Source: an uncultured Armatimonadota bacterium (GTDB lineage: Bacteria; Armatimonadota; Fimbriimonadia; Fimbriimonadales; Fimbriimonadaceae). Taken from it: DNA of 64,000 bases. Both the position numbers and the translations under genes were made by a program. Where the stretch lies: contig CAIUHP010000028.1 in assembly GCA_903899015.1 (NCBI GenBank), positions 62,001 to 126,000 on the forward strand, read 5' to 3'. Below are positions 1 through 64,000 of this stretch, piece by piece. How positions within the stretch are numbered: the stretch's first letter is position 1; each line of letters opens with the position of its first letter. Under the pieces are notes generated by a model that did no database searches, was not told where the DNA came from, and worked only from the letters and a program-made list of their open reading frames with translations.

Positions 1-177
1 TTTGTATTCCACTGGTCCGCCGCCAGGGAGGTTCTGGACGGTGTACTGAACATCGATGGATTTCGCTGTCTGAAGTTGCTTTGTATGCTTTTCGAGCAGC
101 GAGTCACCCGACCCGGTTTGAGTGGTAATGACGGCACCAAGAATGCCTGTTAATCCGATAAGGAAAGGAATTTTCAT
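1..177 (-). CDS. Partial secreted protein, possibly LolA-like
   Basis: Only the first 59 codons are inside the window; the gene runs off the left edge. The start is the ATG at 177. The N-terminus (MKIPFLIGLTGILGAV) is a short basic, then hydrophobic, signal peptide. The mature part begins with a SLLEKHTKQLQTAKSIDVQY-type helix and strand. That resembles the start of LolA/LolB-like outer-membrane lipoprotein-carrier folds, in which an 'l..a...l..a.s....y' helix precedes the beta sheet. The family call is a weak inference from this fragment; export is better supported. Confidence 0.5.
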   Translation of the reverse strand, partial: MKIPFLIGLTGILGAVITTQTGSGDSLLEKHTKQLQTAKSIDVQYTVQNLPGGGPVEYK

Positions 178-272
178 AATTCGACCCGGAAAGCGCTGGA
201 GGCGCAAAGAATATGATGCGGGACAACCCTGTTTCGTTTCCTAAGAATTCGTTAATCTTAGGTCCCGTAAAC

Positions 273-305
273 AGAAGAGTGGAAAGCCGGAAGACCTTCC
301 ACTCT
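273..305 (-). terminator. Hairpin terminator downstream of ppdK
   Basis: A 9-bp perfect stem (AGAGTGGAA at 276-284 with TTCCACTCT at 297-305) lies 32 bases past the ppdK stop. On the minus strand it is followed by a modest T-containing stretch (TCTGTTTAC). The U-tract is weak, but position and stem strength suit an intrinsic terminator that also separates ppdK from the partial gene beyond it. Confidence 0.55.
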
Positions 306-336
306 TTCTTATGTTACCAAGACAATGGCCGTTGCT

Positions 337-3033
337 TTACTTGTCGTTGGTGACTTTAACGTTCTTTTGAATCGCAGCCTGAGCAGCCGCGAGTCGAGCG
401 ATAGGCACTCGGAACGGTGAGCAGCTAACGTAGTCCAATCCGATTTCTTGGCAGAAGAAGATCGATTCGGGGTCGCCGCCATGCTCGCCGCAGATTCCAC
501 ACTTCATGCCTGGGCGTGAAGCTCGTCCTTCGTCAACCGCCATTCGCATCAAGCGACCAACGCCAACCGTGTCGAGAGTCTCAAATGGGTTGCGAGTCAG
601 AATCTTCTGATCCACATACTTGCCCAAGAACTTGCTCTCAGCGTCGTCTCGGCTGAAGCCGAACGATGTTTGAGTAAGGTCGTTGGTTCCGAAGGAGAAG
701 AACTGAGCGTACTGAGCAATTTCTCCCGCGGTGAGAGCGGCACGAGGAATTTCGATCATCGTTCCGAATGAGTAAGGAATTTCCACGCCTTGCTCAGCAA
801 CGATCTTCTTTGCTTCCGCTTCAAGCTGATTTTGAACCACTCGAAGCTCGTTGACCGTGCTTACGAGGGGAATCATAATCTCAGGATAGACCTGCTTGCC
901 TTCCTTGATCAGCTTTGCGGCTGCCTGAAGGATGGCGCGAGTTTGCATAACGACCAAGCCTGGGAAGACGATCGAGAGTCGAACGCCTCGAAGACCGAGC
1001 ATTGGGTTCGATTCCTTCATGCTTTCAACTTCGTGAAGCATCTTCATCTTCTCAGCCAACTGCTCATCAAGACCGGTCTGACCGAGGTCAATCTTAGTCT
1101 TAAGCTCAGTTGTTTCTCGAACCAACTGCTCGAAGTTCGGTAGGAACTCGTGGAGAGGAGGATCGATGAGTCGAACGGTGACCGGGAGGCCTTGCATGAC
1201 TTCGAAAATGCCTTCGAAGTCGTTCTGCTGGACGACCTGGAGCTTGTCCAGAGCGGCTTGTCGTACGGCTTCATCCTTCGTCAAGATCATTTCTTGAACG
1301 ATTGGAAGTCGATCGGACTCGAAGAACATATGCTCGGTTCGGCAAAGTCCGATACCTTCAGCACCGAATTCAAGTGCTTGAGCGGCGTCACGAGGATTAT
1401 CGGCATTGGTTCGAACCTTCATGGTTCGAGCCGCATCTGCCCAAGCCATCAGTTCGCCAAAGGAACCGCTAACTTCGGGAGCAATCAGTTTGAGCGCGCC
1501 AAGATAAACGTTTCCAGTTGAACCGTCCATCGTGATGACATCGCCTTCATTTACGACGGTACCGTCGACGGAGAACTTTCGGTTGTGAGTATCGACTGCA
1601 AGAGCCTCTGCACCCGCAACACACGGAATTCCGAATCCGCGAGCAACAACGGCTGCGTGGGAAGTCTTTCCACCGCGAGCGGTGAGAACTCCCTGGGCTG
1701 CCATCATGCCATGGACGTCGTCTGGGTTGGTTTCATCTCGAACCAAAATGACTTCGTGGTTGAGACCACCATGCTTGCCACGCTCGGCTGCGCGGTCCGC
1801 ATCAAATACGACCTCACCAACGGCAGCTCCTGGCGAAGCAGCAAGTCCCTTGGCGAGCAATTTGGCGCCGTGAAGGGATTCAGGATCGATTCGTGGGTGA
1901 AGGAGCTGATCGAGGTGTGATCCGGTCACTCGCGAAAGCGCTTCTTCTTTCGTAATGAGACCTTCGTGAACCATGTCGACTGCAATCTTGACGGCAGCTG
2001 GACCGGTTCTCTTACCACTTCGGCACTGAAGCATAAACAGCTTGTTGTGCTCGATGGTGAACTCGAGGTCTTGCATGTCGCGGTAGTGGTTCTCAAGCTT
2101 CGTGGACATCTCCATGAACTGTCGGAACACATCCGGATTCTGTTTCTCAAGCTCGGTGATGGGAACAGGCGTTCGGACGCCGGCAACAACGTCTTCGCCC
2201 TGAGCATTCATCAGGTATTCGCCGAAAACTTCGTGAGTACCAACCGATGGGTCGCGCGTGAACGCAACGCCAGTTCCGCAGTCGTCGCCAGCGTTTCCGT
2301 AAACCATCGACTGGACGTTAACCGCAGTTCCAATTTCGTCAGGAATCTTTTCGCTTCTGCGATAGAAAATAGCTCGATCGTTGTTCCACGAACGGAAAAC
2401 AGCTTCGACTGACAGGGCAAGCTGCTCGAAAGGATCGGTTGGGAATTCTCGACCGGTGTGATCGGTGACGTGCTTCAAGAACAAGCCACAGACTTCTTCC
2501 AAGTGGGCCGCATCGAGATCGAGGTCAGTCTTAGCGCCAACTTTCTTTTTGTAGCCGGAGAAGATCTCTTCATCAAAGCCATGCTTGCTCAAGCCGAACG
2601 AGACGTCGGAGAACATCATGATGAATCGGCGATATGAGTCGTAAACGAATCTCGGATTACCGGTCTCTTCGATCAGTGCTTTGATAGTTGTTGGGTTCAA
2701 GCCAAGGTTGAGGACCGTGTCCATCATTCCTGGCATGGAGAAGCGAGCACCACTTCGAACGGAAACGAGCAAGGGCTTGGTTGAGCCTCCGAATGTTCGC
2801 CCCATCTGGTTTTCGACATCGGCAACTGCTGCCTTAACTTCGTCCATAAGGCCAGCGGGAAGTGCTTTGCCTGCATCGTAGTATTCAGTGCATACCTCGG
2901 TGGTGATGGTGAATCCAGGAGGCACAGGCAGACCAATATTGGTCATTTCGCAAAGATTTGCTCCTTTGCCGCCAAGGAGGTCTCGCATCGCAGCACTCCC
3001 TTCGCGGAAGAGATATACGCGCTTTTTACTCAT
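337..3033 (-). CDS. ppdK: Pyruvate, phosphate dikinase
   Basis: This 898-residue cytoplasmic enzyme interconverts pyruvate + ATP + phosphate and PEP + AMP + pyrophosphate. The length is close to the usual 870-900. The N-terminal ATP-grasp domain starts with GGKGANLCEMTNIGLPVPPG. The swivelling domain carries the phosphohistidine motif GGKTSHAAVVARG, with catalytic His at about residue 459. The C-terminal PEP/pyruvate barrel has the FGTNDLTQTSFGFSRDD signature and the CGICGEHGGDP active-site cysteine near residue 848. The ATG at 3033 has a GGAG-type ribosome site about 11 bases upstream. The gene stands alone, with a hairpin behind it. It is consistent with PPi-linked glycolysis or gluconeogenesis; direction cannot be read from sequence. 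Confidence 0.97.
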   Translation of the reverse strand: MSKKRVYLFREGSAAMRDLLGGKGANLCEMTNIGLPVPPGFTITTEVCTEYYDAGKALPAGLMDEVKAAVADVENQMGRTFGGSTKPLLVSVRSGARFSMPGMMDTVLNLGLNPTTIKALIEETGNPRFVYDSYRRFIMMFSDVSFGLSKHGFDEEIFSGYKKKVGAKTDLDLDAAHLEEVCGLFLKHVTDHTGREFPTDPFEQLALSVEAVFRSWNNDRAIFYRRSEKIPDEIGTAVNVQSMVYGNAGDDCGTGVAFTRDPSVGTHEVFGEYLMNAQGEDVVAGVRTPVPITELEKQNPDVFRQFMEMSTKLENHYRDMQDLEFTIEHNKLFMLQCRSGKRTGPAAVKIAVDMVHEGLITKEEALSRVTGSHLDQLLHPRIDPESLHGAKLLAKGLAASPGAAVGEVVFDADRAAERGKHGGLNHEVILVRDETNPDDVHGMMAAQGVLTARGGKTSHAAVVARGFGIPCVAGAEALAVDTHNRKFSVDGTVVNEGDVITMDGSTGNVYLGALKLIAPEVSGSFGELMAWADAARTMKVRTNADNPRDAAQALEFGAEGIGLCRTEHMFFESDRLPIVQEMILTKDEAVRQAALDKLQVVQQNDFEGIFEVMQGLPVTVRLIDPPLHEFLPNFEQLVRETTELKTKIDLGQTGLDEQLAEKMKMLHEVESMKESNPMLGLRGVRLSIVFPGLVVMQTRAILQAAAKLIKEGKQVYPEIMIPLVSTVNELRVVQNQLEAEAKKIVAEQGVEIPYSFGTMIEIPRAALTAGEIAQYAQFFSFGTNDLTQTSFGFSRDDAESKFLGKYVDQKILTRNPFETLDTVGVGRLMRMAVDEGRASRPGMKCGICGEHGGDPESIFFCQEIGLDYVSCSPFRVPIARLAAAQAAIQKNVKVTNDK

Positions 3034-3245
3034 ATTTAATTAGGGTCTCCAAAAGATGTTGTGCAGCAGACGCGACGACACTGGCGGTCCGGAGCTAAGA
3101 CAAACGGCCAAGTTTACCGCCCTTGGACCCGGGACTTTTCACGTTTTCTTAGTGTCTTCATTAAGATCGGTTGCCTGAAGTTTTGTTCAGGTTCAAAAAG
3201 GCGAACGTTTTCCGACTTATCATGGGTCCATCCAAAGGGGGAATC

Positions 3246-3914
3246 ATGTCACTTAATGTTTTTCGAAAGTTATCCGTATTAAGCGTTCTTGCTCTATCTA
3301 CCGTTCTCTTATCGGCAAGTGCTTGGGCAAGCGATACTGCCAAAGTTTCATTCAACGAGTCGATCCGGAAGGAGAGTAAGACAGTAACTGAGTCGACTCT
3401 TTCAGGTTCTTCTTCTGAGACTCAAACAAAATGGTCGATTAATGGCGAACTGTCGTTGACGGATTCAACCGTTAAGTCGATAAATGGTGACTCTGACTTT
3501 AAACTCGCGGTTGGAAAGTTCGAATTCAAAGGAAAACTTCAGGATGATCCAGACTACGCTCCTGGCAAAACATCGGCTCGCTTAACACTTAAGTCTGGGA
3601 ACAGCTCAGACAAGTCTCGGTCCATTCTCGTAACGGTCCAACTCAAGTGGGACAAGAATAAGCTCGTCGCCAAGGCGGAAGCGAAAGGCTTTTATATTAA
3701 GTCCATCGCAGCAGAAGAGTTCGCGGACAATTTTTCAGGTGATATTAAAGCGGAAACGACTTCCGTGATCGAATTTGCAGGGCAATCAGCCCACATCACG
3801 ATCCCTTTCGACGGAAAAGTGAATCGAAAATCGGGAGGCGGTGAGACGGGAAGTGGATCTGTTTCAGGCTTCGCAGCTACCGTAAATATTCGTGGAGAGG
3901 GTCGCAAGCAATAG
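3246..3914 (+). CDS. Secreted protein of unknown function
   Basis: A 222-residue protein I do not recognise. The ATG at 3246 is chosen because an AAAGGGGG ribosome site lies 4 bases before it. It opens a clean signal peptide (MSLNVFRKLSVLSVLALSTV, cleavage near ASAWASD). An upstream in-frame start at 3171 would bury the signal. The mature part is rich in Ser, Thr, Lys and Asp with alternating hydrophobic residues, suggesting a soluble beta-rich fold. It has no cysteines in the mature part and no catalytic motif I can name. It ends 72 bases before rpmE with no terminator between them, so the two may share a transcript. Confidence 0.75.
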   Translation: MSLNVFRKLSVLSVLALSTVLLSASAWASDTAKVSFNESIRKESKTVTESTLSGSSSETQTKWSINGELSLTDSTVKSINGDSDFKLAVGKFEFKGKLQDDPDYAPGKTSARLTLKSGNSSDKSRSILVTVQLKWDKNKLVAKAEAKGFYIKSIAAEEFADNFSGDIKAETTSVIEFAGQSAHITIPFDGKVNRKSGGGETGSGSVSGFAATVNIRGEGRKQ

Positions 3915-3986
3915 GTGTCGTTGCTGCAGCCTTGTATTTCGGCGCTGAAAAATGCCAGACTACGGGTTCGTTTAGAAGGCAGCAAG

Positions 3987-4244
3987 ATGAAAGAAGGAAT
4001 TCACCCAAAGACATATCCCGTCGTTTTCGTTGATGGCGACCACGAGTGGGTAGGTGTGTCGACTCACAAGACTAACAACACCAAGGTTATCGACGGAATC
4101 GAGTGCTCAGTTATTAACGTTGACATTAGCGCATTCAGCCACCCGTTCTACACTGGCCAGAAGAAGCTGGTTGATACTGCAGGTCGAGTTGAGAAGTTTA
4201 TGCGACGCTACGGCGCACAAATGGCCAGTCAAGGCAAAAAGTAG
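3987..4244 (+). CDS. rpmE: 50S ribosomal protein L31, zinc-free form
   Basis: An 85-residue L31 recognised by its start MKEGIHPKTYPVVFVDGD, the SHPFYTGQKKLVDTAGRVEKF core and the RRYG tail. The ATG at 3987 is used because AGAAGG lies just upstream and it gives the canonical MKxxIHP N-terminus; longer in-frame starts add unrelated residues. The zinc-ribbon cysteines of classical L31 (CxC...CxxC) are absent; only one Cys remains. This is the C-minus type, which in other bacteria works under zinc limitation. No second L31 is visible here. A strong terminator follows. Confidence 0.93.
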   Translation: MKEGIHPKTYPVVFVDGDHEWVGVSTHKTNNTKVIDGIECSVINVDISAFSHPFYTGQKKLVDTAGRVEKFMRRYGAQMASQGKK

Positions 4245-4267
4245 ACACAACAAGCTGTCTCACAAAT

Positions 4268-4300
4268 CAGGAACCTGTGCAAGCAGGTTCCTGTTTTTTT
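4268..4300 (+). terminator. Intrinsic terminator after rpmE
   Basis: A perfect 10-bp stem (CAGGAACCTG at 4268-4277 with CAGGTTCCTG at 4284-4293) has a 6-base loop and is followed directly by seven T. Textbook rho-independent terminator. Confidence 0.93.
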
Positions 4301-4344
4301 GAATGAGCTTCTTATTCCAAACGTTTTTCGTCCGTTAAGCATCA

Positions 4345-5262
4345 ATGAGTTCTAAGAAAAAAACCTCTCCTAAATCTAAAGTTATCGCAGCCGTCATGAT
4401 CGTGGCTGCTTTGGGTGGTGGTCTGCTTTGGCTCAGAAAGGATGCAAATGGTCTGCGTAATGCGTTGAGTTATCACTACTGGATCGACCGGTATACCGGA
4501 GTCGAGACTTACAAGCCAGAAGTGAAGTACTTCACTCGGGGCAGTCGAGATCACAAAGACGTTTGCTTCACGTTCGATGACGGTCCTCACGAAGCAGGCG
4601 CACCGCTTATCCTCGACAACCTAAAGAAAGCAGGAGTCCACGCAACATTTTTCGTTGTCGGTATTCGCGTCAAGCAGCATCCTGAGCTTGTGAAGCGAAT
4701 GATTGACGAAGGAAATGAAGTAGGGAACCACACCCAAGATCACCTTCGGCTTGATGGACTTCCCATCAAGAATGTTCAGGCTGAAATCGAGAATTGCGCA
4801 ACCAATATTGAGCGCGCATGCGGCAGACGACCCGCTCTGTTAAGACCCCCTGGAATGCGATTTAAGCATGAAACGTTAGCCTTGGCTACCAAACTGGGTT
4901 ACACGACGGTTGGCTGGAACGTTGGTGCTCAGGACTTCGTCCCTGCGCCCAGCGGTCACCCAACAAAGGAGATGGAAGATGAAATCCACACCACTCCCGA
5001 CCAGGTTGCTGAGCGAGTGATTAAAGGTGTGAAGCCGGGCGTCATTATCCTGCTTCACGACAACCCAGTAACGGCGCAGGCGCTACCCAAGATTTTTGAT
5101 TGGCTGAAGAAAGAAGGCTACACGGTGAAAACGGTGACTCAAATGCTCGCCGAGCTAAAACCGCCCGTTATTATTGAGCCGGATCCGGTGTTCGTTCCAC
5201 CCGCGAAAAAGAAGATGGTGAAAAGCCTTCCTTCGGTTGGGGCAACTACTCACAAAGCCTAG
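4345..5262 (+). CDS. Membrane-anchored NodB-type polysaccharide deacetylase
   Basis: A 305-residue protein with a basic N-terminus followed by one hydrophobic segment (about residues 13-29), so the catalytic domain is probably outside the membrane. The carbohydrate esterase 4 fold is shown by TFDDGPH (Asp78, Asp79, general-base region), HTQDH (His129, His133, metal ligands) and RPPGMRF. The motifs look intact, so activity on N-acetylated sugars of peptidoglycan or an exopolysaccharide is expected. The C-terminal ~30 residues are Pro/Lys-rich and probably flexible. No ribosome site is obvious before the ATG at 4345. The substrate is not predictable from sequence. Confidence 0.92.
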   Translation: MSSKKKTSPKSKVIAAVMIVAALGGGLLWLRKDANGLRNALSYHYWIDRYTGVETYKPEVKYFTRGSRDHKDVCFTFDDGPHEAGAPLILDNLKKAGVHATFFVVGIRVKQHPELVKRMIDEGNEVGNHTQDHLRLDGLPIKNVQAEIENCATNIERACGRRPALLRPPGMRFKHETLALATKLGYTTVGWNVGAQDFVPAPSGHPTKEMEDEIHTTPDQVAERVIKGVKPGVIILLHDNPVTAQALPKIFDWLKKEGYTVKTVTQMLAELKPPVIIEPDPVFVPPAKKKMVKSLPSVGATTHKA

Positions 5263-5302
5263 GTATGAGCGATCTTGAGCGATCCTCGCCCATAATGAGG
5301 GC

Positions 5303-6619
5303 ATGTCAGCGACCGCAGATGCTCACAATCATCGACTTCCACTTGCTCAGGCGGACCCAACCGTTTCTGCCCTTATTCAAAGGGAAGAAGCTCGCCAAGA
5401 GCACAATCTTGAACTGATTGCCAGCGAGAACATCGCCAGCCTTGCTGTTCGGCAGGCGATGATGAGCGTTCTAACCGATAAATATGCCGAAGGGTATCCC
5501 GGAGCGCGATATTACGGTGGCTGCGAAGTAGTTGATGAGGTTGAGAACATTGCCCGAGACCGAGCCAAGGAACTTTTTGGCGCCGAATATGTTAACGTTC
5601 AACCGCACTCCGGCAGCCAAGCCAACATGGCGGTTTACTTCACGTTCATCAAGCCAGGAGATACGGTTATGGGTATGGATTTGTCCCAAGGTGGACACCT
5701 TACTCATGGTTCGGGAGTCAATTTTTCGGGGCAACTGTACAATTTTGTGCCCTACGGCATTGATCCTAAGACTGAGCTGATCGATTACGATCTCGTGGCC
5801 TACACTGCCAAGAAAGTTAAGCCCAAAATGATCACAGTGGGTGCGAGTGCTTACTCTCGAATGATTGACTTCAAGGCCTTTCGTGAGATTGCTGACTCGG
5901 TCGGTGCCTTTTTGTTTGCGGATATTGCCCACCCAGCTGGGCTAATCGCGAAAGGTTTGCTACCCAGCCCGATTCAACATGCTCACGTAGTAACAACCAC
6001 TACTCATAAAACCCTTCGTGGCCCAAGAGGCGGCATGATTCTCGTAGGTAAGGATTTTGAGAACACTTTTGGAATCGTTGCTCCCAAGAGCGGCCGAACG
6101 AAAATGATTTCAGAACTGCTGGACAGCATGGTCATTCCCGGAGTCCAGGGTGGTCCTTTAATGCACGTGATCGCGGCTAAGGCAATCGGGTTTGGTGAAA
6201 ACTTGACTGAAGAGTTTGACGACTACGCCCGACAGATCATCAAGAATGCAAACGCATTAGCGACGGCCCTAATGGCAGAAGGTTTCCACATTATTTCCGG
6301 TGGAACCGACAATCACCTCATGCTGATTGACCTTCGAAACAAGGGCCTCACCGGAAAGGCGGCTCAGCTCGCGCTTGATCAGGCAAACATCACTTGTAAC
6401 AAGAATTCTGTTCCTTTTGATGATAAGTCTCCGCTAGTGACGAGCGGCATTCGACTCGGTACACCCGCGATTACAACTCGCGGCATGAAAGAACCGGAAA
6501 TGCAAGTAGTGGCGTCGCTTATCAGCAAACTACTGTCCAACATCGAAGATCCAGCCAACATCGCGGAAGTGCGGCAGGGTGTAATTGATCTTTGCTCGAA
6601 ATTCCCAATCCACGGTTAA
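5303..6619 (+). CDS. glyA: Serine hydroxymethyltransferase
   Basis: A 438-residue PLP enzyme that moves a one-carbon unit between serine and tetrahydrofolate, supplying glycine and methylene-THF. Diagnostic stretches are [33 protein letters not shown] and the PLP-lysine motif [14 protein letters not shown]. Length is normal (410-440). The ATG at 5303 follows CATAAT by six bases; GAGGG between them could serve as a ribosome site or, if CATAAT is a -10 box, the mRNA is leaderless. The next gene begins 4 bases after the stop, suggesting co-transcription. Confidence 0.97.
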
Positions 6620-6623
6620 GAAT

Positions 6624-7571
6624 ATGGAAGGCACAAATGGCCCAAGTCTTCGACCTTGGGCTGGTTCCGTATCACGGCTCGGAGGATCTTCTTCGTACGG
6701 AGTTTGGAAGGTGGCGATCGAGGCCTACTACCAGGATCATGTCGAAGAATCGCTTGCCCTTGCAACCGAATTAGGCGTCAGCAATCCTAACCATGAATGG
6801 TGGTATCGGCTCATCGAAGCGGAAGCCGTTACTCGCCAACAGAGCACAGTTGTTCCGGTGGATGAACTCATTTCGTTGGAGTACGTGCCTCACGAGGTGC
6901 ACCATTCCGAAAGGATCATTGCGGAAATCGCCAAGGCATCGTCGGAAGTGAGAACTCGGTTCGGCTGGAGCGAAGGTGCCAAAGTGATGGTTTCAGTGCT
7001 CGCAGAAGAGACTGATGCACCGTGGACGGTCGGTCGAGCTGGGTACATGATGGATAAGTACCCCTACGACAAGATCTGTCTGCCTCGAAACGCTACCCAC
7101 GCCTCAGAAGAGTTCGAACGCGTGGTGCGGCACGAATATGCCCATGTGATGGTGCTCATCTTATCAGAGGGGAAGGCAACCACCTATTTGCACGAAGCCG
7201 TGACGATGATCGCGGAGAATACGGTCCGACCAGAGGATTGGCATGGATTTGTTACCGGTCGGGAACCGTGGTTGCCGCCATTAGAACTCACCAACGCCTT
7301 TAACGATCTACACGATCCAAGCCGGTTCCATGCCCGGTCGCTCGCATACAGTCAGTCCGCCGCTTTGGGCTTCTATCTGAGTTCTATTGGAGGCGAAACG
7401 AAGATTGGCAATCTCTTACGAGGCTTCGGAGATAACAGCAATTGGACCGAAATCAAAATGGCCGTCACAAGCCAATCCGCCGCCGACGAAGCCCTCCGCG
7501 AGGTCTACGGCTTCGGAGAAACCGATCTGTTCAGCCAAGCGCATGAATGGCTGAAGTCGACATTTTCTTAG
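6624..7571 (+). CDS. Peptidase MA-like zinc metalloprotease
   Basis: A 315-residue protein with a gluzincin-type active site: HEYAH (His170, Glu171, His174) followed 17 residues later by YLHEAVTMIAEN, whose Glu191 sits where the third zinc ligand is expected. This spacing fits the peptidase MA-like family. The N-terminal ~60 residues look helical (TPR-like: YYQDHVEESLALATELGVSN). There is no signal peptide or membrane segment, so it is predicted to be cytoplasmic, which is less usual for the family. The start at 6624 is the first ATG after the glyA stop; no good ribosome site precedes it, so translational coupling to glyA is likely. Substrate unknown. Confidence 0.8.
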   Translation: MEGTNGPSLRPWAGSVSRLGGSSSYGVWKVAIEAYYQDHVEESLALATELGVSNPNHEWWYRLIEAEAVTRQQSTVVPVDELISLEYVPHEVHHSERIIAEIAKASSEVRTRFGWSEGAKVMVSVLAEETDAPWTVGRAGYMMDKYPYDKICLPRNATHASEEFERVVRHEYAHVMVLILSEGKATTYLHEAVTMIAENTVRPEDWHGFVTGREPWLPPLELTNAFNDLHDPSRFHARSLAYSQSAALGFYLSSIGGETKIGNLLRGFGDNSNWTEIKMAVTSQSAADEALREVYGFGETDLFSQAHEWLKSTFS

Positions 7572-7656
7572 CCGTAGGTGCATAAAGTCCATGAGGTCAA
7601 TTGCGGTTCCGTGAGTCGAATCTGTTTTCAGGTGTAGATATTGTTTCCAAGCATTT

Positions 7657-7767
7657 TGTAGAACGTGGATGGTTTGTGCCGCGGTTTTGCTTGTCGGGGT
7701 TTGTGCGAACCTACGGAGATTCGGGGTTTGGAAGCAAAGCCGGGGCACAACCCATCCCCGGTCTACA
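7657..7767. repeat. Palindromic dispersed repeat, degenerate copy
   Basis: About 110 bp that match, in inverse orientation, the core of the element at 27482-27596. Shared blocks include GTGCCGCGGTTTTGCTT (7677-7693), ACCTACG.AGATTCGGG and CCCCGGTCTACA at the right end. The two ends are roughly inverted copies of each other (GTAGAACGTGGATGGTTTGTG against CACAACCCATCCCCGGTCTAC), so it folds as a long imperfect hairpin. The rest of the 374-bp gap between the metalloprotease and the converging gene at 7946 shows no reading frame worth calling. Confidence 0.75.
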
Positions 7768-7945
7768 AGGGTTTACGATTGGGGTTTCTTGAGCCGAGTG
7801 TTTTGAATTTTTAAGTTGTCCAATCCGGCTTTGCAGACCCGGTTGCATGGCGTCGGAGGGAGACATCATGTCGCTCTGCGCAGACTTTGGAAGGAACCCA
7901 AATATCTATTTGCGCTGGACTTGGCGGAACGTGGGGGATTTTTGA

Positions 7946-8725
7946 TTAGATCGAGATTTCTGCCACAACGGGATAGTGGTCGGACACAAATTGGCCAAGT
8001 GGCTTTGACCTTAGGATCTCAGAATCAATTGGCACAAAGCCACCTCGTACGAAGATGTAGTCGATCTTGTCTCCGTAAATCAGATCCGTCCAACCATGAA
8101 AGGTTGTTTGCTCCTCACCGATGGGATGTACCGCGCGATAGCTGTCTTGGAATCCGGCTGAAAGCATGGCTTGAATCGTTTCCGATTGTTCGTGATCGTT
8201 GAAGTCCCCCGTGACTATCACGGGCAGAGATAACGGGCTTGAGTTGATCTGATTGCAAAGTAGCTCAATGCTCTTGATCCGGCTGTAGGAGTTCTCGTGG
8301 TCAATGTGCAGATTGTAGAAATCGAACACTGTTCCATCCGCCATGAAGCTCGCGTGAGTACAAATCCGCGTGCAAACGTTTCCCCACGTGGAGGATGCCA
8401 CCACCGATGGGGTGTCTGAGAACCAGAAGTAATCCCAGGACACGAGATCGATCTGGCGGCAATCGTAAAGAATCGCACTGTACTCGCCCTCTTTTGCACC
8501 GTCATCTCTCCCAACGCCGATCCATCGATAATGGGGAAGGGCATCTGTGATCTCGTCTAGTTGGAAGGACAGAACCTCTTGGAGTCCAACTAAGGCGCAG
8601 TTCGCGTCTTGGAGCATTGATAGAGCTGCGTTACGCCGAAACGGCCAACTATGGTCTCCATCGTTGGCCGTCCCGTATCGTATGTTGAAGGACATCACCT
8701 TCAAAGTCAGTTCCTTGTGACCCAT
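7946..8725 (-). CDS. Endonuclease/exonuclease/phosphatase family protein
   Basis: A 259-residue EEP-fold hydrolase. In order: VMSFNIRYG (first strand with the metal-binding Asn), LVGLQEV (metal-binding Glu), FYNLHIDHE, VIVTGDFNDHE (catalytic Asp/Asn) and the closing SDHYPVVAEI (catalytic Asp-His). All key motifs are present, so it should be an active phosphodiesterase or phosphomonoesterase. There is no signal peptide, so it is predicted to be cytoplasmic. The start ATG at 8725 overlaps the stop of the upstream oxidoreductase as TAATG, meaning coupled translation. The partner suggests a sugar or sugar-phosphate-type substrate, but this is only inference. Confidence 0.9.
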   Translation of the reverse strand: MGHKELTLKVMSFNIRYGTANDGDHSWPFRRNAALSMLQDANCALVGLQEVLSFQLDEITDALPHYRWIGVGRDDGAKEGEYSAILYDCRQIDLVSWDYFWFSDTPSVVASSTWGNVCTRICTHASFMADGTVFDFYNLHIDHENSYSRIKSIELLCNQINSSPLSLPVIVTGDFNDHEQSETIQAMLSAGFQDSYRAVHPIGEEQTTFHGWTDLIYGDKIDYIFVRGGFVPIDSEILRSKPLGQFVSDHYPVVAEISI

Positions 8726-9735
8726 TACAAATAGGCTGGCTGAACTGTCTTTTGCTGAGCACTGGACTGCTCGGCGGCTTCGATAGCCGCAATAATTCGG
8801 CGGGCTTCTTCGGGTTTCACTGCCAAGTCTTCGCCTCGCATCAAGTGGCCGGCGATATTGTCGTAGTAAGCCTGCTGATTCGTCTTTTGCATTGGAGCGT
8901 CGAACTTGGCGATATAGCCTTCGTGGTCAACCGAGACCTCGATTTTGTCCCAGCTGTTCATGACCATCGCGCCCTTAGTGCCGAGAATTCTCCAGCGAGC
9001 CTTCGACGCTGCCGCCAAGCTTGAAATCTCGACGGACGCCTTTGCGCCGCCTTCAAATCGGATATTGAGTTCGGTGTGATCTTCGTTCGAATGTTCGAAC
9101 CATCGGAGTTTCTGATAGTAGCCTTCGACGCCAACCATCTGCTTGGGAATCAGATGGAAGATCCAGTCAATGATGTGAGCGCCCCAATCAAACATTGCGC
9201 CACCGGAAATCTTCTTGTCAGATCGCCACCAGTTTCCGGGAGGGTTCATGCCGCCCATCATGGCCTCAACATGGAATACATCGCCGACAATGCCTTTTTG
9301 GATCAGGTCTTTCAAGGTCATGAAGTCGCCGTCATATCGGCGATTGTGGAAAACCGACAGCATGACGTTGTTAGCGTTGGCCGCTTCAATCATCGCGTCA
9401 GCCTCTGCGACACTCACGCACATCGGTTTCTCGACGATGACATGCTTGCCTTTGTTCGCAGCTTTGATTGCGACCGAGGCATGTAGGTTATGAGGAAGAA
9501 TGACGACCACTAGATCGATATCGGGGTTGTCAAGCAGTAGATCGATATCGGTGTACGTTTTGATGCCTGGGAAGTCGGAAGACGCGGTTGCCATCCGAGC
9601 TTCATCCACATCGCATGCGGCAATTGTTTTCATGCCCGCCTTGTTCATCATTTCTCCGTGGTATTTGCCCATGGAGAATGCGCCGCCGTATCCAATTACA
9701 GCGGCGTTAATTGAGTCCTTTGTTTTGATCGCCAT
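8725..9735 (-). CDS. Gfo/Idh/MocA family NAD(P)-dependent oxidoreductase
   Basis: A 336-residue oxidoreductase with an N-terminal Rossmann fold (AVIGYGGAFSMGKYHGEMM), the family EKPMCVSVAEADAMIEAA motif with its catalytic-site Lys, and a C-terminal alpha/beta domain containing GGAMFDWGAHIIDW (conserved Asp and His). These enzymes oxidise or reduce sugars, inositols and related alcohols. The substrate is not predictable. There is no Tat signal, so it is cytoplasmic. An AAGGAATT ribosome site lies about 9 bases before the ATG at 9735. It is first in a two-gene operon with the EEP hydrolase. Confidence 0.93.
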   Translation of the reverse strand: MAIKTKDSINAAVIGYGGAFSMGKYHGEMMNKAGMKTIAACDVDEARMATASSDFPGIKTYTDIDLLLDNPDIDLVVVILPHNLHASVAIKAANKGKHVIVEKPMCVSVAEADAMIEAANANNVMLSVFHNRRYDGDFMTLKDLIQKGIVGDVFHVEAMMGGMNPPGNWWRSDKKISGGAMFDWGAHIIDWIFHLIPKQMVGVEGYYQKLRWFEHSNEDHTELNIRFEGGAKASVEISSLAAASKARWRILGTKGAMVMNSWDKIEVSVDHEGYIAKFDAPMQKTNQQAYYDNIAGHLMRGEDLAVKPEEARRIIAAIEAAEQSSAQQKTVQPAYL

Positions 9736-9784
9736 TCTCTAATTCCTTGAAAGACGGTCGAGTTTACTATCAGGAGAGTGGCGA

Positions 9785-9985
9785 TTAGGGGGAGGGAGCG
9801 GGAGATTCGGTGGCAAGGTTCGCCATCGCTGCTTCGATACCACGCTCAATTTCCGCTGCGCTTTCTTTGGATTCGAGTCCAAACCGTTCTCGAACAACGG
9901 GGCATTCCATCAATTTCTTAATTGCAAACGCAGCGGCAAGACTGCCTACGGCTGCCCCAACAATGAGTAAAGGTCTTTTGTTCAT
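9785..9985 (-). CDS. Small single-pass membrane protein, unknown
   Basis: A 66-residue protein starting MNKRPLLIVGAAVGSLAAAF: a short basic N-terminus, one hydrophobic segment (about residues 5-20), then a charged helix with ESKESAAEIERGIEAAM and a Pro/Ser end. I do not recognise a family. The ATG at 9985 is preferred; a TTG at 10003 would add six residues (MSCEKK). It lies on the same strand as the flotillin operon but behind a terminator. Confidence 0.55.
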   Translation of the reverse strand: MNKRPLLIVGAAVGSLAAAFAIKKLMECPVVRERFGLESKESAAEIERGIEAAMANLATESPAPSP

Positions 9986-10001
9986 CTTCTTTTCACAACT
10001 C

Positions 10002-10045
10002 AAAATAGATCAGGACCCGCTCCACGAAATGGGAAGGGGTCCTGA
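10002..10045 (-). terminator. Terminator after the flotillin gene
   Basis: A 9-bp stem (TCAGGACCC at 10010-10018 with GGGTCCTGA at 10037-10045) is followed on the minus strand by CTATTTTG. It sits 35 bases past the flotillin stop and ends the nfeD-flotillin transcript. Confidence 0.75.
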
Positions 10046-10079
10046 CATTGTGACTATAAAAGATCGGCTTTAGTTTCGA

Positions 10080-11477
10080 CTATTGATCTTTCTTCAACGG
10101 GGGACGAGAAGGTGGGATCTGCGTGATCTTTGGCCCAGTAGGTTTTTCGACCACTGGAATGGGTGCCGGTGCCTCTGGTGAGGAGATGCTCGGAGCACTC
10201 ACAGGAGCGGATGTGATTGTCGGCTGATCATTGTTCATGTTTGATCCGTCGAGCTTCAAGGTTCCGGTTACGAGTTGAGCAGCCAAAACGGTCTGAATGA
10301 CTCCCGTGATCTGGTCCGTCGCTCCGCCAGCGGCAGAACGGCCATCGCTGGAAATATTGACCAGGCGAGCATTAGCCAAAGCGTTTGCAATGACTGGCGC
10401 GATCTGAGGCAGCATTTCAAGCTGGCGTAACGTTAAGTAAGCGTCGCCGCCTTCCGAAATAGCCTTGTTGACTGATCGAATGGCGTCGGCTTGCGCTTCT
10501 GCAACTCGTCGAAGGCGGATGGCTTCTGCTTCGGCCATCGCTTCGGCATTGACTTTCATCTTTTCAGCGTCGGCAATAGCTTGGGCGATCTGGGTAGCTC
10601 GAAGTTCAGCCGTTCTCAAACCAGCGAGAGCGTCTTGCTTCTTCGTTTCGGCTTGAGCGATAACGGCAGCGTTTTCAGCCCGTCTTTGCTCCAATTCTCT
10701 TTGCTTATCGTTGACGGTTTGCTCGGCGCCCAGTTGGGCTTCTCGGGCACGTCGTTCTTGGTCTGCTTGGACGATATCAGCGTTAGCCTTTGCTTCAACG
10801 GCCGATTGTCGTCGGCGAGCTTCTGCTACTTCGCTTTGAACTTCTTTGATGTTCAGGGAGTTGAAGACCAGTCCCAAGTCTTGAAGTTCTCGGGAACAGG
10901 CACTCTTAATAATGATCGCCAGTCGGTCGTCGTCGTCGGGTCCCACTATTGCACTTGTGAGCGGTTTGATCGTGACAGAGGGAACTTCACCGGCATCGAC
11001 TGGGAAGCTTGCCTTAGCATTAAAGAGTTCGTCGTGGTGCAACAAGTTAATGGCGCGACGACCCGTCGAGGTCAACAGATCGGTTAATGTGCTTGTTTGT
11101 TCGTTTTCTGGCTTTGCGAAAAAGCGGTTAGCAGCGGTCTTAATCGTCTCATTGGAGTCACCAACGCTCACGATGGCGCTCGCTAGAACGCGTACTTTGA
11201 TCGGACGGGGTTGACCGTTTCGATCCACGTCCGCAGTCTGGTCTGCAATGTCTAGGTCGATATTAATGGCTTTTGATGGAATCGTTGTCCCAGTGGTGAG
11301 CAACGGAATTTCAAACGATTTACCGGGACCCTTATAGATCCTAGTTGTTCCGCCCATAGAGCTTACGAGACGGATGGTTCCTGCTTCGACAGTGCGCAAA
11401 AAGCGACTGGCGATGATCATGAGGAAAAATACAGCAGTTACTACAGCAACTGCTACGTAGAGTGTTTCTTGGCTCAT
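10080..11477 (-). CDS. Flotillin / SPFH-domain membrane scaffold protein
   Basis: A 465-residue flotillin-like protein. Residues about 5-27 form an N-terminal membrane anchor. The SPFH/band 7 domain follows (VEAGTIRLVSSMGG through the LNIKEVQSE region). A long Ala/Glu/Arg coiled coil (about 215-350: EARRRQSAVEAKANADIVQA and onward) drives oligomerisation. The C-terminal ~75 residues are Pro/Ser-rich. Flotillins organise membrane microdomains and affect fluidity; YqiK/YuaG types sit next to NfeD partners, exactly as here (the NfeD-like gene ends 58 bases upstream). The start is the ATG at 11477. Confidence 0.92.
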   Translation of the reverse strand: MSQETLYVAVAVVTAVFFLMIIASRFLRTVEAGTIRLVSSMGGTTRIYKGPGKSFEIPLLTTGTTIPSKAINIDLDIADQTADVDRNGQPRPIKVRVLASAIVSVGDSNETIKTAANRFFAKPENEQTSTLTDLLTSTGRRAINLLHHDELFNAKASFPVDAGEVPSVTIKPLTSAIVGPDDDDRLAIIIKSACSRELQDLGLVFNSLNIKEVQSEVAEARRRQSAVEAKANADIVQADQERRAREAQLGAEQTVNDKQRELEQRRAENAAVIAQAETKKQDALAGLRTAELRATQIAQAIADAEKMKVNAEAMAEAEAIRLRRVAEAQADAIRSVNKAISEGGDAYLTLRQLEMLPQIAPVIANALANARLVNISSDGRSAAGGATDQITGVIQTVLAAQLVTGTLKLDGSNMNNDQPTITSAPVSAPSISSPEAPAPIPVVEKPTGPKITQIPPSRPPLKKDQ

Positions 11478-11535
11478 TTAGATATTCGCTCCCCCCATTT
11501 AGGGCTTGCGGGATGGCATGGTGAACTGTTCCATT

Positions 11536-12219
11536 CTACAGTTCTTTTGAAACTCGACAAGTATTCTTTGTCGAGTCGATCTCGACGACGACCACCTCGT
11601 CGCCTTTGTTGACTTGAACGCCGTGGTGGATATCGGCATCTTCGAGAGTTGCCAGAAGCTGAACGTTCTGGTCGTCAAGTGTAATCATGATGAGGCCCCG
11701 ACCGTCTTTGTCAAAACGGGTCACGGCGGTCGCTGTTTTGGCGACCATACCTTCCAGACCTTCACTTGGCTTCGATACAAACTTCATCATAAAGCCCATC
11801 ATTGGCTTCGCAACGCCTAGGTTGAATGCGAGAGCACCAATGACGGCAGCCCAAGGAAGCAGTGCAGCGGAAACTACAGTGTGCAGTAAGGTTCCAGTAG
11901 CCCCTGCTCCGAGAGAAAAGCTGAAAAGATCCATCGGCGAAATCATCAACCAAGCAGGGAAGCTTCGGCTACGACCACTTGCATCGGAAGGAGCGTGGGA
12001 CTGGTGAGCGGGAGCGTGACTTGCAGAGCCAGTATGACCCGCATGTCCAACGTGACCCATGTGTCCAGGAAGATGGTGTCCGCCCAAGCTGGGAGCATGA
12101 CCCGCAGTTGCAGCATGTCCGCCGAATGCATGATGAGCGTGAGAGCCTCCATGCATGAATCCAAGAATGGCCATTGAGAGGAAACCGATCCAACCGACCA
12201 ACAAGAGCAATAAGTACAC
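11536..12219 (-). CDS. NfeD-like membrane protein with His/Gly-rich loop
   Basis: A 227-residue partner of the flotillin. Segments: membrane helix 1 (about 2-21), a ~55-residue loop packed with His and Gly (GGHHLPGHMGHVGHAGHTG is one part), a hydrophobic block with about two further helices (about 85-145), and a C-terminal OB-like beta domain (TAVTRFDKDGRGLIMITLDD ... GDEVVVVEID). The last part resembles the soluble domain of NfeD/YuaF. The start is the GTG at 12219 with GGAAAA just before it. The short NfeD class always travels with flotillin genes. The His-rich insertion is not part of any NfeD I know and could bind metal or sense pH. Confidence 0.75.
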   Translation of the reverse strand: MYLLLLLVGWIGFLSMAILGFMHGGSHAHHAFGGHAATAGHAPSLGGHHLPGHMGHVGHAGHTGSASHAPAHQSHAPSDASGRSRSFPAWLMISPMDLFSFSLGAGATGTLLHTVVSAALLPWAAVIGALAFNLGVAKPMMGFMMKFVSKPSEGLEGMVAKTATAVTRFDKDGRGLIMITLDDQNVQLLATLEDADIHHGVQVNKGDEVVVVEIDSTKNTCRVSKEL

Positions 12220-12374
12220 GGCTTTTCCAAGTATTACTCTTAATCGTTCGAATGGGTTACATCAAATGCGTTTATCTTAATATTCCCAGTTTTCGCCTTT
12301 AGAAATGCAGGGATCGGCCGTTTGATATCTTTATCGGATGGGCTAATTTGTTCTGCTAAACGCTAAACTGATCT

Positions 12375-14618
12375 GTGCCGAACCGATTAGCGATTGAGAC
12401 CTCTCCGTATCTTCTTCAACACGCGGAGAACCCCGTCGATTGGTACCCGTGGGGTGACGAGGCGTTCGAGATTGCCAAGCAAACCGACCGTCCAGTCTTT
12501 TTAAGCGTCGGGTACTCATCCTGCCACTGGTGCCACGTGATGGCTCACGAGTCGTTTGAGGACGAGCAAGTTGGCAAGCTTCTAAACGATGGCTTCGTGT
12601 GTATCAAAGTGGACCGCGAGGAGCGTCCCGATGTTGACGAGGCTTACATGACGGCCGTACAACTGATGACTGGTCGAGGCGGTTGGCCCATGAGCGTATT
12701 CATGACACCGGACCGCAAGCCATTTTTAACGGGTACGTATTGGCCCAAGGAAGATCGCGACGGCCATATGGGTTTTGTCGGCGTTCTGAATCAGGTGATG
12801 TCAGCTTGGAGCACGAAGAGAGCGCTGGTAGACGAATCGGCAGATAAGATCGCGGAGGCTCTCGAACAAGCGCTGAGCACCAAGCCGCCTGAATCAAACG
12901 CATCGTTCGACTTCGCGTTTGTGGACCAAGCCGTTACCACTTTGATTGCCGACTTCGATCAAGTTAATGGTGGGTTTGGCACGGCGCCCAAGTTTCCACC
13001 CCATTCCGCAATCGAATTTTTGTTCCGCTACGCAACATCTCCGTCCAAGGATGTTGAACTCCAAGAAGCTGCCTTAAGCGCAGGATTGTTCACGCTGCGC
13101 AGCATGGTGCTCGGAGGAATCCACGATCATGTTGGAGGCGGTTTCCATCGCTATTCGACTGACGCGAGCTGGCTCCTTCCGCACTTTGAGAAAATGCTTT
13201 ACGACAATGCCCTGATGCTTGGCAACCTTGCCAACGCAGTTGGGATTTGTTCAGAGCTAGAACCGAGCCTGGCCGAGCTCTTTTCTCGCACCGCTCAGAC
13301 CCTCGTCGATTGGCTCATGCGCGAGATGACTAGCGAGGAAGGGTTCTTCTATTCCGCTCTCGATGCTGACAGTGAAGGGGAAGAAGGGAAGTTCTATGTT
13401 TGGAGCGTTCAGGAAGTCGTAGAAATCCTGCAGCACCATGCACCCGTTTTCCTGGAGTCCTTTCAGTTCCAAGTCGAAGGCAACTTTGAAGACGAGGCTA
13501 CTCGACGAAAGACGGGCGCTAACATTCCTCACTTGAAGCAAGACCTTGCGGGACAGTTCTTACAAGAACTAGAAATGCTTCGAGTGGCAAGAGAAACTCG
13601 AGTCCGGCCTGGCCTTGACGATAAAGGGCTGATAGGCTGGAACGGTTTGATGATCGGGGCATTGGGAGACGCGGCCTTATGGCCACTTGCTCAAAACGCC
13701 ATTGTGGCCATTCTTTCGGCAGAGAAGAAACTCGGTCACCTACCACACCAAATCTCGAAGGGCGTTCCATCCGGTCATGCATATCTTGAGGACTACGCGA
13801 ACCTCGTTCAAGGCATTATCAAGCTCGCAGTCTGCCACGGATTTATGGAGGATCAAGGCGAATTGCCTCCTCAAGCGATTCCGGCTGATGTCTTATTTAA
13901 CGTTGCCAAGCGACTTTGCGATGAAATGGTCGCCAAGTTTTACGATGAACAAGACGGGGCATTCTTCTCAACTTCTTCGGAACACGAGACTTTGTTTGGC
14001 CGAACCAAGCCGGTCTTTGACCAACCCATTCCAAGTGCAAACGCAGTCGCGATTCGTTGCTTGATCCAACTAGGTGAAGAAGAGAAGGCACGAAAGAGCA
14101 TTCAGGCACTGCTTGGATGGATGCAACGCGCACCCCAAGCAACCGAATCTCTCTACTCAGCAGCGATGCTGTTGTTGGATCCTCCTGGAGATTTGCCAGC
14201 TGAATCGGTTGAATTGCCTGCTGAGGCCGTCGTCGCGGCACCTGCCCCAATCGCACCTAAGCCTGAGGTGAAAGTTTCGATCTCCAGTCGAGAGTTTGTA
14301 GCGGCGGGAGACGGCACTGGTAGTGCTTCGATAACCATCAGCGTTCCTGAAGGCTTGCACTTGAATTCAGCGACACCGCCAGCTCGATGGCTTGTCCCGA
14401 CCAAGCTGACCATCAATGGACTCAAATCGACCATCAAGTACCCAGAAGCAACGAACGATCGATATGAAGGCGAAGTAACGATTCCGTTTACCGTTCAGCT
14501 CCCGGCCGGAGAGTCTGGCGCTGAGTTTGAAGTGGTCGTCAGTTATCAAGCCTGCACAGAATCCGAGTGTCAAGAACCCAAAGAAAAGGTCTTGTCCGCG
14601 GTGGTTGTTCGGGGGTAA
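12375..14618 (+). CDS. DUF255 (YyaL/SSP411) protein fused to a DsbD-N-like domain
   Basis: A 747-residue fusion. Residues 1-~165 are the thioredoxin-fold DUF255 domain: [24 protein letters not shown] (Cys50, Cys53), [24 protein letters not shown]. Residues ~170-600 form the (alpha/alpha)6 barrel typical of SSP411/YyaL ([27 protein letters not shown]). After an Ala/Pro linker (~620-640), residues ~640-747 look like the N-terminal domain of DsbD, including [12 protein letters not shown] where DsbD-N has its paired cysteines. Normal YyaL proteins end near 650-690. The GTG at 12375 has no ribosome site; TAAACT lies 5 bases upstream. There is no signal peptide, so a DsbD-N domain inside the cytoplasm is puzzling. 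Confidence 0.88.
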
Positions 14619-14620
14619 GT

Positions 14621-14666
14621 GGTCCGCGGAATTCATTCCGCATAAGGCCCCCGGAATTCATTCCGG
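14621..14666. repeat. Double-hairpin REP-like repeat, left copy
   Basis: 46 bp holding two perfect hairpins with the same arm pattern: GCGGAAT-TC-ATTCCGC (14626-14641) and CCGGAAT-TC-ATTCCGG (14651-14666). It starts two bases after the DUF255 stop. An inverted copy lies at 15993-16038 on the other side of the transposase. Confidence 0.85.
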
Positions 14667-14768
14667 AAACATGAAAGCCCGAAACACCTCGGACCCTCAA
14701 AAAATACGTTAGGGTGTAACACTAATATTGGGACGTAACGAGCCCGATCAACAAGTGGACGCGACCAT

Positions 14769-15422
14769 CTAGTTCATCGACAATTTGGTTTCGTCCCTAG
14801 TTGAAGCATCTAAACCTCGAGCCGAGATCAAGACATCCAACCTTTTTCGACTATCGGAATTTGCCGAACTCCAAGCCCATTTAGTCGGATCGGAGCAAAG
14901 GTTCGCCTTCATTGGATTCCATTCGATGTAGTTCTTCACGCCTTCGAGATGGTCGGAGTCACGAATGTACCGGTCGAAGAAGCCCGGTTGCCAGAGTCGT
15001 CCGCTTCGTCCTAACAGTTGGTTGATCTTTACGGATGAAGCGCCTTTAATCCCCTTGACTACCTTCTCAAGTCTGGCATTTGTCGGAGTGAGTAGGACAT
15101 GCATATGGTTTGGCATGACGACCCATGCGTGCAGCTCATATTGCTTTCCGTGGTTCTCGAAAAGCTGTTCTTGCGCCAAGCGTGCGACTCTTGGATCCTT
15201 GAGCAGGCACTCGCCGTAGCCCTTGTCGCAATACTCATTAACTAATTGCGCAATCTTTCGAATTCTTATTTGATCGTCCTGATGTGCGAGTTCTCGTTCC
15301 CATTCTTTGAGGACTTTTGCTGGCAATGAGTCAGCTAGTCTCCACGTGAGGAACTGGGTGACAGAACCTCCATCGTAGTGGGGAATATAGCCCCTCGAAT
15401 ACCAGCCTCTTGGGTCCTTCAC
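14769..15422 (-). CDS. REP-associated tyrosine transposase (RAYT, Y1/HUH family)
   Basis: A 217-residue protein of the TnpA-REP branch of IS200/IS605-type HUH enzymes. Key features: the HUH motif in VVMPNHMHVLLT (His106-Met-His108), the GRLWQPGFFDRYIRD stretch typical of RAYTs, and YIEWNPMKANL, whose Tyr165 is the likely nucleophile. The N-terminus starts with an FLTWRLADSLP-type strand. Length is normal (160-240). All catalytic residues appear intact. The gene stands alone, enclosed by inverted double-hairpin repeats. RAYTs are usually domesticated single-copy genes acting on REP sequences as single-stranded DNA. Confidence 0.93.
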   Translation of the reverse strand: MKDPRGWYSRGYIPHYDGGSVTQFLTWRLADSLPAKVLKEWERELAHQDDQIRIRKIAQLVNEYCDKGYGECLLKDPRVARLAQEQLFENHGKQYELHAWVVMPNHMHVLLTPTNARLEKVVKGIKGASSVKINQLLGRSGRLWQPGFFDRYIRDSDHLEGVKNYIEWNPMKANLCSDPTKWAWSSANSDSRKRLDVLISARGLDASTRDETKLSMN

Positions 15423-15992
15423 GTTTTCATTTTATGGGGGAATTCAGGCTTTGGCAACTGGGTGAGGTGTGGCTGGTATTCGCGACAGTGGTGAGTTAGA
15501 GCCTCTGTGGTCTAAAACTCTTAGCTAACGGGATCGAAAGCGGCTTAAGCGCGGTTGTCTTACAATCCACATCTGTTCGATTTTGGAGCAAATTTGGACC
15601 GAGACTTAAGACTAGCGCTCGCCGCTTTTGACTAGCGGATCAATGTCTCGTGCCACCCAGTTTTTGCCATTTTAACCTGATCGATCGAGGTTGTCGCATT
15701 AAAAATGAAAGTGGCGAACATAATGTTCCACCTCTCTGGGTTCAATCTCAATCCGAAGTCCGACCGTAGGGGACGAATTGCGGTTGATTTCGAGCCTGGA
15801 GACTAAAACTGGATGGCATTGGATCATTGTCCGCATGTGTTAGGTTCTCCGGGAGATCTCTTGTATGGACAATCTCTTAGGATTCTTTGTTCTTACGGCG
15901 TTTCATAGGCGGGTCAGGTTGCGGTTGACATAAGGAAGGTGGATGTCGGTGAGTCTTTTTGGGGCGGGCTATAGAGGACAAAGCCGTTGTTT
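15423..15992. other. Noncoding stretch upstream of the RAYT
   Basis: About 570 bases with no credible reading frame on either strand; the one longer open frame here (15877-16233, minus) overlaps isocitrate dehydrogenase and has no family features. It must contain the transposase promoter. I see no tRNA-like fold or strong hairpin. It may be the remnant of a larger element. Confidence 0.5.
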
Positions 15993-16038
15993 CCCGAATA
16001 AATTCCGGGGACCTTGAGCGGAATAAATTCCGCGGACC
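15993..16038. repeat. Double-hairpin REP-like repeat, right copy (inverted)
   Basis: Reverse complement of the repeat at 14621-14666 with about six differences. Its intact hairpin is GCGGAAT-AA-ATTCCGC (16019-16034); the other is CCGAATAAATTCCGG (15994-16008), with one arm shifted. Loop bases changed from TC to TT in both units relative to the left copy, so the two hairpins within one repeat stay matched. Confidence 0.85.
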
Positions 16039-16055
16039 GGCGACTCCTTTATGCA

Positions 16056-16091
16056 TAAAAACGCCCCCGACGACGTGAGTCGACGGGGGCG
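16056..16091 (-). terminator. Terminator after isocitrate dehydrogenase
   Basis: An 8-bp GC stem (CGCCCCCG at 16062-16069 with CGGGGGCG at 16084-16091), extended by four more pairs after one mismatch, is followed on the minus strand by TTTTTATG. Intrinsic terminator nine bases after the stop. Confidence 0.9.
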
Positions 16092-16099
16092 ATTTTGTG

Positions 16100-17098
16100 T
16101 TAGCGAAGTTCGCTAGCAACGGCTTCAGCGAATCCGCTTGTTGTTGCGGTGCCGCCGAGGTCGTAAGTTTTGATTCCTTTTGCGAGGGTAGCTTCGAGAG
16201 CTCCTTCAATGTTCTTTCGAGCGTCATGCTCACCTAGGTGGTCGAGCATAAGGGTGCCGGAGAGCAGGAGCGCGGTCGGATTGACCTTGTTCATGCCGGT
16301 GTACTTCGGGGCGGAGCCGTGAACGGCTTCGAACAAAGCGCACTTCTTGCCATAGTTGGCACCCGGTGCAACGCCGAGTCCACCCATCATTCCGGCCGCG
16401 AGGTCGGAGACGATATCGCCATAAAGGTTGGGCATAACCAGAACATCGTAGATGTTCCACTTCGTGACAAGCTGCATGCACTGATTGTCGACGATGTTAT
16501 CCCAGCTTTCGATGTCGGGATATTCTGCGGCGACTCGCTTGAACGCTTTCAAGAAAACGCCGTCGCCGATCTTCATGATGTTGGCTTTGTGAACTCCAAC
16601 CACCTTCTTCCGTCCGTTTGCACGGGCGTATTCGAATGCGGCTCGAATGATCTGCTCACTTGCCGAGTCACTGATGATCTTCACGGAGTGCGCCACGGTC
16701 TCAGTTGCCATGTACTCAATCTGGGTGTAAAGATCTTCCGTGTTCTCTCGGAAGATGACGATGTCAAGATTCTTGAACGGAGTCGGAACACCTGGCAGTG
16801 ATCGAACAGGTCGAACGCAGGCGAAAAGGTCAAGCTTCTTTCGGAGCGTAACGTTTGGGCTAACGGAGCCCTTTCCGATGGGCGTGGTCATCGGAGCCTT
16901 CAGGCCGACGCCGATCTCTTTGATCTTCGCGACGGTTTCTTCGGGAACAATCGGCTTTCCAGCCTCAACGCACTTAAGGCCAGCTTCAACATCGATCCAA
17001 TCGATATTGACTTTGGCGGCCTTGAAAATTACTTCGACGCCGGCGACCAACTCAGGTCCAACGCCGTCTCCTCGAATTAAACAAACTTTGTGTGCCAT
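16100..17098 (-). CDS. Isocitrate dehydrogenase, short decarboxylating type
   Basis: A 332-residue beta-decarboxylating dehydrogenase. Isocitrate rather than isopropylmalate is indicated by GKGSVSPNVTLRKKLDLFACVRP (Ser and Asn that hold isocitrate, followed by the three Arg/Lys region) and IFRENTEDLYTQIEYM. Further motifs are NIVDNQCMQLV and NLYGDIVSDLAAGMMGGLGVAPGANYG. The 332-residue length matches NAD-IDH (IDH3-like) forms, or the catalytic part of the ~480-500-residue NADP-IDH of Thermus/Rickettsia type. The latter carry a C-terminal domain that is missing here but seems to be encoded just upstream (17260-17562). An AAAGAGAA ribosome site precedes the ATG. Cofactor preference is not decided. 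Confidence 0.9.
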   Translation of the reverse strand: MAHKVCLIRGDGVGPELVAGVEVIFKAAKVNIDWIDVEAGLKCVEAGKPIVPEETVAKIKEIGVGLKAPMTTPIGKGSVSPNVTLRKKLDLFACVRPVRSLPGVPTPFKNLDIVIFRENTEDLYTQIEYMATETVAHSVKIISDSASEQIIRAAFEYARANGRKKVVGVHKANIMKIGDGVFLKAFKRVAAEYPDIESWDNIVDNQCMQLVTKWNIYDVLVMPNLYGDIVSDLAAGMMGGLGVAPGANYGKKCALFEAVHGSAPKYTGMNKVNPTALLLSGTLMLDHLGEHDARKNIEGALEATLAKGIKTYDLGGTATTSGFAEAVASELR

Positions 17099-17259
17099 TT
17101 TTCTCTTTGGGGTTTAGGGTCTGGGGGATGGGCTCAAGAATTTTGGGGACTACTTTCTTGCTCTCCATCTCTCCGTACGATCTCCTAAGCTAGAAACTCG
17201 GTCTTTTGAGCCGAAGCGAGACAGACGAGTCTCAACTTACAGGCTCTAGGCCGGTGTCT

Positions 17260-17562
17260 CTAGTAAGGTTGACTGAACGCGTTGTCTCCGTCGATCTTGA
17301 ACAGCTTTTGGCACTTAGTCCACTGCCAGCCAAGACCGGAAAGGGTCGCTACCAAATCATCGATCTGAGCATCGGTAACACTCGCGTCGCTCAAGTAGCG
17401 GCACTGTTGCCAATCGCTGAGTTCCATTTCAGGAGCAGGTGGCGGCCAAACTCGGCTGCCTCGGTTGGAAATCAGAATGAGAGCGAAGGGACCATGTTCC
17501 TTCGGAAGGTCGGGAATCTCTGGGGTGCGAATAAAAATGTCTACCCCGTGCAAAGTCATCAT
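17260..17562 (-). CDS. Stand-alone IDH C-terminal-domain-like protein
   Basis: A 100-residue protein beginning MMTLHGVDIFIRTPEIPDLP. Its pattern, GVDIFI, then ALILISNRGSRVWPPP, WQQCRYLSD, and a closing WTKCQKLFKIDG, is what I recall of the C-terminal extension of bacterial NADP-IDHs of the Thermus/Rickettsia class (Isocitrate_DH_C). It lies on the same strand, 161 bases upstream of the shortened IDH. The ATG at 17562 has AAGGA 10 bases upstream; a TTG at 17598 is the longer option. I infer a domain supplied in trans, perhaps for assembly or regulation of IDH. It was recognised from memory, so it needs a profile search. Confidence 0.65.
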   Translation of the reverse strand: MMTLHGVDIFIRTPEIPDLPKEHGPFALILISNRGSRVWPPPAPEMELSDWQQCRYLSDASVTDAQIDDLVATLSGLGWQWTKCQKLFKIDGDNAFSQPY

Positions 17563-17644
17563 TTGTTGCTTGTCCTTATTAAGTTCGGTCAGGTGCAATG
17601 CGATTATGGGAAAGCCAGTGCAGGGAAGTCAAACGACAACACCG

Positions 17645-17650
17645 TATACT
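17645..17650 (+). promoter_or_regulatory. -10-like TATACT box, possible leaderless start
   Basis: TATACT lies 7 bases before the ATG at 17658, and there is no Shine-Dalgarno sequence. If it is a -10 element, transcription would start at or next to the ATG. No clear -35 element is present 17 bases upstream. Confidence 0.4.
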
Positions 17651-17657
17651 GCAAAAC

Positions 17658-19040
17658 ATGGCTCAAACCATCGGCTTCTATGGCGCAGCTGAGACGGTAA
17701 CCGGCTCTCGGCACCTTCTTCGAGTTGGCAAAAACACAATTCTCGTTGACTGCGGTCTTTTTCAAGGAAATAAGGAATTGCGGCAGCGCAATTGGGAAGA
17801 ATTGCCCATTGAGCCCCATGAGCTTGATGCGGTCGTTATCACCCACGCCCACCTGGACCACATCGGTTGGATTCCACGGCTCGTAAAGGAAGGCTATCGG
17901 GGACCGATTTATGCCACAAAAGCGACGATCGAGCTCTGTCGAATCTCGTTGCCCGACAGTGGCAGGCTTCAAGAAGAGGACGCTCACTTTTCTAACAAGC
18001 ATGGAGGAGGACATCATCCTTCCTTGCCTTTGTACGATGAGAAAGATGCGTTCGAGTGTCTGAAGTATTTCAAGCCGGTGGAATACAACACACTCCACTC
18101 ACTTCCTGGCCATGCGCAATTCCGATTCCTTCCCGCAGGTCACATCTTAGGTTCTGCCTTTGCCGAGATTACATTCGAAGACGGAACGAGCCTGATGATG
18201 TCAGGCGATCTTGGTCGGTACAACAACCCGATCATCAAAGACCCAACATGCATTGAGTCGGCCGATTTCTTGGTGATCGAAAGCACTTACGGTGATCGCC
18301 TTCACTCGGACGAGAATCCGCTTGAGAAAATCGCATCCATCGTGCACGAGACGATGACAAACGCGGGGGCACTGATCATCCCATCTTTTGCGATTGGTCG
18401 AACTCAAGAGTTGATGTACTACTTCCGGAAGCTCCAAGATCAAGGTCGAATGCCACGAATTCCGATTTATATCGACTCGCCGATGGCCGTTTCGGTTACT
18501 CGTGTCTACGCGTCCGCTCGAGAAGAACTGGATGAGGAAATGCTTGCTTCGGTTGAAGCGGGACGGAGCGAATTGGAACCCGATGGCGTGATCTTTGTTC
18601 GGGATCGAGAGATTTCTAAAACTCTCAATCAGCAGCGAGGACCACTGATCATCATCAGCGGAAGCGGAATGGCAAATGGTGGACGTGTGACTCACCACTT
18701 ACAGCATCGGTTGGGTAATCCCAATACGACGGTGTTATTTACCGGTTATCAGGCTGAGGGAACGCTGGGCCGACGTTTGATTGAGGGAGCACCGGAAGTT
18801 CACATTCACGGGCAAGTCGTAGATGTTCGGGCACGGATTGAAAAAGTCAACGCGCTTTCTGCCCATGCCGACCAAGGAGAAATGCTTCGATGGCTCAGCG
18901 GATTTAAGAAGGCTCCCAAGATGACCTTCATTGTTCACGGAGAACCAGAAGCTCAAGCTGTCCTTCAACGGAAGATCGAAGAACAGTTCGGCTGGTCAAC
19001 CGTTATTCCGAAGCAGGCCGAAGAGTTCTCCCTGGGGTGA
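17658..19040 (+). CDS. Metallo-beta-lactamase/beta-CASP RNA-processing nuclease
   Basis: A 460-residue nuclease of the CPSF73-like bacterial branch. The zinc site is HAHLDH (about residues 58-63), followed by the LPAGHILGSAF histidine and SGDLGRY aspartate. The beta-CASP part includes VIESTYGDRLH, IPSFAIGRTQELMYY and SGSGMANGGRVTHH. The RMMBL tail has ALSAHADQGEML and the final FIVHGEPEA histidine. All metal and catalytic residues are intact. It should cut RNA endonucleolytically, perhaps in rRNA maturation or mRNA decay. The start ATG at 17658 gives the natural MAQTIGFYGAAETVTGSRHL N-terminus; longer in-frame starts run through the intergenic region. Confidence 0.93.
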   Translation: MAQTIGFYGAAETVTGSRHLLRVGKNTILVDCGLFQGNKELRQRNWEELPIEPHELDAVVITHAHLDHIGWIPRLVKEGYRGPIYATKATIELCRISLPDSGRLQEEDAHFSNKHGGGHHPSLPLYDEKDAFECLKYFKPVEYNTLHSLPGHAQFRFLPAGHILGSAFAEITFEDGTSLMMSGDLGRYNNPIIKDPTCIESADFLVIESTYGDRLHSDENPLEKIASIVHETMTNAGALIIPSFAIGRTQELMYYFRKLQDQGRMPRIPIYIDSPMAVSVTRVYASAREELDEEMLASVEAGRSELEPDGVIFVRDREISKTLNQQRGPLIIISGSGMANGGRVTHHLQHRLGNPNTTVLFTGYQAEGTLGRRLIEGAPEVHIHGQVVDVRARIEKVNALSAHADQGEMLRWLSGFKKAPKMTFIVHGEPEAQAVLQRKIEEQFGWSTVIPKQAEEFSLG

Positions 19041-19046
19041 CGGGAA

Positions 19047-19730
19047 CTAGAGTTTGGTTGTCCAGGCCATCTGAAGTTGATCGTACGTCAGGGATTTGAC
19101 ATGGAAGTCACCGAAGAGGCAATTGTAGCGATAGCCGTGGAGAAGATTGATGACCGTTTCGAAGTCGTCGTCTGAATGCAGACCGCGGCCATCGCCGTGC
19201 CAGTGACCCGCGCCGTCAAACATCACATTGGTTGCAGCAGGTAGTTCGAAAGATGAGTCCGAAAACGCTCGGAACGCGATCTCCGTTCGGAAGAAATAAC
19301 TTGATCCGAACGTTTTGAACATGCTCGGCGACGAAATAAACGAATCTGGGAAGTGGCTGTCTAGAACAGTGGTGCCGGAATCGGAAGGGCAGTGAAATAG
19401 TTGGTAGCTCTTGATATAAGGCTGGAGCACGTCCGTTAAGAAGGGCATCGTCGGAATCTGGGCCTGATAATCAGGGAATTGAGCCCAGATTTGGGAGTCA
19501 AATTTATCAGAAGCATCCAGTGCGTGAGGGAAGATCCCGTCTGAATCCTCCTCATACAGAGCAATACCGTTACCAATTTGACGCAAATTGCTGATGCATT
19601 GAGTCTTTTTCGCCGCTTCTTTGGCTCGTGCGAAAACCGGGAACAGAAGCGAAGCTAAAACGGCGATGATTGCAATAACCGTTAGCAATTCAACGAGAGT
19701 GAAGCCAGCAGAGGAGGTCTTATGGGTCAT
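19047..19730 (-). CDS. Type II/IV prepilin-like protein with cleavage-methylation motif
   Basis: A 227-residue protein with a type III (prepilin) signal: a short leader, then G-FTLVELLTVIAIIAVLASL with the key Glu at +5, followed by LFPVFARAKEAAKKTQCISN. The rest is a DUF1559-like globular domain with two cysteines and a His-rich segment (GAGHWHGDGRGLH), ending in FGDFHVKSL. Such single pseudopilins of PulG type are abundant in Armatimonadota and Planctomycetes. It is processed by prepilin peptidase and inserted in the membrane. The ATG at 19730 is used; a TTG at 19754 would add eight residues. It converges with the nuclease gene, leaving six bases between stops. Confidence 0.9.
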   Translation of the reverse strand: MTHKTSSAGFTLVELLTVIAIIAVLASLLFPVFARAKEAAKKTQCISNLRQIGNGIALYEEDSDGIFPHALDASDKFDSQIWAQFPDYQAQIPTMPFLTDVLQPYIKSYQLFHCPSDSGTTVLDSHFPDSFISSPSMFKTFGSSYFFRTEIAFRAFSDSSFELPAATNVMFDGAGHWHGDGRGLHSDDDFETVINLLHGYRYNCLFGDFHVKSLTYDQLQMAWTTKL

Positions 19731-19870
19731 AAATCTAACACGTTGATTGGACAATAAATATGGTACGACACCCTACCCGGTTTTATACTCAGCCTTTTTT
19801 GTGGAAATGGTGACATCGACCCTGCCATACTATATGACTGCGTCCAGTCTGGGACGCTCGAGGAAACCCG

Positions 19871-21688
19871 TTGGCCAAACCAATCGCAATCAAGCCTGAA
19901 GAAGAATTCGCACGGTCGTACGTCGATCGCCTGATACTGGAGAAGTTAACCGAGATGGAGTCGGCTGTCAAGCTCGGAGAGCTTGCTGACAAACTTTCGG
20001 ACGAAGGCATTGGCCTTGCAACTGTCCGTTCGTTGTTGGCTTCCAATCCTGAGCGATTTGCCTACCACGAAAGAAAGTGGATCCCCGCATCTCGTTTGCA
20101 GGGTGCAGGTCGACCATTTGCTGAAGCAATGGCAATCGTCCTCCACCGATTTGGCGGCCCGATGCCTCTCGCGATGCTCGTTACCGAAATTTCACGCATT
20201 CGTCGAGCGGAAGAGGAGAAGGTTGAGGAAATCGTTCGCAGAATTGCAGTGGCTGACCGCAGCTTTGTTCTGACCGCCAACGAGGAGCTTGCGCTCATCG
20301 ATTGGAGCTTCTCCGCAGTCGACGAACTACCCGCGCGGGCACTGGCGTTGAACCACGTCACTCAGGAAGAACTCGAAGAGGCTCGTACCAAGCTTGTAGG
20401 CATTGATTGGAGAAGTGATAATGCCGTTGAAGAGGCGGTTAAGCAGGCAGCTCCGATCCGAACGAAAGTTCTTGGCGCGGTTGCTTTCACCTCCGTCAAC
20501 TCGGCGGATCCCAAGTCAGTTCTCATCTTTGATGCGAGAGAGTTCTTCAGCAAGGCTCTGTCGGTTCCTGGTTATGTTTACGCTCCAGATGGCGTGATTC
20601 ATCCAGAAGCTGACACCAAGAAGTGGATTTCCGCCGCGATTCGGCTCGCAGACAAGCTTGCTCCAAGCGTTGAGCTTGATGACGCAGCGCCGATTGAAGT
20701 CAAGCCTGAGGATATCGATAAGCTCGTTGCCAAGATTCTCAAGAACGAGAATTCAACGACGGCGACGAAGATTCTCGAAGAGAACTACGAAATTACGATC
20801 AGCAACAAGACGTTCCCAGACGACATGGCAAACATCATGGCGGCCCTCAAGGGAATTGATGAAGTGCAGTGGGTTGGTGGCGATCGCTTCCGAAAGAAGG
20901 GCGATTTCCCCGATTACATCGTCGAAGTTCCTGAGCCGTTCCAGTTCATGGCGACCGAGGTCACCGACGACGAGGGCGAACTCATTGATGTCGAGCTTAC
21001 CGACGACGGACTTAGCTCATCGCTTCGAAAGCTTCTCAGCCACCCGCTGGCAACAGACGTTTTGGATGAAGACATTCAGCCCGCACCGAAGACGATGCCT
21101 GAGAGCGTTCGCTTAGTGTTGAAGTCCATCCATCGCGAGTTGGGCACGTTCCCAATGTGCCAGCTTCCTACGGATTGGATCGAAGCCACTCCTGCCATCC
21201 AAGAATTGATTCTTATCGATCCAAACGGTCGAGAAATTCAAGCTTGGTTGAACCATGATGTTCGATTGATCTACGGATTCATCGATTGGTGGTACGAGCA
21301 GCCGGTAGAAAGCGGCGCAGTCTTTACACTTACGAAGACGACACGGGCAAACGTTCTGGAGTTCGCTTGGCTCGACCAGCCCGATCCAGTTGTTTTCATC
21401 TCCGCTCAGCGAATGGAAGAGCTTCGACAGCTTGGAGCAAACGGTACCGAGAAGAGCACACTCGACCTTCTGGTTGAAGTAATGGCTCACTGGCCAAAGG
21501 GTGCAGACTATCTCACGCTTCTCGCAGAGGTCAACGTCGCTCGACGGTCTAGCCGACGGTTAATTGCTTCGCTGCTCTCCAGCTACCAGTGCTTCTATCA
21601 GCGATCCGGATCTCCAGTCTGGCACTTCGATAACAAGAAGGTTGAACTCGGATTCGACAAGACGAAGAGGAAGTTCGTCAAGAAATAG
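19871..21688 (+). CDS. Large unknown protein with winged-helix-like repeats
   Basis: A 605-residue acidic, cytoplasmic protein I cannot assign. The TTG start at 19871 is supported by GAGGAAA six bases before it. At least three segments read like HARE-type winged helices (helix-helix-helix then 'RF...W'): about 30-75 (VKLGELADKLSDEGIGLATV ... RKWIP), 80-145 (AIVLHRFGGPMPLAMLVTEI ... ELALIDW) and 535-595 (LLVEVMAHWPKGADYLTLLA ... VWHF). A central segment has WVGGDRFRKKGDFPDY. This suggests a DNA- or protein-binding scaffold. It precedes rpsT with a hairpin between. The whole reading is inference; no catalytic motif is visible. Confidence 0.7.
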   Translation: MAKPIAIKPEEEFARSYVDRLILEKLTEMESAVKLGELADKLSDEGIGLATVRSLLASNPERFAYHERKWIPASRLQGAGRPFAEAMAIVLHRFGGPMPLAMLVTEISRIRRAEEEKVEEIVRRIAVADRSFVLTANEELALIDWSFSAVDELPARALALNHVTQEELEEARTKLVGIDWRSDNAVEEAVKQAAPIRTKVLGAVAFTSVNSADPKSVLIFDAREFFSKALSVPGYVYAPDGVIHPEADTKKWISAAIRLADKLAPSVELDDAAPIEVKPEDIDKLVAKILKNENSTTATKILEENYEITISNKTFPDDMANIMAALKGIDEVQWVGGDRFRKKGDFPDYIVEVPEPFQFMATEVTDDEGELIDVELTDDGLSSSLRKLLSHPLATDVLDEDIQPAPKTMPESVRLVLKSIHRELGTFPMCQLPTDWIEATPAIQELILIDPNGREIQAWLNHDVRLIYGFIDWWYEQPVESGAVFTLTKTTRANVLEFAWLDQPDPVVFISAQRMEELRQLGANGTEKSTLDLLVEVMAHWPKGADYLTLLAEVNVARRSSRRLIASLLSSYQCFYQRSGSPVWHFDNKKVELGFDKTKRKFVKK

Positions 21689-21695
21689 GAATAGA

Positions 21696-21716
21696 AACCA
21701 GGCGTTTCGCCTGGTT
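21696..21716 (+). terminator. Strong hairpin after the 605-residue gene
   Basis: A 9-bp perfect stem (AACCAGGCG with CGCCTGGTT) and a 3-base loop lie 8 bases past the stop. No T-run follows, so it may be a pause, processing or Rho-assisted site rather than a full intrinsic terminator. Confidence 0.5.
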
Positions 21717-21752
21717 GGAAGATATCAGGTACAATAAGCCCCTTAGTTAATC

Positions 21753-22034
21753 ATGGCAAACACGAAATCCAGCAAGAAGGACATGCGAAGAAGCGCACGC
21801 AAGCGCGCTATCAACACCAGCGTCAAGAGCGCCCTCAAGACTTACGTCAAGAAAGTCCGAGTCGTCGCCGCTACCGGTGAGGTAGATGCAACCAAGAGTG
21901 CCTTGGTCAGTGCCGTTAGTGCACTCGATAAAGCAGCTCAGCGAGGCGTGATTCACAAGAATCAGGCTGCTCGACGCAAGTCCCGCATCGCCAAGGCCGC
22001 CAACAAAGCAGCCGCAGCAAAAGCTAAAGCCTAG
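21753..22034 (+). CDS. rpsT: 30S ribosomal protein S20
   Basis: A 93-residue, very basic S20 that binds 16S rRNA early in small-subunit assembly. The start MANTKSSKKDMRRSARKRAI, the middle VKSALKTYVKK and the GVIHKNQAARRKSRIAKAAN core are diagnostic. Length is normal (85-95). TACAAT at 21730-21735 is a possible -10 box 17 bases before the ATG. A strong terminator follows, so it is monocistronic, as is usual. Confidence 0.97.
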   Translation: MANTKSSKKDMRRSARKRAINTSVKSALKTYVKKVRVVAATGEVDATKSALVSAVSALDKAAQRGVIHKNQAARRKSRIAKAANKAAAAKAKA

Positions 22035-22044
22035 TTTTGATTCC

Positions 22045-22080
22045 GCCCGTTTGCGACTTTCTCGCGAACGGGCGTTTTAG
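22045..22080 (+). terminator. Intrinsic terminator after rpsT
   Basis: A 13-bp stem with one wobble pair (22045-22057 with 22063-22075) is followed by TTTTA. Clear rho-independent terminator. Confidence 0.9.
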
Positions 22081-22207
22081 TGTCTGACTTGTGGAGGCGG
22101 AGTGTCGGGTCTCGTTCTTTGTTTTCATGAGACCTTCGCCCAGAAGGTTCATGTACGTTTTGCAGCGTGAGTGCATCGGATCCATTCACAACTGGCAATG
22201 AGACGTT

Positions 22208-22246
22208 AAAACGCCCCACCTAGCGCACGAGTTGGGTGAGGCGTTT
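22208..22246. terminator. Hairpin at the end of the FKBP operon
   Basis: AAACGCCCCACC (22208-22219) pairs with GGGTGAGGCGTTT (22234-22246) with one mismatch. It lies two bases past the FKBP stop on the minus strand. The T-rich flank (TATTTATTT) is on the plus side, so it may act mainly in that orientation as a back-up for rpsT, or bidirectionally. Confidence 0.5.
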
Positions 22247-22248
22247 AT

Positions 22249-22551
22249 TTATTTGATCTTGAGGATCTCAAGATCGAATACGAGTGTGGTGTTTCCTGGA
22301 ATAGGACCCGCGCCTCGAGCGCCATAGCCGAGTTCAGGTGGAACCGTGATCTTGCGCTTGCCGCCGACCTTCATGCCGGTTGCGCCCATGTCGAAGCCTT
22401 GAATAACTTGGCCCGAACCGATGGTAAACGAAAATCGACCGCTGTCAAATTCCTTCCCGTCGGTAAAGGTGCCTTTATAATTCAAATCAACGGTGTTACC
22501 CGCCATGGCGGTTACGCCGCTTCCTTCAGCGATTTCTTCTATCTTAATCAT
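22249..22551 (-). CDS. Single-domain FKBP-type peptidyl-prolyl isomerase
   Basis: A 100-residue FKBP domain without signal peptide, so cytoplasmic. Motifs: VDLNYKGTFTDGKEFDSGRF, SFTIGSGQVIQGFDMGATGM, KRKITVPPELGYGARGAG and the closing NTTLVFDLEIL. Active-site positions (Tyr, Phe/Asp of the flap, Val-Ile, Tyr of LGYG) are kept. Its ATG overlaps the stop of the upstream two-domain FKBP as ATGA, so the two are co-translated. They probably help folding on the two sides of the membrane. Confidence 0.93.
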   Translation of the reverse strand: MIKIEEIAEGSGVTAMAGNTVDLNYKGTFTDGKEFDSGRFSFTIGSGQVIQGFDMGATGMKVGGKRKITVPPELGYGARGAGPIPGNTTLVFDLEILKIK

Positions 22552-23240
22552 TTAAGGATCTTCACCAATTCTAGATCAAATACGAGCGTTGAGTTTGCAG
22601 GGATCGGACCTACGGGTCTTGAGCCGTAGCCGAGAGTTGGAGGAATCGTAATGGTTCGCTTCTCTCCAAGCTTCATACCCAGTAGACCTTGAGTGAATCC
22701 AGGAATGAGACCTCGTCGTCCAACACTCACCGTGAGGGGTTCCTTTCGGTCATAGCTACTGTCGAACTTCTTTCCGTCAAGGAACTTGCCTGTGTAGTGG
22801 ACTTGAACCGAGTCGCCGAACTTGACTGCAGGGCCCGTTCCGGTTTTGGTGGTCTTGGTTTTGACGCGAATAATTTCTTTAAGGTCGACATCAAAAACCA
22901 ACGTCGAGTTGGCAGGAATGTCGTTACCCATAGCTTGAGCACCGTATCCAAGCGATGCGGGAATTGTGATGTGACGGCTGCCACCCACTTTCATTCCCAG
23001 GATGCCTTGATCCCATCCCTTGATGACTTCGCCTGCGCCAATCGTAAACTGGAAGGGAGTTCGGCCTGGTTTCTTGGAGCTATCGAACTCTTTTCCGTTC
23101 GTTAGCTTGCCGGTGTAGTCCATAACGAGAACGTCACCTTCGCGAACGGCATCGCCCGTTCCGACTTTGATGTCTTTGATTTCAAGCTTACCGCCGCTCT
23201 GAAGCAGCATCATCGGTAAGAGGAGGCTCGCAATTTGCAT
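22548..23240 (-). CDS. Exported tandem FKBP peptidyl-prolyl isomerase
   Basis: A 230-residue protein with an N-terminal hydrophobic signal (MQIASLLLPMMLLQSG) and two complete FKBP domains. Domain 1 spans about 18-118 (MDYTGKLTNGKEFDSSKKPG ... ASLGYGAQAMGNDIP) and domain 2 about 125-230 (VHYTGKFLDGKKFDSSYDRK ... PTLGYGSRPVGPIP). Both end with NSTLVFD. It probably acts outside the cytoplasmic membrane. Tandem FKBPs often combine one active and one binding domain, but both look intact here. Confidence 0.92.
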   Translation of the reverse strand: MQIASLLLPMMLLQSGGKLEIKDIKVGTGDAVREGDVLVMDYTGKLTNGKEFDSSKKPGRTPFQFTIGAGEVIKGWDQGILGMKVGGSRHITIPASLGYGAQAMGNDIPANSTLVFDVDLKEIIRVKTKTTKTGTGPAVKFGDSVQVHYTGKFLDGKKFDSSYDRKEPLTVSVGRRGLIPGFTQGLLGMKLGEKRTITIPPTLGYGSRPVGPIPANSTLVFDLELVKILK

Positions 23241-23251
23241 CGCATGAGAGT

Positions 23252-23291
23252 ACCCGCGACAGGGATCAACTGGTTGAACAGAGTCGCGGGT
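23252..23291 (-). other. Hairpin between metH-like gene and FKBP operon
   Basis: A 9-bp perfect stem (ACCCGCGAC at 23252-23260 with GTCGCGGGT at 23283-23291) with a 22-base loop sits between the metH-like stop and the FKBP start. There is no T-run on either side, so it is more likely a leader hairpin or processing site than an intrinsic terminator. Confidence 0.4.
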
Positions 23292-23306
23292 TGAATGCGG
23301 TTTAGC

Positions 23307-25250
23307 CTAGGCGACCGAAAATTCGCGGCGGTCGTAAACGAGATCGGTAGCTACTTTCCAGATTTCGGGATCAATTCGACTCTCGGGCTTGATCTTGCTA
23401 AAGTGCACGATCGCACTCGTCAGACCAGCCTCTTCGCAATAGTGAAGAAATGCTGAGTTCAGGATTTGGCGAGCTGCTGGTTTCAGGCCGAAGCTGACGT
23501 TCGAAACTCCAAGAATGGTATTGACTAACGGGTGTTTCTTTCGGACTTCCCGAATCGCATCGATGGTTGCTTCAGCGGACTTTCGGAATTCTTCGTCTCC
23601 TGAACCCAACGTGAAGGTAAGGCAATCTAGAAAAACGTCGTGATCGGGAAGCCCATACTCGCGCGTTCGTGCCAGAATTCGATCGGCAATAGCGACTTTT
23701 TGCTCGACAGACTTAGCCATTCCTTGCTCATCAATTGTCAAAGCCACAACGGCTGCTCCGTATTTCCGGCACAGACCGAGCACCTTATGAGTACGAGCTT
23801 CGCCGTCCTCAAAGTTGATGCTGTTGATGATCGGCTTGCCGGCGACGCTTTGAAGCGACGCTTCCACAACTTGCCATTCGGTTGAGTCGATCATCAGGGG
23901 AACCGTGATGTGGCGGTTGTAATATCCCAAAAGGGTCTGCATGTCCTGAATCTCGTTGCGACCGACATATGCCGTGCAAACGTCGAGGATGTGGGAGCCT
24001 TCTCCCTCCAGTTCGCGCGCTAGTTCGGTGAGACCTTCCCAGTTTTCAACTGCCAACATCTCTCGAAATGCTTTCGAGCCGTTCGCGTTTGTTTTCTCGC
24101 CAACGATAAGGATGGAACTATCTTGCTGATAGGGCTGAAATTGATACAGGCTCGAGCAACCAACCAATGATAAAGCGGCGGCTTGCTCGTCCGTTCTCAT
24201 TTCAAAGTCAAAGCCAGGGAACAAGTGGCGTTGCTTCTGCCAATGAGCGTTGGTGCCATGGGAACGTCCACCCACTCTTTCCGCAACCGCCCGGATGTGG
24301 CTTGGAGTCGTTCCACAACATCCGCCAGCAAGCGCTACGCCGTACTCGTCGACAAATCGGTTGTGATGGTTGGCAAGTTCGTCAGGAGTGAGCTTATAAA
24401 CTGCTCGGCCGCCTTCCATCATAGGCAATCCTGCGTTCGGCTGAACAGCGATGGGTCGAGTCGAATTCTGAGCCAGGTACCGAATATGCGGTGCCATTTC
24501 AATCGGACCGGTAGCGCAGTTCAATCCAAACGCTTTGACGCTTGGGAATGCTTCGATCATGTTCAACGCTGCACCGATTTCCGAGCCCAGGAGCATCGTT
24601 CCGGTTTGTTCCATCGTTACCTGAACAAAGAGCGGGACTTGACGCTGAGTTTCGGCCATCGCTCGTTCGGCAGCGACGATTCCCGCTTTAACCATGAGCA
24701 GGTCCTGTAGGGTCTCGAGAAGGAGCGCGTCGGCTCCGCCTTCCAGAAGGCCCCTAAAGCCGTCGGAATAGGTTGACTCCAATTCAGACCACGTGGTTTG
24801 TCCGAGCGATACGAGCTTGGTTCCGGGGCCTAATGCACCCACCACGAATCGCGGCTTTGACTGAGTGGAATACTTCGTAGCTGCTCTCTTGGCGATACGG
24901 GCTGATTCCAATGCGACATCGTAAACCAACTCTTGAATCTCGTATTCGGCGAGGACGATCGAAGTCGCACCGAACGTGTTCGTCTCTACCAAGTCCGATC
25001 CAGCTTCAAAATAAGCGCCATGGATTGCCTCGATGACTTCGGGCCGTGTGAACGCGAGAACTTCGTTGCATCCATCAAGTAACTTGCCGCCAAGTCGCTC
25101 AGCAGCCAAGTTCACGACCGCGCTGTAATGTGGTTGTTGGGTTAGCGTGAAGTCTTGATCGGCAAGGCCCGCTGCCTGAATTTGGGTGCCCATTGCGCCA
25201 TCGTAAATCAAAACACGTTCGGCTAAGGCTTCTAGTAGCGGAGATTCCAT
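23307..25250 (-). CDS. Half-length methionine synthase (homocysteine + folate modules)
   Basis: A 647-residue protein equal to the first two of four MetH modules. Residues ~1-325 are the homocysteine S-methyltransferase barrel, with the zinc cysteines in GLNCATGP and GGCCGTTPSHI. Residues ~365-640 are the pterin (methyl-THF) domain: ILIVGEKTNANGSKAFREML, SHILDVCTAYVGRNE, PLMIDSTEWQVVEASL, NSINFEDGE. The protein stops at a natural boundary just before the cobalamin-cap domain (LVYDRREFSVA). The B12-binding and reactivation modules must come from another gene, as in some split MetH systems. CATAAT lies 8 bases before the ATG at 25250. I see no cobalamin or SAM riboswitch. Confidence 0.92.
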   Translation of the reverse strand: MESPLLEALAERVLIYDGAMGTQIQAAGLADQDFTLTQQPHYSAVVNLAAERLGGKLLDGCNEVLAFTRPEVIEAIHGAYFEAGSDLVETNTFGATSIVLAEYEIQELVYDVALESARIAKRAATKYSTQSKPRFVVGALGPGTKLVSLGQTTWSELESTYSDGFRGLLEGGADALLLETLQDLLMVKAGIVAAERAMAETQRQVPLFVQVTMEQTGTMLLGSEIGAALNMIEAFPSVKAFGLNCATGPIEMAPHIRYLAQNSTRPIAVQPNAGLPMMEGGRAVYKLTPDELANHHNRFVDEYGVALAGGCCGTTPSHIRAVAERVGGRSHGTNAHWQKQRHLFPGFDFEMRTDEQAAALSLVGCSSLYQFQPYQQDSSILIVGEKTNANGSKAFREMLAVENWEGLTELARELEGEGSHILDVCTAYVGRNEIQDMQTLLGYYNRHITVPLMIDSTEWQVVEASLQSVAGKPIINSINFEDGEARTHKVLGLCRKYGAAVVALTIDEQGMAKSVEQKVAIADRILARTREYGLPDHDVFLDCLTFTLGSGDEEFRKSAEATIDAIREVRKKHPLVNTILGVSNVSFGLKPAARQILNSAFLHYCEEAGLTSAIVHFSKIKPESRIDPEIWKVATDLVYDRREFSVA

Positions 25251-25414
25251 GAAGCTTGATTATGAAGCATCGAGCATTCTTCACGTCGGGGTACGTTCGC
25301 TCCTCCAAACTTCTGGATCGTCAATAGCCCAATCTCTTCTAGTTTCTTAGGGGGTGCTTCGTTATTTCCATTCCTTCCGGGGCGATGGGAGTGTACGGCG
25401 CGGTATTGTAAGAC

Positions 25415-27256
25415 GTGCGATCGTTTCGCCGCACCCTCGGTTTTTTACGCCCCTATCGGGGACGTGTTTTGCTTGCGGTGGTGATGACGCTGTTCGTCAC
25501 CGTCCTACAGATTTTGCCGCCTCGACTTTACCAAGTAGCGATTGATAACGCTATTCGGCCCTCGTTAGTGGCGCAGCGAGAGCTTAAGTCGATCTCGGCA
25601 CAAAAACCGACTCCTTCGCTTCAGCAACGACAAAAGATACTTCAAGAGCAGGTCGACAAAACGTCGCCTCAGATTCTGCTGATAGCGTCGGTGGCATTGG
25701 TCTTGGTGGTTGGGTTACGCAATCTTTTCAGTTACGCCAACTCTTACACCGTGACCTGGATTGGGCACCGATTTGTGTTTGATTTGCGCTTTGCGACCTG
25801 GCGCCACCTTCAGCGGTTGAGTCTTGCGTTTCACAACCAAACTCAGACCGGCAAGATCATGGCCCGAGTTACGGCGGATATTGAGTTGATCCAAGGCCTG
25901 ATCCAGGGCCAACTCGTGACTTTTATCAGCGATATCGTGACACTCGTTACGGTTCTCGCGATGCTGTTCTTCCTGGAATGGCGCTTGGCATTGATCATTC
26001 TGGTGCTGACTCCCTTCTATGTCGTGAGCTACCTCTTCTTCCTGAAGAAGATCCGCGATACGAGTAACGAGCAACGTCGGCTTTATGATGAGATGCTTGG
26101 AACTCTGGCAGAGAAAATCGCGGGAATCGCAGTGGTAAAGGCATTCGTCCGAGAAGATCACGAACGACTCACCTTTATGGATAAGGTGCGGGCCAAGTTC
26201 GCGGTTGATATGAGTCAGGTTCACCTCAACCGTCGTCTTGGACTCGTTTCTGCAATCGTAAGTGCGCTTGGAACGGGATCGATTTATGCTTGCGGAGGCT
26301 ATCTGGTCCAGCATGACCAGATGACGACCGGAAAACTGGTCGCGATGACGTTCTACATTGGGTTTGTTTTTAACCCAGCGGTTCGCGTGGCTGACTTCAA
26401 TACCGCCATGCAGTGGGCGGTCTCCGCGATGGATCGGGTTTTTCAGACCCTGGACACGCGACCGGATATTGAGGACAAGGCTAACGCATTGCCTTTGCCA
26501 GAATTGAAAGGGCAAGTGCTGTTTGATAACGTTACGTTCGGCTATATGGATGGCCAGCCGATCATCAACGAGGTCAACCTGAACGTTCGAGCGGGCGAGG
26601 TTATTGCCCTCGTTGGTCACAGTGGAGCGGGGAAGACCACTCTCATGAACCTGTTGATGCGGTTCTATGACCCTACCAAAGGTCACGTTAAGGTAGACGG
26701 ATATGACCTGGAAGATGTGCGCCTCGAAACTCTCCGTCGCCAAGTGAGCATGGTTGCGCAAGAAAACGTTTTGTTCAGCGTGACCTTGATGGAGAACATC
26801 AAGTACGGCAATCGGGAAGCAACGGACGAGCAGGCGATTGCTTCTTCCAAGGCGGCCGATCTTCACGAATTTGTCATGGGGCTGCCCGACGGTTATCAGA
26901 CGATGATTGGTGAAGATGGAATCAAGCTTAGCGGTGGACAAAAGCAGCGACTTGCTCTTGCCCGTGCTCTTGTCACGGATCCAAAGATTCTCATTCTGGA
27001 TGACGTTACGAGTGCTTTGGACGGTGAAACCGAAGCGCGCGTGCAAGATGCTCTCAACGAAGTGATGAAAGGTCGAACGACTTTCATCATCGCCCACCGG
27101 CTCTCGTCGGTCGTTCATGCTGATCGCATCGTAGTCCTAGAAGCCGGCCGAATCGCCGACATCGGCACCCACGAAGAACTCTCCGTCCGAGAAGGCATCT
27201 ACAAAGACCTCTACGAAGAGCAGTTCCGAAGCGCGCTACAGCCTCAAACCGTGTAG
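25415..27256 (+). CDS. ABC exporter, fused permease-ATPase (MsbA/LmrA type)
   Basis: A 613-residue half-transporter that probably works as a homodimer. Six membrane helices lie in about residues 15-320, with an unusually long (~50-residue) Lys/Gln-rich outer loop between helices 1 and 2. The coupling sequence EKIAGIAVVKAFVRED follows the usual pattern. The ATPase has Walker A GHSGAGKTT (401-409), signature LSGGQKQRLALARAL, Walker B ILILDDVTSALD and the switch HRLSS. Export of lipid or a small molecule is likely; substrate unknown. The start is the GTG at 25415 with TATTGT 5 bases before and no ribosome site. Divergent from the metH-like gene. Confidence 0.93.
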   Translation: MRSFRRTLGFLRPYRGRVLLAVVMTLFVTVLQILPPRLYQVAIDNAIRPSLVAQRELKSISAQKPTPSLQQRQKILQEQVDKTSPQILLIASVALVLVVGLRNLFSYANSYTVTWIGHRFVFDLRFATWRHLQRLSLAFHNQTQTGKIMARVTADIELIQGLIQGQLVTFISDIVTLVTVLAMLFFLEWRLALIILVLTPFYVVSYLFFLKKIRDTSNEQRRLYDEMLGTLAEKIAGIAVVKAFVREDHERLTFMDKVRAKFAVDMSQVHLNRRLGLVSAIVSALGTGSIYACGGYLVQHDQMTTGKLVAMTFYIGFVFNPAVRVADFNTAMQWAVSAMDRVFQTLDTRPDIEDKANALPLPELKGQVLFDNVTFGYMDGQPIINEVNLNVRAGEVIALVGHSGAGKTTLMNLLMRFYDPTKGHVKVDGYDLEDVRLETLRRQVSMVAQENVLFSVTLMENIKYGNREATDEQAIASSKAADLHEFVMGLPDGYQTMIGEDGIKLSGGQKQRLALARALVTDPKILILDDVTSALDGETEARVQDALNEVMKGRTTFIIAHRLSSVVHADRIVVLEAGRIADIGTHEELSVREGIYKDLYEEQFRSALQPQTV

Positions 27257-27400
27257 CATCGCTCCGAGGAGAATTTAGGGCTGCGCGGAGTTGTGGGGTA
27301 ATGGAGTGATGGGCTGGGAGGAGACCCGGATTGTTGGATTAATTCGTCCGAAATACGGACCGCGGCCGATGGTCACCTCTAACCTTTTACAAGAGCGCTC

Positions 27401-27676
27401 GTAGCCGGAGGTGGTTCGTGCCTCCGAAGCCCGCTTGCAAGCATAACCCAACCCATTTCGAAGCAAATCGCTCCCGGGGATCTGTAGACCGGGGACTGGT
27501 TCGTGCCCCGGTTTCGCTTCCAACACCCGAATCTTCGTAGGTTGGCATCAACCTCTCCAAGCAAAACCGCGGCACGAACCAGTCCGCGGTCTACAGCTGC
27601 TTGGGACTCAGTTACCTCAACAACCTGCTCGCGCGACTCCAAATCGTAGGCGGAGGCACGAACCACCTCCGGCTAC
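27401..27676. repeat. Nested set of four REP-like palindromes
   Basis: Two pairs of inverted hairpin units, one inside the other. The outer pair is a perfect 26-bp inverted repeat (27401-27426 with 27651-27676). The inner pair (27482-27514 with 27564-27596) matches over 33 bp except for two compensating changes that convert a GGGG/CCCC stem into GCGG/CCGC. Every unit is itself a hairpin whose loop contains GGTTCGTG. The inner pair plus its ~50-bp spacer recurs at 7657-7767. Confidence 0.85.
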
Positions 27677-27763
27677 GGTGACTCCCGTAAACGAAATAAG
27701 GAGACCATCGATACGGTTTCGTATTTCGGAACGAAAACTCAATCCTCACTCAAAAAACCATTT

Positions 27764-27897
27764 CCCATAATTTGCCCACGATTTATGCGTGAAATGACGC
27801 GAAAATAGGTAGAAACTCATCTACTTTACGCTAGAAATTCGGTAGAAAATCCCAAGATTTGCCTATGTTTGACCCAAAATTCACCCAAATTCGCCCA
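27764..27897. promoter_or_regulatory. Candidate MraZ operator (11-bp-spaced CCCA/TGGG)
   Basis: CCCA occurs at 27764, 27775, 27851, 27873, 27884 and 27894, mostly 11 or 10 bases apart (22 once, with a degenerate CCTA at the skipped site, 27862). On the other strand each reads TGGG. MraZ is known to bind TGGG-type direct repeats spaced about one helical turn before its own gene. The array ends 10 bases before a TACAAT box, so binding would block the promoter. Confidence 0.6.
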
Positions 27898-27906
27898 GTA
27901 TTGTCC

Positions 27907-27912
27907 TACAAT
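27907..27912 (+). promoter_or_regulatory. -10-like TACAAT box before mraZ
   Basis: TACAAT lies 143 bases before the mraZ start, immediately after the CCCA array. No good -35 hexamer is found 16-18 bases upstream, where the array lies. Confidence 0.45.
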
Positions 27913-28055
27913 AAATCCACGAACGAAGCCTGGAGCCACGGACGGCAAAGGGAATCTTCGTATTGGGGCGGAACCGAAAAGGTTCAGTGGAAGGGAGCAT
28001 GAATGGACGCTGCGACCTTCCACATATCTCCCAAATCTCGTAAAGGATCAGGAAG

Positions 28056-28538
28056 ATGCCCGAGGCAGAAGGTACCCATACGGAACTCAAGCCGCTAGTT
28101 GGTACTGACGAGGCGACCATCGATAACAGGGGTCGAATCCTTCTTGGTAAGAAGAAACGAGAGCGCTTAGGAGATTCGTTCGCGATGACCATCGGAGAGG
28201 TTGGTTGCATCTGCGCCTATCCGGAAGCGAGTTGGCGAGACCGTATTGCCGAGATTAACAGCTACCCGCCTAATAATCAAGGTCGCCAGAAATACTCTCG
28301 CTTTCTGCTAGGCGATTCGGATGACGAATTGAGCTGCGATCCGCAGGGAAGAGTTGTCATCCCTCGCAAACTGCAAGAGATTGGGAAGTTGAAGGAAAAG
28401 GTTCTCCTAGTGGGTTGCGGAGATCGTCTTGAGATTTGGGATCCGATTGAGTACGACTTGTACTTGGCCGATCCAGATGAATACGGCAAGGATCGAAGAA
28501 TCTCAATGAATGCCGCATATCAAGAAATGAAGAATTGA
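28056..28538 (+). CDS. mraZ: MraZ transcriptional regulator
   Basis: A 160-residue MraZ, first gene of the dcw cluster. It contains two AbrB-like half-domains: DNRGRILLGKKKRERLGD (about 27-44) and DPQGRVVIPRKLQEIGKL (about 95-112), the second closing with GDRLEIWDP. A ~15-residue N-terminal and a ~20-residue C-terminal tail make it slightly longer than E. coli MraZ (152). It forms ring-shaped oligomers and represses its own operon in other bacteria. The ATG at 28056 has AGGATCAGGAAG directly upstream. rsmH begins 84 bases after its stop. Confidence 0.95.
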   Translation: MPEAEGTHTELKPLVGTDEATIDNRGRILLGKKKRERLGDSFAMTIGEVGCICAYPEASWRDRIAEINSYPPNNQGRQKYSRFLLGDSDDELSCDPQGRVVIPRKLQEIGKLKEKVLLVGCGDRLEIWDPIEYDLYLADPDEYGKDRRISMNAAYQEMKN

Positions 28539-28622
28539 GGTTTGAGCAAAAAGGGAAGCGTGTTTGTGGAAAGACTATCGCAACGCACACCTGCTCGATT
28601 TGTCGGTTTAAGGAAAACGTTC

Positions 28623-29540
28623 ATGTCGGAAGGTCACGAAATCACCCAAGCTCGACACGATCCAGTAATGGTTCGAGAGGTGCTTGATGTGCTTGATTTA
28701 AAGCCGGGAAACACTGTTGTAGACGGGACTTTAGGGCTTTCAGGCCATGCCCGCATTTTTGCTGACGCGATTCGCCCTGGTGGAACGTTGTTAGGTATCG
28801 ATTGGGACGAAAAAATGTTGGAAATTGGAAGGCAAAGGATGTCAGAAGTATCTGGCATCAATACGCATTTCGTTCATAGCAATTATCGTCACATCGCTAG
28901 TATTGTTCGGTCTAGAGGGCTTGTGCCTAATGGAATACTTCTCGACTTTGGGCTCAACAGTGCACAGATCGACGACCCCGAGAGGGGGATCGCATTTTCG
29001 AAAGATGGACCTTTAGATATGCGAATGGATCGAAGCAAAGGCGAGCCTGCATCTGCCCTGTTGAATCGGCTTAGTCCGAACGAGATCGAGAACATCCTTT
29101 TCGAGTTCGGCGACGAAAGATGGAGCAAAGCGATTGCGAAAAAGATTGTCGAGCGACGCAAAGAAAACCCGTTGCGGACCACTAAAGATTTAGTAGATGC
29201 TGTTTTTGCGGCAATTCCGGCTGGAGCTCGAGATAAACGGATTCATCCCGCCACAAGAACGTTTCAAGCGGTTAGGATCGCGGTGAATGCGGAATTAGAA
29301 GGAATTGATGAAACGCTTGTTGACGCTGCAAACTGTTTAGCTGCAGGTGGGACCTTAGCCGTCCTCAGCTATCACTCAGGCGAAGATCGACAAGCAAAGC
29401 GAGCGTTTAAGGAGCTGACGGCGACTTCTGAATTTCAGGACCTGTTTAAGAAGCCAAAACAGCCCAGCGCAGAGGAGATTTTGAGAAACCCTAGGAGCAG
29501 AAGTGCAAAACTTCGTGCAATAAGGAGAATTCTCACTTAG
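28623..29540 (+). CDS. rsmH: 16S rRNA m4C1402 methyltransferase RsmH
   Basis: A 305-residue AdoMet methyltransferase that N4-methylates C1402 of 16S rRNA. Seen are HDPVMVREVLDVL at the N-terminus, VVDGTLGLSGHA (AdoMet loop), NGILLDFGLNSAQIDDPERG, RMDRS and the closing NPRSRSAKLRAIRR. The ATG at 28623 is selected because AAGGA lies 8 bases before it and the product length is typical (~310). A TTG at 28542 would add 27 residues not seen in the family. Confidence 0.95.
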   Translation: MSEGHEITQARHDPVMVREVLDVLDLKPGNTVVDGTLGLSGHARIFADAIRPGGTLLGIDWDEKMLEIGRQRMSEVSGINTHFVHSNYRHIASIVRSRGLVPNGILLDFGLNSAQIDDPERGIAFSKDGPLDMRMDRSKGEPASALLNRLSPNEIENILFEFGDERWSKAIAKKIVERRKENPLRTTKDLVDAVFAAIPAGARDKRIHPATRTFQAVRIAVNAELEGIDETLVDAANCLAAGGTLAVLSYHSGEDRQAKRAFKELTATSEFQDLFKKPKQPSAEEILRNPRSRSAKLRAIRRILT

Positions 29541-29595
29541 AATGTAATTGAGGTGTGGGTTATGGAAGACCCACGATGCCTTTTGGAGCTTACGG

Positions 29596-30057
29596 ATGAG
29601 CGTTGTAATAGATAGACCAGTTGTCAAAGATAGAGTTCCGGTACAAGATGTTCCGGTTGTCTTAAGTCCCCGAACCCCGGTTGAGCCGGCCCGTAGACGT
29701 GAAGTCGATGTGCCTGTCTTTACGCCGTCGCCTTCGCGGGTAAGGAAAGATGTTGGCCGCAAAGTTGGTCAATATATTCTTGGCAAGGTTATGCTCTTTA
29801 GCCTCTTCTTTGTTCTCACCTATGTTGCAAGCACGCTTCTTGGGCAGTACTTGGTCGAGCAAAGTCGCACCCAGAGCAAGGAAGCCTTGACTCGATCAAA
29901 GGTCGCGGTTCAGGCCGAAAAAGCTATTGAGAGACGCCTAGACGTCTTGCGAAGCGCTACCTCAATCGAAGATTGGGCGCTTTCTCATGGTTTTCGTCCA
30001 GCAGATGGGCTCGGTCAAACGTCTAAGGTTCAGGACCTTGCCGCAACCACTAAATAA
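29596..30057 (+). CDS. ftsL: FtsL-like division protein
   Basis: A 153-residue bitopic protein in the ftsL position between rsmH and ftsI. Layout: a ~65-residue basic, Pro-rich cytoplasmic tail, one membrane helix (about 72-93, KVMLFSLFFVLTYVASTLLG), a coiled coil (about 95-125) and the FtsL-like end SIEDWALSHGFRPADG. FtsL sequences are poorly conserved, so the call rests on position and topology. In other bacteria it joins FtsB and FtsQ to activate FtsWI. The ATG at 29596 has GGAG nine bases upstream. It overlaps the longest ftsI frame. Confidence 0.75.
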   Translation: MSVVIDRPVVKDRVPVQDVPVVLSPRTPVEPARRREVDVPVFTPSPSRVRKDVGRKVGQYILGKVMLFSLFFVLTYVASTLLGQYLVEQSRTQSKEALTRSKVAVQAEKAIERRLDVLRSATSIEDWALSHGFRPADGLGQTSKVQDLAATTK

Positions 30058-31897
30058 TTCATTACGATTCAGAACTGCAGCCTTCGGAATGGGAGGGCTG
30101 TTTCTGCTGACTGCTTACAGTCAAGTCAAGCTCCAAACATGGGAGAAGAAATCGACCCTCAAGTCCGCCCGTGACTCAAATCGCTACGATTTAACTTACC
30201 GAGACCCGGCCAGGCGCGGGGGCATCTTCTCTTCCGACGGAAAGCCACTCGCTCAAGATGACGAGTCTTATGCTCTGACGATCAATTTCGACAAGATCCC
30301 TCACTCAGATGCGTACTTTATGGAACTCTCGGAGGCAACGGGCCTTCCAGCAAGTGACTTTGCTGCCTTAGCGGAGACTCCAAAGGAAAGCAAGACCTGG
30401 CTGGATCCGGTGGCGGGTAGTCGCTATAAGGCCGTGATGGCGCTCAAAAAACGTTGGCGTGCAGATGGACTTTCGCTGAAGTTGACGGGTGAGAGAACTT
30501 ATCCACTCGGTGATGCCGCGTCATGCATGGTTGGGGTCATCCGCGAATATAAAGAACGCGATTTAGACCCTAAGCTTGTCACAACCATGGACAAGGTCCT
30601 TGGCGTAGATGCCTCAAGCTTTATTCAACTATTGGTGAATAATCGGGACGGAAGGGTCTACACCGGGCTGGAAAGAAGCATGAACAAGAATCTTTCCGGG
30701 ACCGATGGTGTGAAAGTAGGTCTTACCGATCGAAACGGTGCCTTCTTGCCTATGCGCATGGAAGAAGGAAGCATTCCAAAGTCAGACGGGAAAGACGTCG
30801 TACTAACCATTGACAGTGACCTTCAGACCTTTGCGACGGAGTCGCTACGGAAAGCGGTTGAAGTTAACAAGGCGGAAAACGGGGTTGCACTTGTAATGAA
30901 TCCCAAGACCGGTGAATTGTTAGCAATGGCTAACTGGCCGTCGTTCGACCCGAACGCAAATGCCGGTAAACAGGGTAAATTTGGATTCAATCCTGCTTAC
31001 ATGGCCCAGCTTGAGCCGGGATCAACGTTTAAAATTCTCACCTTGGCGAAAGGGCTGGATGTTGGCAAAGTCAACATGAATGACTCGATCAATTGTGAAG
31101 GTGAATGGCATCCCACGCCAAAATCCCGCATACGTTGCGACAGTCACCATGGAAATCGAGCTCATGGAACCGTCACCGCGGAACGAGCGATCGCTAAGAG
31201 CTGTAACGTCTCAGCTGCGATCTGGGCAACTCGAGTTGGTCGCGATGATTTTCTTGATTACATTCGAAAATTAGGGATCACGAAGCGCAGTAAATTGCAG
31301 ATTCCCGGCGAACTCCATGGCGGGTTGGACTATGATGATCCGGCTCACCAGTTACAGCTTGCTAACTTCGGATTCGGCCAGGCGATTACTTGTACTCCGG
31401 TTGGTCTCATTGGTGCATTCGGAATGTTGGGGAACAACGGGATACGTGTCGAACCACGCATTCTGAGTCGCATTGGCAACGAGATACAAAAAACAGAACC
31501 TGGAACCCCGATCGTTAAGCCGGAGACCGCTCAGAAAGTCATGGACTGTATGACGGCAGTTATCGAGTCTGACGAAGGGACCGGTGCCAAACTTCGAATT
31601 CCCGGATACAAACTTGCAGGTAAGACGGGAACGGCTGAAAAGGTAGGGAAAGGCGAGAAAGGATACGTGTCCAATTTTGTGGGGTTTGTACCTGCCAAAG
31701 ACCCAAAGGCTGTTATCCTCGTGATGATCAACCACCCTCAAAATGGTGCCTACTACGGCGCCGCGGTTGCGGGTCCAGTTTTTCAACAGATTGCGAAGGC
31801 GGTTATTCGGCACTATTCGATTCCACCCACCGAGCCTATCGTTGCTCCCTCCAAAGCATCTAAGTCGACAAAACAAATGGCGGAGCTCATCGACTAA
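29987..31897 (+). CDS. ftsI: Penicillin-binding protein FtsI (septal transpeptidase)
   Basis: A class B penicillin-binding protein of up to 636 residues. It has one N-terminal membrane helix (AAFGMGGLFLLTAYS), the PBP dimer/pedestal domain (RDPARRGGIFSSDGKPLAQD), and a transpeptidase domain with SxxK in EPGSTFKILTLAKG (catalytic Ser), SCN in AKSCNVSAA and KTGTA in LAGKTGTAEK. All three active-site motifs are intact; there is no PASTA domain. It crosslinks septal peptidoglycan with FtsW. The start is uncertain: ATG 29987, ATG 30005 or TTG 30038 all lie inside the ftsL-like gene and none has a good ribosome site. The stop overlaps murE as TAATG. Confidence 0.95.
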   Translation: MVFVQQMGSVKRLRFRTLPQPLNNSLRFRTAAFGMGGLFLLTAYSQVKLQTWEKKSTLKSARDSNRYDLTYRDPARRGGIFSSDGKPLAQDDESYALTINFDKIPHSDAYFMELSEATGLPASDFAALAETPKESKTWLDPVAGSRYKAVMALKKRWRADGLSLKLTGERTYPLGDAASCMVGVIREYKERDLDPKLVTTMDKVLGVDASSFIQLLVNNRDGRVYTGLERSMNKNLSGTDGVKVGLTDRNGAFLPMRMEEGSIPKSDGKDVVLTIDSDLQTFATESLRKAVEVNKAENGVALVMNPKTGELLAMANWPSFDPNANAGKQGKFGFNPAYMAQLEPGSTFKILTLAKGLDVGKVNMNDSINCEGEWHPTPKSRIRCDSHHGNRAHGTVTAERAIAKSCNVSAAIWATRVGRDDFLDYIRKLGITKRSKLQIPGELHGGLDYDDPAHQLQLANFGFGQAITCTPVGLIGAFGMLGNNGIRVEPRILSRIGNEIQKTEPGTPIVKPETAQKVMDCMTAVIESDEGTGAKLRIPGYKLAGKTGTAEKVGKGEKGYVSNFVGFVPAKDPKAVILVMINHPQNGAYYGAAVAGPVFQQIAKAVIRHYSIPPTEPIVAPSKASKSTKQMAELID

Positions 31898-33375
31898 TGC
31901 TGCTCTCCCAATTACTTTCTCTCGCTCACGTCAATCCAGTCGGCGTTTCGGGAGATACAGAAATTTCGAGCATTACGATGGATTCGAGGCAGGCTAGGCC
32001 TGGCTCGCTCTTTGTTTGTATGCCGAGCAAAAGTACAAACAGTCAATCATTTATCCCCTCGGCGGTTGCTAATGGGGCGGTCGCAACGGTTGTTTTCTCG
32101 GTTGAAGGCGTCCAGCAATCTCAGGCATCGGGCGTCGCAAGCGTGCATATTGCCGATGTTGGACTGGATTACAACGAAGCACTGTGGCGGATATGCGAAA
32201 CCTTCTTTCAGCATCCGACTCGGCAGATGCAGGTGATTGGGGTCACGGGAACAAATGGCAAGACGACCACTGCATGGCTCATTCGAGACATGCTTGCCGC
32301 TTTGGGAGTTTCGTCTGGATACCTGGGAACTCTAGGGATCCAAATGCCGGGGGAGGAACGTGAACTTAACAATACGACTCCGTTCGCGGTCGAACTCTAC
32401 AACTTGCTCGATGAGTTGAATCAACGGAAAGTTGATGCTCTTGCGGTTGAGATTAGTAGCCACGCGCTCTCGGAGCGCCGAGCCGATGGTATCGAATTTA
32501 ATGCCGCAGTATTTACGAATTTGACGCAAGACCATCTGGATTTTCACGGATCGATGGAGTCTTATGCGGCATCCAAGCACCGCTTGTTTACCGAGTTGCC
32601 AAAACAAACTGACAAGCGGTTTGTGGCTGCCTTCAACGTAGATGATCCCGTCGGTGCGAGATGGGCGCTTGAGCAAAATGGACCCACGGTGACCTACGGT
32701 CGTGGCCGGGAAGCCGATCTAGTTGGTAATCCCCTTTCCGTGCAAGTTGATCGGATTAAATTGAGGTTGGAATATCGCCAAGATGTCGAAGTTGAAATCC
32801 CCTTAGGAGGAAACTTCAATGTATCAAATTGTCTTAGTGCTGCAGCGGGATTGCTGGCCCTGGGTCACGATTTGGGCACAATTGCAAGCGTCCTTCCAAA
32901 GGTTCGACCGGTGCCTGGCCGATTTGAGGCGGTCCCGAACAACAAGGGAATTGGCATCATTGTTGACTACGCACACACTCCGGACGCCCTTGAAAAACTC
33001 CTCGATTCGGTGCGGGAGCTTCAGCCCAATCGCATCATTTCCGTCTTCGGATGCGGTGGTGATCGAGACCGAACCAAGCGGCCCAAGATGGCTTTTTCTG
33101 CAAGTATGCGATCGGATATTACGGTCGTAACGAGCGACAACCCGAGAACCGAGGATCCCATTGCGATCTTGGAAGAAGTTAAGTCCGGAATTGTCGCCGG
33201 CAGGGAGTCGATTGCAATTGCGGATCGACAAGAAGCAGTAGCTCATGCGGTGAGGCTTGCCCAACCGGGAGATGTCGTGGTTATTGCAGGTAAGGGACAC
33301 GAGAATTACCAGATTATTGGTCGAACAAAACATCCGATGGACGATCGAGAATTAGCGCGCGAGGCACTTGCTTGA
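31897..33375 (+). CDS. murE: UDP-MurNAc-tripeptide ligase MurE, meso-DAP type
   Basis: A 492-residue Mur ligase adding the third stem-peptide residue in the cytoplasm. The ATP loop is GVTGTNGKTTTAWL. The specificity motif is DNPRTEDP, the DNPR form typical of meso-diaminopimelate-adding enzymes, so the peptidoglycan is predicted to be DAP-type. Other marks: TPFAVELYNLLDEL, VEISSHALSERR and VDYAHTPDALEKLL. The ATG overlaps the ftsI stop by one base, and the gene ends in a TTGA overlap with murF. Confidence 0.96.
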   Translation: MLLSQLLSLAHVNPVGVSGDTEISSITMDSRQARPGSLFVCMPSKSTNSQSFIPSAVANGAVATVVFSVEGVQQSQASGVASVHIADVGLDYNEALWRICETFFQHPTRQMQVIGVTGTNGKTTTAWLIRDMLAALGVSSGYLGTLGIQMPGEERELNNTTPFAVELYNLLDELNQRKVDALAVEISSHALSERRADGIEFNAAVFTNLTQDHLDFHGSMESYAASKHRLFTELPKQTDKRFVAAFNVDDPVGARWALEQNGPTVTYGRGREADLVGNPLSVQVDRIKLRLEYRQDVEVEIPLGGNFNVSNCLSAAAGLLALGHDLGTIASVLPKVRPVPGRFEAVPNNKGIGIIVDYAHTPDALEKLLDSVRELQPNRIISVFGCGGDRDRTKRPKMAFSASMRSDITVVTSDNPRTEDPIAILEEVKSGIVAGRESIAIADRQEAVAHAVRLAQPGDVVVIAGKGHENYQIIGRTKHPMDDRELAREALA

Positions 33376-34733
33376 GACCTACGCCGGTCCAAGTGTTTGC
33401 TGAATGGGTGGAAGGAGAAGCAGTCGGGTTCGCTCCTGAAGCGGTTATTTCCGATTTTGCCCTCGACAGTAACTCTGTAAAGCCAGGAGACTTATTTCTC
33501 GCCATTCGCGGAGAACGTGTCGACGGTCATTCCTTTATTCCGAGCGTCTTAGCATCCGGTGCAGTCGGATCACTCGTAGAAAGGGCCTCTCCGGAGCCGT
33601 ACATTCTCGTTCCAAACTTGGTGGATGCACTGGCTAAATTAGCTAGCCACTTTCGGTCGAATTTTAGGGGACCCGTCATTGGAATAACCGGAAGTGCCGG
33701 GAAGACCACCACAAAGGAATTTATTGGCAGTGCGATCCGATCTCTAGGGCCGATATTGATTACTATGGGAAATCGAAACACGGAGTACACCGTGCCTCTG
33801 CTGTGGGCTGATCTCGATCCTGGACATCAAGCGGCGGTGGTCGAGATGTCGATGCGCGGATTTGGCCAAATTCGACATCTTGCAGAGTTCTCAAAGCCAA
33901 CGGTTGCGGTTGTTACGAACATCGGCTATGCCCATATGCTCCAGGTAGGGTCTCGACAGGGGATAGCAGACGCAAAAGGTGAGTTGCTCGAACAACTGAC
34001 AAAGGACGGAATTGCGATTCTTTGGCACGAAGACGACTATCTTGAGTCATTAAAATCCAAGACCGATGCACGAATCCTGACTTTTGGAGCCCTTGAGGGC
34101 GCGGATTGCCGATTTACGGAATACCATCCGCTTAGTTGGAATACCGCAAAAGTGGCCGGAGACTGCTTGGGGCATCGTTGGGAGGCTGAAATCCCAGCCG
34201 TAGGAAGGCACATCGCTCTCAACGCAGCCGCGGCGATCTCAACCGCTTTTGCATTAGGAATTGATCCTGGTTTGGCAGCGAAGGAACTCGTTCACACGCA
34301 ACTACCTCCCATGAGGATGGAGATCGTTGAGTTTCAAGGCGGGCATGTCCTTCTCGACACCTACAACGCCAGTCCGCCGAGCATGATTGCAGCGATCGAA
34401 ACGTTAAGCGAACTTCCCGTGCAAGGCCATCGCCTCGCGGTCATCGGTGAAATGAAAGAACTCGGCGAGTTCACCGATGCCGCTCACGAGTCCGTAGGCA
34501 AATCACTTGCCGCGTCTCAAATTGAACAAGTCATGTTTTACGGCTCAGCGACAGAAATTTCTTTGGCTTCTGCTCTGCGCTCCGGCATGCGGAAGGAATC
34601 GTTATCAATGGCAACGTCCATTGACGATGTAAAGCAGTTTTTAAGCCAGGTGGAGCCTGGCGATGCCGTTTTGATAAAAGGGAGTCGATCCTTGGAGTTA
34701 GAGCGGGCTTTGGACCTTGGAGGCACTCATTGA
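33372..34733 (+). CDS. murF: D-Ala-D-Ala-adding ligase MurF
   Basis: A 453-residue Mur ligase attaching D-Ala-D-Ala to the UDP-MurNAc-tripeptide. The ATP loop is GITGSAGKTTTKEFI, with LLITMGNRNTEYTVPL-type substrate region (here ILITMGNRNTEY), VVEMSMRGFGQI, VTNIGYAHM and the C-terminal LLDTYNASPPSMIAAI and KGSRSLELE. The TTG start at 33372 shares TTGA with the murE stop. It relies on Ddl activity, which is fused to MurC further down. Confidence 0.96.
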   Translation: MRPTPVQVFAEWVEGEAVGFAPEAVISDFALDSNSVKPGDLFLAIRGERVDGHSFIPSVLASGAVGSLVERASPEPYILVPNLVDALAKLASHFRSNFRGPVIGITGSAGKTTTKEFIGSAIRSLGPILITMGNRNTEYTVPLLWADLDPGHQAAVVEMSMRGFGQIRHLAEFSKPTVAVVTNIGYAHMLQVGSRQGIADAKGELLEQLTKDGIAILWHEDDYLESLKSKTDARILTFGALEGADCRFTEYHPLSWNTAKVAGDCLGHRWEAEIPAVGRHIALNAAAAISTAFALGIDPGLAAKELVHTQLPPMRMEIVEFQGGHVLLDTYNASPPSMIAAIETLSELPVQGHRLAVIGEMKELGEFTDAAHESVGKSLAASQIEQVMFYGSATEISLASALRSGMRKESLSMATSIDDVKQFLSQVEPGDAVLIKGSRSLELERALDLGGTH

Positions 34734-35860
34734 TCAACCTACTGACCTTCGTAGTCGCCTTTTTGGCATCGGCCATAAATGCCATTCCCATTCTCCGAAC
34801 GCTCATTCAGCTGAAGTCAAATCAGACGGTTAGCCAGTTTGCTCCGGAGACCCACCAGAAGAAGCAAGGAACTCCGACCATGGGTGGTCTGATCGTTGCG
34901 ATTGGCTTTGTCATCGGCGGAATGTCGTTTGTACTCGCGAATCCTAATATGGTGAATAGCCCAGACGGCAAGCGCCCGGCAGCGATTATTCTCCTTTTCA
35001 TCGGGTTCGGGATCATTGGATTTATTGACGACTATGTGGTTCCTCGGATGATTAAGGGCAAGCGGGGCTTGGGCTGGAAGCAAAAGATATCGATGCAGCT
35101 TGTCGTCGCAGCAGGGTGTGCTTGGTTGCTTTGCGGAGAAGCATCGCCCGCGTTCTACGGCTTAATCTTTTTGGTCCTGTTCTTCTCCAATGCGTACAAC
35201 TTCGCAGATGGGCTGGATGCCTTGGCCGCCTTACTCCTGATCGGACTCGGTGGAGGGCTTTTTATCATTGCCCACATGCGGGATGCGGTCACACTTGAGA
35301 CGATTCTGCTGGCGCTTTTGGGAGCGATCCTGCCGTTTTTGTACCTAAATCGACCTCCAGCAAAGATCTTCATGGGAGACACGGGATCGCTGCCTATTGG
35401 TGCGGTTTTAGGCGCTGCAGTCGCGATTCTTCTTTTCCCGAATGATTTCGACTACATGTATGTGCATCCCCTAATCGGGTCGCTCGGACTCGCATCTGCC
35501 TATTATCGGCCCAATGCGGGAATGCTGATGTATGTCGGAATCTTCATCATAAGCGGAATGATGATAGTGGAACTTGTACCGGTTCCGCTTCAGATTCTTT
35601 CAGTCAAGCTGCGGAAGAAAAAGCTCTTCAGCTTCACCCCGATTCACCACGCCTTCGAGAAAAAGGGTTGGCCCGAAAGAAAGGTCGTGGCGGTATTTGT
35701 CGGGTGTCAGTTAGCCATGAGCTTGATTGCCATTGCTTGCGCGGACAATTCAACTACCGCGGTCGTCATCGTTCGGAATCTGAACAATCAGCACGATAAA
35801 AGTGTCAAATGGCACCAGGAAAGCTTAGATCCTCAGGCGGTGCAGGCTCTTGGAGGCTAA
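34730..35860 (+). CDS. mraY: Phospho-MurNAc-pentapeptide transferase MraY
   Basis: A 376-residue polytopic membrane enzyme making lipid I. Motifs: KKQGTPTMGGLIV, FIGFGIIGFIDDYVV (the two Asp), NAYNFADGLDALAALLL and FMGDTGSLPIGAVLG, then the HHAFEKKGWPE loop (HHxxE). The TTG start at 34730 overlaps the murF stop (TTGA) and has GGAGG nine bases upstream, one of the best ribosome sites in the cluster. A stretch of ~25 residues after the HHAFE loop's helix (RNLNNQHDKSVKWHQESL) is a longer C-terminal tail than usual. Confidence 0.96.
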   Translation: MINLLTFVVAFLASAINAIPILRTLIQLKSNQTVSQFAPETHQKKQGTPTMGGLIVAIGFVIGGMSFVLANPNMVNSPDGKRPAAIILLFIGFGIIGFIDDYVVPRMIKGKRGLGWKQKISMQLVVAAGCAWLLCGEASPAFYGLIFLVLFFSNAYNFADGLDALAALLLIGLGGGLFIIAHMRDAVTLETILLALLGAILPFLYLNRPPAKIFMGDTGSLPIGAVLGAAVAILLFPNDFDYMYVHPLIGSLGLASAYYRPNAGMLMYVGIFIISGMMIVELVPVPLQILSVKLRKKKLFSFTPIHHAFEKKGWPERKVVAVFVGCQLAMSLIAIACADNSTTAVVIVRNLNNQHDKSVKWHQESLDPQAVQALGG

Positions 35861-37382
35861 GCGAATTGCCGTATTTGGCTTGGGGCGATCTGGACTTGCC
35901 ATCGGTAAGGCCGCACTTGCACAAGGTGCCTTCCCACACGTTTACGACCAGAAGCTACTAGAGAACCTTCCAAAGCGAGACGCCTACGATGAGGCGATTA
36001 ATGCCGGAATCGAGGTGACTCTTGGGTGGGACGGCGTTTTCGATCCTGCAACGACGGACCTGATTGTTACGAATCCAGCGGTAGATCGTCGCCATCCTGC
36101 GCTACGAAAGGCTCTTGACGACGGAATCGAAGTGATAAGCGAAGTGGAATTCGCCTATCGTATTTCAAAGGCTCCCATTGTTGCCATTACGGGAACGAAC
36201 GGAAAAAGCACGACGACGGTAATGACCTATTTGTGCTTGAAGGCATGTGGGGAGCAGCCCGTTCTTTGCGGCAATATTTTCGGTTCTGGGTTTGACGAAG
36301 TGCCGATGACCGAGGCGGCCCTTAACTCGACGCCTGAGCAAACACTGGTTGCAGAAATCAGCTCGTTCCAGCTTGAGTGGGTTAAAGAGTTTAAGCCCGT
36401 TTCGGCGGGAATCACGAATATCTGGCCTGACCACTTGGACCGATATGCGGGCTTTGCTGAATATTCCGCGACCAAACAAAGAATTTTTGATCGGATGGAT
36501 GCGGAAGACTTCGCAGTCGTAAAAGCGAACGATCCGGAAGTCGTGCCGCCTGGTGGCAAAGGCACCGGATATCGCCCGAGGAGGTCGCGAGGCAGCTCGG
36601 GGTCAACATCACCGCATTCTTTTCCGGTTGTACTTACGTTTGGCGCTACCGGTGAACATGCCCGGGTTGAGGAGTTGAGCCTGAGGATCCTAAATCAGAC
36701 CGTCAAGCTCGACGAATTACCATTTGACGAACCTCATAACTTCACAAACGCCTGCATGGCGGCATTGCTTACCTATGGTGCGCTCAAGAATCGGGCCACG
36801 AAAGATCCTGATTCCAATGCCGCAAAACTGATTTCTGAAGCAGAACAATACGAATACGCAAGACTGCGAGCAGGGAAGACGGTTTACGATCAGCAGCCCA
36901 GTCAAGAACCCATTCTCGCCTTGCCATCAAAAGTTGTCGATGGCATCAAGAGTTTTCACGGCCTTGCACATCGCATGGAGCCAGTCGGCGAAAAAGATGG
37001 GATCCGAGTGATCAATAACTCGATGTGCACGAACCCGGATGCGGTGATCAAATCAGCGCAGAGCGTGCGCGATCCTGCCCATTTATTGATCGGGGGAGTC
37101 AACAAGGGACTCGACTTTAAGCCCCTCAAGCACTATCTGGCTAACAACCGCCACAAAGCGTATCTCTTCGGTTCAGATTCTCAGAATTTGAACGAAATGC
37201 TTGGGGGGAATTTCCCAATCTTTGATACACTAGAGCAGGCGTTTGACGCGGCCACCCGAAATGCTGTAAAAGGTGAAGTCATCATGCTGGCACCAGGATG
37301 TGCAAGTACGGATCAGTTTCGCGACTTCCGGGACCGTGGAAACGTCTTCAAAGCGATTGCCAAGGAATGGCTCCGCAAATGA
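35850..37382 (+). CDS. murD: UDP-MurNAc-Ala D-glutamate ligase MurD
   Basis: A 510-residue MurD, about 60 residues longer than usual. N-terminal KRIAVFGLGRSGLA, ATP loop ITGTNGKSTTTVM, AEISSFQLEWVKEF, NIWPDHLDRY and C-terminal GGVNKGLDFKPL and LAPGCASTDQFRDFRDRG are all standard. The extra length includes a Gly/Arg/Ser-rich insertion near residues 233-255 (PRRSRGSSGSTSPHS) in the central domain and a second insert around 315-350. Start: TTG at 35850, overlapping mraY by 11 bases; weak ribosome site. The stop overlaps ftsW as ATGA. Confidence 0.94.
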   Translation: MEAKRIAVFGLGRSGLAIGKAALAQGAFPHVYDQKLLENLPKRDAYDEAINAGIEVTLGWDGVFDPATTDLIVTNPAVDRRHPALRKALDDGIEVISEVEFAYRISKAPIVAITGTNGKSTTTVMTYLCLKACGEQPVLCGNIFGSGFDEVPMTEAALNSTPEQTLVAEISSFQLEWVKEFKPVSAGITNIWPDHLDRYAGFAEYSATKQRIFDRMDAEDFAVVKANDPEVVPPGGKGTGYRPRRSRGSSGSTSPHSFPVVLTFGATGEHARVEELSLRILNQTVKLDELPFDEPHNFTNACMAALLTYGALKNRATKDPDSNAAKLISEAEQYEYARLRAGKTVYDQQPSQEPILALPSKVVDGIKSFHGLAHRMEPVGEKDGIRVINNSMCTNPDAVIKSAQSVRDPAHLLIGGVNKGLDFKPLKHYLANNRHKAYLFGSDSQNLNEMLGGNFPIFDTLEQAFDAATRNAVKGEVIMLAPGCASTDQFRDFRDRGNVFKAIAKEWLRK

Positions 37383-38635
37383 AGAAAACTCTCAAGACTT
37401 TCGATCCCTGGCTCATCCTGTTTGCGCTCGCCGCAACAGGCATCGGCTTGCTCTTCATTTTTAGTGCGGGGTACCCACGCGCACTAGAAAAGAATCCTAA
37501 AGCGCTTCCTACCGAGTTTCTTCTGCAACTTGGCTTTGCGTGTGCATCGCTCTTTGTCGCCTACGTTGCAGGCAGAGTCCGAATTGAAAAATGGAGAAAA
37601 TGGGCCAAGCCTATTTGGATTCTCAATCTTGTGCTTTTGCTCCTGGTCCATTTCGTGGGACACCGGCTCAACGGTGCTAAGAGGTGGGTTGGAGTCGGCC
37701 CGTTTTCGATTCAACCGGCAGAATTCGGCAAACTCGCCGCCATCATCTACCTAGGTGGCTATTTTGCGGAACGAAAAGCTTGGCCCAATCGATTTAAGCC
37801 CCATAAGTCTTTTGCACTCAAGTTTGACAACATTTGGATTCCAAAAATGGCTCGATGCATGCCCGCAGTTTGGGTTGCATTCAGCGCCTTACTGATCTTT
37901 GTGGAGCCCGACATGGGGACGTCCGCCGTCGTCTTGTTTACTGGATTCATGATGTTTATTCCAGGTGGAGTCACGAAAACATCGATCGCAGTAGCGGTTG
38001 GGCTTGCCATTTTTGGAGGCACACTCGCGGTACTCAAGGAGCCATATCGGCTTCAAAGATTCGTGGATCACCCAAGTCGCTGGACGGCAAAGAATATCGA
38101 TGACACGGAGTTTCAAACCGTGCAATCGGAGCTTGCGGTCTCCTCAGGCGGAGTATTAGGAGTTGGGTTAGGACAGGGCCGTGCCAAGCATGTTCTCCCC
38201 GCTACGACAACTGATTTTATTGGGGCCACGATTGGCGAAGAAACGGGATTGTGGGGGTCGCTGTTGGTCCTCGGCGTCCTTGGCGGGCTCGTTTTTCGGT
38301 TATTCACCCTTGCCCAACGAGCTCCCTCTCGTTTTGGGGGACTCGTTCTCTATGGAGTGGCATCTTGGCTGGGAATTCAGACGTGCGTAAATATGATGAT
38401 GGCCAACGCCATGATTCCCGCCGTCGGCATCCCCTTGCCCTTTATAAGTTCCGGTGGCTCGAGTTTGGTCGCGCTTTGGCTCGCGATCGGCGTCTGTCAG
38501 GCGGTTTTAGCGCCGGAACCGGTAAAAGAAGAAAAACCCAAGAAGCAAATCATGCCCGTATCCAAGACACCTTACACGCGGGGTTCCAAGCAAGTTCCGG
38601 TACTCACGACCAATTATCGGGGCCGCCTAAGGTGA
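37379..38635 (+). CDS. ftsW: Lipid II polymerase FtsW (SEDS family)
   Basis: A 418-residue SEDS glycosyltransferase with about ten membrane helices that polymerises septal glycan with FtsI. Signatures: GAKRWVGVGPFSIQPAEFGK, VEPDMGTSAVVLFTGF, SELAVSSGGVLGVGLGQGRA, DFIGATIGEETGLWGSLLV and the final AVGIPLPFISSGGSSLV. The start ATG at 37379 shares ATGA with the murD stop; the in-frame ATG at 37367 is the alternative. A ~35-residue loop (KAWPNRFKPHKSFALKFDNI) and a basic C-terminal tail of ~40 residues are cytoplasmic. Confidence 0.95.
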   Translation: MKKTLKTFDPWLILFALAATGIGLLFIFSAGYPRALEKNPKALPTEFLLQLGFACASLFVAYVAGRVRIEKWRKWAKPIWILNLVLLLLVHFVGHRLNGAKRWVGVGPFSIQPAEFGKLAAIIYLGGYFAERKAWPNRFKPHKSFALKFDNIWIPKMARCMPAVWVAFSALLIFVEPDMGTSAVVLFTGFMMFIPGGVTKTSIAVAVGLAIFGGTLAVLKEPYRLQRFVDHPSRWTAKNIDDTEFQTVQSELAVSSGGVLGVGLGQGRAKHVLPATTTDFIGATIGEETGLWGSLLVLGVLGGLVFRLFTLAQRAPSRFGGLVLYGVASWLGIQTCVNMMMANAMIPAVGIPLPFISSGGSSLVALWLAIGVCQAVLAPEPVKEEKPKKQIMPVSKTPYTRGSKQVPVLTTNYRGRLR

Positions 38636-38672
38636 GTCGACTTATTTCTTTAACCGTCATTTGCCGAGCTTC

Positions 38673-39737
38673 ATGCGACTAGTCGTCACCGGTGGTGGAA
38701 CAGGCGGTCATATCTATCCCGCGCTTGAAGTGGGGCGATTAGCAGTCGAAAATGGAGCTGTCCTCCATTACTTCGGATCTTTACGGGGACAGGAGCAAAA
38801 GATCACTGCGAACCTAGGGATTTCCTTTCAAGGCTTTCCATCGGAACCGCTTTACAGTGTACGGACGCTCAGGGGCTTAAAGGCGGCTGTGAACTTACAG
38901 AGAGCCCGACTCATGGCACGCAAGGCCCTGAAGCTAACTGCGCCAGACGTCGTGTTTTCAACGGGAGGCTACAGTGCAGGACCAGTCGTGGCGGCAGCAC
39001 GAGATTTAGGGATTCCCTACACGATTCATACCGCAGACAGCGTGCCAGCCCGATCTTCGAGGATGTTTGCTAAGCAGGCGGCTGCCTTCTCATGCACTTT
39101 TCGGTCCACGATAGACCGCATGCCTGATATTTCGGTTGTGAGGACCGGGCAACCGATTCGAAAGGCTTTAAGGCAAGCTGCTCAGTTCATCGAAGACAAG
39201 CCTCCGATGGTTTTGGTTGTTGGGGGATCGCAGGGTTCCAAGTTCCTAAACGAAAATGTCCCGCAGATGGCGATAGTCGGTGGTTTCGACGTACGTGTTC
39301 TTCATTTGACGGGGCTAGCCAATATCGAATCGACCCGCAAGTTTGTCTCCGGCCTAGGCATTAGCGATCGTTACGAAGTGGTTCCGTTCTTAAATGCAGA
39401 TGAGATGACGGAAGCGTATCTCCATTCCACCGTAGTGATCGGTAGGAGTGGTGGAACCCTCGCCGAACTTGCTCTTTTTGGATTGCCGAGCGTTTTGGTC
39501 CCTCTTCCGGACTCTGCGAATAACCATCAGTTCCATAATGCTATGGAGTTTGTTGGTATGGGAGCAGCGACTTTGATGCCCCAGGCAGATATAACACCTG
39601 AGACCCTCCATCAATCAGTGATGGAGTGGGTTGGGAACAGCGAGCGTCGAAACGGTGCTCGGGAAGTTTTGAGTAAGTGGGATGTTCCCGATGCGACGGA
39701 ACGCATCGTAGAACTTATTGATCAAGCGGCAAAATGA
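38673..39737 (+). CDS. murG: UDP-GlcNAc:lipid I transferase MurG
   Basis: A 354-residue GT-B enzyme converting lipid I to lipid II at the inner face of the membrane. Motifs: VTGGGTGGHIYPALEV, FSTGGYSAGPVVAAA, VVGGSQGSKFLNENV and GRSGGTLAELALFGLPSVLV with NNHQFHNAMEF. The ATG at 38673 is preferred; TTG at 38661 would add four residues. It is 37 bases after ftsW, the widest gap within this part of the cluster, and its stop overlaps murC-ddl (ATGA). Confidence 0.95.
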   Translation: MRLVVTGGGTGGHIYPALEVGRLAVENGAVLHYFGSLRGQEQKITANLGISFQGFPSEPLYSVRTLRGLKAAVNLQRARLMARKALKLTAPDVVFSTGGYSAGPVVAAARDLGIPYTIHTADSVPARSSRMFAKQAAAFSCTFRSTIDRMPDISVVRTGQPIRKALRQAAQFIEDKPPMVLVVGGSQGSKFLNENVPQMAIVGGFDVRVLHLTGLANIESTRKFVSGLGISDRYEVVPFLNADEMTEAYLHSTVVIGRSGGTLAELALFGLPSVLVPLPDSANNHQFHNAMEFVGMGAATLMPQADITPETLHQSVMEWVGNSERRNGAREVLSKWDVPDATERIVELIDQAAK

Positions 39738-42142
39738 GAAAACACGGAGAGATTGGTACAGCATTTTCGGAACGAGATTCCCTGGACGGAAGGGGATCGT
39801 TCTTCCTCGTAGGGATCGGGGGAGCCGGGATGAGCGCACTTGCTCGGATGCTGGTCCACCGCGGTTTTGAAGTCCGAGGAACGGATTCAACCGCATCCGT
39901 AGAGGTTGGGCGCCTTCGAGCCGAAGGAATTGAAGTACACATCGGTCACAGCGGAGAAGAAATTCGGCAGGACGACGCGCTGATTCTCACTGATGCGATT
40001 GATCTAGAAATTTCCCCAGAGTATGCAAAGGGCAAAGAGCTTGGAATTCCGATTGTTCGCAGGTCGCAAGCCCTCTCGTGGATGCTAAAGGGCAAAAGAG
40101 TCATTGCGGTGACGGGCACTCACGGAAAGACGACGACAACGGGCATGCTCGGTATGGGACTCTCGGAAGGAGGGCTCGATCCACTCGTCATCGTTGGAGC
40201 AAATATTCCCCAGTTTGGTGGGCCAGTCCACGAAGGGAATGGAGATTGGGCGGTTGTAGAAGCATGTGAAGCCTACGATAGCTTCCACGACCTTGATCCC
40301 TACATTGTCCTTCTGACCAACCTGGAACTCGATCACGTCGATTTTCACGGGAATTTCGACAACCTGAGAGCCAGTGTCTTTCGGTTTGTTCAAAAGATCC
40401 CGTCCGATGGGTTTTTGGTTTACTGTGCAGCCGATGCTGGTGCAGCCGAAATAGCCAACCTGTGCTCTTGTAAGGTGATCGGTTATAACTCCGGCGACTT
40501 CGATCGAATTCTTTCTGCGTATACCGGTATCAACCATTCGGGTCCCTCTCAGCGCGGTGCACACAATTTGCTCAATGCTTCGGGTGCCCTGGTTGTCGCG
40601 GAAGCGATTGATGCCGCAAATGAAAAGACGGCTGCTGGCGTCATGTTTTTCAACGGAGCTGAGCGCAGACAGCAACTCTTGATGGCTGGTCGAAAGCCTT
40701 ACGACGTAAAGAGCACAGACCCGATTGAAATTCCTAAAGGGCAACCCGTTGATACCTTTATCGTGATCGATGACTACGCTCATCATCCAACGGAAGTGCG
40801 GGAAAGCCTGAAGGCTATCCGAAGCGCATATGTCGAGCCACGGCAAGAGAAAGTCCGGCTCATCGTCGTTTTTCAGCCTCATCTTTACTCCCGCACTCAA
40901 GATATGATCAGTGAGTTCGCCGATGCTCTCAGCATTGCCGATGAAGTGGTGATCACCGACATCTATCCCGCACGAGAAGCCCCGATACCGGGCGTGAGTT
41001 CTTCCCGAATCGCTGAGAAAGTCACCAAACCGATCCACTACATTCCGTCCCGCCACTTGTTGGCGATGAAAGTCGCCCGAATGGTGGAACAGGGAGACGT
41101 CATCGTGGGAATGGGTGCGGGCAACATCTCGGAATTCGCTCCAAGCTTGATCAGCGAATTGAGTCGCATCTACGATTTGGATTCAATGAAAGAAGGATCG
41201 GGAAAGCTTCCTGCCGCAAGACCTCTCAAAATCGCGGTCATTTATGGAGGAGACAGCGCTGAACGAGAAGTAAGTTTGCATTCGGGACGCGAAATCCATG
41301 GAGCGCTGACAAGACTTGGGCACGAAAGCCGACTTGTCGATGTCACCGATCTTCTGTTTAGCGGGGCCGACCTTGGATCCTTTATCGGTCCCGATCGTCC
41401 TGACTTGGCCTTTCTCGCGGTTCATGGAACACATGCAGAAGATGGTGCGATTCAAGGTTTGCTTGAACTCCTCCACATTCCGTATACCGGGTCTGGAATC
41501 CAAGCCAGCGCCATTGCACTCGACAAGGCTCTAACGAAGAAGATTCTTGAGCAAAACGGCATTCGGGTTCCGAAAGGTGTTTTGTTGTCCGAACCAGAAA
41601 AGCCCCTGAATATCCATCCTCCCCTGATCGTGAAGCCTAATTCACAAGGTTCCACGGTGGGACTCACCTTCGTTGAAGACGGCAGCGAGCTATGTGCGGC
41701 TTTGGTTAATGGATTCGCCTACGACGAGGCGGTTTTGGTTGAGGAATGGATTGTGGGAATGGAAATCTCGGTCCCAGTGTTGGATAGTAAAGCACTGTTG
41801 CCAGTAGAAATTGCGCCGACAAGTGGGAAATATGATTTCGAGAGTAAGTACACGCCGGGAGCGACAACTGAGATTGTTCCGGCACGCTTGCCTGCCCACA
41901 TTCTGGAAGAGGTTCAGTCAATCGCACTTCATTCTCACCAGGCATTGCGGTGCGAAGGGGCGACTCGTACCGACATGATCGTCCGAAACGAAGAAATTTT
42001 CGTCTTAGAAGTTAACACGCTGCCGGGGATGACTCGAACAAGCCTTCTCCCCAACAGTGCGGCTGGGATGGGAATCGGTTTCGATCAGCTTTGTCAATTG
42101 TTAGTGGAGGATGCGGTCAGGCGAAATGCGCAAAAAGCGTAA
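39734..42142 (+). CDS. murC-ddl: MurC-Ddl fusion protein
   Basis: An 802-residue bifunctional cytoplasmic protein. Residues 1-~470 are MurC (L-Ala addition to UDP-MurNAc): GIGGAGMSALARMLVHRGFE, GTHGKTTTTGML, NLELDHVDFHGNF, DDYAHHPTEVRESL. Residues ~498-802 are D-Ala-D-Ala ligase: AVIYGGDSAEREVSLHSG, AFLAVHGTHAEDGAIQG, GSGIQASAIALDK, KPNSQGSTVGL, VEEWIVGMEISV and LEVNTLPGMTRTSLLPNSA. Both active sites are intact. MurC-Ddl fusions are known from Chlamydiae, and they couple the two non-sequential steps. murB, often found between murC and ddl, is absent. Confidence 0.95.
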   Translation: MRKHGEIGTAFSERDSLDGRGSFFLVGIGGAGMSALARMLVHRGFEVRGTDSTASVEVGRLRAEGIEVHIGHSGEEIRQDDALILTDAIDLEISPEYAKGKELGIPIVRRSQALSWMLKGKRVIAVTGTHGKTTTTGMLGMGLSEGGLDPLVIVGANIPQFGGPVHEGNGDWAVVEACEAYDSFHDLDPYIVLLTNLELDHVDFHGNFDNLRASVFRFVQKIPSDGFLVYCAADAGAAEIANLCSCKVIGYNSGDFDRILSAYTGINHSGPSQRGAHNLLNASGALVVAEAIDAANEKTAAGVMFFNGAERRQQLLMAGRKPYDVKSTDPIEIPKGQPVDTFIVIDDYAHHPTEVRESLKAIRSAYVEPRQEKVRLIVVFQPHLYSRTQDMISEFADALSIADEVVITDIYPAREAPIPGVSSSRIAEKVTKPIHYIPSRHLLAMKVARMVEQGDVIVGMGAGNISEFAPSLISELSRIYDLDSMKEGSGKLPAARPLKIAVIYGGDSAEREVSLHSGREIHGALTRLGHESRLVDVTDLLFSGADLGSFIGPDRPDLAFLAVHGTHAEDGAIQGLLELLHIPYTGSGIQASAIALDKALTKKILEQNGIRVPKGVLLSEPEKPLNIHPPLIVKPNSQGSTVGLTFVEDGSELCAALVNGFAYDEAVLVEEWIVGMEISVPVLDSKALLPVEIAPTSGKYDFESKYTPGATTEIVPARLPAHILEEVQSIALHSHQALRCEGATRTDMIVRNEEIFVLEVNTLPGMTRTSLLPNSAAGMGIGFDQLCQLLVEDAVRRNAQKA

Positions 42143-42857
42143 GAAGACAACTTTTCGACCGGCCCCAATTCTTTGGGGATTGCTTGTCGTCAATTGCTAT
42201 GCCGGCCTGAACTACAGCAAGATGACCAGCATCACGAAGGCCAGAGCTGCTGGTGTTCCTCTCTACGATCGAGATCGGATTGAAGACATCCTCATGCAGG
42301 TTCCCAACATCCCTTGCGCTCGTATTGACTCCAAAAAGATCGAATCGGAAGTCATGTTGCTGCCTGAGGTGGATCAGGCAGAATTGACGCGCAACGTTTT
42401 CGGCAATGCATTGCTAAAAGTGCGTTATCGAACCCCAGTTGCTCGCCTAGTGGGTAGGGACCACGTAGTACTCAGTGTGGATGGAATCCTCTATAGGGCA
42501 AGCCAAGTTCCGACCGATCTGCCTTGGATCCATTTATCTTCTGGCGGTCCTCCAACGTTGGTCGCGATGGCTGGTAATTGGCAACCAGCAAGCCTCGCCG
42601 CCCTAGCTGTTTACTCCCGTCAAAACTATCCGGGACGAACTATAAGAATTGAAGTTAATGAGCGGGGTGTTGTGTGCTTAAATATAGACTCGGGGCGAGT
42701 CATTCTTGGCTCATGCGATGACCTAGATTTGAAGCTGAAGACGCTCGAAGCAAGGCTTCAGAAAAATCCGCAAGAGCTAGCCAGCGAGCAGGAGCTAAAT
42801 CTGACTCTCCCTTCTGCTCCAACCGTCGTGCCGATTAAGCCTGGAAAAAAACAGTGA
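42126..42857 (+). CDS. ftsQ: FtsQ/DivIB-like division protein
   Basis: A 243-residue bitopic protein: a very basic start (MRKKRKKTT), one membrane helix (about 14-30, PILWGLLVVNCYAGLNY), then an extracytoplasmic POTRA-like domain (YDRDRIEDILMQVPNIPCAR ... EVMLLPEVDQAEL ... LLKVRYRTPVARLVG) and a beta domain (DGILYRASQ). The ATG at 42126 is preferred; ATG 42111 has its GGAGG directly adjacent, too close to work well. Conserved position after ddl supports the call. The GTGA overlap at its end leads into the DUF881 gene. Confidence 0.85.
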   Translation: MRKKRKKTTFRPAPILWGLLVVNCYAGLNYSKMTSITKARAAGVPLYDRDRIEDILMQVPNIPCARIDSKKIESEVMLLPEVDQAELTRNVFGNALLKVRYRTPVARLVGRDHVVLSVDGILYRASQVPTDLPWIHLSSGGPPTLVAMAGNWQPASLAALAVYSRQNYPGRTIRIEVNERGVVCLNIDSGRVILGSCDDLDLKLKTLEARLQKNPQELASEQELNLTLPSAPTVVPIKPGKKQ

Positions 42858-43621
42858 ATCCATTTGTTTCACGCATCAATAAAGAAAGTTGGGTCGCTCC
42901 CGTGTCGGGAATGTGCCTCGTTCTCGGTTTTATGATCTGCATGGCTTGGGTCACCCAATCGACTCGAACGAGCCGGCAAAATTATCTTCCGCTCGATCAG
43001 CGACAACGCGTCAACGATCTGAATGTCGATCAAGAGGCCTATCAGCGTGTGACGGCCGAAGTTTCGAAGCTTCAATTAGACAAAACAAGACTAGAGAAAG
43101 CTCTTTCAAGCCATGATGGCCAGTCAAAAGTCTTGAACGACAGCCTTCAGGAGTTGAAAGTATTTGCCGGGATGACTCCAGTGGTTGGCCCCGGAGTGGT
43201 GGTGACGTTACGCGACAGTCCCAAATATTCGGGAACGGGGATGGGTTCCAATATCGGAGTGAGCCCAGATGCGACCATTCACGATGTGGATGCCCTCAAG
43301 GTTGTGAATGAACTCATCGCATCCGGAGCGGAGGCTGTCGCGGTCAACAATCACCGCATCGCAGGAAATTCAAGCCTGAGATGTGTGGGCACAACGATTC
43401 TGGTGAACGATGTAAAAATCGCTTCGCCCGTGGTTATTCGTGCCATTGGCGACCCCAACACGATCATGGGAGCGATGAACATGCCGGGTGGCGTTCTCGC
43501 AGAGATCCGTCAGACCGACCCAAACATGGTGCAGATTGAAGCGGTCAAAAGCCAGGAATTGCCTGAATTCGTCGGCAACACAACACGTAAATACGCCAAA
43601 CCACCTAAGGACTCCAAGTGA
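42854..43621 (+). CDS. DUF881 family membrane-anchored protein
   Basis: A 255-residue protein with one N-terminal membrane helix (about 13-33), a coiled coil (about 60-95, AYQRVTAEVSKLQLDKTRLE) and a DUF881 globular domain: GMTPVVGPGVVVTLRDSPKY, IHDVDALKVVNELIASGAEA, VAVNNHRIAGNSSLRCVGTT. DUF881 genes lie next to ftsQ/sbp/ftsZ in Firmicutes and Actinobacteria (YlxW/YlxX). Its role in division or cell-wall control is not established. GTG start sharing GTGA with ftsQ, and GTGA again with sbp. Confidence 0.9.
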   Translation: MNPFVSRINKESWVAPVSGMCLVLGFMICMAWVTQSTRTSRQNYLPLDQRQRVNDLNVDQEAYQRVTAEVSKLQLDKTRLEKALSSHDGQSKVLNDSLQELKVFAGMTPVVGPGVVVTLRDSPKYSGTGMGSNIGVSPDATIHDVDALKVVNELIASGAEAVAVNNHRIAGNSSLRCVGTTILVNDVKIASPVVIRAIGDPNTIMGAMNMPGGVLAEIRQTDPNMVQIEAVKSQELPEFVGNTTRKYAKPPKDSK

Positions 43622-44037
43622 TACTCCTTCCCATCATCGCCCTTATCCTCGGAGCAGCAATCGCGCTTGCGATTAAATTGCCCGCCATTCCGGGCGTGTA
43701 TGGTCAGTACCTCGCGGTAGCGTGTCTGGCAGGATTCGACACTATTTGTGGAGGTATTCGCGCCGGACTAGAAGACAAGTTCCGAACGGAAGTGTTTATC
43801 ACAGGGTTCGTTTCCAATGTCCTTATCGCTTTCTTTATCGCCTGGTTAGGCGACCAGATCTATATCAACCTATTTTTAGCAATAGCACTGGTACTTGGAG
43901 CAAGAATATTTACCAACCTGAGCCTCATTAGGCGGTATGGTCTTACGAAATGGCAAGACGCAAGAGCGAGAAAGCGTCTTCAAGCCCAAGCTCAAAACCA
44001 AGCCGTTATTGCCTCCCAGCCTGAACCCAATCCATGA
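43618..44037 (+). CDS. sbp: Small basic protein Sbp (DUF1290)
   Basis: A 139-residue membrane protein with four hydrophobic segments. Family signature: LKLPAIPGVYGQYLAVACLA-like start (here IKLPAIPGVYGQYL), GFDTICGGIRAGLEDKFRTE and GFVSNVLIAFFIAWLGDQI. The tail after residue 110 is basic and Gln/Ala-rich. Sbp sits beside DUF881 and division genes in Firmicutes and Actinobacteria; function unknown. The ATG of ftsA overlaps its stop. Confidence 0.92.
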   Translation: MILLPIIALILGAAIALAIKLPAIPGVYGQYLAVACLAGFDTICGGIRAGLEDKFRTEVFITGFVSNVLIAFFIAWLGDQIYINLFLAIALVLGARIFTNLSLIRRYGLTKWQDARARKRLQAQAQNQAVIASQPEPNP

Positions 44038-45251
44038 ACAGTGATTTAGTCGCCGTCCTCGACCTTGGATCTACCAAGGTTACTTGTCTTGCCGCGTCTG
44101 CCGAAGGTAGTGACGGCATGGCCATCCACGCCATTTCCACCGTCCCATGTCGGGGCATGAGAAAGGGGCAGGTTTCCGATCTTGCCGAAGTCTCTCGAGC
44201 CATCGCCCACGTCGTGAAAGCGGTCGAGGAGCAGGTTGGGGAAGAGATTGATGGTGTGGTTGTGGGTGTTTCTGGCGGCCACATTGAAGGGGTGAACTCG
44301 CAAGGACTGAAGCCAATCTTTCCTGCGGGACGAAAGATCACCCATCAAGACGTTCTTGAAGTCATCAACCACAGCCGAGAACTGAACGTGGGGGATGAAC
44401 GAGAGCAGATTCAAGCGTTACCTCGTGAATTTCGGGTGGATGGTCAGCGAAACGTTCAGAGACCCGTTGGAAAGAACGGGGCGAAACTAGAAGTCTTCTC
44501 TTACATCGTTACCGGGCAAACCTCTTCGTTGCAAAACATCGAACGAGCGGTGGCAGAAGCGGGCAAACATGTCGAGCAAATGGTAATTCAACCGCTCGCG
44601 TCCGGCATTGGAGTTTTAACTCCCCAAGAAATGGAACTTGGGGCAGCGGTCATCGATATTGGGGGAAGTACCACCGATGTCGCGATCTTCATTAATGGTT
44701 CCATTGCGTTTAGCATCTCCATCCCGCTGGGTGGCCTTTCGGTGACCAACGATCTCAGTACGCTCCTCAAAACTTCTCCAGAAGAAGCGGAGAAGCTTAA
44801 AGTTCAATCGGGCCATGCAAAAGCATCGATGATTGACGAGAAGGAAAGCATTGAAGTCCAGCAATTAGGGCAGCCAGTGGGTCGACCGATGCAACGCAGG
44901 GTTTTGTGCGAAATCATCGAGAGCCGTATGCGAGAGATTGCCACTTTAGTCGGTAAGGAACTGGAAAATAGCCCCTTTGGAACGGCCCTGCCCGGAGGCA
45001 TTGCCTTGACTGGAGGCGGAGCTGCACTTCCAGGGACCGACATCCTCTTCGGCGAAACACTGAGTCGTTATCGATTCCGAGTTGCAGAGCCGAAGCTAAG
45101 CAAGAAATTCAATCCTCAAGCCGGTCTCGCAACTTCGGTCGGGCTTGCCAGCTTTACCATTCAATGTTTCGATGAACTCTCGCCTGCAAATGGTGTTCAA
45201 CCTTGGAGAGATAAGGTCAAGAGCCTCTTCTCAATGCTTAACACCAAATAG
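44034..45251 (+). CDS. ftsA: Cell division protein FtsA
   Basis: A 405-residue actin-like ATPase that ties FtsZ to the membrane. Motifs: VAVLDLGSTKVTCLAA (phosphate 1), GVSGGHIEGVNSQG (1C domain), AAVIDIGGSTTDVAIFINGS (phosphate 2) and GIALTGGGAALPGTDILFGE (adenosine). The C-terminal end (VQPWRDKVKSLFSMLNTK) is an amphipathic helix fit for membrane targeting. Length is typical (400-420). The usual next gene, ftsZ, is replaced by dtd after two bases. Confidence 0.95.
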   Translation: MNSDLVAVLDLGSTKVTCLAASAEGSDGMAIHAISTVPCRGMRKGQVSDLAEVSRAIAHVVKAVEEQVGEEIDGVVVGVSGGHIEGVNSQGLKPIFPAGRKITHQDVLEVINHSRELNVGDEREQIQALPREFRVDGQRNVQRPVGKNGAKLEVFSYIVTGQTSSLQNIERAVAEAGKHVEQMVIQPLASGIGVLTPQEMELGAAVIDIGGSTTDVAIFINGSIAFSISIPLGGLSVTNDLSTLLKTSPEEAEKLKVQSGHAKASMIDEKESIEVQQLGQPVGRPMQRRVLCEIIESRMREIATLVGKELENSPFGTALPGGIALTGGGAALPGTDILFGETLSRYRFRVAEPKLSKKFNPQAGLATSVGLASFTIQCFDELSPANGVQPWRDKVKSLFSMLNTK

Positions 45252-45253
45252 TT

Positions 45254-45703
45254 ATGCGCGCGATTGTCCAAAGAGTAACTTCCGCTCAAGTCATTGATAA
45301 AGCGGACGGCACTTCCGGTGCCATTGAACATGGTCTGCTTTTGCTTGTCGGTGTTCACCGAAACGACACCGAAGCTCAAGCCAAGAAACTGGCGGAAAAG
45401 ATTGTCAATCTTCGAATCTTCAACGATTCAGAAGGGAAGATGAACCTGTCACTGCTCGATACGTCGGGATCGGATGTGCTTGCAGTTTCAAATTTCACCG
45501 TGTACGGCGACTCGAAAAAGAGTCGTCGCCCCAGCTTTACTGACAGTGCAGGGTTTGAGCAAGGCAAAGTTCACTTTGACCAGTTTGTTGGGTTCTTGAG
45601 AACGTTTGGATTCAAAGTACCAACCGGTGTATTCGGTGCCGATATGGCAGTCACGCTAGTTAACGATGGACCAGTAACGGTTATTGTTGACGTTGACGCC
45701 TAG
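45254..45703 (+). CDS. dtd: D-aminoacyl-tRNA deacylase
   Basis: A 149-residue DTD that hydrolyses D-aminoacyl-tRNA (and Gly-tRNA-Ala). Seen are MRAIVQRVTSAQV, NLRIFNDSEGKMNLSL, the active-site SNFTVYGD (usually SQFTLYGD, so Gln becomes Asn) and NDGPVTVIVDV with the Gly-cisPro pair. It starts two bases after ftsA and so ends the dcw operon, next to genes that make and use D-Ala and D-Glu. Its stop shares the palindrome CTAG with the moaA stop on the other strand. Confidence 0.95.
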   Translation: MRAIVQRVTSAQVIDKADGTSGAIEHGLLLLVGVHRNDTEAQAKKLAEKIVNLRIFNDSEGKMNLSLLDTSGSDVLAVSNFTVYGDSKKSRRPSFTDSAGFEQGKVHFDQFVGFLRTFGFKVPTGVFGADMAVTLVNDGPVTVIVDVDA

Positions 45704-46776
45704 CCGCCGATCTGACTCATTCCTCGACCGACGACTTTCTGGCCGTCCGCTAGATAGTGACGTTCGGGCTTGTGCTCAACGACATGCTTGAACAGGTCTG
45801 CCAAGTCTTGATCCGATCCTCCATTCCGCAGGGTAGTTCGAAGATCGATTTCACCATCAGACATCAAGCAAGGGCGAAGGAATCCGTCTGCAGTGAGCCT
45901 GAGCCGGTTACAGTTGGCACAAAGGTCGCTAGATATTTGGCTGATAAATCCTACCGTTCCTTTGGCTCCAGGTATTCGATAGGTTCGGGCGGGTCCATTA
46001 GTTCGAATTTCAGCCGTTTCCATCGGGCCGTGAACTGCCTCAATTTTCTGTTTGAGCTCTTCAGCGGAAATAAACATGCGACGCATTTCTAAATCACTCA
46101 GCATCGAGCCGTTGCTGGATTGCTTGAGCTGGAGTAAACCAGTGCCTTGATGAGCCGATAAAGGATCGAAACCGATCGTTTCATCCAAGTTCCACCGAAT
46201 AGGCATTACTTCGATGAAGCGAAAGTGAATCTCTTCTTGAATGGTCCAGGCGGCGAAATCGGCGGCTTCGTCGTCGTTCATGCCTTTCATGGCGACGCAA
46301 TTGATCTTGATGGGGTGCAATCCCGCATCTTGAGCGGCTTTGATACCGCTAAGAACACGTGCCAGATCGCCGCGGCGAGCTAAGGCTTTGAATCGCTCCG
46401 GTTTGAGGGTGTCGAGGCTAATATTGATTCGAGTCAAACCTGCCTTTGCCAACGGAGCGGCCAATTCATCAAGAATATAACCGTTGGTTGTCAAACTTAA
46501 GTCTCGAATCTCGGGTAGTGCTGCGACCCCTCTGACTATCTCAACAAGATCTTTGCGTACCAGTGGCTCGCCACCCGTTAGACGAACTTTTGTGATCCCG
46601 GATTCAACTCCGATTCGAACCAGACGGATCAATTCATTGACCGAAAGAAGTTCTTCTTTGGGAGAGACCGGGAACCCCTCTTCCGGCATGCAGTAAACGC
46701 ATCGAAAATTACAGCGATCCGTAATCGAAACGCGCAGGTAATCGATGGTCCGGTTGAATGGGTCAATAAGAGGCAT
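45700..46776 (-). CDS. moaA: GTP 3',8-cyclase MoaA (molybdenum cofactor)
   Basis: A 358-residue radical-SAM enzyme doing the first step of molybdopterin synthesis. The N-terminal cluster is in CNFRCVYCMPEEG (CxxxCxxC). VRLTGGEPLVRKD and LSLTTNGYILDELA follow. The C-terminal second cluster is in CANCNRLRLTADGFLRPCL, and the protein ends in GG, required for activity. A ~15-residue insert (HQGTGLLQLKQSSNGS) is unusual. No other moa gene is nearby. It converges with dtd, with the two stop codons formed by one CTAG. Confidence 0.95.
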   Translation of the reverse strand: MPLIDPFNRTIDYLRVSITDRCNFRCVYCMPEEGFPVSPKEELLSVNELIRLVRIGVESGITKVRLTGGEPLVRKDLVEIVRGVAALPEIRDLSLTTNGYILDELAAPLAKAGLTRINISLDTLKPERFKALARRGDLARVLSGIKAAQDAGLHPIKINCVAMKGMNDDEAADFAAWTIQEEIHFRFIEVMPIRWNLDETIGFDPLSAHQGTGLLQLKQSSNGSMLSDLEMRRMFISAEELKQKIEAVHGPMETAEIRTNGPARTYRIPGAKGTVGFISQISSDLCANCNRLRLTADGFLRPCLMSDGEIDLRTTLRNGGSDQDLADLFKHVVEHKPERHYLADGQKVVGRGMSQIGG

Positions 46777-46896
46777 AGACTTAACTTAACTTTACGAGAA
46801 AATGTGAGAACTAAGTGCTTGAAGCGGCAAAACAGAAACGATAAACCAAGTTGAACGTCACTTTTACAGAGTGTACGCAATGCGAGGGTCTCTTTC

Positions 46897-47520
46897 GTGG
46901 TAGAAAGCACAGTTATGGGATACGATGCGTCTTTGAGTGGACGCATGGAGTTGGATACCGATAGCGCTTTAGTCAAACAGGCGCGAGACGGTGACTACGG
47001 GGCTTTCGAAAAGCTCTTCGATCGTCACCGTGTCTTAGTGTATCGATTTGCCTACCAAATGACCTCCCGTCGAGACGATGCAGAAGATATCGTTCAAGAG
47101 GCATTTGTTCGTGCGTATCAAAATTTACATCGTTATCGAGACGAAGCAAAGTTCACCACTTGGTTGCTCAGGATTGCTACGAATCTCTGTACGGACCAAG
47201 CACGAATGGCTCAGCGAAGATTGGCGTTAGAACAACAAGAGGCTGCGGGAGCTCTTGATTGGATGACCAGTGGAGATACCGAAGACCCTATTCAGAATTT
47301 AGAAGCGAATCGCCGAAAAATAGCCTTAAGAAAGGCATTGAACGCATTGCCTGCGCATCATAGAGCAGTAATCGTATTGAGAGACATCGAAGAAAGGGAA
47401 TACCCTGATATGGCAGCTATATTAGGCTGTACTGTTGGCGGAGCTAAACTCCGTGTACTGCGTGCTCGCCGGGCTCTTAAAGACAGAATTGCCCCTTTGC
47501 TTGGGGAGGACATGAAATGA
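46897..47520 (+). CDS. ECF (RpoE-like) sigma factor
   Basis: A 207-residue sigma-70 family factor with region 2 (about 30-98: ALVKQARDGDYGAFEKLFDR, DDAEDIVQEAFVRAYQNLHR, FTTWLLRIATNLCTDQ) and region 4 (about 145-200: ALNALPAHHRAVIVLRDIEE, EYPDMAAILGCTVGGAKLRV). No regions 1 or 3. GTG at 46897 has GAGGG eight bases upstream; ATG at 46915 is the alternative. Its stop overlaps the next gene as ATGA, the usual sigma/anti-sigma coupling. Typical of extracytoplasmic stress control. Confidence 0.95.
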   Translation: MVESTVMGYDASLSGRMELDTDSALVKQARDGDYGAFEKLFDRHRVLVYRFAYQMTSRRDDAEDIVQEAFVRAYQNLHRYRDEAKFTTWLLRIATNLCTDQARMAQRRLALEQQEAAGALDWMTSGDTEDPIQNLEANRRKIALRKALNALPAHHRAVIVLRDIEEREYPDMAAILGCTVGGAKLRVLRARRALKDRIAPLLGEDMK

Positions 47521-48275
47521 ACGGAAAGTTTGAAGAAAAACTAGCCCAACTTGCATTCGGAGATTTATCCGAGGGTGAAGCGCGTCAGCTAGAGCTAGAG
47601 GCGGATCGAGATCCGGAAGCTCGCCGAGCGCTTATGATGTACAAGGACATGCGCAATAGCCTGCGTGGACTTGCTGAAATCCCTGAGGATCAATTTTCTA
47701 AAGAACGACTTCGAGATGCAATTCTTACTCAAGGTCTGAAGCCTGCTCCCACCCGACCGATTTCTAATCGAACTTGGCTATGGATGCCAGTAGCCGCATG
47801 TGCGCTCGGGTTCGGCTTTGTGATGATGCGACACTCATTCGAAAAGGGCCGATTAAACCCTGAGATCGTGATGGGGCCATCGGTGACCAAGACGACCAAG
47901 CTTCTTGGCATCTCGCCTAGTATCCGAGTCGCGGTCAACAATACAACTAACGATTCTCGAATGGTACATGCGACAGTTGCTTCCGTGAAGCATGGCCCTT
48001 CATCGGGTCGACACCGTTCGCATCGTCATTCGATCGATAGTGAATCAACGCCGGATTTAAGTGCAAGTTGGCCAGAGTTGACCTATGAAGGTTTCGATCC
48101 CGGAATAACGCATGGACCTGCAGTTACGGCAGCATCGCTTCCGCAGCCGACAACGGTGGCTTCAACTGCCGATAATGGACCGATTGTTTTCATTGACCAG
48201 GATAAAGACGCCTTGACCGGTGCACAACACGCCACGGAGGTTGGCAGCGCAAGCAATGTTCTTGTTGGCGGCTAA
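47517..48275 (+). CDS. Putative anti-sigma factor, single-pass membrane protein
   Basis: A 252-residue protein with an N-terminal cytoplasmic helical segment (FEEKLAQLAFGDLSEGEARQ ... SLRGLAEIPEDQF), one membrane helix (about 86-103, WLWMPVAACALGFGFVMM) and a ~145-residue external Thr/Ser-rich tail. There is no HxxxCxxC zinc motif, so it would be a zinc-free anti-sigma. The call rests on ATGA coupling to the ECF sigma gene and topology. The following HtrA-like gene starts inside its end. Confidence 0.75.
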   Translation: MNGKFEEKLAQLAFGDLSEGEARQLELEADRDPEARRALMMYKDMRNSLRGLAEIPEDQFSKERLRDAILTQGLKPAPTRPISNRTWLWMPVAACALGFGFVMMRHSFEKGRLNPEIVMGPSVTKTTKLLGISPSIRVAVNNTTNDSRMVHATVASVKHGPSSGRHRSHRHSIDSESTPDLSASWPELTYEGFDPGITHGPAVTAASLPQPTTVASTADNGPIVFIDQDKDALTGAQHATEVGSASNVLVGG

Positions 48276-49305
48276 ATTAGCGTTTGCGATGATGGGAGGC
48301 GAGGCGCAAGCCGATCGCCTAACCGATCACGAAAAAACGGTATGGAATCAGTACCGTTCAGCGATCGTGACATTGTACGAGCAGGGTCATCCTTCCGGTG
48401 TAGCGGCACTCATCGACGACAGCGGATATTTCGTCACCCACAATAGCAGTGTGTCGTCGGCTTCGATCACAGGGAAGTCTTCGAATGGTAAGGAACTGAC
48501 TTTCTCGGTTATCGATCGTGACCGCGCAACTCAACTTGTCCTGTTGAAGACAACCGGCTGGGTGGCGGGCACCGCACGCCCTTTCAGAATTCCTACTGAC
48601 AATGAGGCCGATGGAGGAGGATTGCTGGCCGTTCTGCCCACTGGGCCGATTCGAGCCTCTTACATGTCACGTCATCGATTCGGGTTGCTGAAGACTTCTC
48701 GCAGACTCGTGACGCTCACTGAGATCCGCTTTGAAGCCTCGCCGCAACTGGTGGGTGGCGCTCTGATCCTGTGCGAGAATGGTGAATTTATCGGAGCGCT
48801 GAATGCAACGCTTGATCGACCAGAAACCCTCGATAATCAGGGTCAAAACAGCCAAGGTGGGCAAACGCTCAACAATACAACTCCTATCATTAGTGGGCCG
48901 GGAGTGCAGGTTGGGCCGCAAAACCAGATGCGGCAGTTCTCGAACCAGGGACCTGCTGAAATGACGGTGGCCTATACGGTGGGGCCGGAAGTTGTCCAGC
49001 ACACCCTCCAAGGCTTCTTGTCTCCGAGCCATGAGGCTGAGTACGCATCGTTAGGCATTTTTTGCACCGACGCAATCGGCGGCGGGGCGCAAATTCAAAA
49101 GGTAACTCCTGGGTCCCCCGCAGCTAAGTCCAAGCTCCAGCCGGGCGATATTCTGATGAATATCAACTATCACGAAATTCCAGATCAAGTTGCCTTCGCG
49201 ACCGTAATGCTACAACAGGCCGTTGGGAAAAAGATCACCCTTGTTATCAAAAGGGGCCGATCAACCGTGTGGGTCGACATCGTTCCTGCCAAGGCAACCA
49301 ACTAG
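48220..49305 (+). CDS. HtrA-like protein with inactive protease domain plus PDZ
   Basis: A 361-residue exported protein (signal peptide up to about residue 32, EAQA-DRL). Residues ~40-190 follow the trypsin-like HtrA fold: SAIVTLYEQGHPSGVAALID, GYFVTHNSSVSS (69-80), RATQLVLLKTTGW, VGGALILCENGEFIGALN. However the catalytic triad positions read Ser76 (for His), Gln105 (for Asp) and Val178 (for Ser of GNSGG). A Gln/Asn-rich linker precedes a normal PDZ domain (~275-358: IQKVTPGSPAAKSKLQPGDI). It is likely a non-proteolytic binding or sensing protein for the sigma/anti-sigma pair it overlaps. Start GTG 48220 or ATG 48256. Confidence 0.82.
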   Translation: MHNTPRRLAAQAMFLLAAKLAFAMMGGEAQADRLTDHEKTVWNQYRSAIVTLYEQGHPSGVAALIDDSGYFVTHNSSVSSASITGKSSNGKELTFSVIDRDRATQLVLLKTTGWVAGTARPFRIPTDNEADGGGLLAVLPTGPIRASYMSRHRFGLLKTSRRLVTLTEIRFEASPQLVGGALILCENGEFIGALNATLDRPETLDNQGQNSQGGQTLNNTTPIISGPGVQVGPQNQMRQFSNQGPAEMTVAYTVGPEVVQHTLQGFLSPSHEAEYASLGIFCTDAIGGGAQIQKVTPGSPAAKSKLQPGDILMNINYHEIPDQVAFATVMLQQAVGKKITLVIKRGRSTVWVDIVPAKATN

Positions 49306-49311
49306 GTTCCT

Positions 49312-51042
49312 TTAGGCAGGAATCGAATAGTCCTTAACCTGCCAATTGAGCGATCGGGTACCTCGCCACTCGTTGACGTTGGCTTGGAATAAGAAGTCCC
49401 CTTCTGCTCCCGAACCAGTTTCCGTTAGCCTTTCGCCAATTCCAAATGCGATTCCGGCGGCAGATTTTCCGCTCTCCGATTGAAGCATCAATCGTACGTG
49501 CTGAGGGTTCTTGGTCGGTTGAATTTGGGCGATCTTGACGTTCCTAGATACAAATAGTGGCTCTGGGTTGGCAAAGCCAAATGGTTCCATCTTAGAAAGT
49601 GCCTCTGCTGCTTGAAGTGTCACTTCGTCGGGATTGACTTCCATGTCCACTTTGATCGATGGAATGAAGTCTTCCGGAGTGAGGAACTTTGCCGCGTAAC
49701 TATCGAGGGCATCAATTGCCCGGTCGAGATCTTCGACCTTCAGCGAGCATCCTGCCGCCATTGCGTGCCCACCGCCGGTCATCAGGTCGGGATGAGCCCT
49801 TATAGCATCTGCGAGGTGGAAGCCCGGAATCGTCCTTGCAGAGCCCTTACAGAGGCCGGTGCGAGAATCGATCGTCATCACAAAAGTTGGCCGATAGAAT
49901 TGCTCCACAAGTCGACCTGCCACGATACCGACAATCCCCGAGTGCCAGCCTTCGTGGGCAACCATGATGACGTTTCGGTTTTGATAGCCTTTTGACAAAA
50001 CCATTTCGACCGCTTCGTCGGAAATGCGTTGCTGTTCACTTTTGCGTTCAACGTTAACGGCTTCAATTTCTTTTGCCAGTTCCTCAGCTTTGACGATGTC
50101 GTTTTCGAGGAGCAATCTCAGAGCCATTGCGGCATCGCTAATACGTCCCGCCGCATTGAGCCTTGGGCCGAGCTGAAATCCAACGTGAGACGACCGCAAT
50201 GGTTTGCCTGGTTCAAGGGTGATGTTGGCCGCTTGAATGAGGGCTCGAATTCCAGCCTTCTTGGTTTCTGCGAGCCGTTGAAGCCCGAACTTGGCGATGA
50301 TTCGATTTTCGCCAATAAGCGGCATGACGTCGGCAATTGTTCCAAGCGCGGCTAAGTCGAGAAATCCTCGATAGTAGTTTTGAGGATCGTGCCCGAGTTC
50401 GCGAGTCAACCCATCACAAAGTTTGAAGACGACGCCTGCACCACTTAACTCCGCAAAGGGGTAGACCGAATCTGGTCGATGGGGATTGACGATGGCCTGG
50501 GCGTTTGGGAGGTCTCCTGCTACCGTGTGGTGATCAGTAACCACGACAACCATTCCTGCCTCACGGGCGAGTTCAACTTGCTCGTGAGCGCTGATGCCAC
50601 AGTCGCAAGTCAAGAAGAGTTTTGCACCCGCTTCCTTGGCTGCTTCGACCGCGCTTTTGTGAATTCCGTAGCCCTCCTTCATTCGGTGGGGAACATGGGT
50701 GTGAACTTTGCAGCCAATAGCAGACAAAAATCTTTGGAGAATGGCCGCGCTTGTAATGCCGTCCACGTCGTAGTCGCCATGGACATAGATCAGCTCTCCT
50801 CGCTCTTTAGCGCCTAGAATCGCGTCTCGGGCGGCATTGTAGTCGGGCAGCAGGTTCGCAGGGTGAAGCTGATCGAGCGATGGATTCAGAAATGCGTGAG
50901 CGTCTTCGGCAGTGACGTAGCCGCGCTGCGCGAGGACCGCAGCCACGAGAGAGGGGATACCGAGTTCTCGCTGAAGGAGTGCTTCCGCGTCCGCATTTCG
51001 CGAAGAGACGAGCCATCTAGAACCAGCAGAAAGAAGGGCCAT
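49312..51042 (-). CDS. recJ: Single-stranded-DNA exonuclease RecJ
   Basis: A 576-residue 5'-3' ssDNA exonuclease used in recombination and mismatch repair. DHH domain: VHGDYDVDGITSAAILQRFL, FLTCDCGISAHEQV, VVVTDHHTVAGDLP, SGAGVVFKLC. DHHA1 domain: VAHEGWHSGIVGIVAGRLVE and MTGGGHAMAAGCSL. The C-terminal OB fold is present (KIAQIQPTKNPQHVRLMLQS). All Asp/His metal ligands are retained; length is typical. It is transcribed away from nusG, behind a terminator. Confidence 0.95.
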   Translation of the reverse strand: MALLSAGSRWLVSSRNADAEALLQRELGIPSLVAAVLAQRGYVTAEDAHAFLNPSLDQLHPANLLPDYNAARDAILGAKERGELIYVHGDYDVDGITSAAILQRFLSAIGCKVHTHVPHRMKEGYGIHKSAVEAAKEAGAKLFLTCDCGISAHEQVELAREAGMVVVVTDHHTVAGDLPNAQAIVNPHRPDSVYPFAELSGAGVVFKLCDGLTRELGHDPQNYYRGFLDLAALGTIADVMPLIGENRIIAKFGLQRLAETKKAGIRALIQAANITLEPGKPLRSSHVGFQLGPRLNAAGRISDAAMALRLLLENDIVKAEELAKEIEAVNVERKSEQQRISDEAVEMVLSKGYQNRNVIMVAHEGWHSGIVGIVAGRLVEQFYRPTFVMTIDSRTGLCKGSARTIPGFHLADAIRAHPDLMTGGGHAMAAGCSLKVEDLDRAIDALDSYAAKFLTPEDFIPSIKVDMEVNPDEVTLQAAEALSKMEPFGFANPEPLFVSRNVKIAQIQPTKNPQHVRLMLQSESGKSAAGIAFGIGERLTETGSGAEGDFLFQANVNEWRGTRSLNWQVKDYSIPA

Positions 51043-51130
51043 AAATTGTTTGATCCGGTCGAACCGCCTATCAGGAGAAATTTGCGGTTCAGCCCTTATC
51101 TAGACGTATCGGTGGAAGATGAAGGCTTCA

Positions 51131-51160
51131 AAAATAAAAAGAGGGAGAGTGATCTCCCTC
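51131..51160 (-). terminator. Intrinsic terminator after nusG
   Basis: An 8-bp stem (GAGGGAGA at 51141-51148 with TCTCCCTC at 51153-51160) with a GTGA loop is followed on the minus strand by TTTTTATTTT. Ends the secE-nusG transcript 22 bases past the nusG stop. Confidence 0.9.
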
Positions 51161-51181
51161 GAGTGGTTGCGAAAAAGCCAA

Positions 51182-51709
51182 TTAAAGCTTTTCGACTTGG
51201 CTGAAATCGAGCTCGACGGGGGTGTCGCGTCCGAAGATGTTGATAAGGACCTTGAGCTTTTCCTTCTCTGGGCTGACCTCTTCGATCTTTCCGCTGAAAT
51301 CGCTGAAGGGACCTTCCACGACTCGAATGGCATCTCCCTTGGTCCAAGAAACCTTGGGAGCTTCTTTACTCGCTTCCAGGTTGGTCATGATGCGGCTTAC
51401 TTCGTATTCTTCCAGAGGAACCGGCTTATTGCCGCTCTGAACGAATCCGGTGATGCCGCTTGTGGACTTGACTAGCTTGTAAGTTTCGTCTGTTAGAGAC
51501 ATTTGGACGAGAATGTAACCAGGGAAGACCTTCTTGTCCCGCAGATATCGCTTACCATTTCTAGTTTGCAACTCTTGTTCGGTTGGGATAAGGATTTGAA
51601 AGATATCAAGATCCCAGACGCCTTCGACGATCGCTCGTCGAGTCAGAACGTCTTTAACCTTATTTTCGTGTCCAGCAATGGTGTGGACTGCATACCAGGC
51701 TTTTGGCAT
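51182..51709 (-). CDS. nusG: Transcription elongation/termination factor NusG
   Basis: A 175-residue NusG: an NGN domain ([53 protein letters not shown]) and a KOW domain (about 125-175: [40 protein letters not shown]). It binds RNA polymerase and can recruit Rho or ribosomal S10. Its ATG is one base after the secE stop. The usual followers rplK and rplA are missing; a terminator and recJ come next. Confidence 0.96.
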
Positions 51710-51710
51710 C

Positions 51711-51965
51711 TTAAAGCTTTCCCTTAGTTAGCAAGTTTACGACGTTATCGAATAGAAAACTCATGGAAGTGAAAAGAACCACCAGCCCAGCGCAAACTGA
51801 CAAAACGACAAATGTCAGTCGGTTAGTTTCTGCACGAGTGGGCCAGCTAACCTTCTTCATCTCGCGTTGAACCTCGCTGAAGAAGCCTTTCATGCCTCTT
51901 TTCGACTTAGGTATAGGGAGAGAACCGCGGCCTTTACTAGGCTCGTCTTGATTTGTATTAGACAT
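51711..51965 (-). CDS. secE: Preprotein translocase subunit SecE
   Basis: An 84-residue single-span SecE: FFSEVQREMKKVSWPTRAET is the conserved cytoplasmic helix, followed by one membrane helix (LTFVVLSVCAGLVVLFTSM). It clamps SecY in the translocon. The start is placed at the ATG at 51965; 51980 is also possible (adding MALTS), and no ribosome site is clear. It pairs with nusG as in nearly all bacteria. No tRNA-Trp gene precedes it here. Confidence 0.92.
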   Translation of the reverse strand: MSNTNQDEPSKGRGSLPIPKSKRGMKGFFSEVQREMKKVSWPTRAETNRLTFVVLSVCAGLVVLFTSMSFLFDNVVNLLTKGKL

Positions 51966-52195
51966 CGATGTTAGTGCCATTGACGTAGGAGTCCGTGCGT
52001 TTAATGCAAGGGGATGCAATATCATACCGCGCAACGAGCCTAAGGTTGCGTTTTCGGATCGGTTGATTGTCAACTTTCGGTCTTGTCCGCAGGTGGTTCT
52101 TAAGAGAATTCTTGCCCATTTTGAGATTTCCGGTTACAGTAGATCAATCTTTGCTGTCAGTTGGATGGCAAGTGTTGTCCCGAACGCTTAAAAAT

Positions 52196-52786
52196 ATGGG
52201 TACCTCAGGACCTTACAGTGAACTCGAATATCTCATCCTTGCGATGGTTGGTGAAGGCATCAACTCTGGTTATGCCATGCGCAAAGAGATGAACAAAATG
52301 CGTGGTGGTCGGTGGAGCGCAGAAAGTGGCTCTGTTTATCGCGTACTTCGTCGACTCGAAAATGACAATTTGCTTTGTGAAGCTCGCAAAGTAGGAGTTC
52401 CTAATCGAGAAAGAACTGAATATGACCTTTCCAAGGAAGGGGACGCTCTCCTCCAGAGCTGGCTAACTTTTCCTCCCGATCGGGGAGAAATGGCATTTCT
52501 AGTTGATCCTCTGCGTACTCGAAGCTATTTCTTACACCGACTAAAGCCGAATGAGCGAGTTCGAGTGGTGAAGTCTTGGTTGGTCGAAAGCAAACAATTC
52601 TTAGCCGACCTGCAGCGTGACATCGATGCGGGAGTCACTCCCGACCCGATCCGCAATGTTGCCTACCAAAATCTGATGTATCTGGCCCAGGCACGACATG
52701 AGTGGCTCAAGCGTATGCTGAGTCAGGTCAAGTCTGTTTCCGGAGTGGCTCCCCTGGCATCAGTTTCATCAGACACAGAAGAATAA
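52196..52786 (+). CDS. PadR-family transcriptional regulator
   Basis: A 196-residue regulator. The N-terminal winged helix is SELEYLILAMVGEGINSGYA, SVYRVLRRLENDNLLC, RERTEYDLSKEGDALLQSWL. The C-terminal dimerisation helices (about 105-185) resemble the Vir_C type, FLVDPLRTRSYFLHRLKPNE. The ATG at 52196 gives the normal PadR start; a longer frame to 52067 is unlikely. PadR proteins usually repress neighbouring efflux or stress genes, but none is adjacent. It converges with greA through a shared terminator. Confidence 0.92.
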   Translation: MGTSGPYSELEYLILAMVGEGINSGYAMRKEMNKMRGGRWSAESGSVYRVLRRLENDNLLCEARKVGVPNRERTEYDLSKEGDALLQSWLTFPPDRGEMAFLVDPLRTRSYFLHRLKPNERVRVVKSWLVESKQFLADLQRDIDAGVTPDPIRNVAYQNLMYLAQARHEWLKRMLSQVKSVSGVAPLASVSSDTEE

Positions 52787-52822
52787 AAAAATCCGGCCAA
52801 GAAAAGTCTTGGCCGGATTTTT
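52785..52822. terminator. Bidirectional terminator between padR-like gene and greA
   Basis: A long perfect stem (AAAAATCCGGCCAAGA with TCTTGGCCGGATTTTT) with a 4-5-base loop has T-runs in both directions. It serves both converging genes. Confidence 0.93.
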
Positions 52823-52841
52823 GAGTTGAATTGAAGGCAGA

Positions 52842-53345
52842 TTAGCGGCTGATCTTGAGGATCTTGTAGCGCTTCTTGCCTTCAGGAGCTTCAAACACGA
52901 TTTCTTCGCCAGCGGAATGGCCGTAAAGAGCAGTGCCCATTGGCGATTCGTTGCTGATGAGATCACTCGTCGGATCCGATTCAATACTTGAAACAACACG
53001 AATTTCAAATTGATCATCGTATTGGAGATCATTGACTTGGACGAGCGAGCCAATCCCGACACGATCAGTCGGAATTTGATCTTCTTCAAGGACATGTGCG
53101 TTGCCAAAGATTCCTTTAAGCTCGGCGATCCGGTTTTCGACCATCGCTTGCTCAAATTTAACTTCGTCAAGTTCACTGTTGTCTTCGCTGAATTCGCCGT
53201 GTTGCTGGCTTTCGCGAATTCGGTCTGCAATTTCGGGGCGCTTTACTGAAGTGAGGTGCTCCAATTCAACCTGCAGTGCCTGATAGCCCTTTGGCGTCAA
53301 TAAGATTCCGCCAAGCGATTCATTCATTAGTTCGACTTCATTCAT
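52842..53345 (-). CDS. greA: Transcription cleavage factor GreA
   Basis: A 167-residue GreA with an N-terminal antiparallel coiled coil (TPKGYQALQVELEHLTSVKR, REFSEDNSELDE-like tip: GEFSEDNSELDEVKFEQAM with acidic tip residues) and the C-terminal FKBP-like domain (PMGTALYGHSAGEEIVFEAP). It rescues backtracked RNA polymerase. The acidic tip (Asp-Asn-Ser-Glu) has Ser where many GreA have Ala/Tyr, but Asp and Glu are kept. Length is slightly above the usual 158. Confidence 0.94.
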   Translation of the reverse strand: MNEVELMNESLGGILLTPKGYQALQVELEHLTSVKRPEIADRIRESQQHGEFSEDNSELDEVKFEQAMVENRIAELKGIFGNAHVLEEDQIPTDRVGIGSLVQVNDLQYDDQFEIRVVSSIESDPTSDLISNESPMGTALYGHSAGEEIVFEAPEGKKRYKILKISR

Positions 53346-53626
53346 GCGTTTTACAAGGTCTCCAAGGAGTGCGAGTCGGCATTATAGCCGCAAACTCTCT
53401 TAGCAACCTACGATCAAGGACCATTAAATGTTCTAAGAAGTTTGATTTCCTTCAAAAAATAGCGTTTAGCCAGACAAATCTGCCAAAAGTGTGGGACTTT
53501 TCGGAGAGAATGGTTGCCAACTGGTGGAATCAAAAAGAGAAAAAGCGTGCCGAACTTTGCAGAACATTCAAAACGTCTAGGTTGCAAGAAGTGACTTCAA
53601 CCTCTTCTCGTGTAAAGTCTTGTCAG

Positions 53627-54352
53627 ATGCGTTTTGCCTTACTCTTTTTTCTGTCCGCCCTTTTCTCGGTGGCATGCGCACAATCGGACCCTTCTAACTT
53701 TTACAAGTCGGTTGTTCCTGACGTAACAATCAATATTCACAAGCACCCGACCGGTGCCGATATGATTGAAATCACGATGAGAGCCGAAGGGTATCCGCAA
53801 GATCTGCTCAAGTCTCAAATCAAGAAACTCGGAGAATATCTGCACTCTGAACCAAGAGGAGTCGATGTGGGTTCATACGGACCCGATCCTGCCCAGCCCG
53901 GATTGAAATTTACGAAGGGTGAGTTCGCAATTGACGGCGTAATCGATCGAAAAAACGGGACCTTTAGAATTAATCCTTTTGCCCAGGCTATGGCGGGTGC
54001 GCCCGATCCATGGACCATCCATGGCATGGAAATTCAGTTCCAAGGAGAAGTGCCAACGTCTGAAATTCCTCGCAGATGGCCCAGCCAATTCGTTCCAGGC
54101 GAGGGAAGGTTTGAGGGAGAGAAAGATAGCCGGTTGACTGGAGTTGAATACCGCATTACACTACTCTCGCAGGATCCGACAAAATTTGATATTCCAGAAC
54201 CTGGTCAAAAGCCAAGTTCACAACCACAAGAAAAAGGCAAGTCAAATGGTTTGGATTGGACTTCAATCGTGGTGTTTTTTGTGGCTGTCGGGGCAGTGGG
54301 GGCGTTGGTATACTCCCTTCTGCTAAGGGTACGGCCAAAGGTTAGTAAGTAG
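53627..54352 (+). CDS. Exported, C-terminally anchored protein upstream of pilT genes
   Basis: A 241-residue protein with an N-terminal signal (MRFALLFFLSALFSVACAQS), a beta-rich domain and a C-terminal membrane helix (about 210-232, SIVVFFVAVGAVGALVYSLL) with a basic tail. It should therefore be anchored with the domain outside. Not recognised as a family member. The ATG at 53627 is preferred because a much longer frame would run through the promoter zone; GTGACT-N16-TAAAGT ends 8 bases before it. It leads the three pilT-type genes, so a role in pilus or surface biology is suggested by context only. Confidence 0.75.
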   Translation: MRFALLFFLSALFSVACAQSDPSNFYKSVVPDVTINIHKHPTGADMIEITMRAEGYPQDLLKSQIKKLGEYLHSEPRGVDVGSYGPDPAQPGLKFTKGEFAIDGVIDRKNGTFRINPFAQAMAGAPDPWTIHGMEIQFQGEVPTSEIPRRWPSQFVPGEGRFEGEKDSRLTGVEYRITLLSQDPTKFDIPEPGQKPSSQPQEKGKSNGLDWTSIVVFFVAVGAVGALVYSLLLRVRPKVSK

Positions 54353-54380
54353 CAATAATAGGAGACTCCATTCTTAACTC

Positions 54381-55460
54381 ATGTATACACTCGAATCTTT
54401 GACGTTGCATCAACTGGTCATCATGGCTGCCGAAGCAGACGCTTCTGACTTGATGATTAAAGCGGACCAGGTTCCAATGGTCAAGAAGTACGACAGCGTT
54501 CGGGCATTAAGCCCAGATTTACCTGTCCTCACCCCCGAAGCGACAGCGCGAATGTTGCTCAGCCTCATGACCGACCGGCAACGTCACATTTTCGAAGAGA
54601 CGATGGAAATGGACCTTGGCTTTACGGTTCCTGACATTTGCCGTGTTCGTTGTAACGTTTATTGGCAAAAGGGATCGATTGCATCGGTTTGTCGTGTTGT
54701 TCCCCTCAAAATCAAGACTCTGGATCAGTTGGGACTTCCTCCGATCCTTGCGGAACTTACGAAGGCAAAAAACGGTCTGATCTTGGTAACGGGGCCTACC
54801 GGTTCCGGTAAAACGACTTCGCTTGCGGCGATGCTGGACATTATCAATGCTGAACGCTCGTGCAACATGGTCACCATTGAAGACCCGCTTGAGTTTGTTC
54901 ACAAGGACAAAATGTCGTACGTCGTTCAACGTGAAGTTGGAATCGACACTTTGGACTTCCAACCGGCGCTGCGTGCTTCTCTCCGACAAGCTCCAGACGT
55001 CATCCTCATCGGTGAAATGCGCGATACAACTACCATGGGCATTGCGCTTCAGGCTGGTGAAACCGGTCACTTGGTCTTCTCAACGGTTCACACGTCAAGC
55101 GCATACGAGACGATGGACCGCGTTATGAACATGTTCCCACCCCATGAAAAGGGTCACATGTGCCAACGTATGGCCAACTCACTCCGTGCAATCGTTGCTC
55201 AGAAGCTCATTCCTCGCGACGATGGTGATGGTCGTGTTGCGGCCGTTGAAATCCTTATCTGCACGCCAACCGTCAGTAAGGCTATTGAAGACGGACACTT
55301 CAGCGATCTGTACCATCTGATGAATGAGGGTGCGTTCTGGGGCATGCAAACAATGAACCAAAGTCTCGTCCGATATGTCAAAGCTGGAATCATCAACGAA
55401 GCCACCGCCATGCGAAATGCCGGCGTTGCTTCCGAGTTGAAACAAATGCTCCGCAGGTAG
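54381..55460 (+). CDS. PilT/PilU-family ATPase, first of three
   Basis: A 359-residue hexameric-type secretion ATPase. Motifs: Walker A GPTGSGKTTS, Asp box TIEDPLEFVHKD, Walker B VILIGEMRD and His box TGHLVFSTVHTS, all intact. In place of the PilT retraction motif AIRNLIRE it has TVSKAIEDG, so it is PilT-like but not canonical. The N-terminal PAS-like region (MAAEADASDLMIKADQVPMV) is normal. Probably works on type IV pilus dynamics or gliding-type motility in combination with the next two. Confidence 0.9.
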   Translation: MYTLESLTLHQLVIMAAEADASDLMIKADQVPMVKKYDSVRALSPDLPVLTPEATARMLLSLMTDRQRHIFEETMEMDLGFTVPDICRVRCNVYWQKGSIASVCRVVPLKIKTLDQLGLPPILAELTKAKNGLILVTGPTGSGKTTSLAAMLDIINAERSCNMVTIEDPLEFVHKDKMSYVVQREVGIDTLDFQPALRASLRQAPDVILIGEMRDTTTMGIALQAGETGHLVFSTVHTSSAYETMDRVMNMFPPHEKGHMCQRMANSLRAIVAQKLIPRDDGDGRVAAVEILICTPTVSKAIEDGHFSDLYHLMNEGAFWGMQTMNQSLVRYVKAGIINEATAMRNAGVASELKQMLRR

Positions 55461-55548
55461 GTCTCTAGAATCGTAAATAACAACGAAGTCGAAGTCTTTC
55501 ATTTCATAGGAGTTGAGAGGCTTCGACGGCTTTAAGCCAGGAAACAGA

Positions 55549-56646
55549 ATGGCCATCACGATTGACGCACTTCTAACGGCGCTCGTTGAAAAAGACGCAA
55601 GCGATCTGCACTTAAAGGCAGGTCAGGCGCCAGTAATGAGGGTGCGCGGTGAACTCGTCCGGGTTCCCGAATTCACCATGACCCCCGAGGAGCACACCAA
55701 CATGCTGCTCGGAATCTTGAACGATGAACGAAGGTCTCGACTCGAGGAGATTAAGGAAGTCGACCTTAGTTATAACCTAGAAGGCGTTTCTAGGTTCCGG
55801 GTCAATCTCTTTTGGCAGCAAGGCAAGATTGGAGCAGTCTTCCGTGTCATTCCTTTCCGGATCAAGACCATTGATCAGCTTGGCATGCCAGCGATTTGTA
55901 AAAAGATCGCGATGATGCCCCGCGGTTTGATTCTGGTAACGGGACCAACTGGCTCGGGTAAATCTACTTCGCTCGCAGCGATGATTGATCACATCAATAC
56001 CCATAAGCGAGCACACGTTCTCACGATTGAAGATCCCATTGAGTACGTTCATCAAGACCGAATCTCAATCATTAACCAGCGAGAATTAGCAACCGATACT
56101 CACTCGTTCTCCGACGCGCTTCGGCATGTTATGCGACAAAACCCTGACATCATCCTTGTCGGTGAAATGCGCGATCTCGAGACCACGATGTTGGCGATTA
56201 CGGCTGCTGAAACAGGACACCTTGTTCTATCAACTCTTCATACGGTTGACGCGGCTCAAACCATCGACCGTATCGTGGACCAATTTGCTCCCGAGCAACA
56301 AGCTCAAATCCGAACTCAGTTGTCGGTCACTCTTCTAGCGGTCATTTCTCAAACCCTTGTTCCGACTTTGGACGGAAAAGGCCGAGTTGCTGCTTTCGAA
56401 GTGATGATGGCGACTCCTTCGATACGGACACTTGTTCGAGATGGAAAAACTCACCAGCTTTACCTAGACATTCAAACTGGTGCGGACCTTGGCATGCAAA
56501 CTCTTGACGGAAGTCTCTTGAAATTGTTGAAAGATAAGACGATTGATTACGAACACGCCTTGGCAAAGTGTTCGAACCCGCAGGAATTTCAACGCCGGGC
56601 GATGAATTCTGGACTCGTGGAGGTGGCACCAAGTGGAATCCGTTGA
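55549..56646 (+). CDS. pilT: PilT-family ATPase, second of three
   Basis: A 365-residue pilus ATPase with the same layout: DASDLHLKAGQAPVMRVRGE, Walker A GPTGSGKSTSLAAM, TIEDPIEYVHQD, VILVGEMRDLET, TGHLVLSTLHTVDA. At the AIRNLIRE position it reads SIRTLVRDG, closer to canonical than the first copy. The ATG at 55549 has AGGAAACAGA directly upstream; a TTG at 55513 is rejected. Its end overlaps the third copy by 14 bases. Confidence 0.93.
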   Translation: MAITIDALLTALVEKDASDLHLKAGQAPVMRVRGELVRVPEFTMTPEEHTNMLLGILNDERRSRLEEIKEVDLSYNLEGVSRFRVNLFWQQGKIGAVFRVIPFRIKTIDQLGMPAICKKIAMMPRGLILVTGPTGSGKSTSLAAMIDHINTHKRAHVLTIEDPIEYVHQDRISIINQRELATDTHSFSDALRHVMRQNPDIILVGEMRDLETTMLAITAAETGHLVLSTLHTVDAAQTIDRIVDQFAPEQQAQIRTQLSVTLLAVISQTLVPTLDGKGRVAAFEVMMATPSIRTLVRDGKTHQLYLDIQTGADLGMQTLDGSLLKLLKDKTIDYEHALAKCSNPQEFQRRAMNSGLVEVAPSGIR

Positions 56647-57880
56647 TTTCTTCCTCCGTCGCTGCGTCGTCATAGACGGCTCGGACTTGCACTTCAAGAC
56701 CGACACCGGAAAAGCCTACATTCGTGTGCATGGCGACTTGCATGAGGTTGAGGCGCCAGAGTTTTCCCATGCAGAATTTCGTCAAGCGCTGTTCCAGGTT
56801 CTAAGCAAACATCAAATCGAAAAGTTTGAAAGGGACCTTGAGCTAGATTTCGCCTACGAAGTAAAAGGCGTGTCTCGATTCAGAGGCAACGTTTATCAGC
56901 AACGAGGTCATATCCAAGCTGCGTTTCGTGTCATCCCCTACGAAATTCAGTCCATGTCGGATCTGCATCTGCCTCCCGCCTGTTACGACTTCATCGAACG
57001 TCCAAGAGGACTTGTTCTGGTGACGGGACCGGCTGGTTCAGGGAAAACGACCACCCTGGCGGCCATGATTGATCAAATCAATCGAACTCAACCGTTACAC
57101 ATCGTGACGGTTGAGGACCCGGTTGAGTTCGTTCATGAAGACCACGTTGCGCTCATCAATCAGCGTGAAGTTGACGTGGACACACTGTCGTTCGCGAATG
57201 CACTCAAGTTTGTTCTCCGCCAAGACCCAGATGTGATTCTCGTTGGAGAAATGCGGGATCTGGAGACGATTCACCTGGCCATCACTGCGGCGGAAACAGG
57301 TCACTTGGTGTTTGGAACCCTCCACACGATTGATTCGATTCAGACTGTTGACCGAATTATCGACGTCTTCCCAACCCATCAGCAACAGCAAATTCGAATG
57401 CAGCTGTCCGTCAACTTAGTCGGCGTGGTTTCGCAAACACTTGTGAAGCGTAAAGACGGTCGGGGACGAATTGCCGCTCACGAAGTCATGGTTGCAACCG
57501 GTGCGGTGCGCAATTTGATTCGAGAGAGTAAGAGCTATCAGATCGGCTCGCTCATCCAAACCGGTTCTCGGCAAAAGATGAATACCCTGGATCAAGCGCT
57601 CGCCAGTTTGGTCGATCGAAGCTTAGTAGCGAAAGAGGATGCTCGACAACGGGCCAAAGATCCGGCTGAATTTGATCGCTTGCTCTCACTCGATTCGTCT
57701 CAGCGACCGCAAGTGGGACCTCGACCGGCACCTTTGCATCACCCGATGCACCAGCCAACTCAGTCGCCAAGCAAGAACGTCCTGCCTCCAACCGCCGATC
57801 CACTGGCCGATCCAGTCGTTCCTCCTCCTCCCAGCACGGTTCGGGGCCAACCGAATCGACCTCAATTCAAGCGCGATTAG
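56633..57880 (+). CDS. pilT: PilT-family ATPase, third of three, with Pro-rich tail
   Basis: A 415-residue ATPase: Walker A GPAGSGKTTTLAAM, TVEDPVEFVHED, VILVGEMRDLET, TGHLVFGTLHTIDS and a near-canonical retraction motif GAVRNLIRES. This makes it the best candidate for the true PilT retraction motor. The N-terminus is truncated compared with the other two, starting at VDFFLRRCVVIDGSDLHFKT. The C-terminal ~60 residues are a Pro/His/Gln-rich disordered tail absent from the other copies. GTG at 56633 has GGAGG nine bases upstream. Confidence 0.92.
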   Translation: MESVDFFLRRCVVIDGSDLHFKTDTGKAYIRVHGDLHEVEAPEFSHAEFRQALFQVLSKHQIEKFERDLELDFAYEVKGVSRFRGNVYQQRGHIQAAFRVIPYEIQSMSDLHLPPACYDFIERPRGLVLVTGPAGSGKTTTLAAMIDQINRTQPLHIVTVEDPVEFVHEDHVALINQREVDVDTLSFANALKFVLRQDPDVILVGEMRDLETIHLAITAAETGHLVFGTLHTIDSIQTVDRIIDVFPTHQQQQIRMQLSVNLVGVVSQTLVKRKDGRGRIAAHEVMVATGAVRNLIRESKSYQIGSLIQTGSRQKMNTLDQALASLVDRSLVAKEDARQRAKDPAEFDRLLSLDSSQRPQVGPRPAPLHHPMHQPTQSPSKNVLPPTADPLADPVVPPPPSTVRGQPNRPQFKRD

Positions 57881-57906
57881 CAATTATTAGATTCCATATT
57901 CCAAAA

Positions 57907-57939
57907 GGGTGCCTGCTCAGTTGAGCAGGTACCCTTTTT
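57907..57939 (+). terminator. Terminator-like hairpin directly before metX
   Basis: A 13-bp stem with one wobble pair (57907-57919 with 57922-57934) is followed by TTTTT. It lies 27 bases past the pilT stop and only 4 bases before the metX GTG at 57943. It either terminates the pilus operon, leaving no room for a metX promoter, or works as an attenuator for metX. Confidence 0.85.
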
Positions 57940-57942
57940 AAT

Positions 57943-59025
57943 GTGCAAATTGATTCCGCACTCTTTCAAGAGAATGAGCGAACGGCGCCGACCGCAGACG
58001 AACGACAGTTTGTCGATGTCGGGCCTTTCACATGCGAGGCAGGAGGTCAACTTGCCAATGTCACGGTAGCCTACGAAACTTGGGGCACCCTTAATGCGGA
58101 TAAGAGTAATGCAATCCTCGCTTGTCATGCCTTGACTGGAGATGCCCACGCGATTGGTTGGTGGGATCGCCTCATCGGGCCAGGGAAGCCGATTGATACA
58201 GATTTGTACTTTGTGATCGGCAGCAACTGTTTAGGTGGCTGCCAGGGCACTACGGGTCCCACTTCGCTTCATCCCGATGGGAATCCGTACCGCACGCGGT
58301 TCCCGATGGTCACGGTCGGAGACATGGTCGAAGTTCAAGCGAAGTTGCTGGACCACCTAGGAATTGATAAGCTCCATGCGGTTGCGGGCGGAAGTATGGG
58401 GGGCATGCAAGCCCTCGAATGGACCGTACGATTTCCGGACCGAGTGAGCAAGGCTTTCATCACCGCTAGTTGTGCCGCGCATTCTGCCATGCAGATAGGA
58501 TTCAACGAAACAGCTCGGCAAGCGATCATGCAAGATCCAGCTTGGAATCAAGGGTTTTACACCGACGAGAACTATCCCGAAGGTGGTCTTTCAGTTTCTA
58601 GAATGATTGGCCATTTGTCGTTCCTTAGCGACGCAGCATTCACTCATAAATTCGGCCGGCGGCTCCAAAATAAGTCTGAGTTTGATTATTCTTTCGGGGT
58701 TGAATTTGAGGTGGAAAGCTACTTGCGCTACCAGGGGCAGAAGTTTACAAAGAGATTTGATGCGAACAGCCTGCTCTATGTGACCCGAGCCATCGACTAT
58801 TACGACTGCCAATCATTAGCCAATTCCCGTTCCGAATACCTGTTCGTCAGTTTTACGTCGGATTGGCTCTATCCTACATACCAAAGTGCGACCATGAATC
58901 GCCTGGCGGAAGAAGCCGGCCGAAAATGCCGCCACGAGATCATCGACTTGCCCTATGGGCACGACGCTTTCTTGTTAGATGGTGAGTTCCAGGGCAAATT
59001 CGTCGCTGAATTCCTCAAAGCTTAA
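57943..59025 (+). CDS. metX: Homoserine O-acyltransferase MetX
   Basis: A 360-residue alpha/beta hydrolase acylating homoserine for methionine synthesis. Motifs: VAYETWGTLN, LACHALTGDAHA, GSNCLGGCQGTTGP, nucleophile GGSMGGMQALEW (Ser151), Asp307 in SDWLYP and His340 in YGHDAFLL. Triad intact. The only in-frame start that keeps the conserved N-terminus is GTG 57943, right behind the hairpin. Acetyl versus succinyl donor cannot be told. Pairs functionally with the split MetH upstream in the window. Confidence 0.94.
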   Translation: MQIDSALFQENERTAPTADERQFVDVGPFTCEAGGQLANVTVAYETWGTLNADKSNAILACHALTGDAHAIGWWDRLIGPGKPIDTDLYFVIGSNCLGGCQGTTGPTSLHPDGNPYRTRFPMVTVGDMVEVQAKLLDHLGIDKLHAVAGGSMGGMQALEWTVRFPDRVSKAFITASCAAHSAMQIGFNETARQAIMQDPAWNQGFYTDENYPEGGLSVSRMIGHLSFLSDAAFTHKFGRRLQNKSEFDYSFGVEFEVESYLRYQGQKFTKRFDANSLLYVTRAIDYYDCQSLANSRSEYLFVSFTSDWLYPTYQSATMNRLAEEAGRKCRHEIIDLPYGHDAFLLDGEFQGKFVAEFLKA

Positions 59026-59029
59026 CCTT

Positions 59030-59404
59030 ATGGAATTTCGCATTTTGCCGGGGAGGTACAGCCTTGTCAGACTTGAACCCGATGCGGATCCGAGTTCATT
59101 TCTAAACCTTACGGGCTTTGTCTCATTGACTCGGACCGCGACCGAAGTTTCGGTTCTCTGTCAAGAAGCGGCAATCCCTCCTGCCTTGGAGGTGTCGCGT
59201 GGGTGGCTAGGAATTGAGCTTGTTGGTCCGCTCGATTTGAGTTTGAAGGGAGTGTTATTAAGCTTCCTCGACCCGCTTGCAAAAGCTGACGTGAACATCT
59301 TAGCGATTTCAACGTATGACACGGACACCATTTTTGTCCCTGAGGCGCTGCTGGAAACCGCGATCGGTGCTTTGCAAGGGGCAAAGCACCGATTAGTTGC
59401 CTGA
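59030..59404 (+). CDS. ACT-domain protein (CASTOR-like, ACT_7 type)
   Basis: A 124-residue protein resembling bacterial ACT_7 (CASTOR-type) amino-acid sensors: ILPGRYSLVRLEPDADPSSF at the start, WLGIELVGPLDLSLKGVLLS and the ACT helix-strand SFLDPLAKADVNILAISTYD, TIFVPEALLETAIGAL. Such proteins bind amino acids and regulate enzymes or transport. It starts five bases after metX, so it may sense an amino acid of that pathway. Its stop abuts the stop of the converging GH4 gene with no base between. Confidence 0.85.
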   Translation: MEFRILPGRYSLVRLEPDADPSSFLNLTGFVSLTRTATEVSVLCQEAAIPPALEVSRGWLGIELVGPLDLSLKGVLLSFLDPLAKADVNILAISTYDTDTIFVPEALLETAIGALQGAKHRLVA

Positions 59405-60796
59405 CTACTTGAAGCCAGGAAGGAAGTCAGCTTCGGCTTTGAAGAGTCGATCGACCATTTCTGTGATTTCCGCGGGCGAACAGACCGCAGCGGTTAGCGG
59501 ATCCATCATCAGGGCCCAAGTAGCCAGTTGCTTCGACTTGTGAATGGCAGCATCAGCTGCAAGGTCAAACATTCGGATGTTTGAATCACAGATCGCCGCC
59601 ATCTGCTTTGGAAGCCGTCCGTAGCGGATGGGCTGAATGCCGTTATGGTTCACCATACAAGCGACCTCCACGCAACTGTCAGACGGAAGGTTTTCGATAC
59701 AGCCCTTGTTCTCGACATTTCCGTGAATCTTGAAGCATTGATTCTTCTCAATCGCTTCAATGATCCAAGCCCCGTATTCCCAGCTTCTTTCTCGCTTGAT
59801 TGGGTCTTCACCAGACAATTGTCGTGCCCGACTTTCATCTTGACCCTTTCTCCAGTTGGGCCAGTTGTCTGCATAGAAGCTCTCTTGACCTCGGTAGCCG
59901 GTGTCGGTGTATTTGTCCAACAGATCTTTGCGCTTGCGGTAGTAGGGAAGGTATTCGCTTAGGTGTCCACTGGATTCGGTAATGAATGCTCCGAAGTGAA
60001 GCATCATGTCGGAGCGAATCGGTTCTGCTTTCGCGAAATCACTTTCTCGGTTTCGAGCTTTCTCCATGAGGATCGGATAAAGGCTGCTTCCGTGAATATC
60101 ATTGAATTCAGTGAACCATGCGAGGTGGTTGATCCCTGCGCACTTCCATTGAATCTGTTCGTAGGGAGTTTCGGCATACTCGGCAAGCATGTGCGAGGTG
60201 CCTTGCACAGAGTGGCAAAGACCCACGGTTTGCAGGCTCGACGTTCGTGCCGCGGCTAGGCACATCATGTTCATTGGATTCGTGTAATTCAACACGATGG
60301 CCCGAGGACAAAGCCGTTCGATATCCTTGAGGATCTCGATGTAGACAGGAAGCGTGCGCATCGCCTTCATCAGGCCGCCTGGTCCGATGGTGTCTCCGAT
60401 ATTCTGGCTGACACCGAATTCCAACGGAATGTCGTTGTCGAACCGGACACAGGCAACTCCACTGACTTCGATGGCGTTGACGATATAGTCCGTGCCTGGA
60501 AGAAGCTCGGCTCGATTGGTGCTTGCACGCACCGTCCAAGTCTTGCCGTCACTGAGTTCATCGACGATCTTTCTCATCAGCTTTTCAGCGAGGGAAAGTC
60601 TGTCGGCATCAATGTCGATCAATCGAAGCTCTCCGCCCAAATTGTCAGGCGTTAAAATGACGTCTTTAAGGATGGAGTTGGTAAAGAAACTTCCAGCCCC
60701 CATCATCGTGACGTTAATTTTTCTAGGCATCGAACCGGGAAGTCCAATGCGAGTGTCGGCTTTAGTGTGGTCGGCGTGCGAAGTCTCAGCAGGCAT
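59405..60796 (-). CDS. Glycoside hydrolase family 4 (MelA-like alpha-galactosidase)
   Basis: A 463-residue NAD+- and Mn2+-dependent GH4 enzyme. The dinucleotide loop is VTMMGAGSFFTNSIL. Further marks: VLNYTNPMNMM, GLCHSVQGTSHML (metal Cys194, His195), KCAGINHLAWFTEF (His224) and VEVACMVNHNGIQPIRYGRL. The CHSVQGT form matches MelA alpha-galactosidases and related glucuronidases rather than phospho-glucosidases. Cytoplasmic. TAAGTT lies 7 bases before the ATG at 60796 and there is no ribosome site. No transporter gene adjoins it. Confidence 0.9.
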   Translation of the reverse strand: MPAETSHADHTKADTRIGLPGSMPRKINVTMMGAGSFFTNSILKDVILTPDNLGGELRLIDIDADRLSLAEKLMRKIVDELSDGKTWTVRASTNRAELLPGTDYIVNAIEVSGVACVRFDNDIPLEFGVSQNIGDTIGPGGLMKAMRTLPVYIEILKDIERLCPRAIVLNYTNPMNMMCLAAARTSSLQTVGLCHSVQGTSHMLAEYAETPYEQIQWKCAGINHLAWFTEFNDIHGSSLYPILMEKARNRESDFAKAEPIRSDMMLHFGAFITESSGHLSEYLPYYRKRKDLLDKYTDTGYRGQESFYADNWPNWRKGQDESRARQLSGEDPIKRERSWEYGAWIIEAIEKNQCFKIHGNVENKGCIENLPSDSCVEVACMVNHNGIQPIRYGRLPKQMAAICDSNIRMFDLAADAAIHKSKQLATWALMMDPLTAAVCSPAEITEMVDRLFKAEADFLPGFK

Positions 60797-60985
60797 GTAA
60801 GAGAACTTAGCAGATGGAGACTCAAGCGCGCCATGCCTGAAAGAATTTCTTAACCGCTAGTCAGAACGCATTGTTGACGTCGTGAGATGGTTATAATCTT
60901 CTGTAATAGTTTCTTACTCCCTAGGTCCGATCACCTTTAGTGGTAATCGAGTCAGAATAGGGATCATCTAAAGGCCCTTCAAACG

Positions 60986-61459
60986 ATGTCAAAGGTAAAC
61001 GGATCTAGCCTCGACAGCAAGTTGATTCTTCTCATTGAAGACAACATCGATGATGAGCGCCTAACCCTGCGAGCCCTCCGACGGAACAACATCATGAATG
61101 AAGTTGTCGTCGCGTGCGATGGACAGGAAGCGATCGACTATTTGTTTGGCCAAGGAAGCTTTGTGGGACGAGATTTGACGATCATGCCTGCGGTGATCAT
61201 CCTCGACCTTAAATTGCCACGAGTCAGTGGTCTTGAAGTTCTCAAGCGAATCCGATCAACCGAAGCTACCAACCGCATTCCTGTTGTCGTCTTGACGGCT
61301 TCGGAGGATGAGGTTCAAGTTCAGGAGAGCTACAAGATTGGAGCGAACTCTTTCATCCAAAAGCCGACCGATCCTGCAGAATTCTCTGAGATGATTCTTC
61401 AAGTTGCGATGTACTGGCTGCTTCTCAACCGAACAATGCCCGAGCGACTCCTCGCCTAA
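60986..61459 (+). CDS. Stand-alone response regulator (Rcp1-like receiver)
   Basis: A 157-residue single receiver domain with no output domain: acidic pocket LLIEDNIDDERLTL, phosphoacceptor Asp in VIILDLKLPRVSGLEVL, Thr in VVLTASEDEVQV and Lys in FIQKPTDP. The long beta3-alpha3 loop and EDNIDDERLT resemble Rcp1-type phytochrome-linked regulators. No histidine kinase is adjacent. A TATAAT box at 60892-60897 could drive it from an 80-base leader; its -35 is unclear. Confidence 0.93.
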   Translation: MSKVNGSSLDSKLILLIEDNIDDERLTLRALRRNNIMNEVVVACDGQEAIDYLFGQGSFVGRDLTIMPAVIILDLKLPRVSGLEVLKRIRSTEATNRIPVVVLTASEDEVQVQESYKIGANSFIQKPTDPAEFSEMILQVAMYWLLLNRTMPERLLA

Positions 61460-61594
61460 GGCAGGTGTCTCTACGTACTTTAGGAAGCGGGCCCAAATGT
61501 GCCTTCGGTTAGCCTTAAAGACCCACAAATGGCCCCTAAGAGAGGGCTGAATTCAAGTAGATTCAAAACAAGTTGATTCTAAGTGTCTTGCCCC

Positions 61595-61623
61595 TTGATT
61601 TTTGAACCCAAGGGTGCCATAAT
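61595..61623 (+). promoter_or_regulatory. Sigma70-type promoter for the tRNA pair
   Basis: TTGATT (61595-61600), 17-base spacer, CATAAT (61618-61623). Transcription would start about five bases before tRNA-Asp. The best promoter in the window. Confidence 0.8.
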
Positions 61624-61635
61624 TTTCAACTGTTC

Positions 61636-61711
<76 letters not shown>

Positions 61712-61720
61712 CTACCTAGT

Positions 61721-61796
61721 GCCACGATAGCTCAGTCGGTAGAGCATAGCACTGAAAATGCTAGGGTCCCCGGTTCAAGTCCGGGTTGTGGCACCA
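61721..61796 (+). tRNA. tRNA-Phe (GAA)
   Basis: 76 bases: acceptor GCCACGA/TTGTGGC, D arm GCTCAGTCGGTAGAGC, anticodon stem TAGCA/TGCTA with loop CTGAAAA (anticodon GAA), T arm CCCGGTTCAAGTCCGGG, encoded CCA. Nine bases after tRNA-Asp, so transcribed together. Confidence 0.97.
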
Positions 61797-61797
61797 T

Positions 61798-61854
61798 AAA
61801 ATCGAAACCACAATCCCCTCGGATGCAGAAGCATTCGGGGGGATTTCGATTTTT
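61798..61854 (+). terminator. Two-tier terminator after the tRNA pair
   Basis: An outer 9-bp stem (AAATCGAAA with TTTCGATTT) and an inner stem (ATCCCCTCGGATGC with GCATTCGGGGGGAT, some wobble) are separated by a one-sided bulge and run into TTTTT. Confidence 0.9.
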
Positions 61855-61905
61855 GATCGAACATCAGCTGGCTCTACGCCCATCACCATTCGGTTGTCGG
61901 GTCCC

Positions 61906-61934
61906 TTGTATTTGATTTTAATTCATTGTATGCT
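61906..61934 (+). promoter_or_regulatory. Promoter of the GntR-ABC operon
   Basis: TTGTAT (61906-61911), 17-base spacer, TATGCT (61929-61934). Predicted start point near 61941, only about six bases before the ATG, so the mRNA would be almost leaderless. Confidence 0.7.
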
Positions 61935-61949
61935 TGATTCGATACAATG
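61924..61949. promoter_or_regulatory. Inverted-repeat operator over -10 box and start codon
   Basis: CATTGTAT (61924-61931) and ATACAATG (61942-61949) form a perfect 8-bp inverted repeat with a 10-base spacer. The left arm covers the -10 box and the right arm contains the ATG of the GntR gene. This is what an autorepressor site of a YtrA-type GntR should look like. Confidence 0.75.
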
Positions 61950-62375
61950 GCTCAATGGGAAACAACAGAATCAGCGGTGACTCGGATTCGGCTGAACCAA
62001 AAGGACGGGGCGCCGCTTTACTTGCAGTTGATGAACCAACTGAAGTATCTGATGGCTTCAGGACGACTTCAGCCGGGTGAGGAATTGCCTCCAATAAGGG
62101 TGCTGGCAGAAAGACTCGTCGTGAACCCCAGCACGATCGCTCGAGCTTATCGAGAATTAGAAATTGAGCGCTTGGTCGAAAAGAGAAGCACCCATGGAAC
62201 GTTCGTTTCCGACGTCGGTTCACCTCTTGCCGAGATAGAACAACGGCGCATCCTTATCGATCGGGTCGATGCACTGCTCGTGGAAGCTAAACAATTTCGT
62301 GTTTCCACTCCGGGAGTGATCGAGTTGATTCAAGAGAGAGACGCGGTCCTGACGGAAGGGAATTTGGTCAAATGA
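61947..62375 (+). CDS. GntR regulator, YtrA subfamily
   Basis: A 142-residue regulator: winged helix PLYLQLMNQLKYLMASGRLQ, LPPIRVLAERLVVNPSTIAR, AYRELEIERLVEKRSTHGTF (about 24-88), then a short C-terminal helix pair rather than a large ligand domain. That is the YtrA hallmark. YtrA regulators control their own operon with ABC transporters responding to membrane or cell-wall stress, matching the next two genes. No ribosome site; see the operator over its start codon. ATGA overlap with the ATPase gene. Confidence 0.93.
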   Translation: MAQWETTESAVTRIRLNQKDGAPLYLQLMNQLKYLMASGRLQPGEELPPIRVLAERLVVNPSTIARAYRELEIERLVEKRSTHGTFVSDVGSPLAEIEQRRILIDRVDALLVEAKQFRVSTPGVIELIQERDAVLTEGNLVK

Positions 62376-63265
62376 CACAGATATTAGAGATAAACGGCCT
62401 CACAAAAAGATTTGGAGAGAAGACTGCTTTGCGAAACGTCTCGCTGTCGCTGGCAAAAGGGAAGGTACTTGGCCTCATCGGCGAAAATGGTGCAGGCAAG
62501 ACAACCATTATCAAGCACATTCTTGGGTCTTACATCCCTCAGGAAGGTTCCGTACGAGTCTTTGGCCTAGACCCTGTAAAAGACCCGGCCGGTGTTCTAG
62601 GAAACGTCGGATACCTTGCCGAAGAAGATGGACTCCCTGGCTGGATGCGCGTTTACGAGTTGCAACGTTACTTTCAGGGTTTCTACCAAAATTGGGATCA
62701 GGCTTACGCAGAAGACCTCCGCGAGAAATTCAAGATCGACCGCAAAGCGATCATCAAGCAACTTTCCAAAGGGCAGCGGGCTCGGGTTGGATTGATGGCG
62801 GCCCTGGCTTATCGACCCGAATTACTCTTGCTCGATGAGCCCTCTTCTGGATTAGATCCTATTGTTCGGCGCGAAATCTTAACTTCGATCGTTCGCGCTG
62901 TCGCAAACGAAAATCGCACCGTTCTATTTTCATCTCACTTACTAAGTGAAATTGAGCTCGTGGCAGATCAGGTTGCAATGATCAGAGAGGGCGAGATTCT
63001 GTTTTGCGACACGCTAGATAACGTCAAACAATCCAACCGTCGGATTACGTTACGTTTCAATGCCGTTCGAACCTCTGCACCTGAGATTGGCGAAGCTTTG
63101 AATTGGGAAGGTTATGGGCAAGAGTGGAGTTGTCTCTATTCGGGAAACACAGCGACACTTGAGGCATCGGTAAGCCTCCTGGATGCAAAGGTCGTCGAAG
63201 AAAGTTGGCTTACTCTAGACGAGATCTTTCATGCTCGGTCAGCGCCGAAGGTTGAGCATGCTTAG
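62372..63265 (+). CDS. ABC transporter ATP-binding protein
   Basis: A 297-residue ATPase: Walker A GENGAGKTTIIKHI, Q-loop region GYLAEEDGLPGWMRVYEL (Q replaced by A/E as in many YtrB-type subunits), signature LSKGQRARVGLMAAL, Walker B LLLLDEPSSGLDP and switch SSHLLSEIE. The signature has LSKGQ rather than LSGGQ, again seen in this class. A ~80-residue C-terminal domain follows. It couples to the permease downstream, whose ATG lies within its last codons. Confidence 0.93.
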   Translation: MTQILEINGLTKRFGEKTALRNVSLSLAKGKVLGLIGENGAGKTTIIKHILGSYIPQEGSVRVFGLDPVKDPAGVLGNVGYLAEEDGLPGWMRVYELQRYFQGFYQNWDQAYAEDLREKFKIDRKAIIKQLSKGQRARVGLMAALAYRPELLLLDEPSSGLDPIVRREILTSIVRAVANENRTVLFSSHLLSEIELVADQVAMIREGEILFCDTLDNVKQSNRRITLRFNAVRTSAPEIGEALNWEGYGQEWSCLYSGNTATLEASVSLLDAKVVEESWLTLDEIFHARSAPKVEHA

Positions 63266-64000
63266 TCTGAGGCTCTGTTATCCATTTACCCGCGTACTCT
63301 TTGCCCGAACTTGGCGAGTATGGCTGTTGTTGGTTGTCGCGATTGCGGTTGGAGCACTCCTGAGTTACCACTCGCCTCGATGGGAGTCCATCTCGGGGGT
63401 GGTCGTTGGCTTTATCCTCATTTGCTTGCTGGCAACTCTCGCGATGGTTGATCCCCAAGAGACCGGGGCGTCTGGTTTTCCTGGTTATCTACAAATGCTT
63501 CCAATGGGAGATACGGAGCTAGTTCTGTGGCCAATGATCATTTCAGTCGGACTCCTTTTTGGTCTCGGAATTGCCATTTCAATTTTGATTTTCGGCTCTA
63601 ACTCACCTATTTCAGAAACGTGGTGGATTGCGCCTTACTTGGGGTCAATCGGGAGTCAATTTCAAGCCGCTTCGTGGGTCCCGATGAAGCGACCTGAGTT
63701 GAGAGCCTGCCTTTCCATTTTTACGGTCGCAAGCATCGTTGGAGGGCCACTTGCATTTCTGTTTAAGGTCGCGGGCCCAGCTTTAGTTGCGATGATCTAC
63801 TTGGTCCTCGCGTTGTGTTCGATGTGGCTATGTGTCCGCGGAGTTTCAAAGGTTCGACACGGTGAGGCGAAAACCGGCAACTCAGACAAAGCGGACTACA
63901 AAATCCCCGAGCTTTCGAGATTCAAGTCCGGTGTTTCCTCGCAGGTTTGGCTTGAGTACAAGAGGAACGGCCTCGTTAGTCGTGTACTCAACTCGATGTT
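63258..64000 (+). CDS. ABC-2 type permease, partial
   Basis: 247 codons are open to the right window edge. The ATG at 63258 overlaps the ATPase stop by eight bases. Starts MLSLRLCYPFTRVLFARTWR, then about six hydrophobic segments: VWLLLVVAIAVGALL, VVVGFILICLLATLA, WPMIISVGLLFGLGIAISIL, LSIFTVASIVGGPLAFLF, VAMIYLVLALCSMWL. It lacks any ATPase motif and fits the membrane partner of the preceding gene. Substrate unknown. Confidence 0.85.
   Translation, partial: MLSLRLCYPFTRVLFARTWRVWLLLVVAIAVGALLSYHSPRWESISGVVVGFILICLLATLAMVDPQETGASGFPGYLQMLPMGDTELVLWPMIISVGLLFGLGIAISILIFGSNSPISETWWIAPYLGSIGSQFQAASWVPMKRPELRACLSIFTVASIVGGPLAFLFKVAGPALVAMIYLVLALCSMWLCVRGVSKVRHGEAKTGNSDKADYKIPELSRFKSGVSSQVWLEYKRNGLVSRVLNSM

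What the first reader, a model, noticed from the sequence alone, without database searches (positions are those of the whole stretch)
16100..17562. Isocitrate dehydrogenase split from its C-terminal domain
The 332-residue IDH lacks the C-terminal extension of Thermus/Rickettsia-type NADP-IDH. A 100-residue gene 161 bases upstream on the same strand carries the pattern GVDIFI ... ISNRGSRVWP ... KCQKLFKIDG that I associate with that extension. A free-standing copy would be a trans-acting subunit controlling assembly or activity of a TCA-cycle enzyme, and it is placed before rather than after the catalytic gene, so it is not a simple frameshift split.
Basis: partly seen in the sequence, partly recalled or inferred. 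Interest (0 to 1): 0.75.

Follow-up and report, generated by a model that had tools for sequence, protein, structure and literature searches.

The report
Two-gene (split) isocitrate dehydrogenase
A central energy-metabolism enzyme, isocitrate dehydrogenase, is encoded here as two neighbouring genes instead of one, its C-terminal domain being a separate small protein encoded just before the catalytic part, and the same arrangement (in either gene order) is conserved in three bacterial phyla and is the only isocitrate dehydrogenase found in several of their genomes.

Summary
The 100-aa ORF (17260-17562, -) matches Pfam Isocitrate_DH_C_bact (PF18324; 58 bits, cut-off 25). Its predicted fold matches the C-terminal domain of Thermus IDH (2d1c 386-493, Z 11.2). 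The 332-aa IDH 161 bp downstream lacks that domain.

It is not a local accident. All 60 split pairs checked are adjacent on one strand. The solo domain comes first in 37 genomes (two families of the window's order, and Bipolaricaulota) and second in 23 (Nitrospirota type). In relatives the partner IDH clade and the solo domain co-occur 17/17 versus 0/44. In Bacteroidota all 109 copies of the domain are fused. Solo domains form one clade (100/92) and their IDHs another (90): probably one split, then a swap of gene order. Both genes are under strong purifying selection. Several genomes have no other IDH.

Best reading: a heteromeric, probably NADP-dependent IDH whose 'C2 clasp' acts in trans as a structural subunit. 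Binding and stoichiometry are inferred: the one paired structure prediction did not dock the parts confidently (pTM 0.71). Control of activity is untested. I found no description of a free-standing domain in the open literature searched. New variant of a known enzyme kind.

The parts
17260..17562 (-). Free-standing IDH C-terminal (C2 clasp) domain, 100 aa, ATG at 17562, stop at 17260-17262
   Evidence: PF18324 58.2 bits; 2d1c 390-491 by sequence; model to 2d1c 386-493, Z 11.2, rmsd 2.8, 91 aligned
16100..17098 (-). Catalytic IDH subunit, 332 aa, without C-terminal extension; NADP-type motif HGSAPKY
   Evidence: PF00180 323 bits over profile 1-348; closest solved structure 6ltf; motif
17099..17259 (-). 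161-bp spacer between the two genes; no terminator-like site found on this strand
16058..16092 (-). Strong hairpin followed by a T run just after the IDH stop; probable transcription terminator
   Evidence: fold of 16050-16100 (-): -28 kcal/mol, z -6.3; terminator-like hits at 16061-16083
17603..17632 (-). Promoter-like site TTGACT-18-CATAAT ahead of the small gene; weak evidence, number found equals chance
   Evidence: 1 found, 1.1 expected

Best explanation
The two genes encode one heteromeric isocitrate dehydrogenase. The 332-aa protein is the catalytic subunit, predicted NADP-dependent. The 100-aa protein is the C2-clasp domain that in Thermus-type IDH is the C-terminus of the same chain. 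Made separately, it is expected to sit over the clasp at the interface of the IDH dimer, as the fused domain does in the Thermus enzyme, giving an assembly such as two catalytic plus two clasp chains. There it would stabilise the oligomer and perhaps tune opening and closing of the active site. Shown here: domain identity, conserved pairing with one IDH clade, purifying selection, and that the pair is the only IDH found in some genomes. Inferred: physical binding, stoichiometry, place of binding and effect on activity.
For: PF18324 and 2d1c matches. All 60 split pairs read are adjacent on one strand. The partner IDH clade co-occurs with the solo domain 17/17 and is absent from the other 44 relatives. 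Solo domains one clade, partner IDHs one clade. dN/dS about 0.03-0.08. No other IDH in G040, G042, G044, G046, G048, G052, G291, G352, G354 apart from a LeuB-like protein in some. The fused domain forms a clasp over the dimer in the Thermus enzyme (PMC3521221). Hairpin only after the second gene.
Against: No direct evidence of binding. The Nitrospirota read-through pair gave pTM 0.71, near what the IDH part alone would give, and its domain is not placed as in 2d1c (rmsd 10.6 over 419 residues). Many related IDHs work without any such domain, so it is not needed for the fold. Adjacency of the genes could reflect shared regulation only.
Confidence: 0.75

Rival explanations
1. The small protein is a regulator, not a permanent structural part: it binds the IDH reversibly, perhaps with a small ligand, and switches TCA-cycle flux.
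For: It is a separate gene product. The model also resembles ACT-type and PII-like domains at Z about 6-7, but such Z values are common for this arrangement.
Against: The fused homologue is a fixed part of the Thermus enzyme. No ligand-site evidence. Z under 8 is not informative.
Confidence: 0.15
2. The small protein serves the fused 504-aa IDH of the same genome instead of the neighbouring short IDH.
For: The window's genome has such a fused IDH.
Against: Genomes of family f5 have the split pair and no fused IDH; the domain is always next to the short IDH; the fused IDHs carry their own domain.
Confidence: 0.02
3. The small protein is an assembly factor (chaperone) for the IDH that leaves once the dimer has formed.
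For: It is encoded first in the unit here, so it would be made before the catalytic chain. Its most conserved loop (about residues 32-50) is predicted poorly ordered on its own.
Against: The fused homologue stays in the mature Thermus enzyme. In Nitrospirota the domain is encoded second.
Confidence: 0.06
4. A decaying remnant of a gene fission, without function.
For: Related IDHs without the domain exist.
Against: Conserved length and motifs across three phyla, dN/dS about 0.03-0.08, invariant residues G6, D8, R34, G35, R55, W81 and others.
Confidence: 0.01

Closest known systems
Thermus/Rickettsia-type NADP-IDH ('subfamily IV'; TtIDH, PDB 2d1c; NCBIfam PRK09222)
   Same: Same two building blocks: Iso_dh core and PF18324 domain; NADP-type K-Y motif in nearly all split IDHs
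   Different: The domain is a separate protein, encoded before the core here and after it in Nitrospirota; neither part nor their sum (385 + 47.5 bits) reaches the PRK09222 cut-off of 509
Fused IDHs of Bacteroidota/Ignavibacteriota (L092, L101, L108, L128, L155)
   Same: Among the fused domains closest to the solo ones in the domain tree
   Different: One chain; D-I motif, which suggests NAD use
Short dimeric bacterial IDHs (e.g. Xanthomonas 6ltf/6m3s, Methylococcus 6lky)
   Same: Closest solved structures to the 332-aa core
   Different: No PF18324 domain, fused or free, is part of them
Mitochondrial NAD-IDH (IDH3; yeast Idh1/Idh2)
   Same: An IDH built from more than one gene product, with non-catalytic subunits
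   Different: IDH3 subunits are all Iso_dh paralogues; here the second subunit is an unrelated small domain

Membership tests
PF18324 Isocitrate_DH_C_bact (domain family) | Score above the Pfam gathering cut-off over most of the profile | tested here: met
   58.2 bits against 25, profile 2-106 of 110; all 17 aligned solo domains match
PF18324 Isocitrate_DH_C_bact (domain family) | Fold of the C-terminal domain of 2d1c | tested here: met
   Z 11.2, rmsd 2.8, 91 residues, next match 7.0
Subfamily IV (Thermus/Rickettsia) IDH | 480-500-residue chain with the extra C-terminal region in the same chain | tested here: not met
   332 aa and 100 aa as two ORFs; PRK09222 cut-off not reached
Subfamily IV (Thermus/Rickettsia) IDH | Iso_dh core plus PF18324 domain acting together | tested here: inconclusive
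   Both parts present and always adjacent; binding not shown
Subfamily IV (Thermus/Rickettsia) IDH | Core branches with Thermus IDH | not tested
   The Thermus sequence was not in the tree; the core branches apart from the fused IDHs of its own phylum
NADP-dependent IDH | K-Y at the coenzyme-specificity site (K344/Y345 of E. coli IDH, from established knowledge) | tested here: met
   HGSAPKY in the window IDH and nearly all split IDHs; D-I in L049, R-Y or P-L in four others
NADP-dependent IDH | Measured activity with NADP | not testable with these tools
   needs the purified enzyme
Mitochondrial heteromeric NAD-IDH (IDH3) | All subunits are Iso_dh paralogues | tested here: not met
   The second protein has PF18324 only

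The most novel reading that the evidence does not exclude
A TCA-cycle IDH whose clasp has become a separable, possibly ligand-responsive subunit, so that cells in three phyla (including Nitrospira-type bacteria) can set IDH assembly or activity through a 100-residue protein.
Probability: 0.2. Interest if true: 0.75.

Novelty: new variant of a known kind. Interest (0 to 1): 0.55.

Why it matters
It adds a two-gene form of a textbook enzyme and gives a functional assignment to a small protein in genomes of the window's order (probably Armatimonadota), Bipolaricaulota and Nitrospirota. In several of these the pair appears to be the only IDH. Because the same domain exists fused and free, in both gene orders, it is a natural experiment on what the C2 clasp of Thermus-type IDH does.

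Tried and rejected
Reading the window pair as one chain for docking needed a four-letter frame-shifting step that the structure tool does not accept; I did not pursue it. A first mixed alignment misplaced the domain rows (A3) and was not used. A Nitrospirota read-through pair was modelled instead, without confident docking. A degenerate-DNA search with the domain alignment was not possible. The weak Gp54 hit (E 0.05) is below its cut-off and ignored. L052 and the half-match in L168/L208 are cut by contig ends and were not counted as split pairs; L052 carries a 'solo' label in the domain tree but lies among fused domains. No Rfam element was found in the region. The only plasmid match is a Deinococcus IDH. 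Literature searches for PF18324, for the Pfam name, and for IDH with Fimbriimonas, Nitrospira, Leptospirillum or Armatimonadetes gave no description of a free-standing domain; most subscription journals, including the primary TtIDH structure paper, are not held.

Full report
Observation. The window holds, on the - strand, a 100-aa ORF (17260-17562) and, 161 bp further on, a 332-aa IDH (16100-17098). The small protein is a clear member of Pfam PF18324, the C-terminal domain of bacterial IDH (58.2 bits, cut-off 25). By sequence it matches residues 390-491 of Thermus thermophilus IDH (2d1c). Its predicted structure (mean pLDDT 87) aligns to residues 386-493 of 2d1c with Z 11.2, well above the next match at 7.0. 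The IDH covers the whole Iso_dh profile and stops before the extension.

Where it lies. The window is part of a 4.9-Mb genome that is 99.9% complete. Its identity is not given. Apart from relatives fetched here, the genome's second short IDH is closest to one from a record titled Chthonomonas, which suggests Armatimonadota; this is inference. The genome has four Iso_dh proteins: the split one, a fused 504-aa-ORF IDH with its own PF18324 domain, a short one (343-aa ORF) and a LeuB-like one. Among them the split IDH alone carries the K-Y motif that, from established work on E. coli IDH, marks NADP use; the other three have D-I.

Conservation and pairing. Of 61 related genomes, 17 have the solo domain, and all 17 have it directly upstream of an IDH of the same clade, with gaps of 9-161 bp except one of 520 bp. 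A profile of these IDHs scores 631-692 bits in exactly those 17 genomes and at most 455 bits elsewhere. That profile was built from those 17, so the high scores are expected; the informative part is the gap to the rest. A search of 291 genomes of the phylum finds solo domains only in two families of the window's order. Fifteen further cases were fetched and all show the same order. The closest pairs give dN/dS of about 0.03-0.08 for the domain and 0.035-0.044 for the IDH; several synonymous distances are saturated.

Beyond the order. The same arrangement occurs in Candidatus Bipolaricaulota: the solo domain is in 6 of 100 genomes, of which 5 could be checked, all domain first (the sixth is cut by a contig end). 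In Nitrospirota 35 of 198 genomes have the domain, nearly all in short ORFs, and in all 23 Nitrospirota-type loci read the IDH comes first and the domain second (one of these, L113, has a record title that names Nitrosospira). In 395 genomes of the Bacteroidota group, by contrast, all 109 domain matches lie in ORFs of at least 460 aa, i.e. fused. So fission is lineage-specific and not an effect of the search. In all, 60 distinct split pairs were read: 37 domain first and 23 domain second (one of its 38 domain-first rows is a duplicate).

Trees. Apart from the contig-cut L052, solo domains form one clade (bootstrap 100, SH-aLRT 92), and their IDH partners form one clade (SH-aLRT 90). Each gene order is one side of a branch in the IDH tree. 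The simplest history is a single split, one later swap of gene order, and a transfer between the window's order and Bipolaricaulota; the direction is not determined. Within the window's order the distances of the two proteins correlate (r 0.87; 0 of 300 permutations as high), which is expected for linked genes and is not proof of binding.

Function. In genomes G040, G042, G044, G046, G048 and G052 and in Bipolaricaulota G291, G352 and G354, the only other Iso_dh protein, if there is one, has the score and length of LeuB (that reading is inferred), and no monomeric IDH is present. If these cells have IDH activity, the split enzyme provides it, as far as the assemblies are complete. In the fused Thermus enzyme the extra C-terminal region forms a clasp-like structure (C2) over the clasp of the dimer (PMC3521221; see also PMC4360740). 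I therefore read the small protein as the same clasp acting in trans. The most conserved loop of the domain (about residues 32-50, SNRG...PP) has low confidence when the domain is modelled alone, as would be expected of a segment that orders on a partner; that is inference.

Limits. The only paired structure prediction made was a Nitrospirota IDH-domain pair read through one stop codon. It folded both parts but gave pTM 0.71, close to the 334/467 expected from the IDH alone. Against 2d1c it aligns 419 residues with rmsd 10.6, so the domain is not placed as in the Thermus chain. A single chain cannot show a clasp made across two chains, and no native fused control was run, so this neither supports nor refutes binding. 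Regulation is untested. A promoter-like site before the small gene is no better than chance. The hairpin after the IDH is strong (z -6.3) and there is no terminator-like site in the spacer, which fits one transcription unit.

Verdict. Real, conserved and, as far as the open literature searched shows, undescribed as a free-standing subunit. It is a split variant of a known enzyme, not a new kind of system.

Noticed in passing
L043:4540-4950 (-): In genome G036 a 23S rRNA-intervening-sequence protein gene (PF05635, 129 bits) lies between the solo domain and the IDH, the only pair with a 520-bp gap.
   Followed up: partly
window 14769-15422 (-): Y1 transposase (IS200-like, PF01797) downstream of the IDH; no repeats looked for.
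   Followed up: no
window 17598-19040 (+): Beta-CASP/RMMBL metallo-beta-lactamase RNase-like protein, divergent from the solo-domain gene and starting 35 bp from it.
   Followed up: no
window 12375-14618 (+): DUF255 thioredoxin-type protein (PF03190) with a C-terminal stretch matching DsbD_N just below its cut-off (24.3 of 25 bits).
   Followed up: no
L022-L034 and L073-L082 (family f2 of the same order): Several genomes of this family hold two fused IDHs, one with the K-Y motif and one with D-I and a divergent PF18324 domain.
   Followed up: partly
L001, L007-L021 (fused IDHs of the window's family): The coenzyme site of these fused IDHs varies (D-I, L-L, P-L, M-I, Q-I, G-L), which may mean NAD use or another substrate.
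   Followed up: no
L049 (G027), L197, L199: Split IDHs of one genus (g9) have lost the K-Y motif (D-I or P-L), suggesting a change of coenzyme inside the split clade.
   Followed up: no

Follow-up and report, generated by a model that had tools for sequence, protein, structure and literature searches.

Operon architecture

The window, the whole 64,000-nucleotide stretch of Armatimonadota DNA analysed here, carries three consecutive open reading frames (ORFs) on the + strand at 46897-49305. The ORF list, Pfam and a modelled helix at residues 85-108 of the middle protein bear out the initial annotation of three overlapping genes for an ECF sigma factor, a single-pass anti-sigma factor and an HtrA-like protein. 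Families of relatives are denoted f1 (that of the window), f5, f2, f3 and f4 (others of its order) and f19 and f13 (outside its class). The features of the locus are as follows.

46835-46859, + strand: ECF-type promoter GAAAC-N16-CGTC, upstream of the sigma gene
46897-47520, + strand: ECF sigma factor, 207 aa (Pfam Sigma70_r2 and Sigma70_r4_2)
47517-48275, + strand: membrane-bound anti-sigma factor, 252 aa, zinc motif lost (middle-gene position in relatives, NCBIfam, model helices)
47769-47840, + strand: predicted transmembrane helix, anti-sigma residues 85-108 (AlphaFold secondary structure, hydrophobic sequence)
48180-48272, + strand: conserved C-terminal module of the anti-sigma factor, residues 222-252, PIVFIDQDKDALTGAQHATEVGSASNVLVGG, a block after the variable linker
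48236-48241, + strand: GGAGGT within the anti-sigma gene, the likely ribosome-binding site for the HtrA-like ORF; also in the tail codons of relatives
48256-49305, + strand: pseudo-HtrA, 349 aa, with signal peptide, inactive trypsin-like domain and PDZ domain (conserved start, model, structure matches)
48352-48819, + strand: degenerate protease domain (limits approximate), triad replaced by Ser, Gln and Val/Gly
49051-49278, + strand: PDZ domain (Pfam PDZ_2, residues 278-353 of the 361-aa ORF)

The first protein matched Sigma70_r2 (E = 6.8e-21) and Sigma70_r4_2 (E = 1.4e-11) above both Pfam cut-offs and, with regions 2 and 4, an anti-sigma neighbour and an ECF-type promoter, is an ECF sigma factor; the sigma of the nearest relative is 91% identical. 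Its gene overlaps that of the anti-sigma factor by 4 bases. The HtrA-like ORF was listed at 48220-49305 from a GTG start at 48220 (361 aa), and ATG 48256 is the likely true start because relatives keep a start codon at this spot, exactly 20 bases upstream of the anti-sigma 3' end (62 of 79 f1/f5 loci). With this start the two genes overlap by 20 bases, and the former triad positions become Ser64, Gln93 and Val166 or Gly167; residue numbers below follow the 361-aa ORF. Elsewhere in the window, positions 39734-42142 hold a single ORF of 802 aa, apparently a fusion of MurC and D-Ala-D-Ala ligase.

An HtrA fold with a lost catalytic triad

The third-gene protein matched PDZ_2 in Pfam with 38.4 bits (cut-off 27) and did not match Trypsin_2. 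Its AlphaFold model, built from 44 sequences, reached a pLDDT of 86.6 and a pTM of 0.81 and, as a Foldseek query, aligned with the protease and PDZ1 domains of DegQ (3stj, E = 3.5e-17). VIA Z scores were 22.2 for Deg1, 21.4 for AlgW, 21.3 for DegS and 21.1 for MucD, within a range of 18.7-22.2 across Deg1, HtrA, DegS, DegP and others, and structures of the mycobacterial HtrA Rv1223 were also among the matches. By model and Pfam, the protein is thus a member of the HtrA/Deg fold family, with a trypsin-like domain followed by a PDZ domain; the absence of other folds from the Foldseek and VIA lists carries no information, since HtrA relatives fill both.

Alignment to active HtrAs placed Ser at position 76 in place of His and Gln at position 105 in place of Asp, as first annotated, whereas the nucleophile position, annotated as Val178, falls on Val178 in one alignment register and on Gly179 in another, with Ser in neither. 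The alignment leaves no intact triad elsewhere in the protein, because no His is conserved in the family. With the His-Asp-Ser triad and the GNSGG loop both gone, the protein falls outside the active HtrA/Deg serine proteases, and catalysis is disfavoured on these alignments. A family-conserved motif, R-x-x-P-L-x-E-x-R-x-E, occupies residues 162-172 ahead of the lost Ser (R162 in 42/45, E168 in 41/45 and E172 in 42/45 sequences); neither of the two active HtrAs of the window's genome keeps it as a whole.

Distribution of the operon

With the window protein as query, 46 of 61 genomes gave a match at E <= 1e-5, and a profile search matched 111 of the 113 genomes of the class at E <= 1e-10, a count that includes active HtrAs. 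Copies within the operon numbered 102 in 101 of the 113 genomes, one genome (G059) having two, and were distributed as 76 in f1, 8 in f5, 17 in f2 and 1 in f3. The complete three-gene set was present at 94 of these 102 loci (80/85 and 14/17), the remaining eight reaching a contig end or a run of N. Twelve genomes of the class yielded no operonic copy: eight also had no sigma gene at E <= 1e-40, three had the sigma gene on a contig ending inside the operon (two of them showing the complete anti-sigma tail), and one f4 genome had a 61% identical sigma followed by a different ORF and then a truncated one (locus L243, G039:C149). Outside the class, the identical gene order was seen in seven f19 and six f13 genomes (13 loci); the other high-scoring outer loci fetched encoded HtrAs with active motifs and no sigma gene alongside. 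The search with a dedicated profile covered 80 genomes, nearly all outside the class. The three genes therefore stay linked in relatives across the class and beyond, and the PDZ domain, annotated as intact in the window, is kept across these relatives.

Two further observations concern single genomes. Two members of the window's family (G087 and G088, approximately 1.5 Mb, 97% complete) have neither a close sigma nor a pseudo-HtrA. At another locus (L098, G079:C2, 1392-5096, - strand), sigma-like and short anti-sigma-like ORFs lie approximately 1 kb upstream of an HtrA with an intact triad, an arrangement that is possibly an active counterpart of the operon.

Its occurrence across the class and in 13 genomes outside shows that the operon is not a decaying oddity. 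That the pseudo-HtrA is nonetheless a decaying gene riding along in the operon would agree with its fast evolution, several end branches of the tree described below exceeding 1.5, but roughly 100 species of the class, together with the two outer families, keep an intact frame, PDZ domain and fold core, and loss of the pseudo-HtrA mostly coincides with loss of the sigma gene; we regard decay as exceedingly improbable.

History of the triad loss

His was found at the triad position in none of the 108 operonic copies aligned there (110 rows, two of them gapped at this position), against 14 of 14 active HtrAs, so that the HtrA shell described as dead in the window is dead by this measure throughout. 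The triad counts exclude HtrA-like ORFs scoring under 85 bits (L097) and enter two loci (L096 and L098) as active. Five further f13 copies likewise had no His and retained Ser. The His position is mostly Ser in f1 (41/76) and is taken by an acid in f5 (7/8), f2 (16/16), f3 (1/1) and f19 (7/7) and, by reading, in f13. Asp is retained in nine of 108 copies (seven f5, two f1), its position being occupied by Gln in 50/76 f1 copies, by Gly in 15/17 f2 copies and by Asn in f19 and f13. Ser is retained in 15 of 110 copies (seven f19, one f13, one f3, three f2 and three f1); it survives in both outer families and is mostly gone in the window's class, where most f1, f5 and f2 copies have lost it (3/17 f2 copies keep it) and where f1 and f2 carry an altered GNSGG loop. 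One f13 copy (L229, 1583-2890, - strand) has a full GNSGGP loop, but with His replaced by Glu and Asp by Asn; a second, weaker HtrA-like ORF follows it at 274-1605.

These residues bear on whether the pseudo-HtrA could still be an enzyme that uses other residues. The Ser of the f19, f13, f3 and three f2 copies would fit such a role, as would the acid at the His position in f5, f2, f3, f19 and f13; the disappearance of Ser from most f1, f5 and f2 copies, the want of a conserved His in any family and the rewritten loop of f1 and f2 speak against it and make continued enzymatic activity very unlikely.

A tree built from 47 operonic sequences and 14 active ones, in which f1 was sampled with 14 of its 76 rows and the partial copy L092 was omitted, placed the two groups on opposite sides of one branch with 100/100 support. 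Two sequences were flagged as possibly falsely joined (L036 and L016) and four as long (L047, L095, L125 and L185), and shared fast evolution of the operonic rows may help the split. This branching points to a single origin of the operonic pseudo-HtrAs, and the simplest history would have His and Asp disappear in a single ancient event and Ser go only afterwards, within the window's class.

Promoter and regulon search

An ECF-type promoter precedes the sigma gene. Among loci whose sigma start has 150 or more bases of surrounding sequence, the pattern G[AT]AAC-N16-CGTC was found upstream of the sigma gene in 51/61 f1, 7/7 f5, 10/13 f2 and 0/1 f3 loci, the number expected in f1 by shuffling being 0.09. 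Its conservation there indicates autoregulation, and the promoter probably serves this purpose for the sigma operon. A regulon search in four genomes found the pattern more rarely than its reversed control in all of them (66 vs 87 in the window's genome; 108 vs 114, 58 vs 153 and 94 vs 116 in relatives), and sigma targets are therefore unreadable from the pattern. It was also absent from the fetched loci of active htrA genes (L001, L002) and of M50 genes (L193, L194), so that no link between the sigma regulon and these envelope proteases was found. The window holds a second match at 6262-6286 on the - strand.

The anti-sigma factor and its conserved tail

The anti-sigma factor had no Pfam match and a weak NCBIfam 'antisigma' match (E = 2.6e-4) below its cut-off. 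Its model places helices at residues 3-13, 19-31, 33-52 and 62-72, the first three being confident N-terminal helices. A conserved helix domain at the N-terminus is followed by the membrane helix, and a long variable linker then leads to a conserved C-terminal block, which has predicted strands at 223-230 and 237-242. Class I (ASDI) anti-sigma factors have a three-helix N-terminal domain and a fourth helix, often with an HxxxCxxC zinc motif. This motif is absent from the window protein, as first annotated, and the emphasis placed on its absence did not hold, since homologous operons carry it: HxxxCxxC was present in 0/72 f1, 4/7 f5, 14/14 f2, 1/1 f3, 7/7 f19 and 6/6 f13 loci. We thus rejected a zinc-free anti-sigma as the defining trait of the system; its loss, judged from these counts, is a derived trait of the window's family. 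The share of class I anti-sigma factors without a zinc motif is put at approximately 44% (PMC7406223).

The anti-sigma factor ends in a conserved tail, tallied here without loci missing the sigma or anti-sigma gene. The f1 and f5 tails are variants of ATEV....NV-V-GG, and -GG ends 65 of 79 loci (the source table's 80 rows include one f2 locus, L048); the other 14 ORFs end otherwise, and some of these (e.g. L103) may be wrong ORF choices. Tails elsewhere end in -SF (f2, 14/14), -Y (f13, 6/6), -[VI]E (f19, 7/7) and, in the single f3 locus, -DT. As endings vary by family, a universal tail motif was rejected.

Part of the conservation of the f1 tail is forced, because the HtrA gene draws its ribosome site, start codon and signal peptide from the same DNA. 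This dual coding is central to a competing account, according to which the tail is kept mainly for this reason, or is read by another protein (e.g. a tail-specific PDZ protease), while the pseudo-HtrA, a stress product of chaperone-like character, would simply happen to be encoded in the same operon. The 20-base overlap, the start at -20 in most f1/f5 loci and the GGAGGT in the tail codons all suit this account, whereas three lines of evidence oppose it. First, at the 62 loci whose start lies at -20, each of the two final anti-sigma codons begins with a base that falls on a wobble position of the HtrA frame, and these Gly-Gly codon sites are almost fixed to G (55/62 and 58/62) against a background of 0.34 for the wobble bases of HtrA codons 8-23 (binomial p = 7e-19 and 1e-22, with kinship of the loci ignored). 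Second, the f2 ending -SF persists while the overlapping HtrA residues vary between genera (MRLSVLFS, MSFRSN, MMCIHSN). Third, the tail ends are conserved where the genes, as called, have no overlap, at five of seven f19 loci (gaps of 13-16 bases) and three of six f13 loci (17-27 bases); the f19 agreement weighs less than that of f13, since the seven f19 genomes represent one genus and the f13 genomes several. The wobble G, the f2 ending and the non-overlapping loci together indicate that the tail is selected as a peptide, though not purely so, and leave the competing account distinctly unlikely.

A free, conserved C-terminus whose coding sequence immediately precedes the gene of a PDZ protein fits the expectation for a PDZ ligand, and its conservation suggests this role. 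The -F and -Y ends are of the hydrophobic kind usual among PDZ ligands, whereas a Gly-Gly C-terminus is, to our knowledge, not a usual one. PDZ pocket and tail type were compared as consensus lines, at which level co-variation was not established.

A proposed binding-based model of signal transduction

We give slightly better than even chances to the pseudo-HtrA being a non-proteolytic, RseB-like co-regulator whose PDZ domain holds the anti-sigma tail and gates its cleavage. The anti-sigma factor would keep the sigma factor at the inner membrane, and its long variable linker would display the conserved C-terminal module outside the cytoplasm, where the pseudo-HtrA, presumed to be exported, would hold the free C-terminus, most likely via PDZ. 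It would thereby shield the anti-sigma factor from a site-1 protease, which may be an active HtrA or a tail-specific protease, until a stress ligand, such as the C-termini that misfolded envelope proteins expose, enters into competition for the PDZ domain. Once freed, the anti-sigma factor would be cleaved first by the site-1 protease and next by one resembling RseP, which would allow the sigma factor to transcribe its own operon from the GAAAC-N16-CGTC promoter. Candidates for both cleavages exist, since the window's genome encodes an M50 protein resembling RseP as well as two Trypsin_2 proteins whose triads are intact. The initial annotation had proposed a binding sensor or lid; the conserved anti-sigma C-termini lend that proposal independent support, whereas we infer both the binding of the tail by the PDZ domain and the protective direction of its effect.

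The chief rival to protection is an adaptor role, in which the pseudo-HtrA would enter mixed assemblies with an active HtrA or hand the anti-sigma factor over to one, by analogy with MamO of magnetotactic bacteria, a pseudoprotease that activates MamE with no cutting of its own. Such a role has a precedent in PMC4794232, where proteolysis requires the triad of MamE and not that of MamO. The two active Trypsin_2 proteins of the genome could act as partners, and a conserved tail suits delivery as much as protection, but none of the loci read has an active HtrA inside the operon; we consider activation by this route rather unlikely.

Returning to protection by the pseudo-HtrA, a broader formulation is more tentative and to us somewhat less than evenly probable: the dead HtrA would be the sensor of a phylum-wide sigma circuit, its PDZ domain a lid on the anti-sigma C-terminus that foreign C-termini displace, with tail and pocket co-evolved (-VGG, -SF, -Y, -[VI]E) and a triad that was taken apart in steps, Ser going after His and Asp.

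Relation to known systems and significance

Known sigma-E circuits employ an HtrA protease that cuts the anti-sigma factor. DegS, AlgW and MucD share the protease-PDZ architecture of the pseudo-HtrA but have an active triad and cut substrates; DegS is encoded outside the rpoE operon, and RseB has a different fold from HtrA. A site-1 protease of the DegS type cuts the anti-sigma factor upon binding of outer-membrane protein C-termini by its PDZ domain. The mycobacterial sigE-rseA-htrA cluster has the order sigma, anti-sigma, HtrA, and the structure entries of its HtrA are titled serine protease, in contrast to the window protein, which is without a triad. PMC8103513 describes the DegS/RseB/RseP logic of Escherichia coli sigma-E, in which DegS cuts its substrate and an RseB-type partner guards the anti-sigma factor against cleavage, and an RpoE-RseA-RseB operon that resembles the present one in uniting an ECF sigma factor, a single-pass anti-sigma factor and an exported binding partner. 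The partner encoded here differs from RseB in having an HtrA fold with a PDZ domain; the comparison fits in logic and is a functional analogy. MamO, as portrayed in PMC4794232, is similar in that an HtrA fold was reused in a non-catalytic partner role after loss of catalysis, and differs in that it acts in magnetite formation and metal binding rather than in a sigma/anti-sigma operon.

A search of the open-licence PMC literature turned up no paper describing an inactive HtrA within a sigma operon, and none on the Armatimonadota operon studied here. Pseudo-HtrAs (MamO) and links between HtrA and sigma factors (DegS and the mycobacterial sigE cluster) are known, and by this search their combination appears to be new; the lineage-fixed anti-sigma tails and the ECF-type promoter before the sigma gene are additions of the present analysis.

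Overall, the sequences suggest that the system senses stress through binding and not through cleavage. A whole lineage retains an HtrA minus its cutting activity, which would separate PDZ sensing from proteolysis and offers a natural experiment on whether PDZ binding suffices to relay an envelope stress signal. The lineage-specific anti-sigma tails provide direct and cheap peptide-binding predictions, and the outer families that still have Ser may represent intermediates on a path from protease to regulator.
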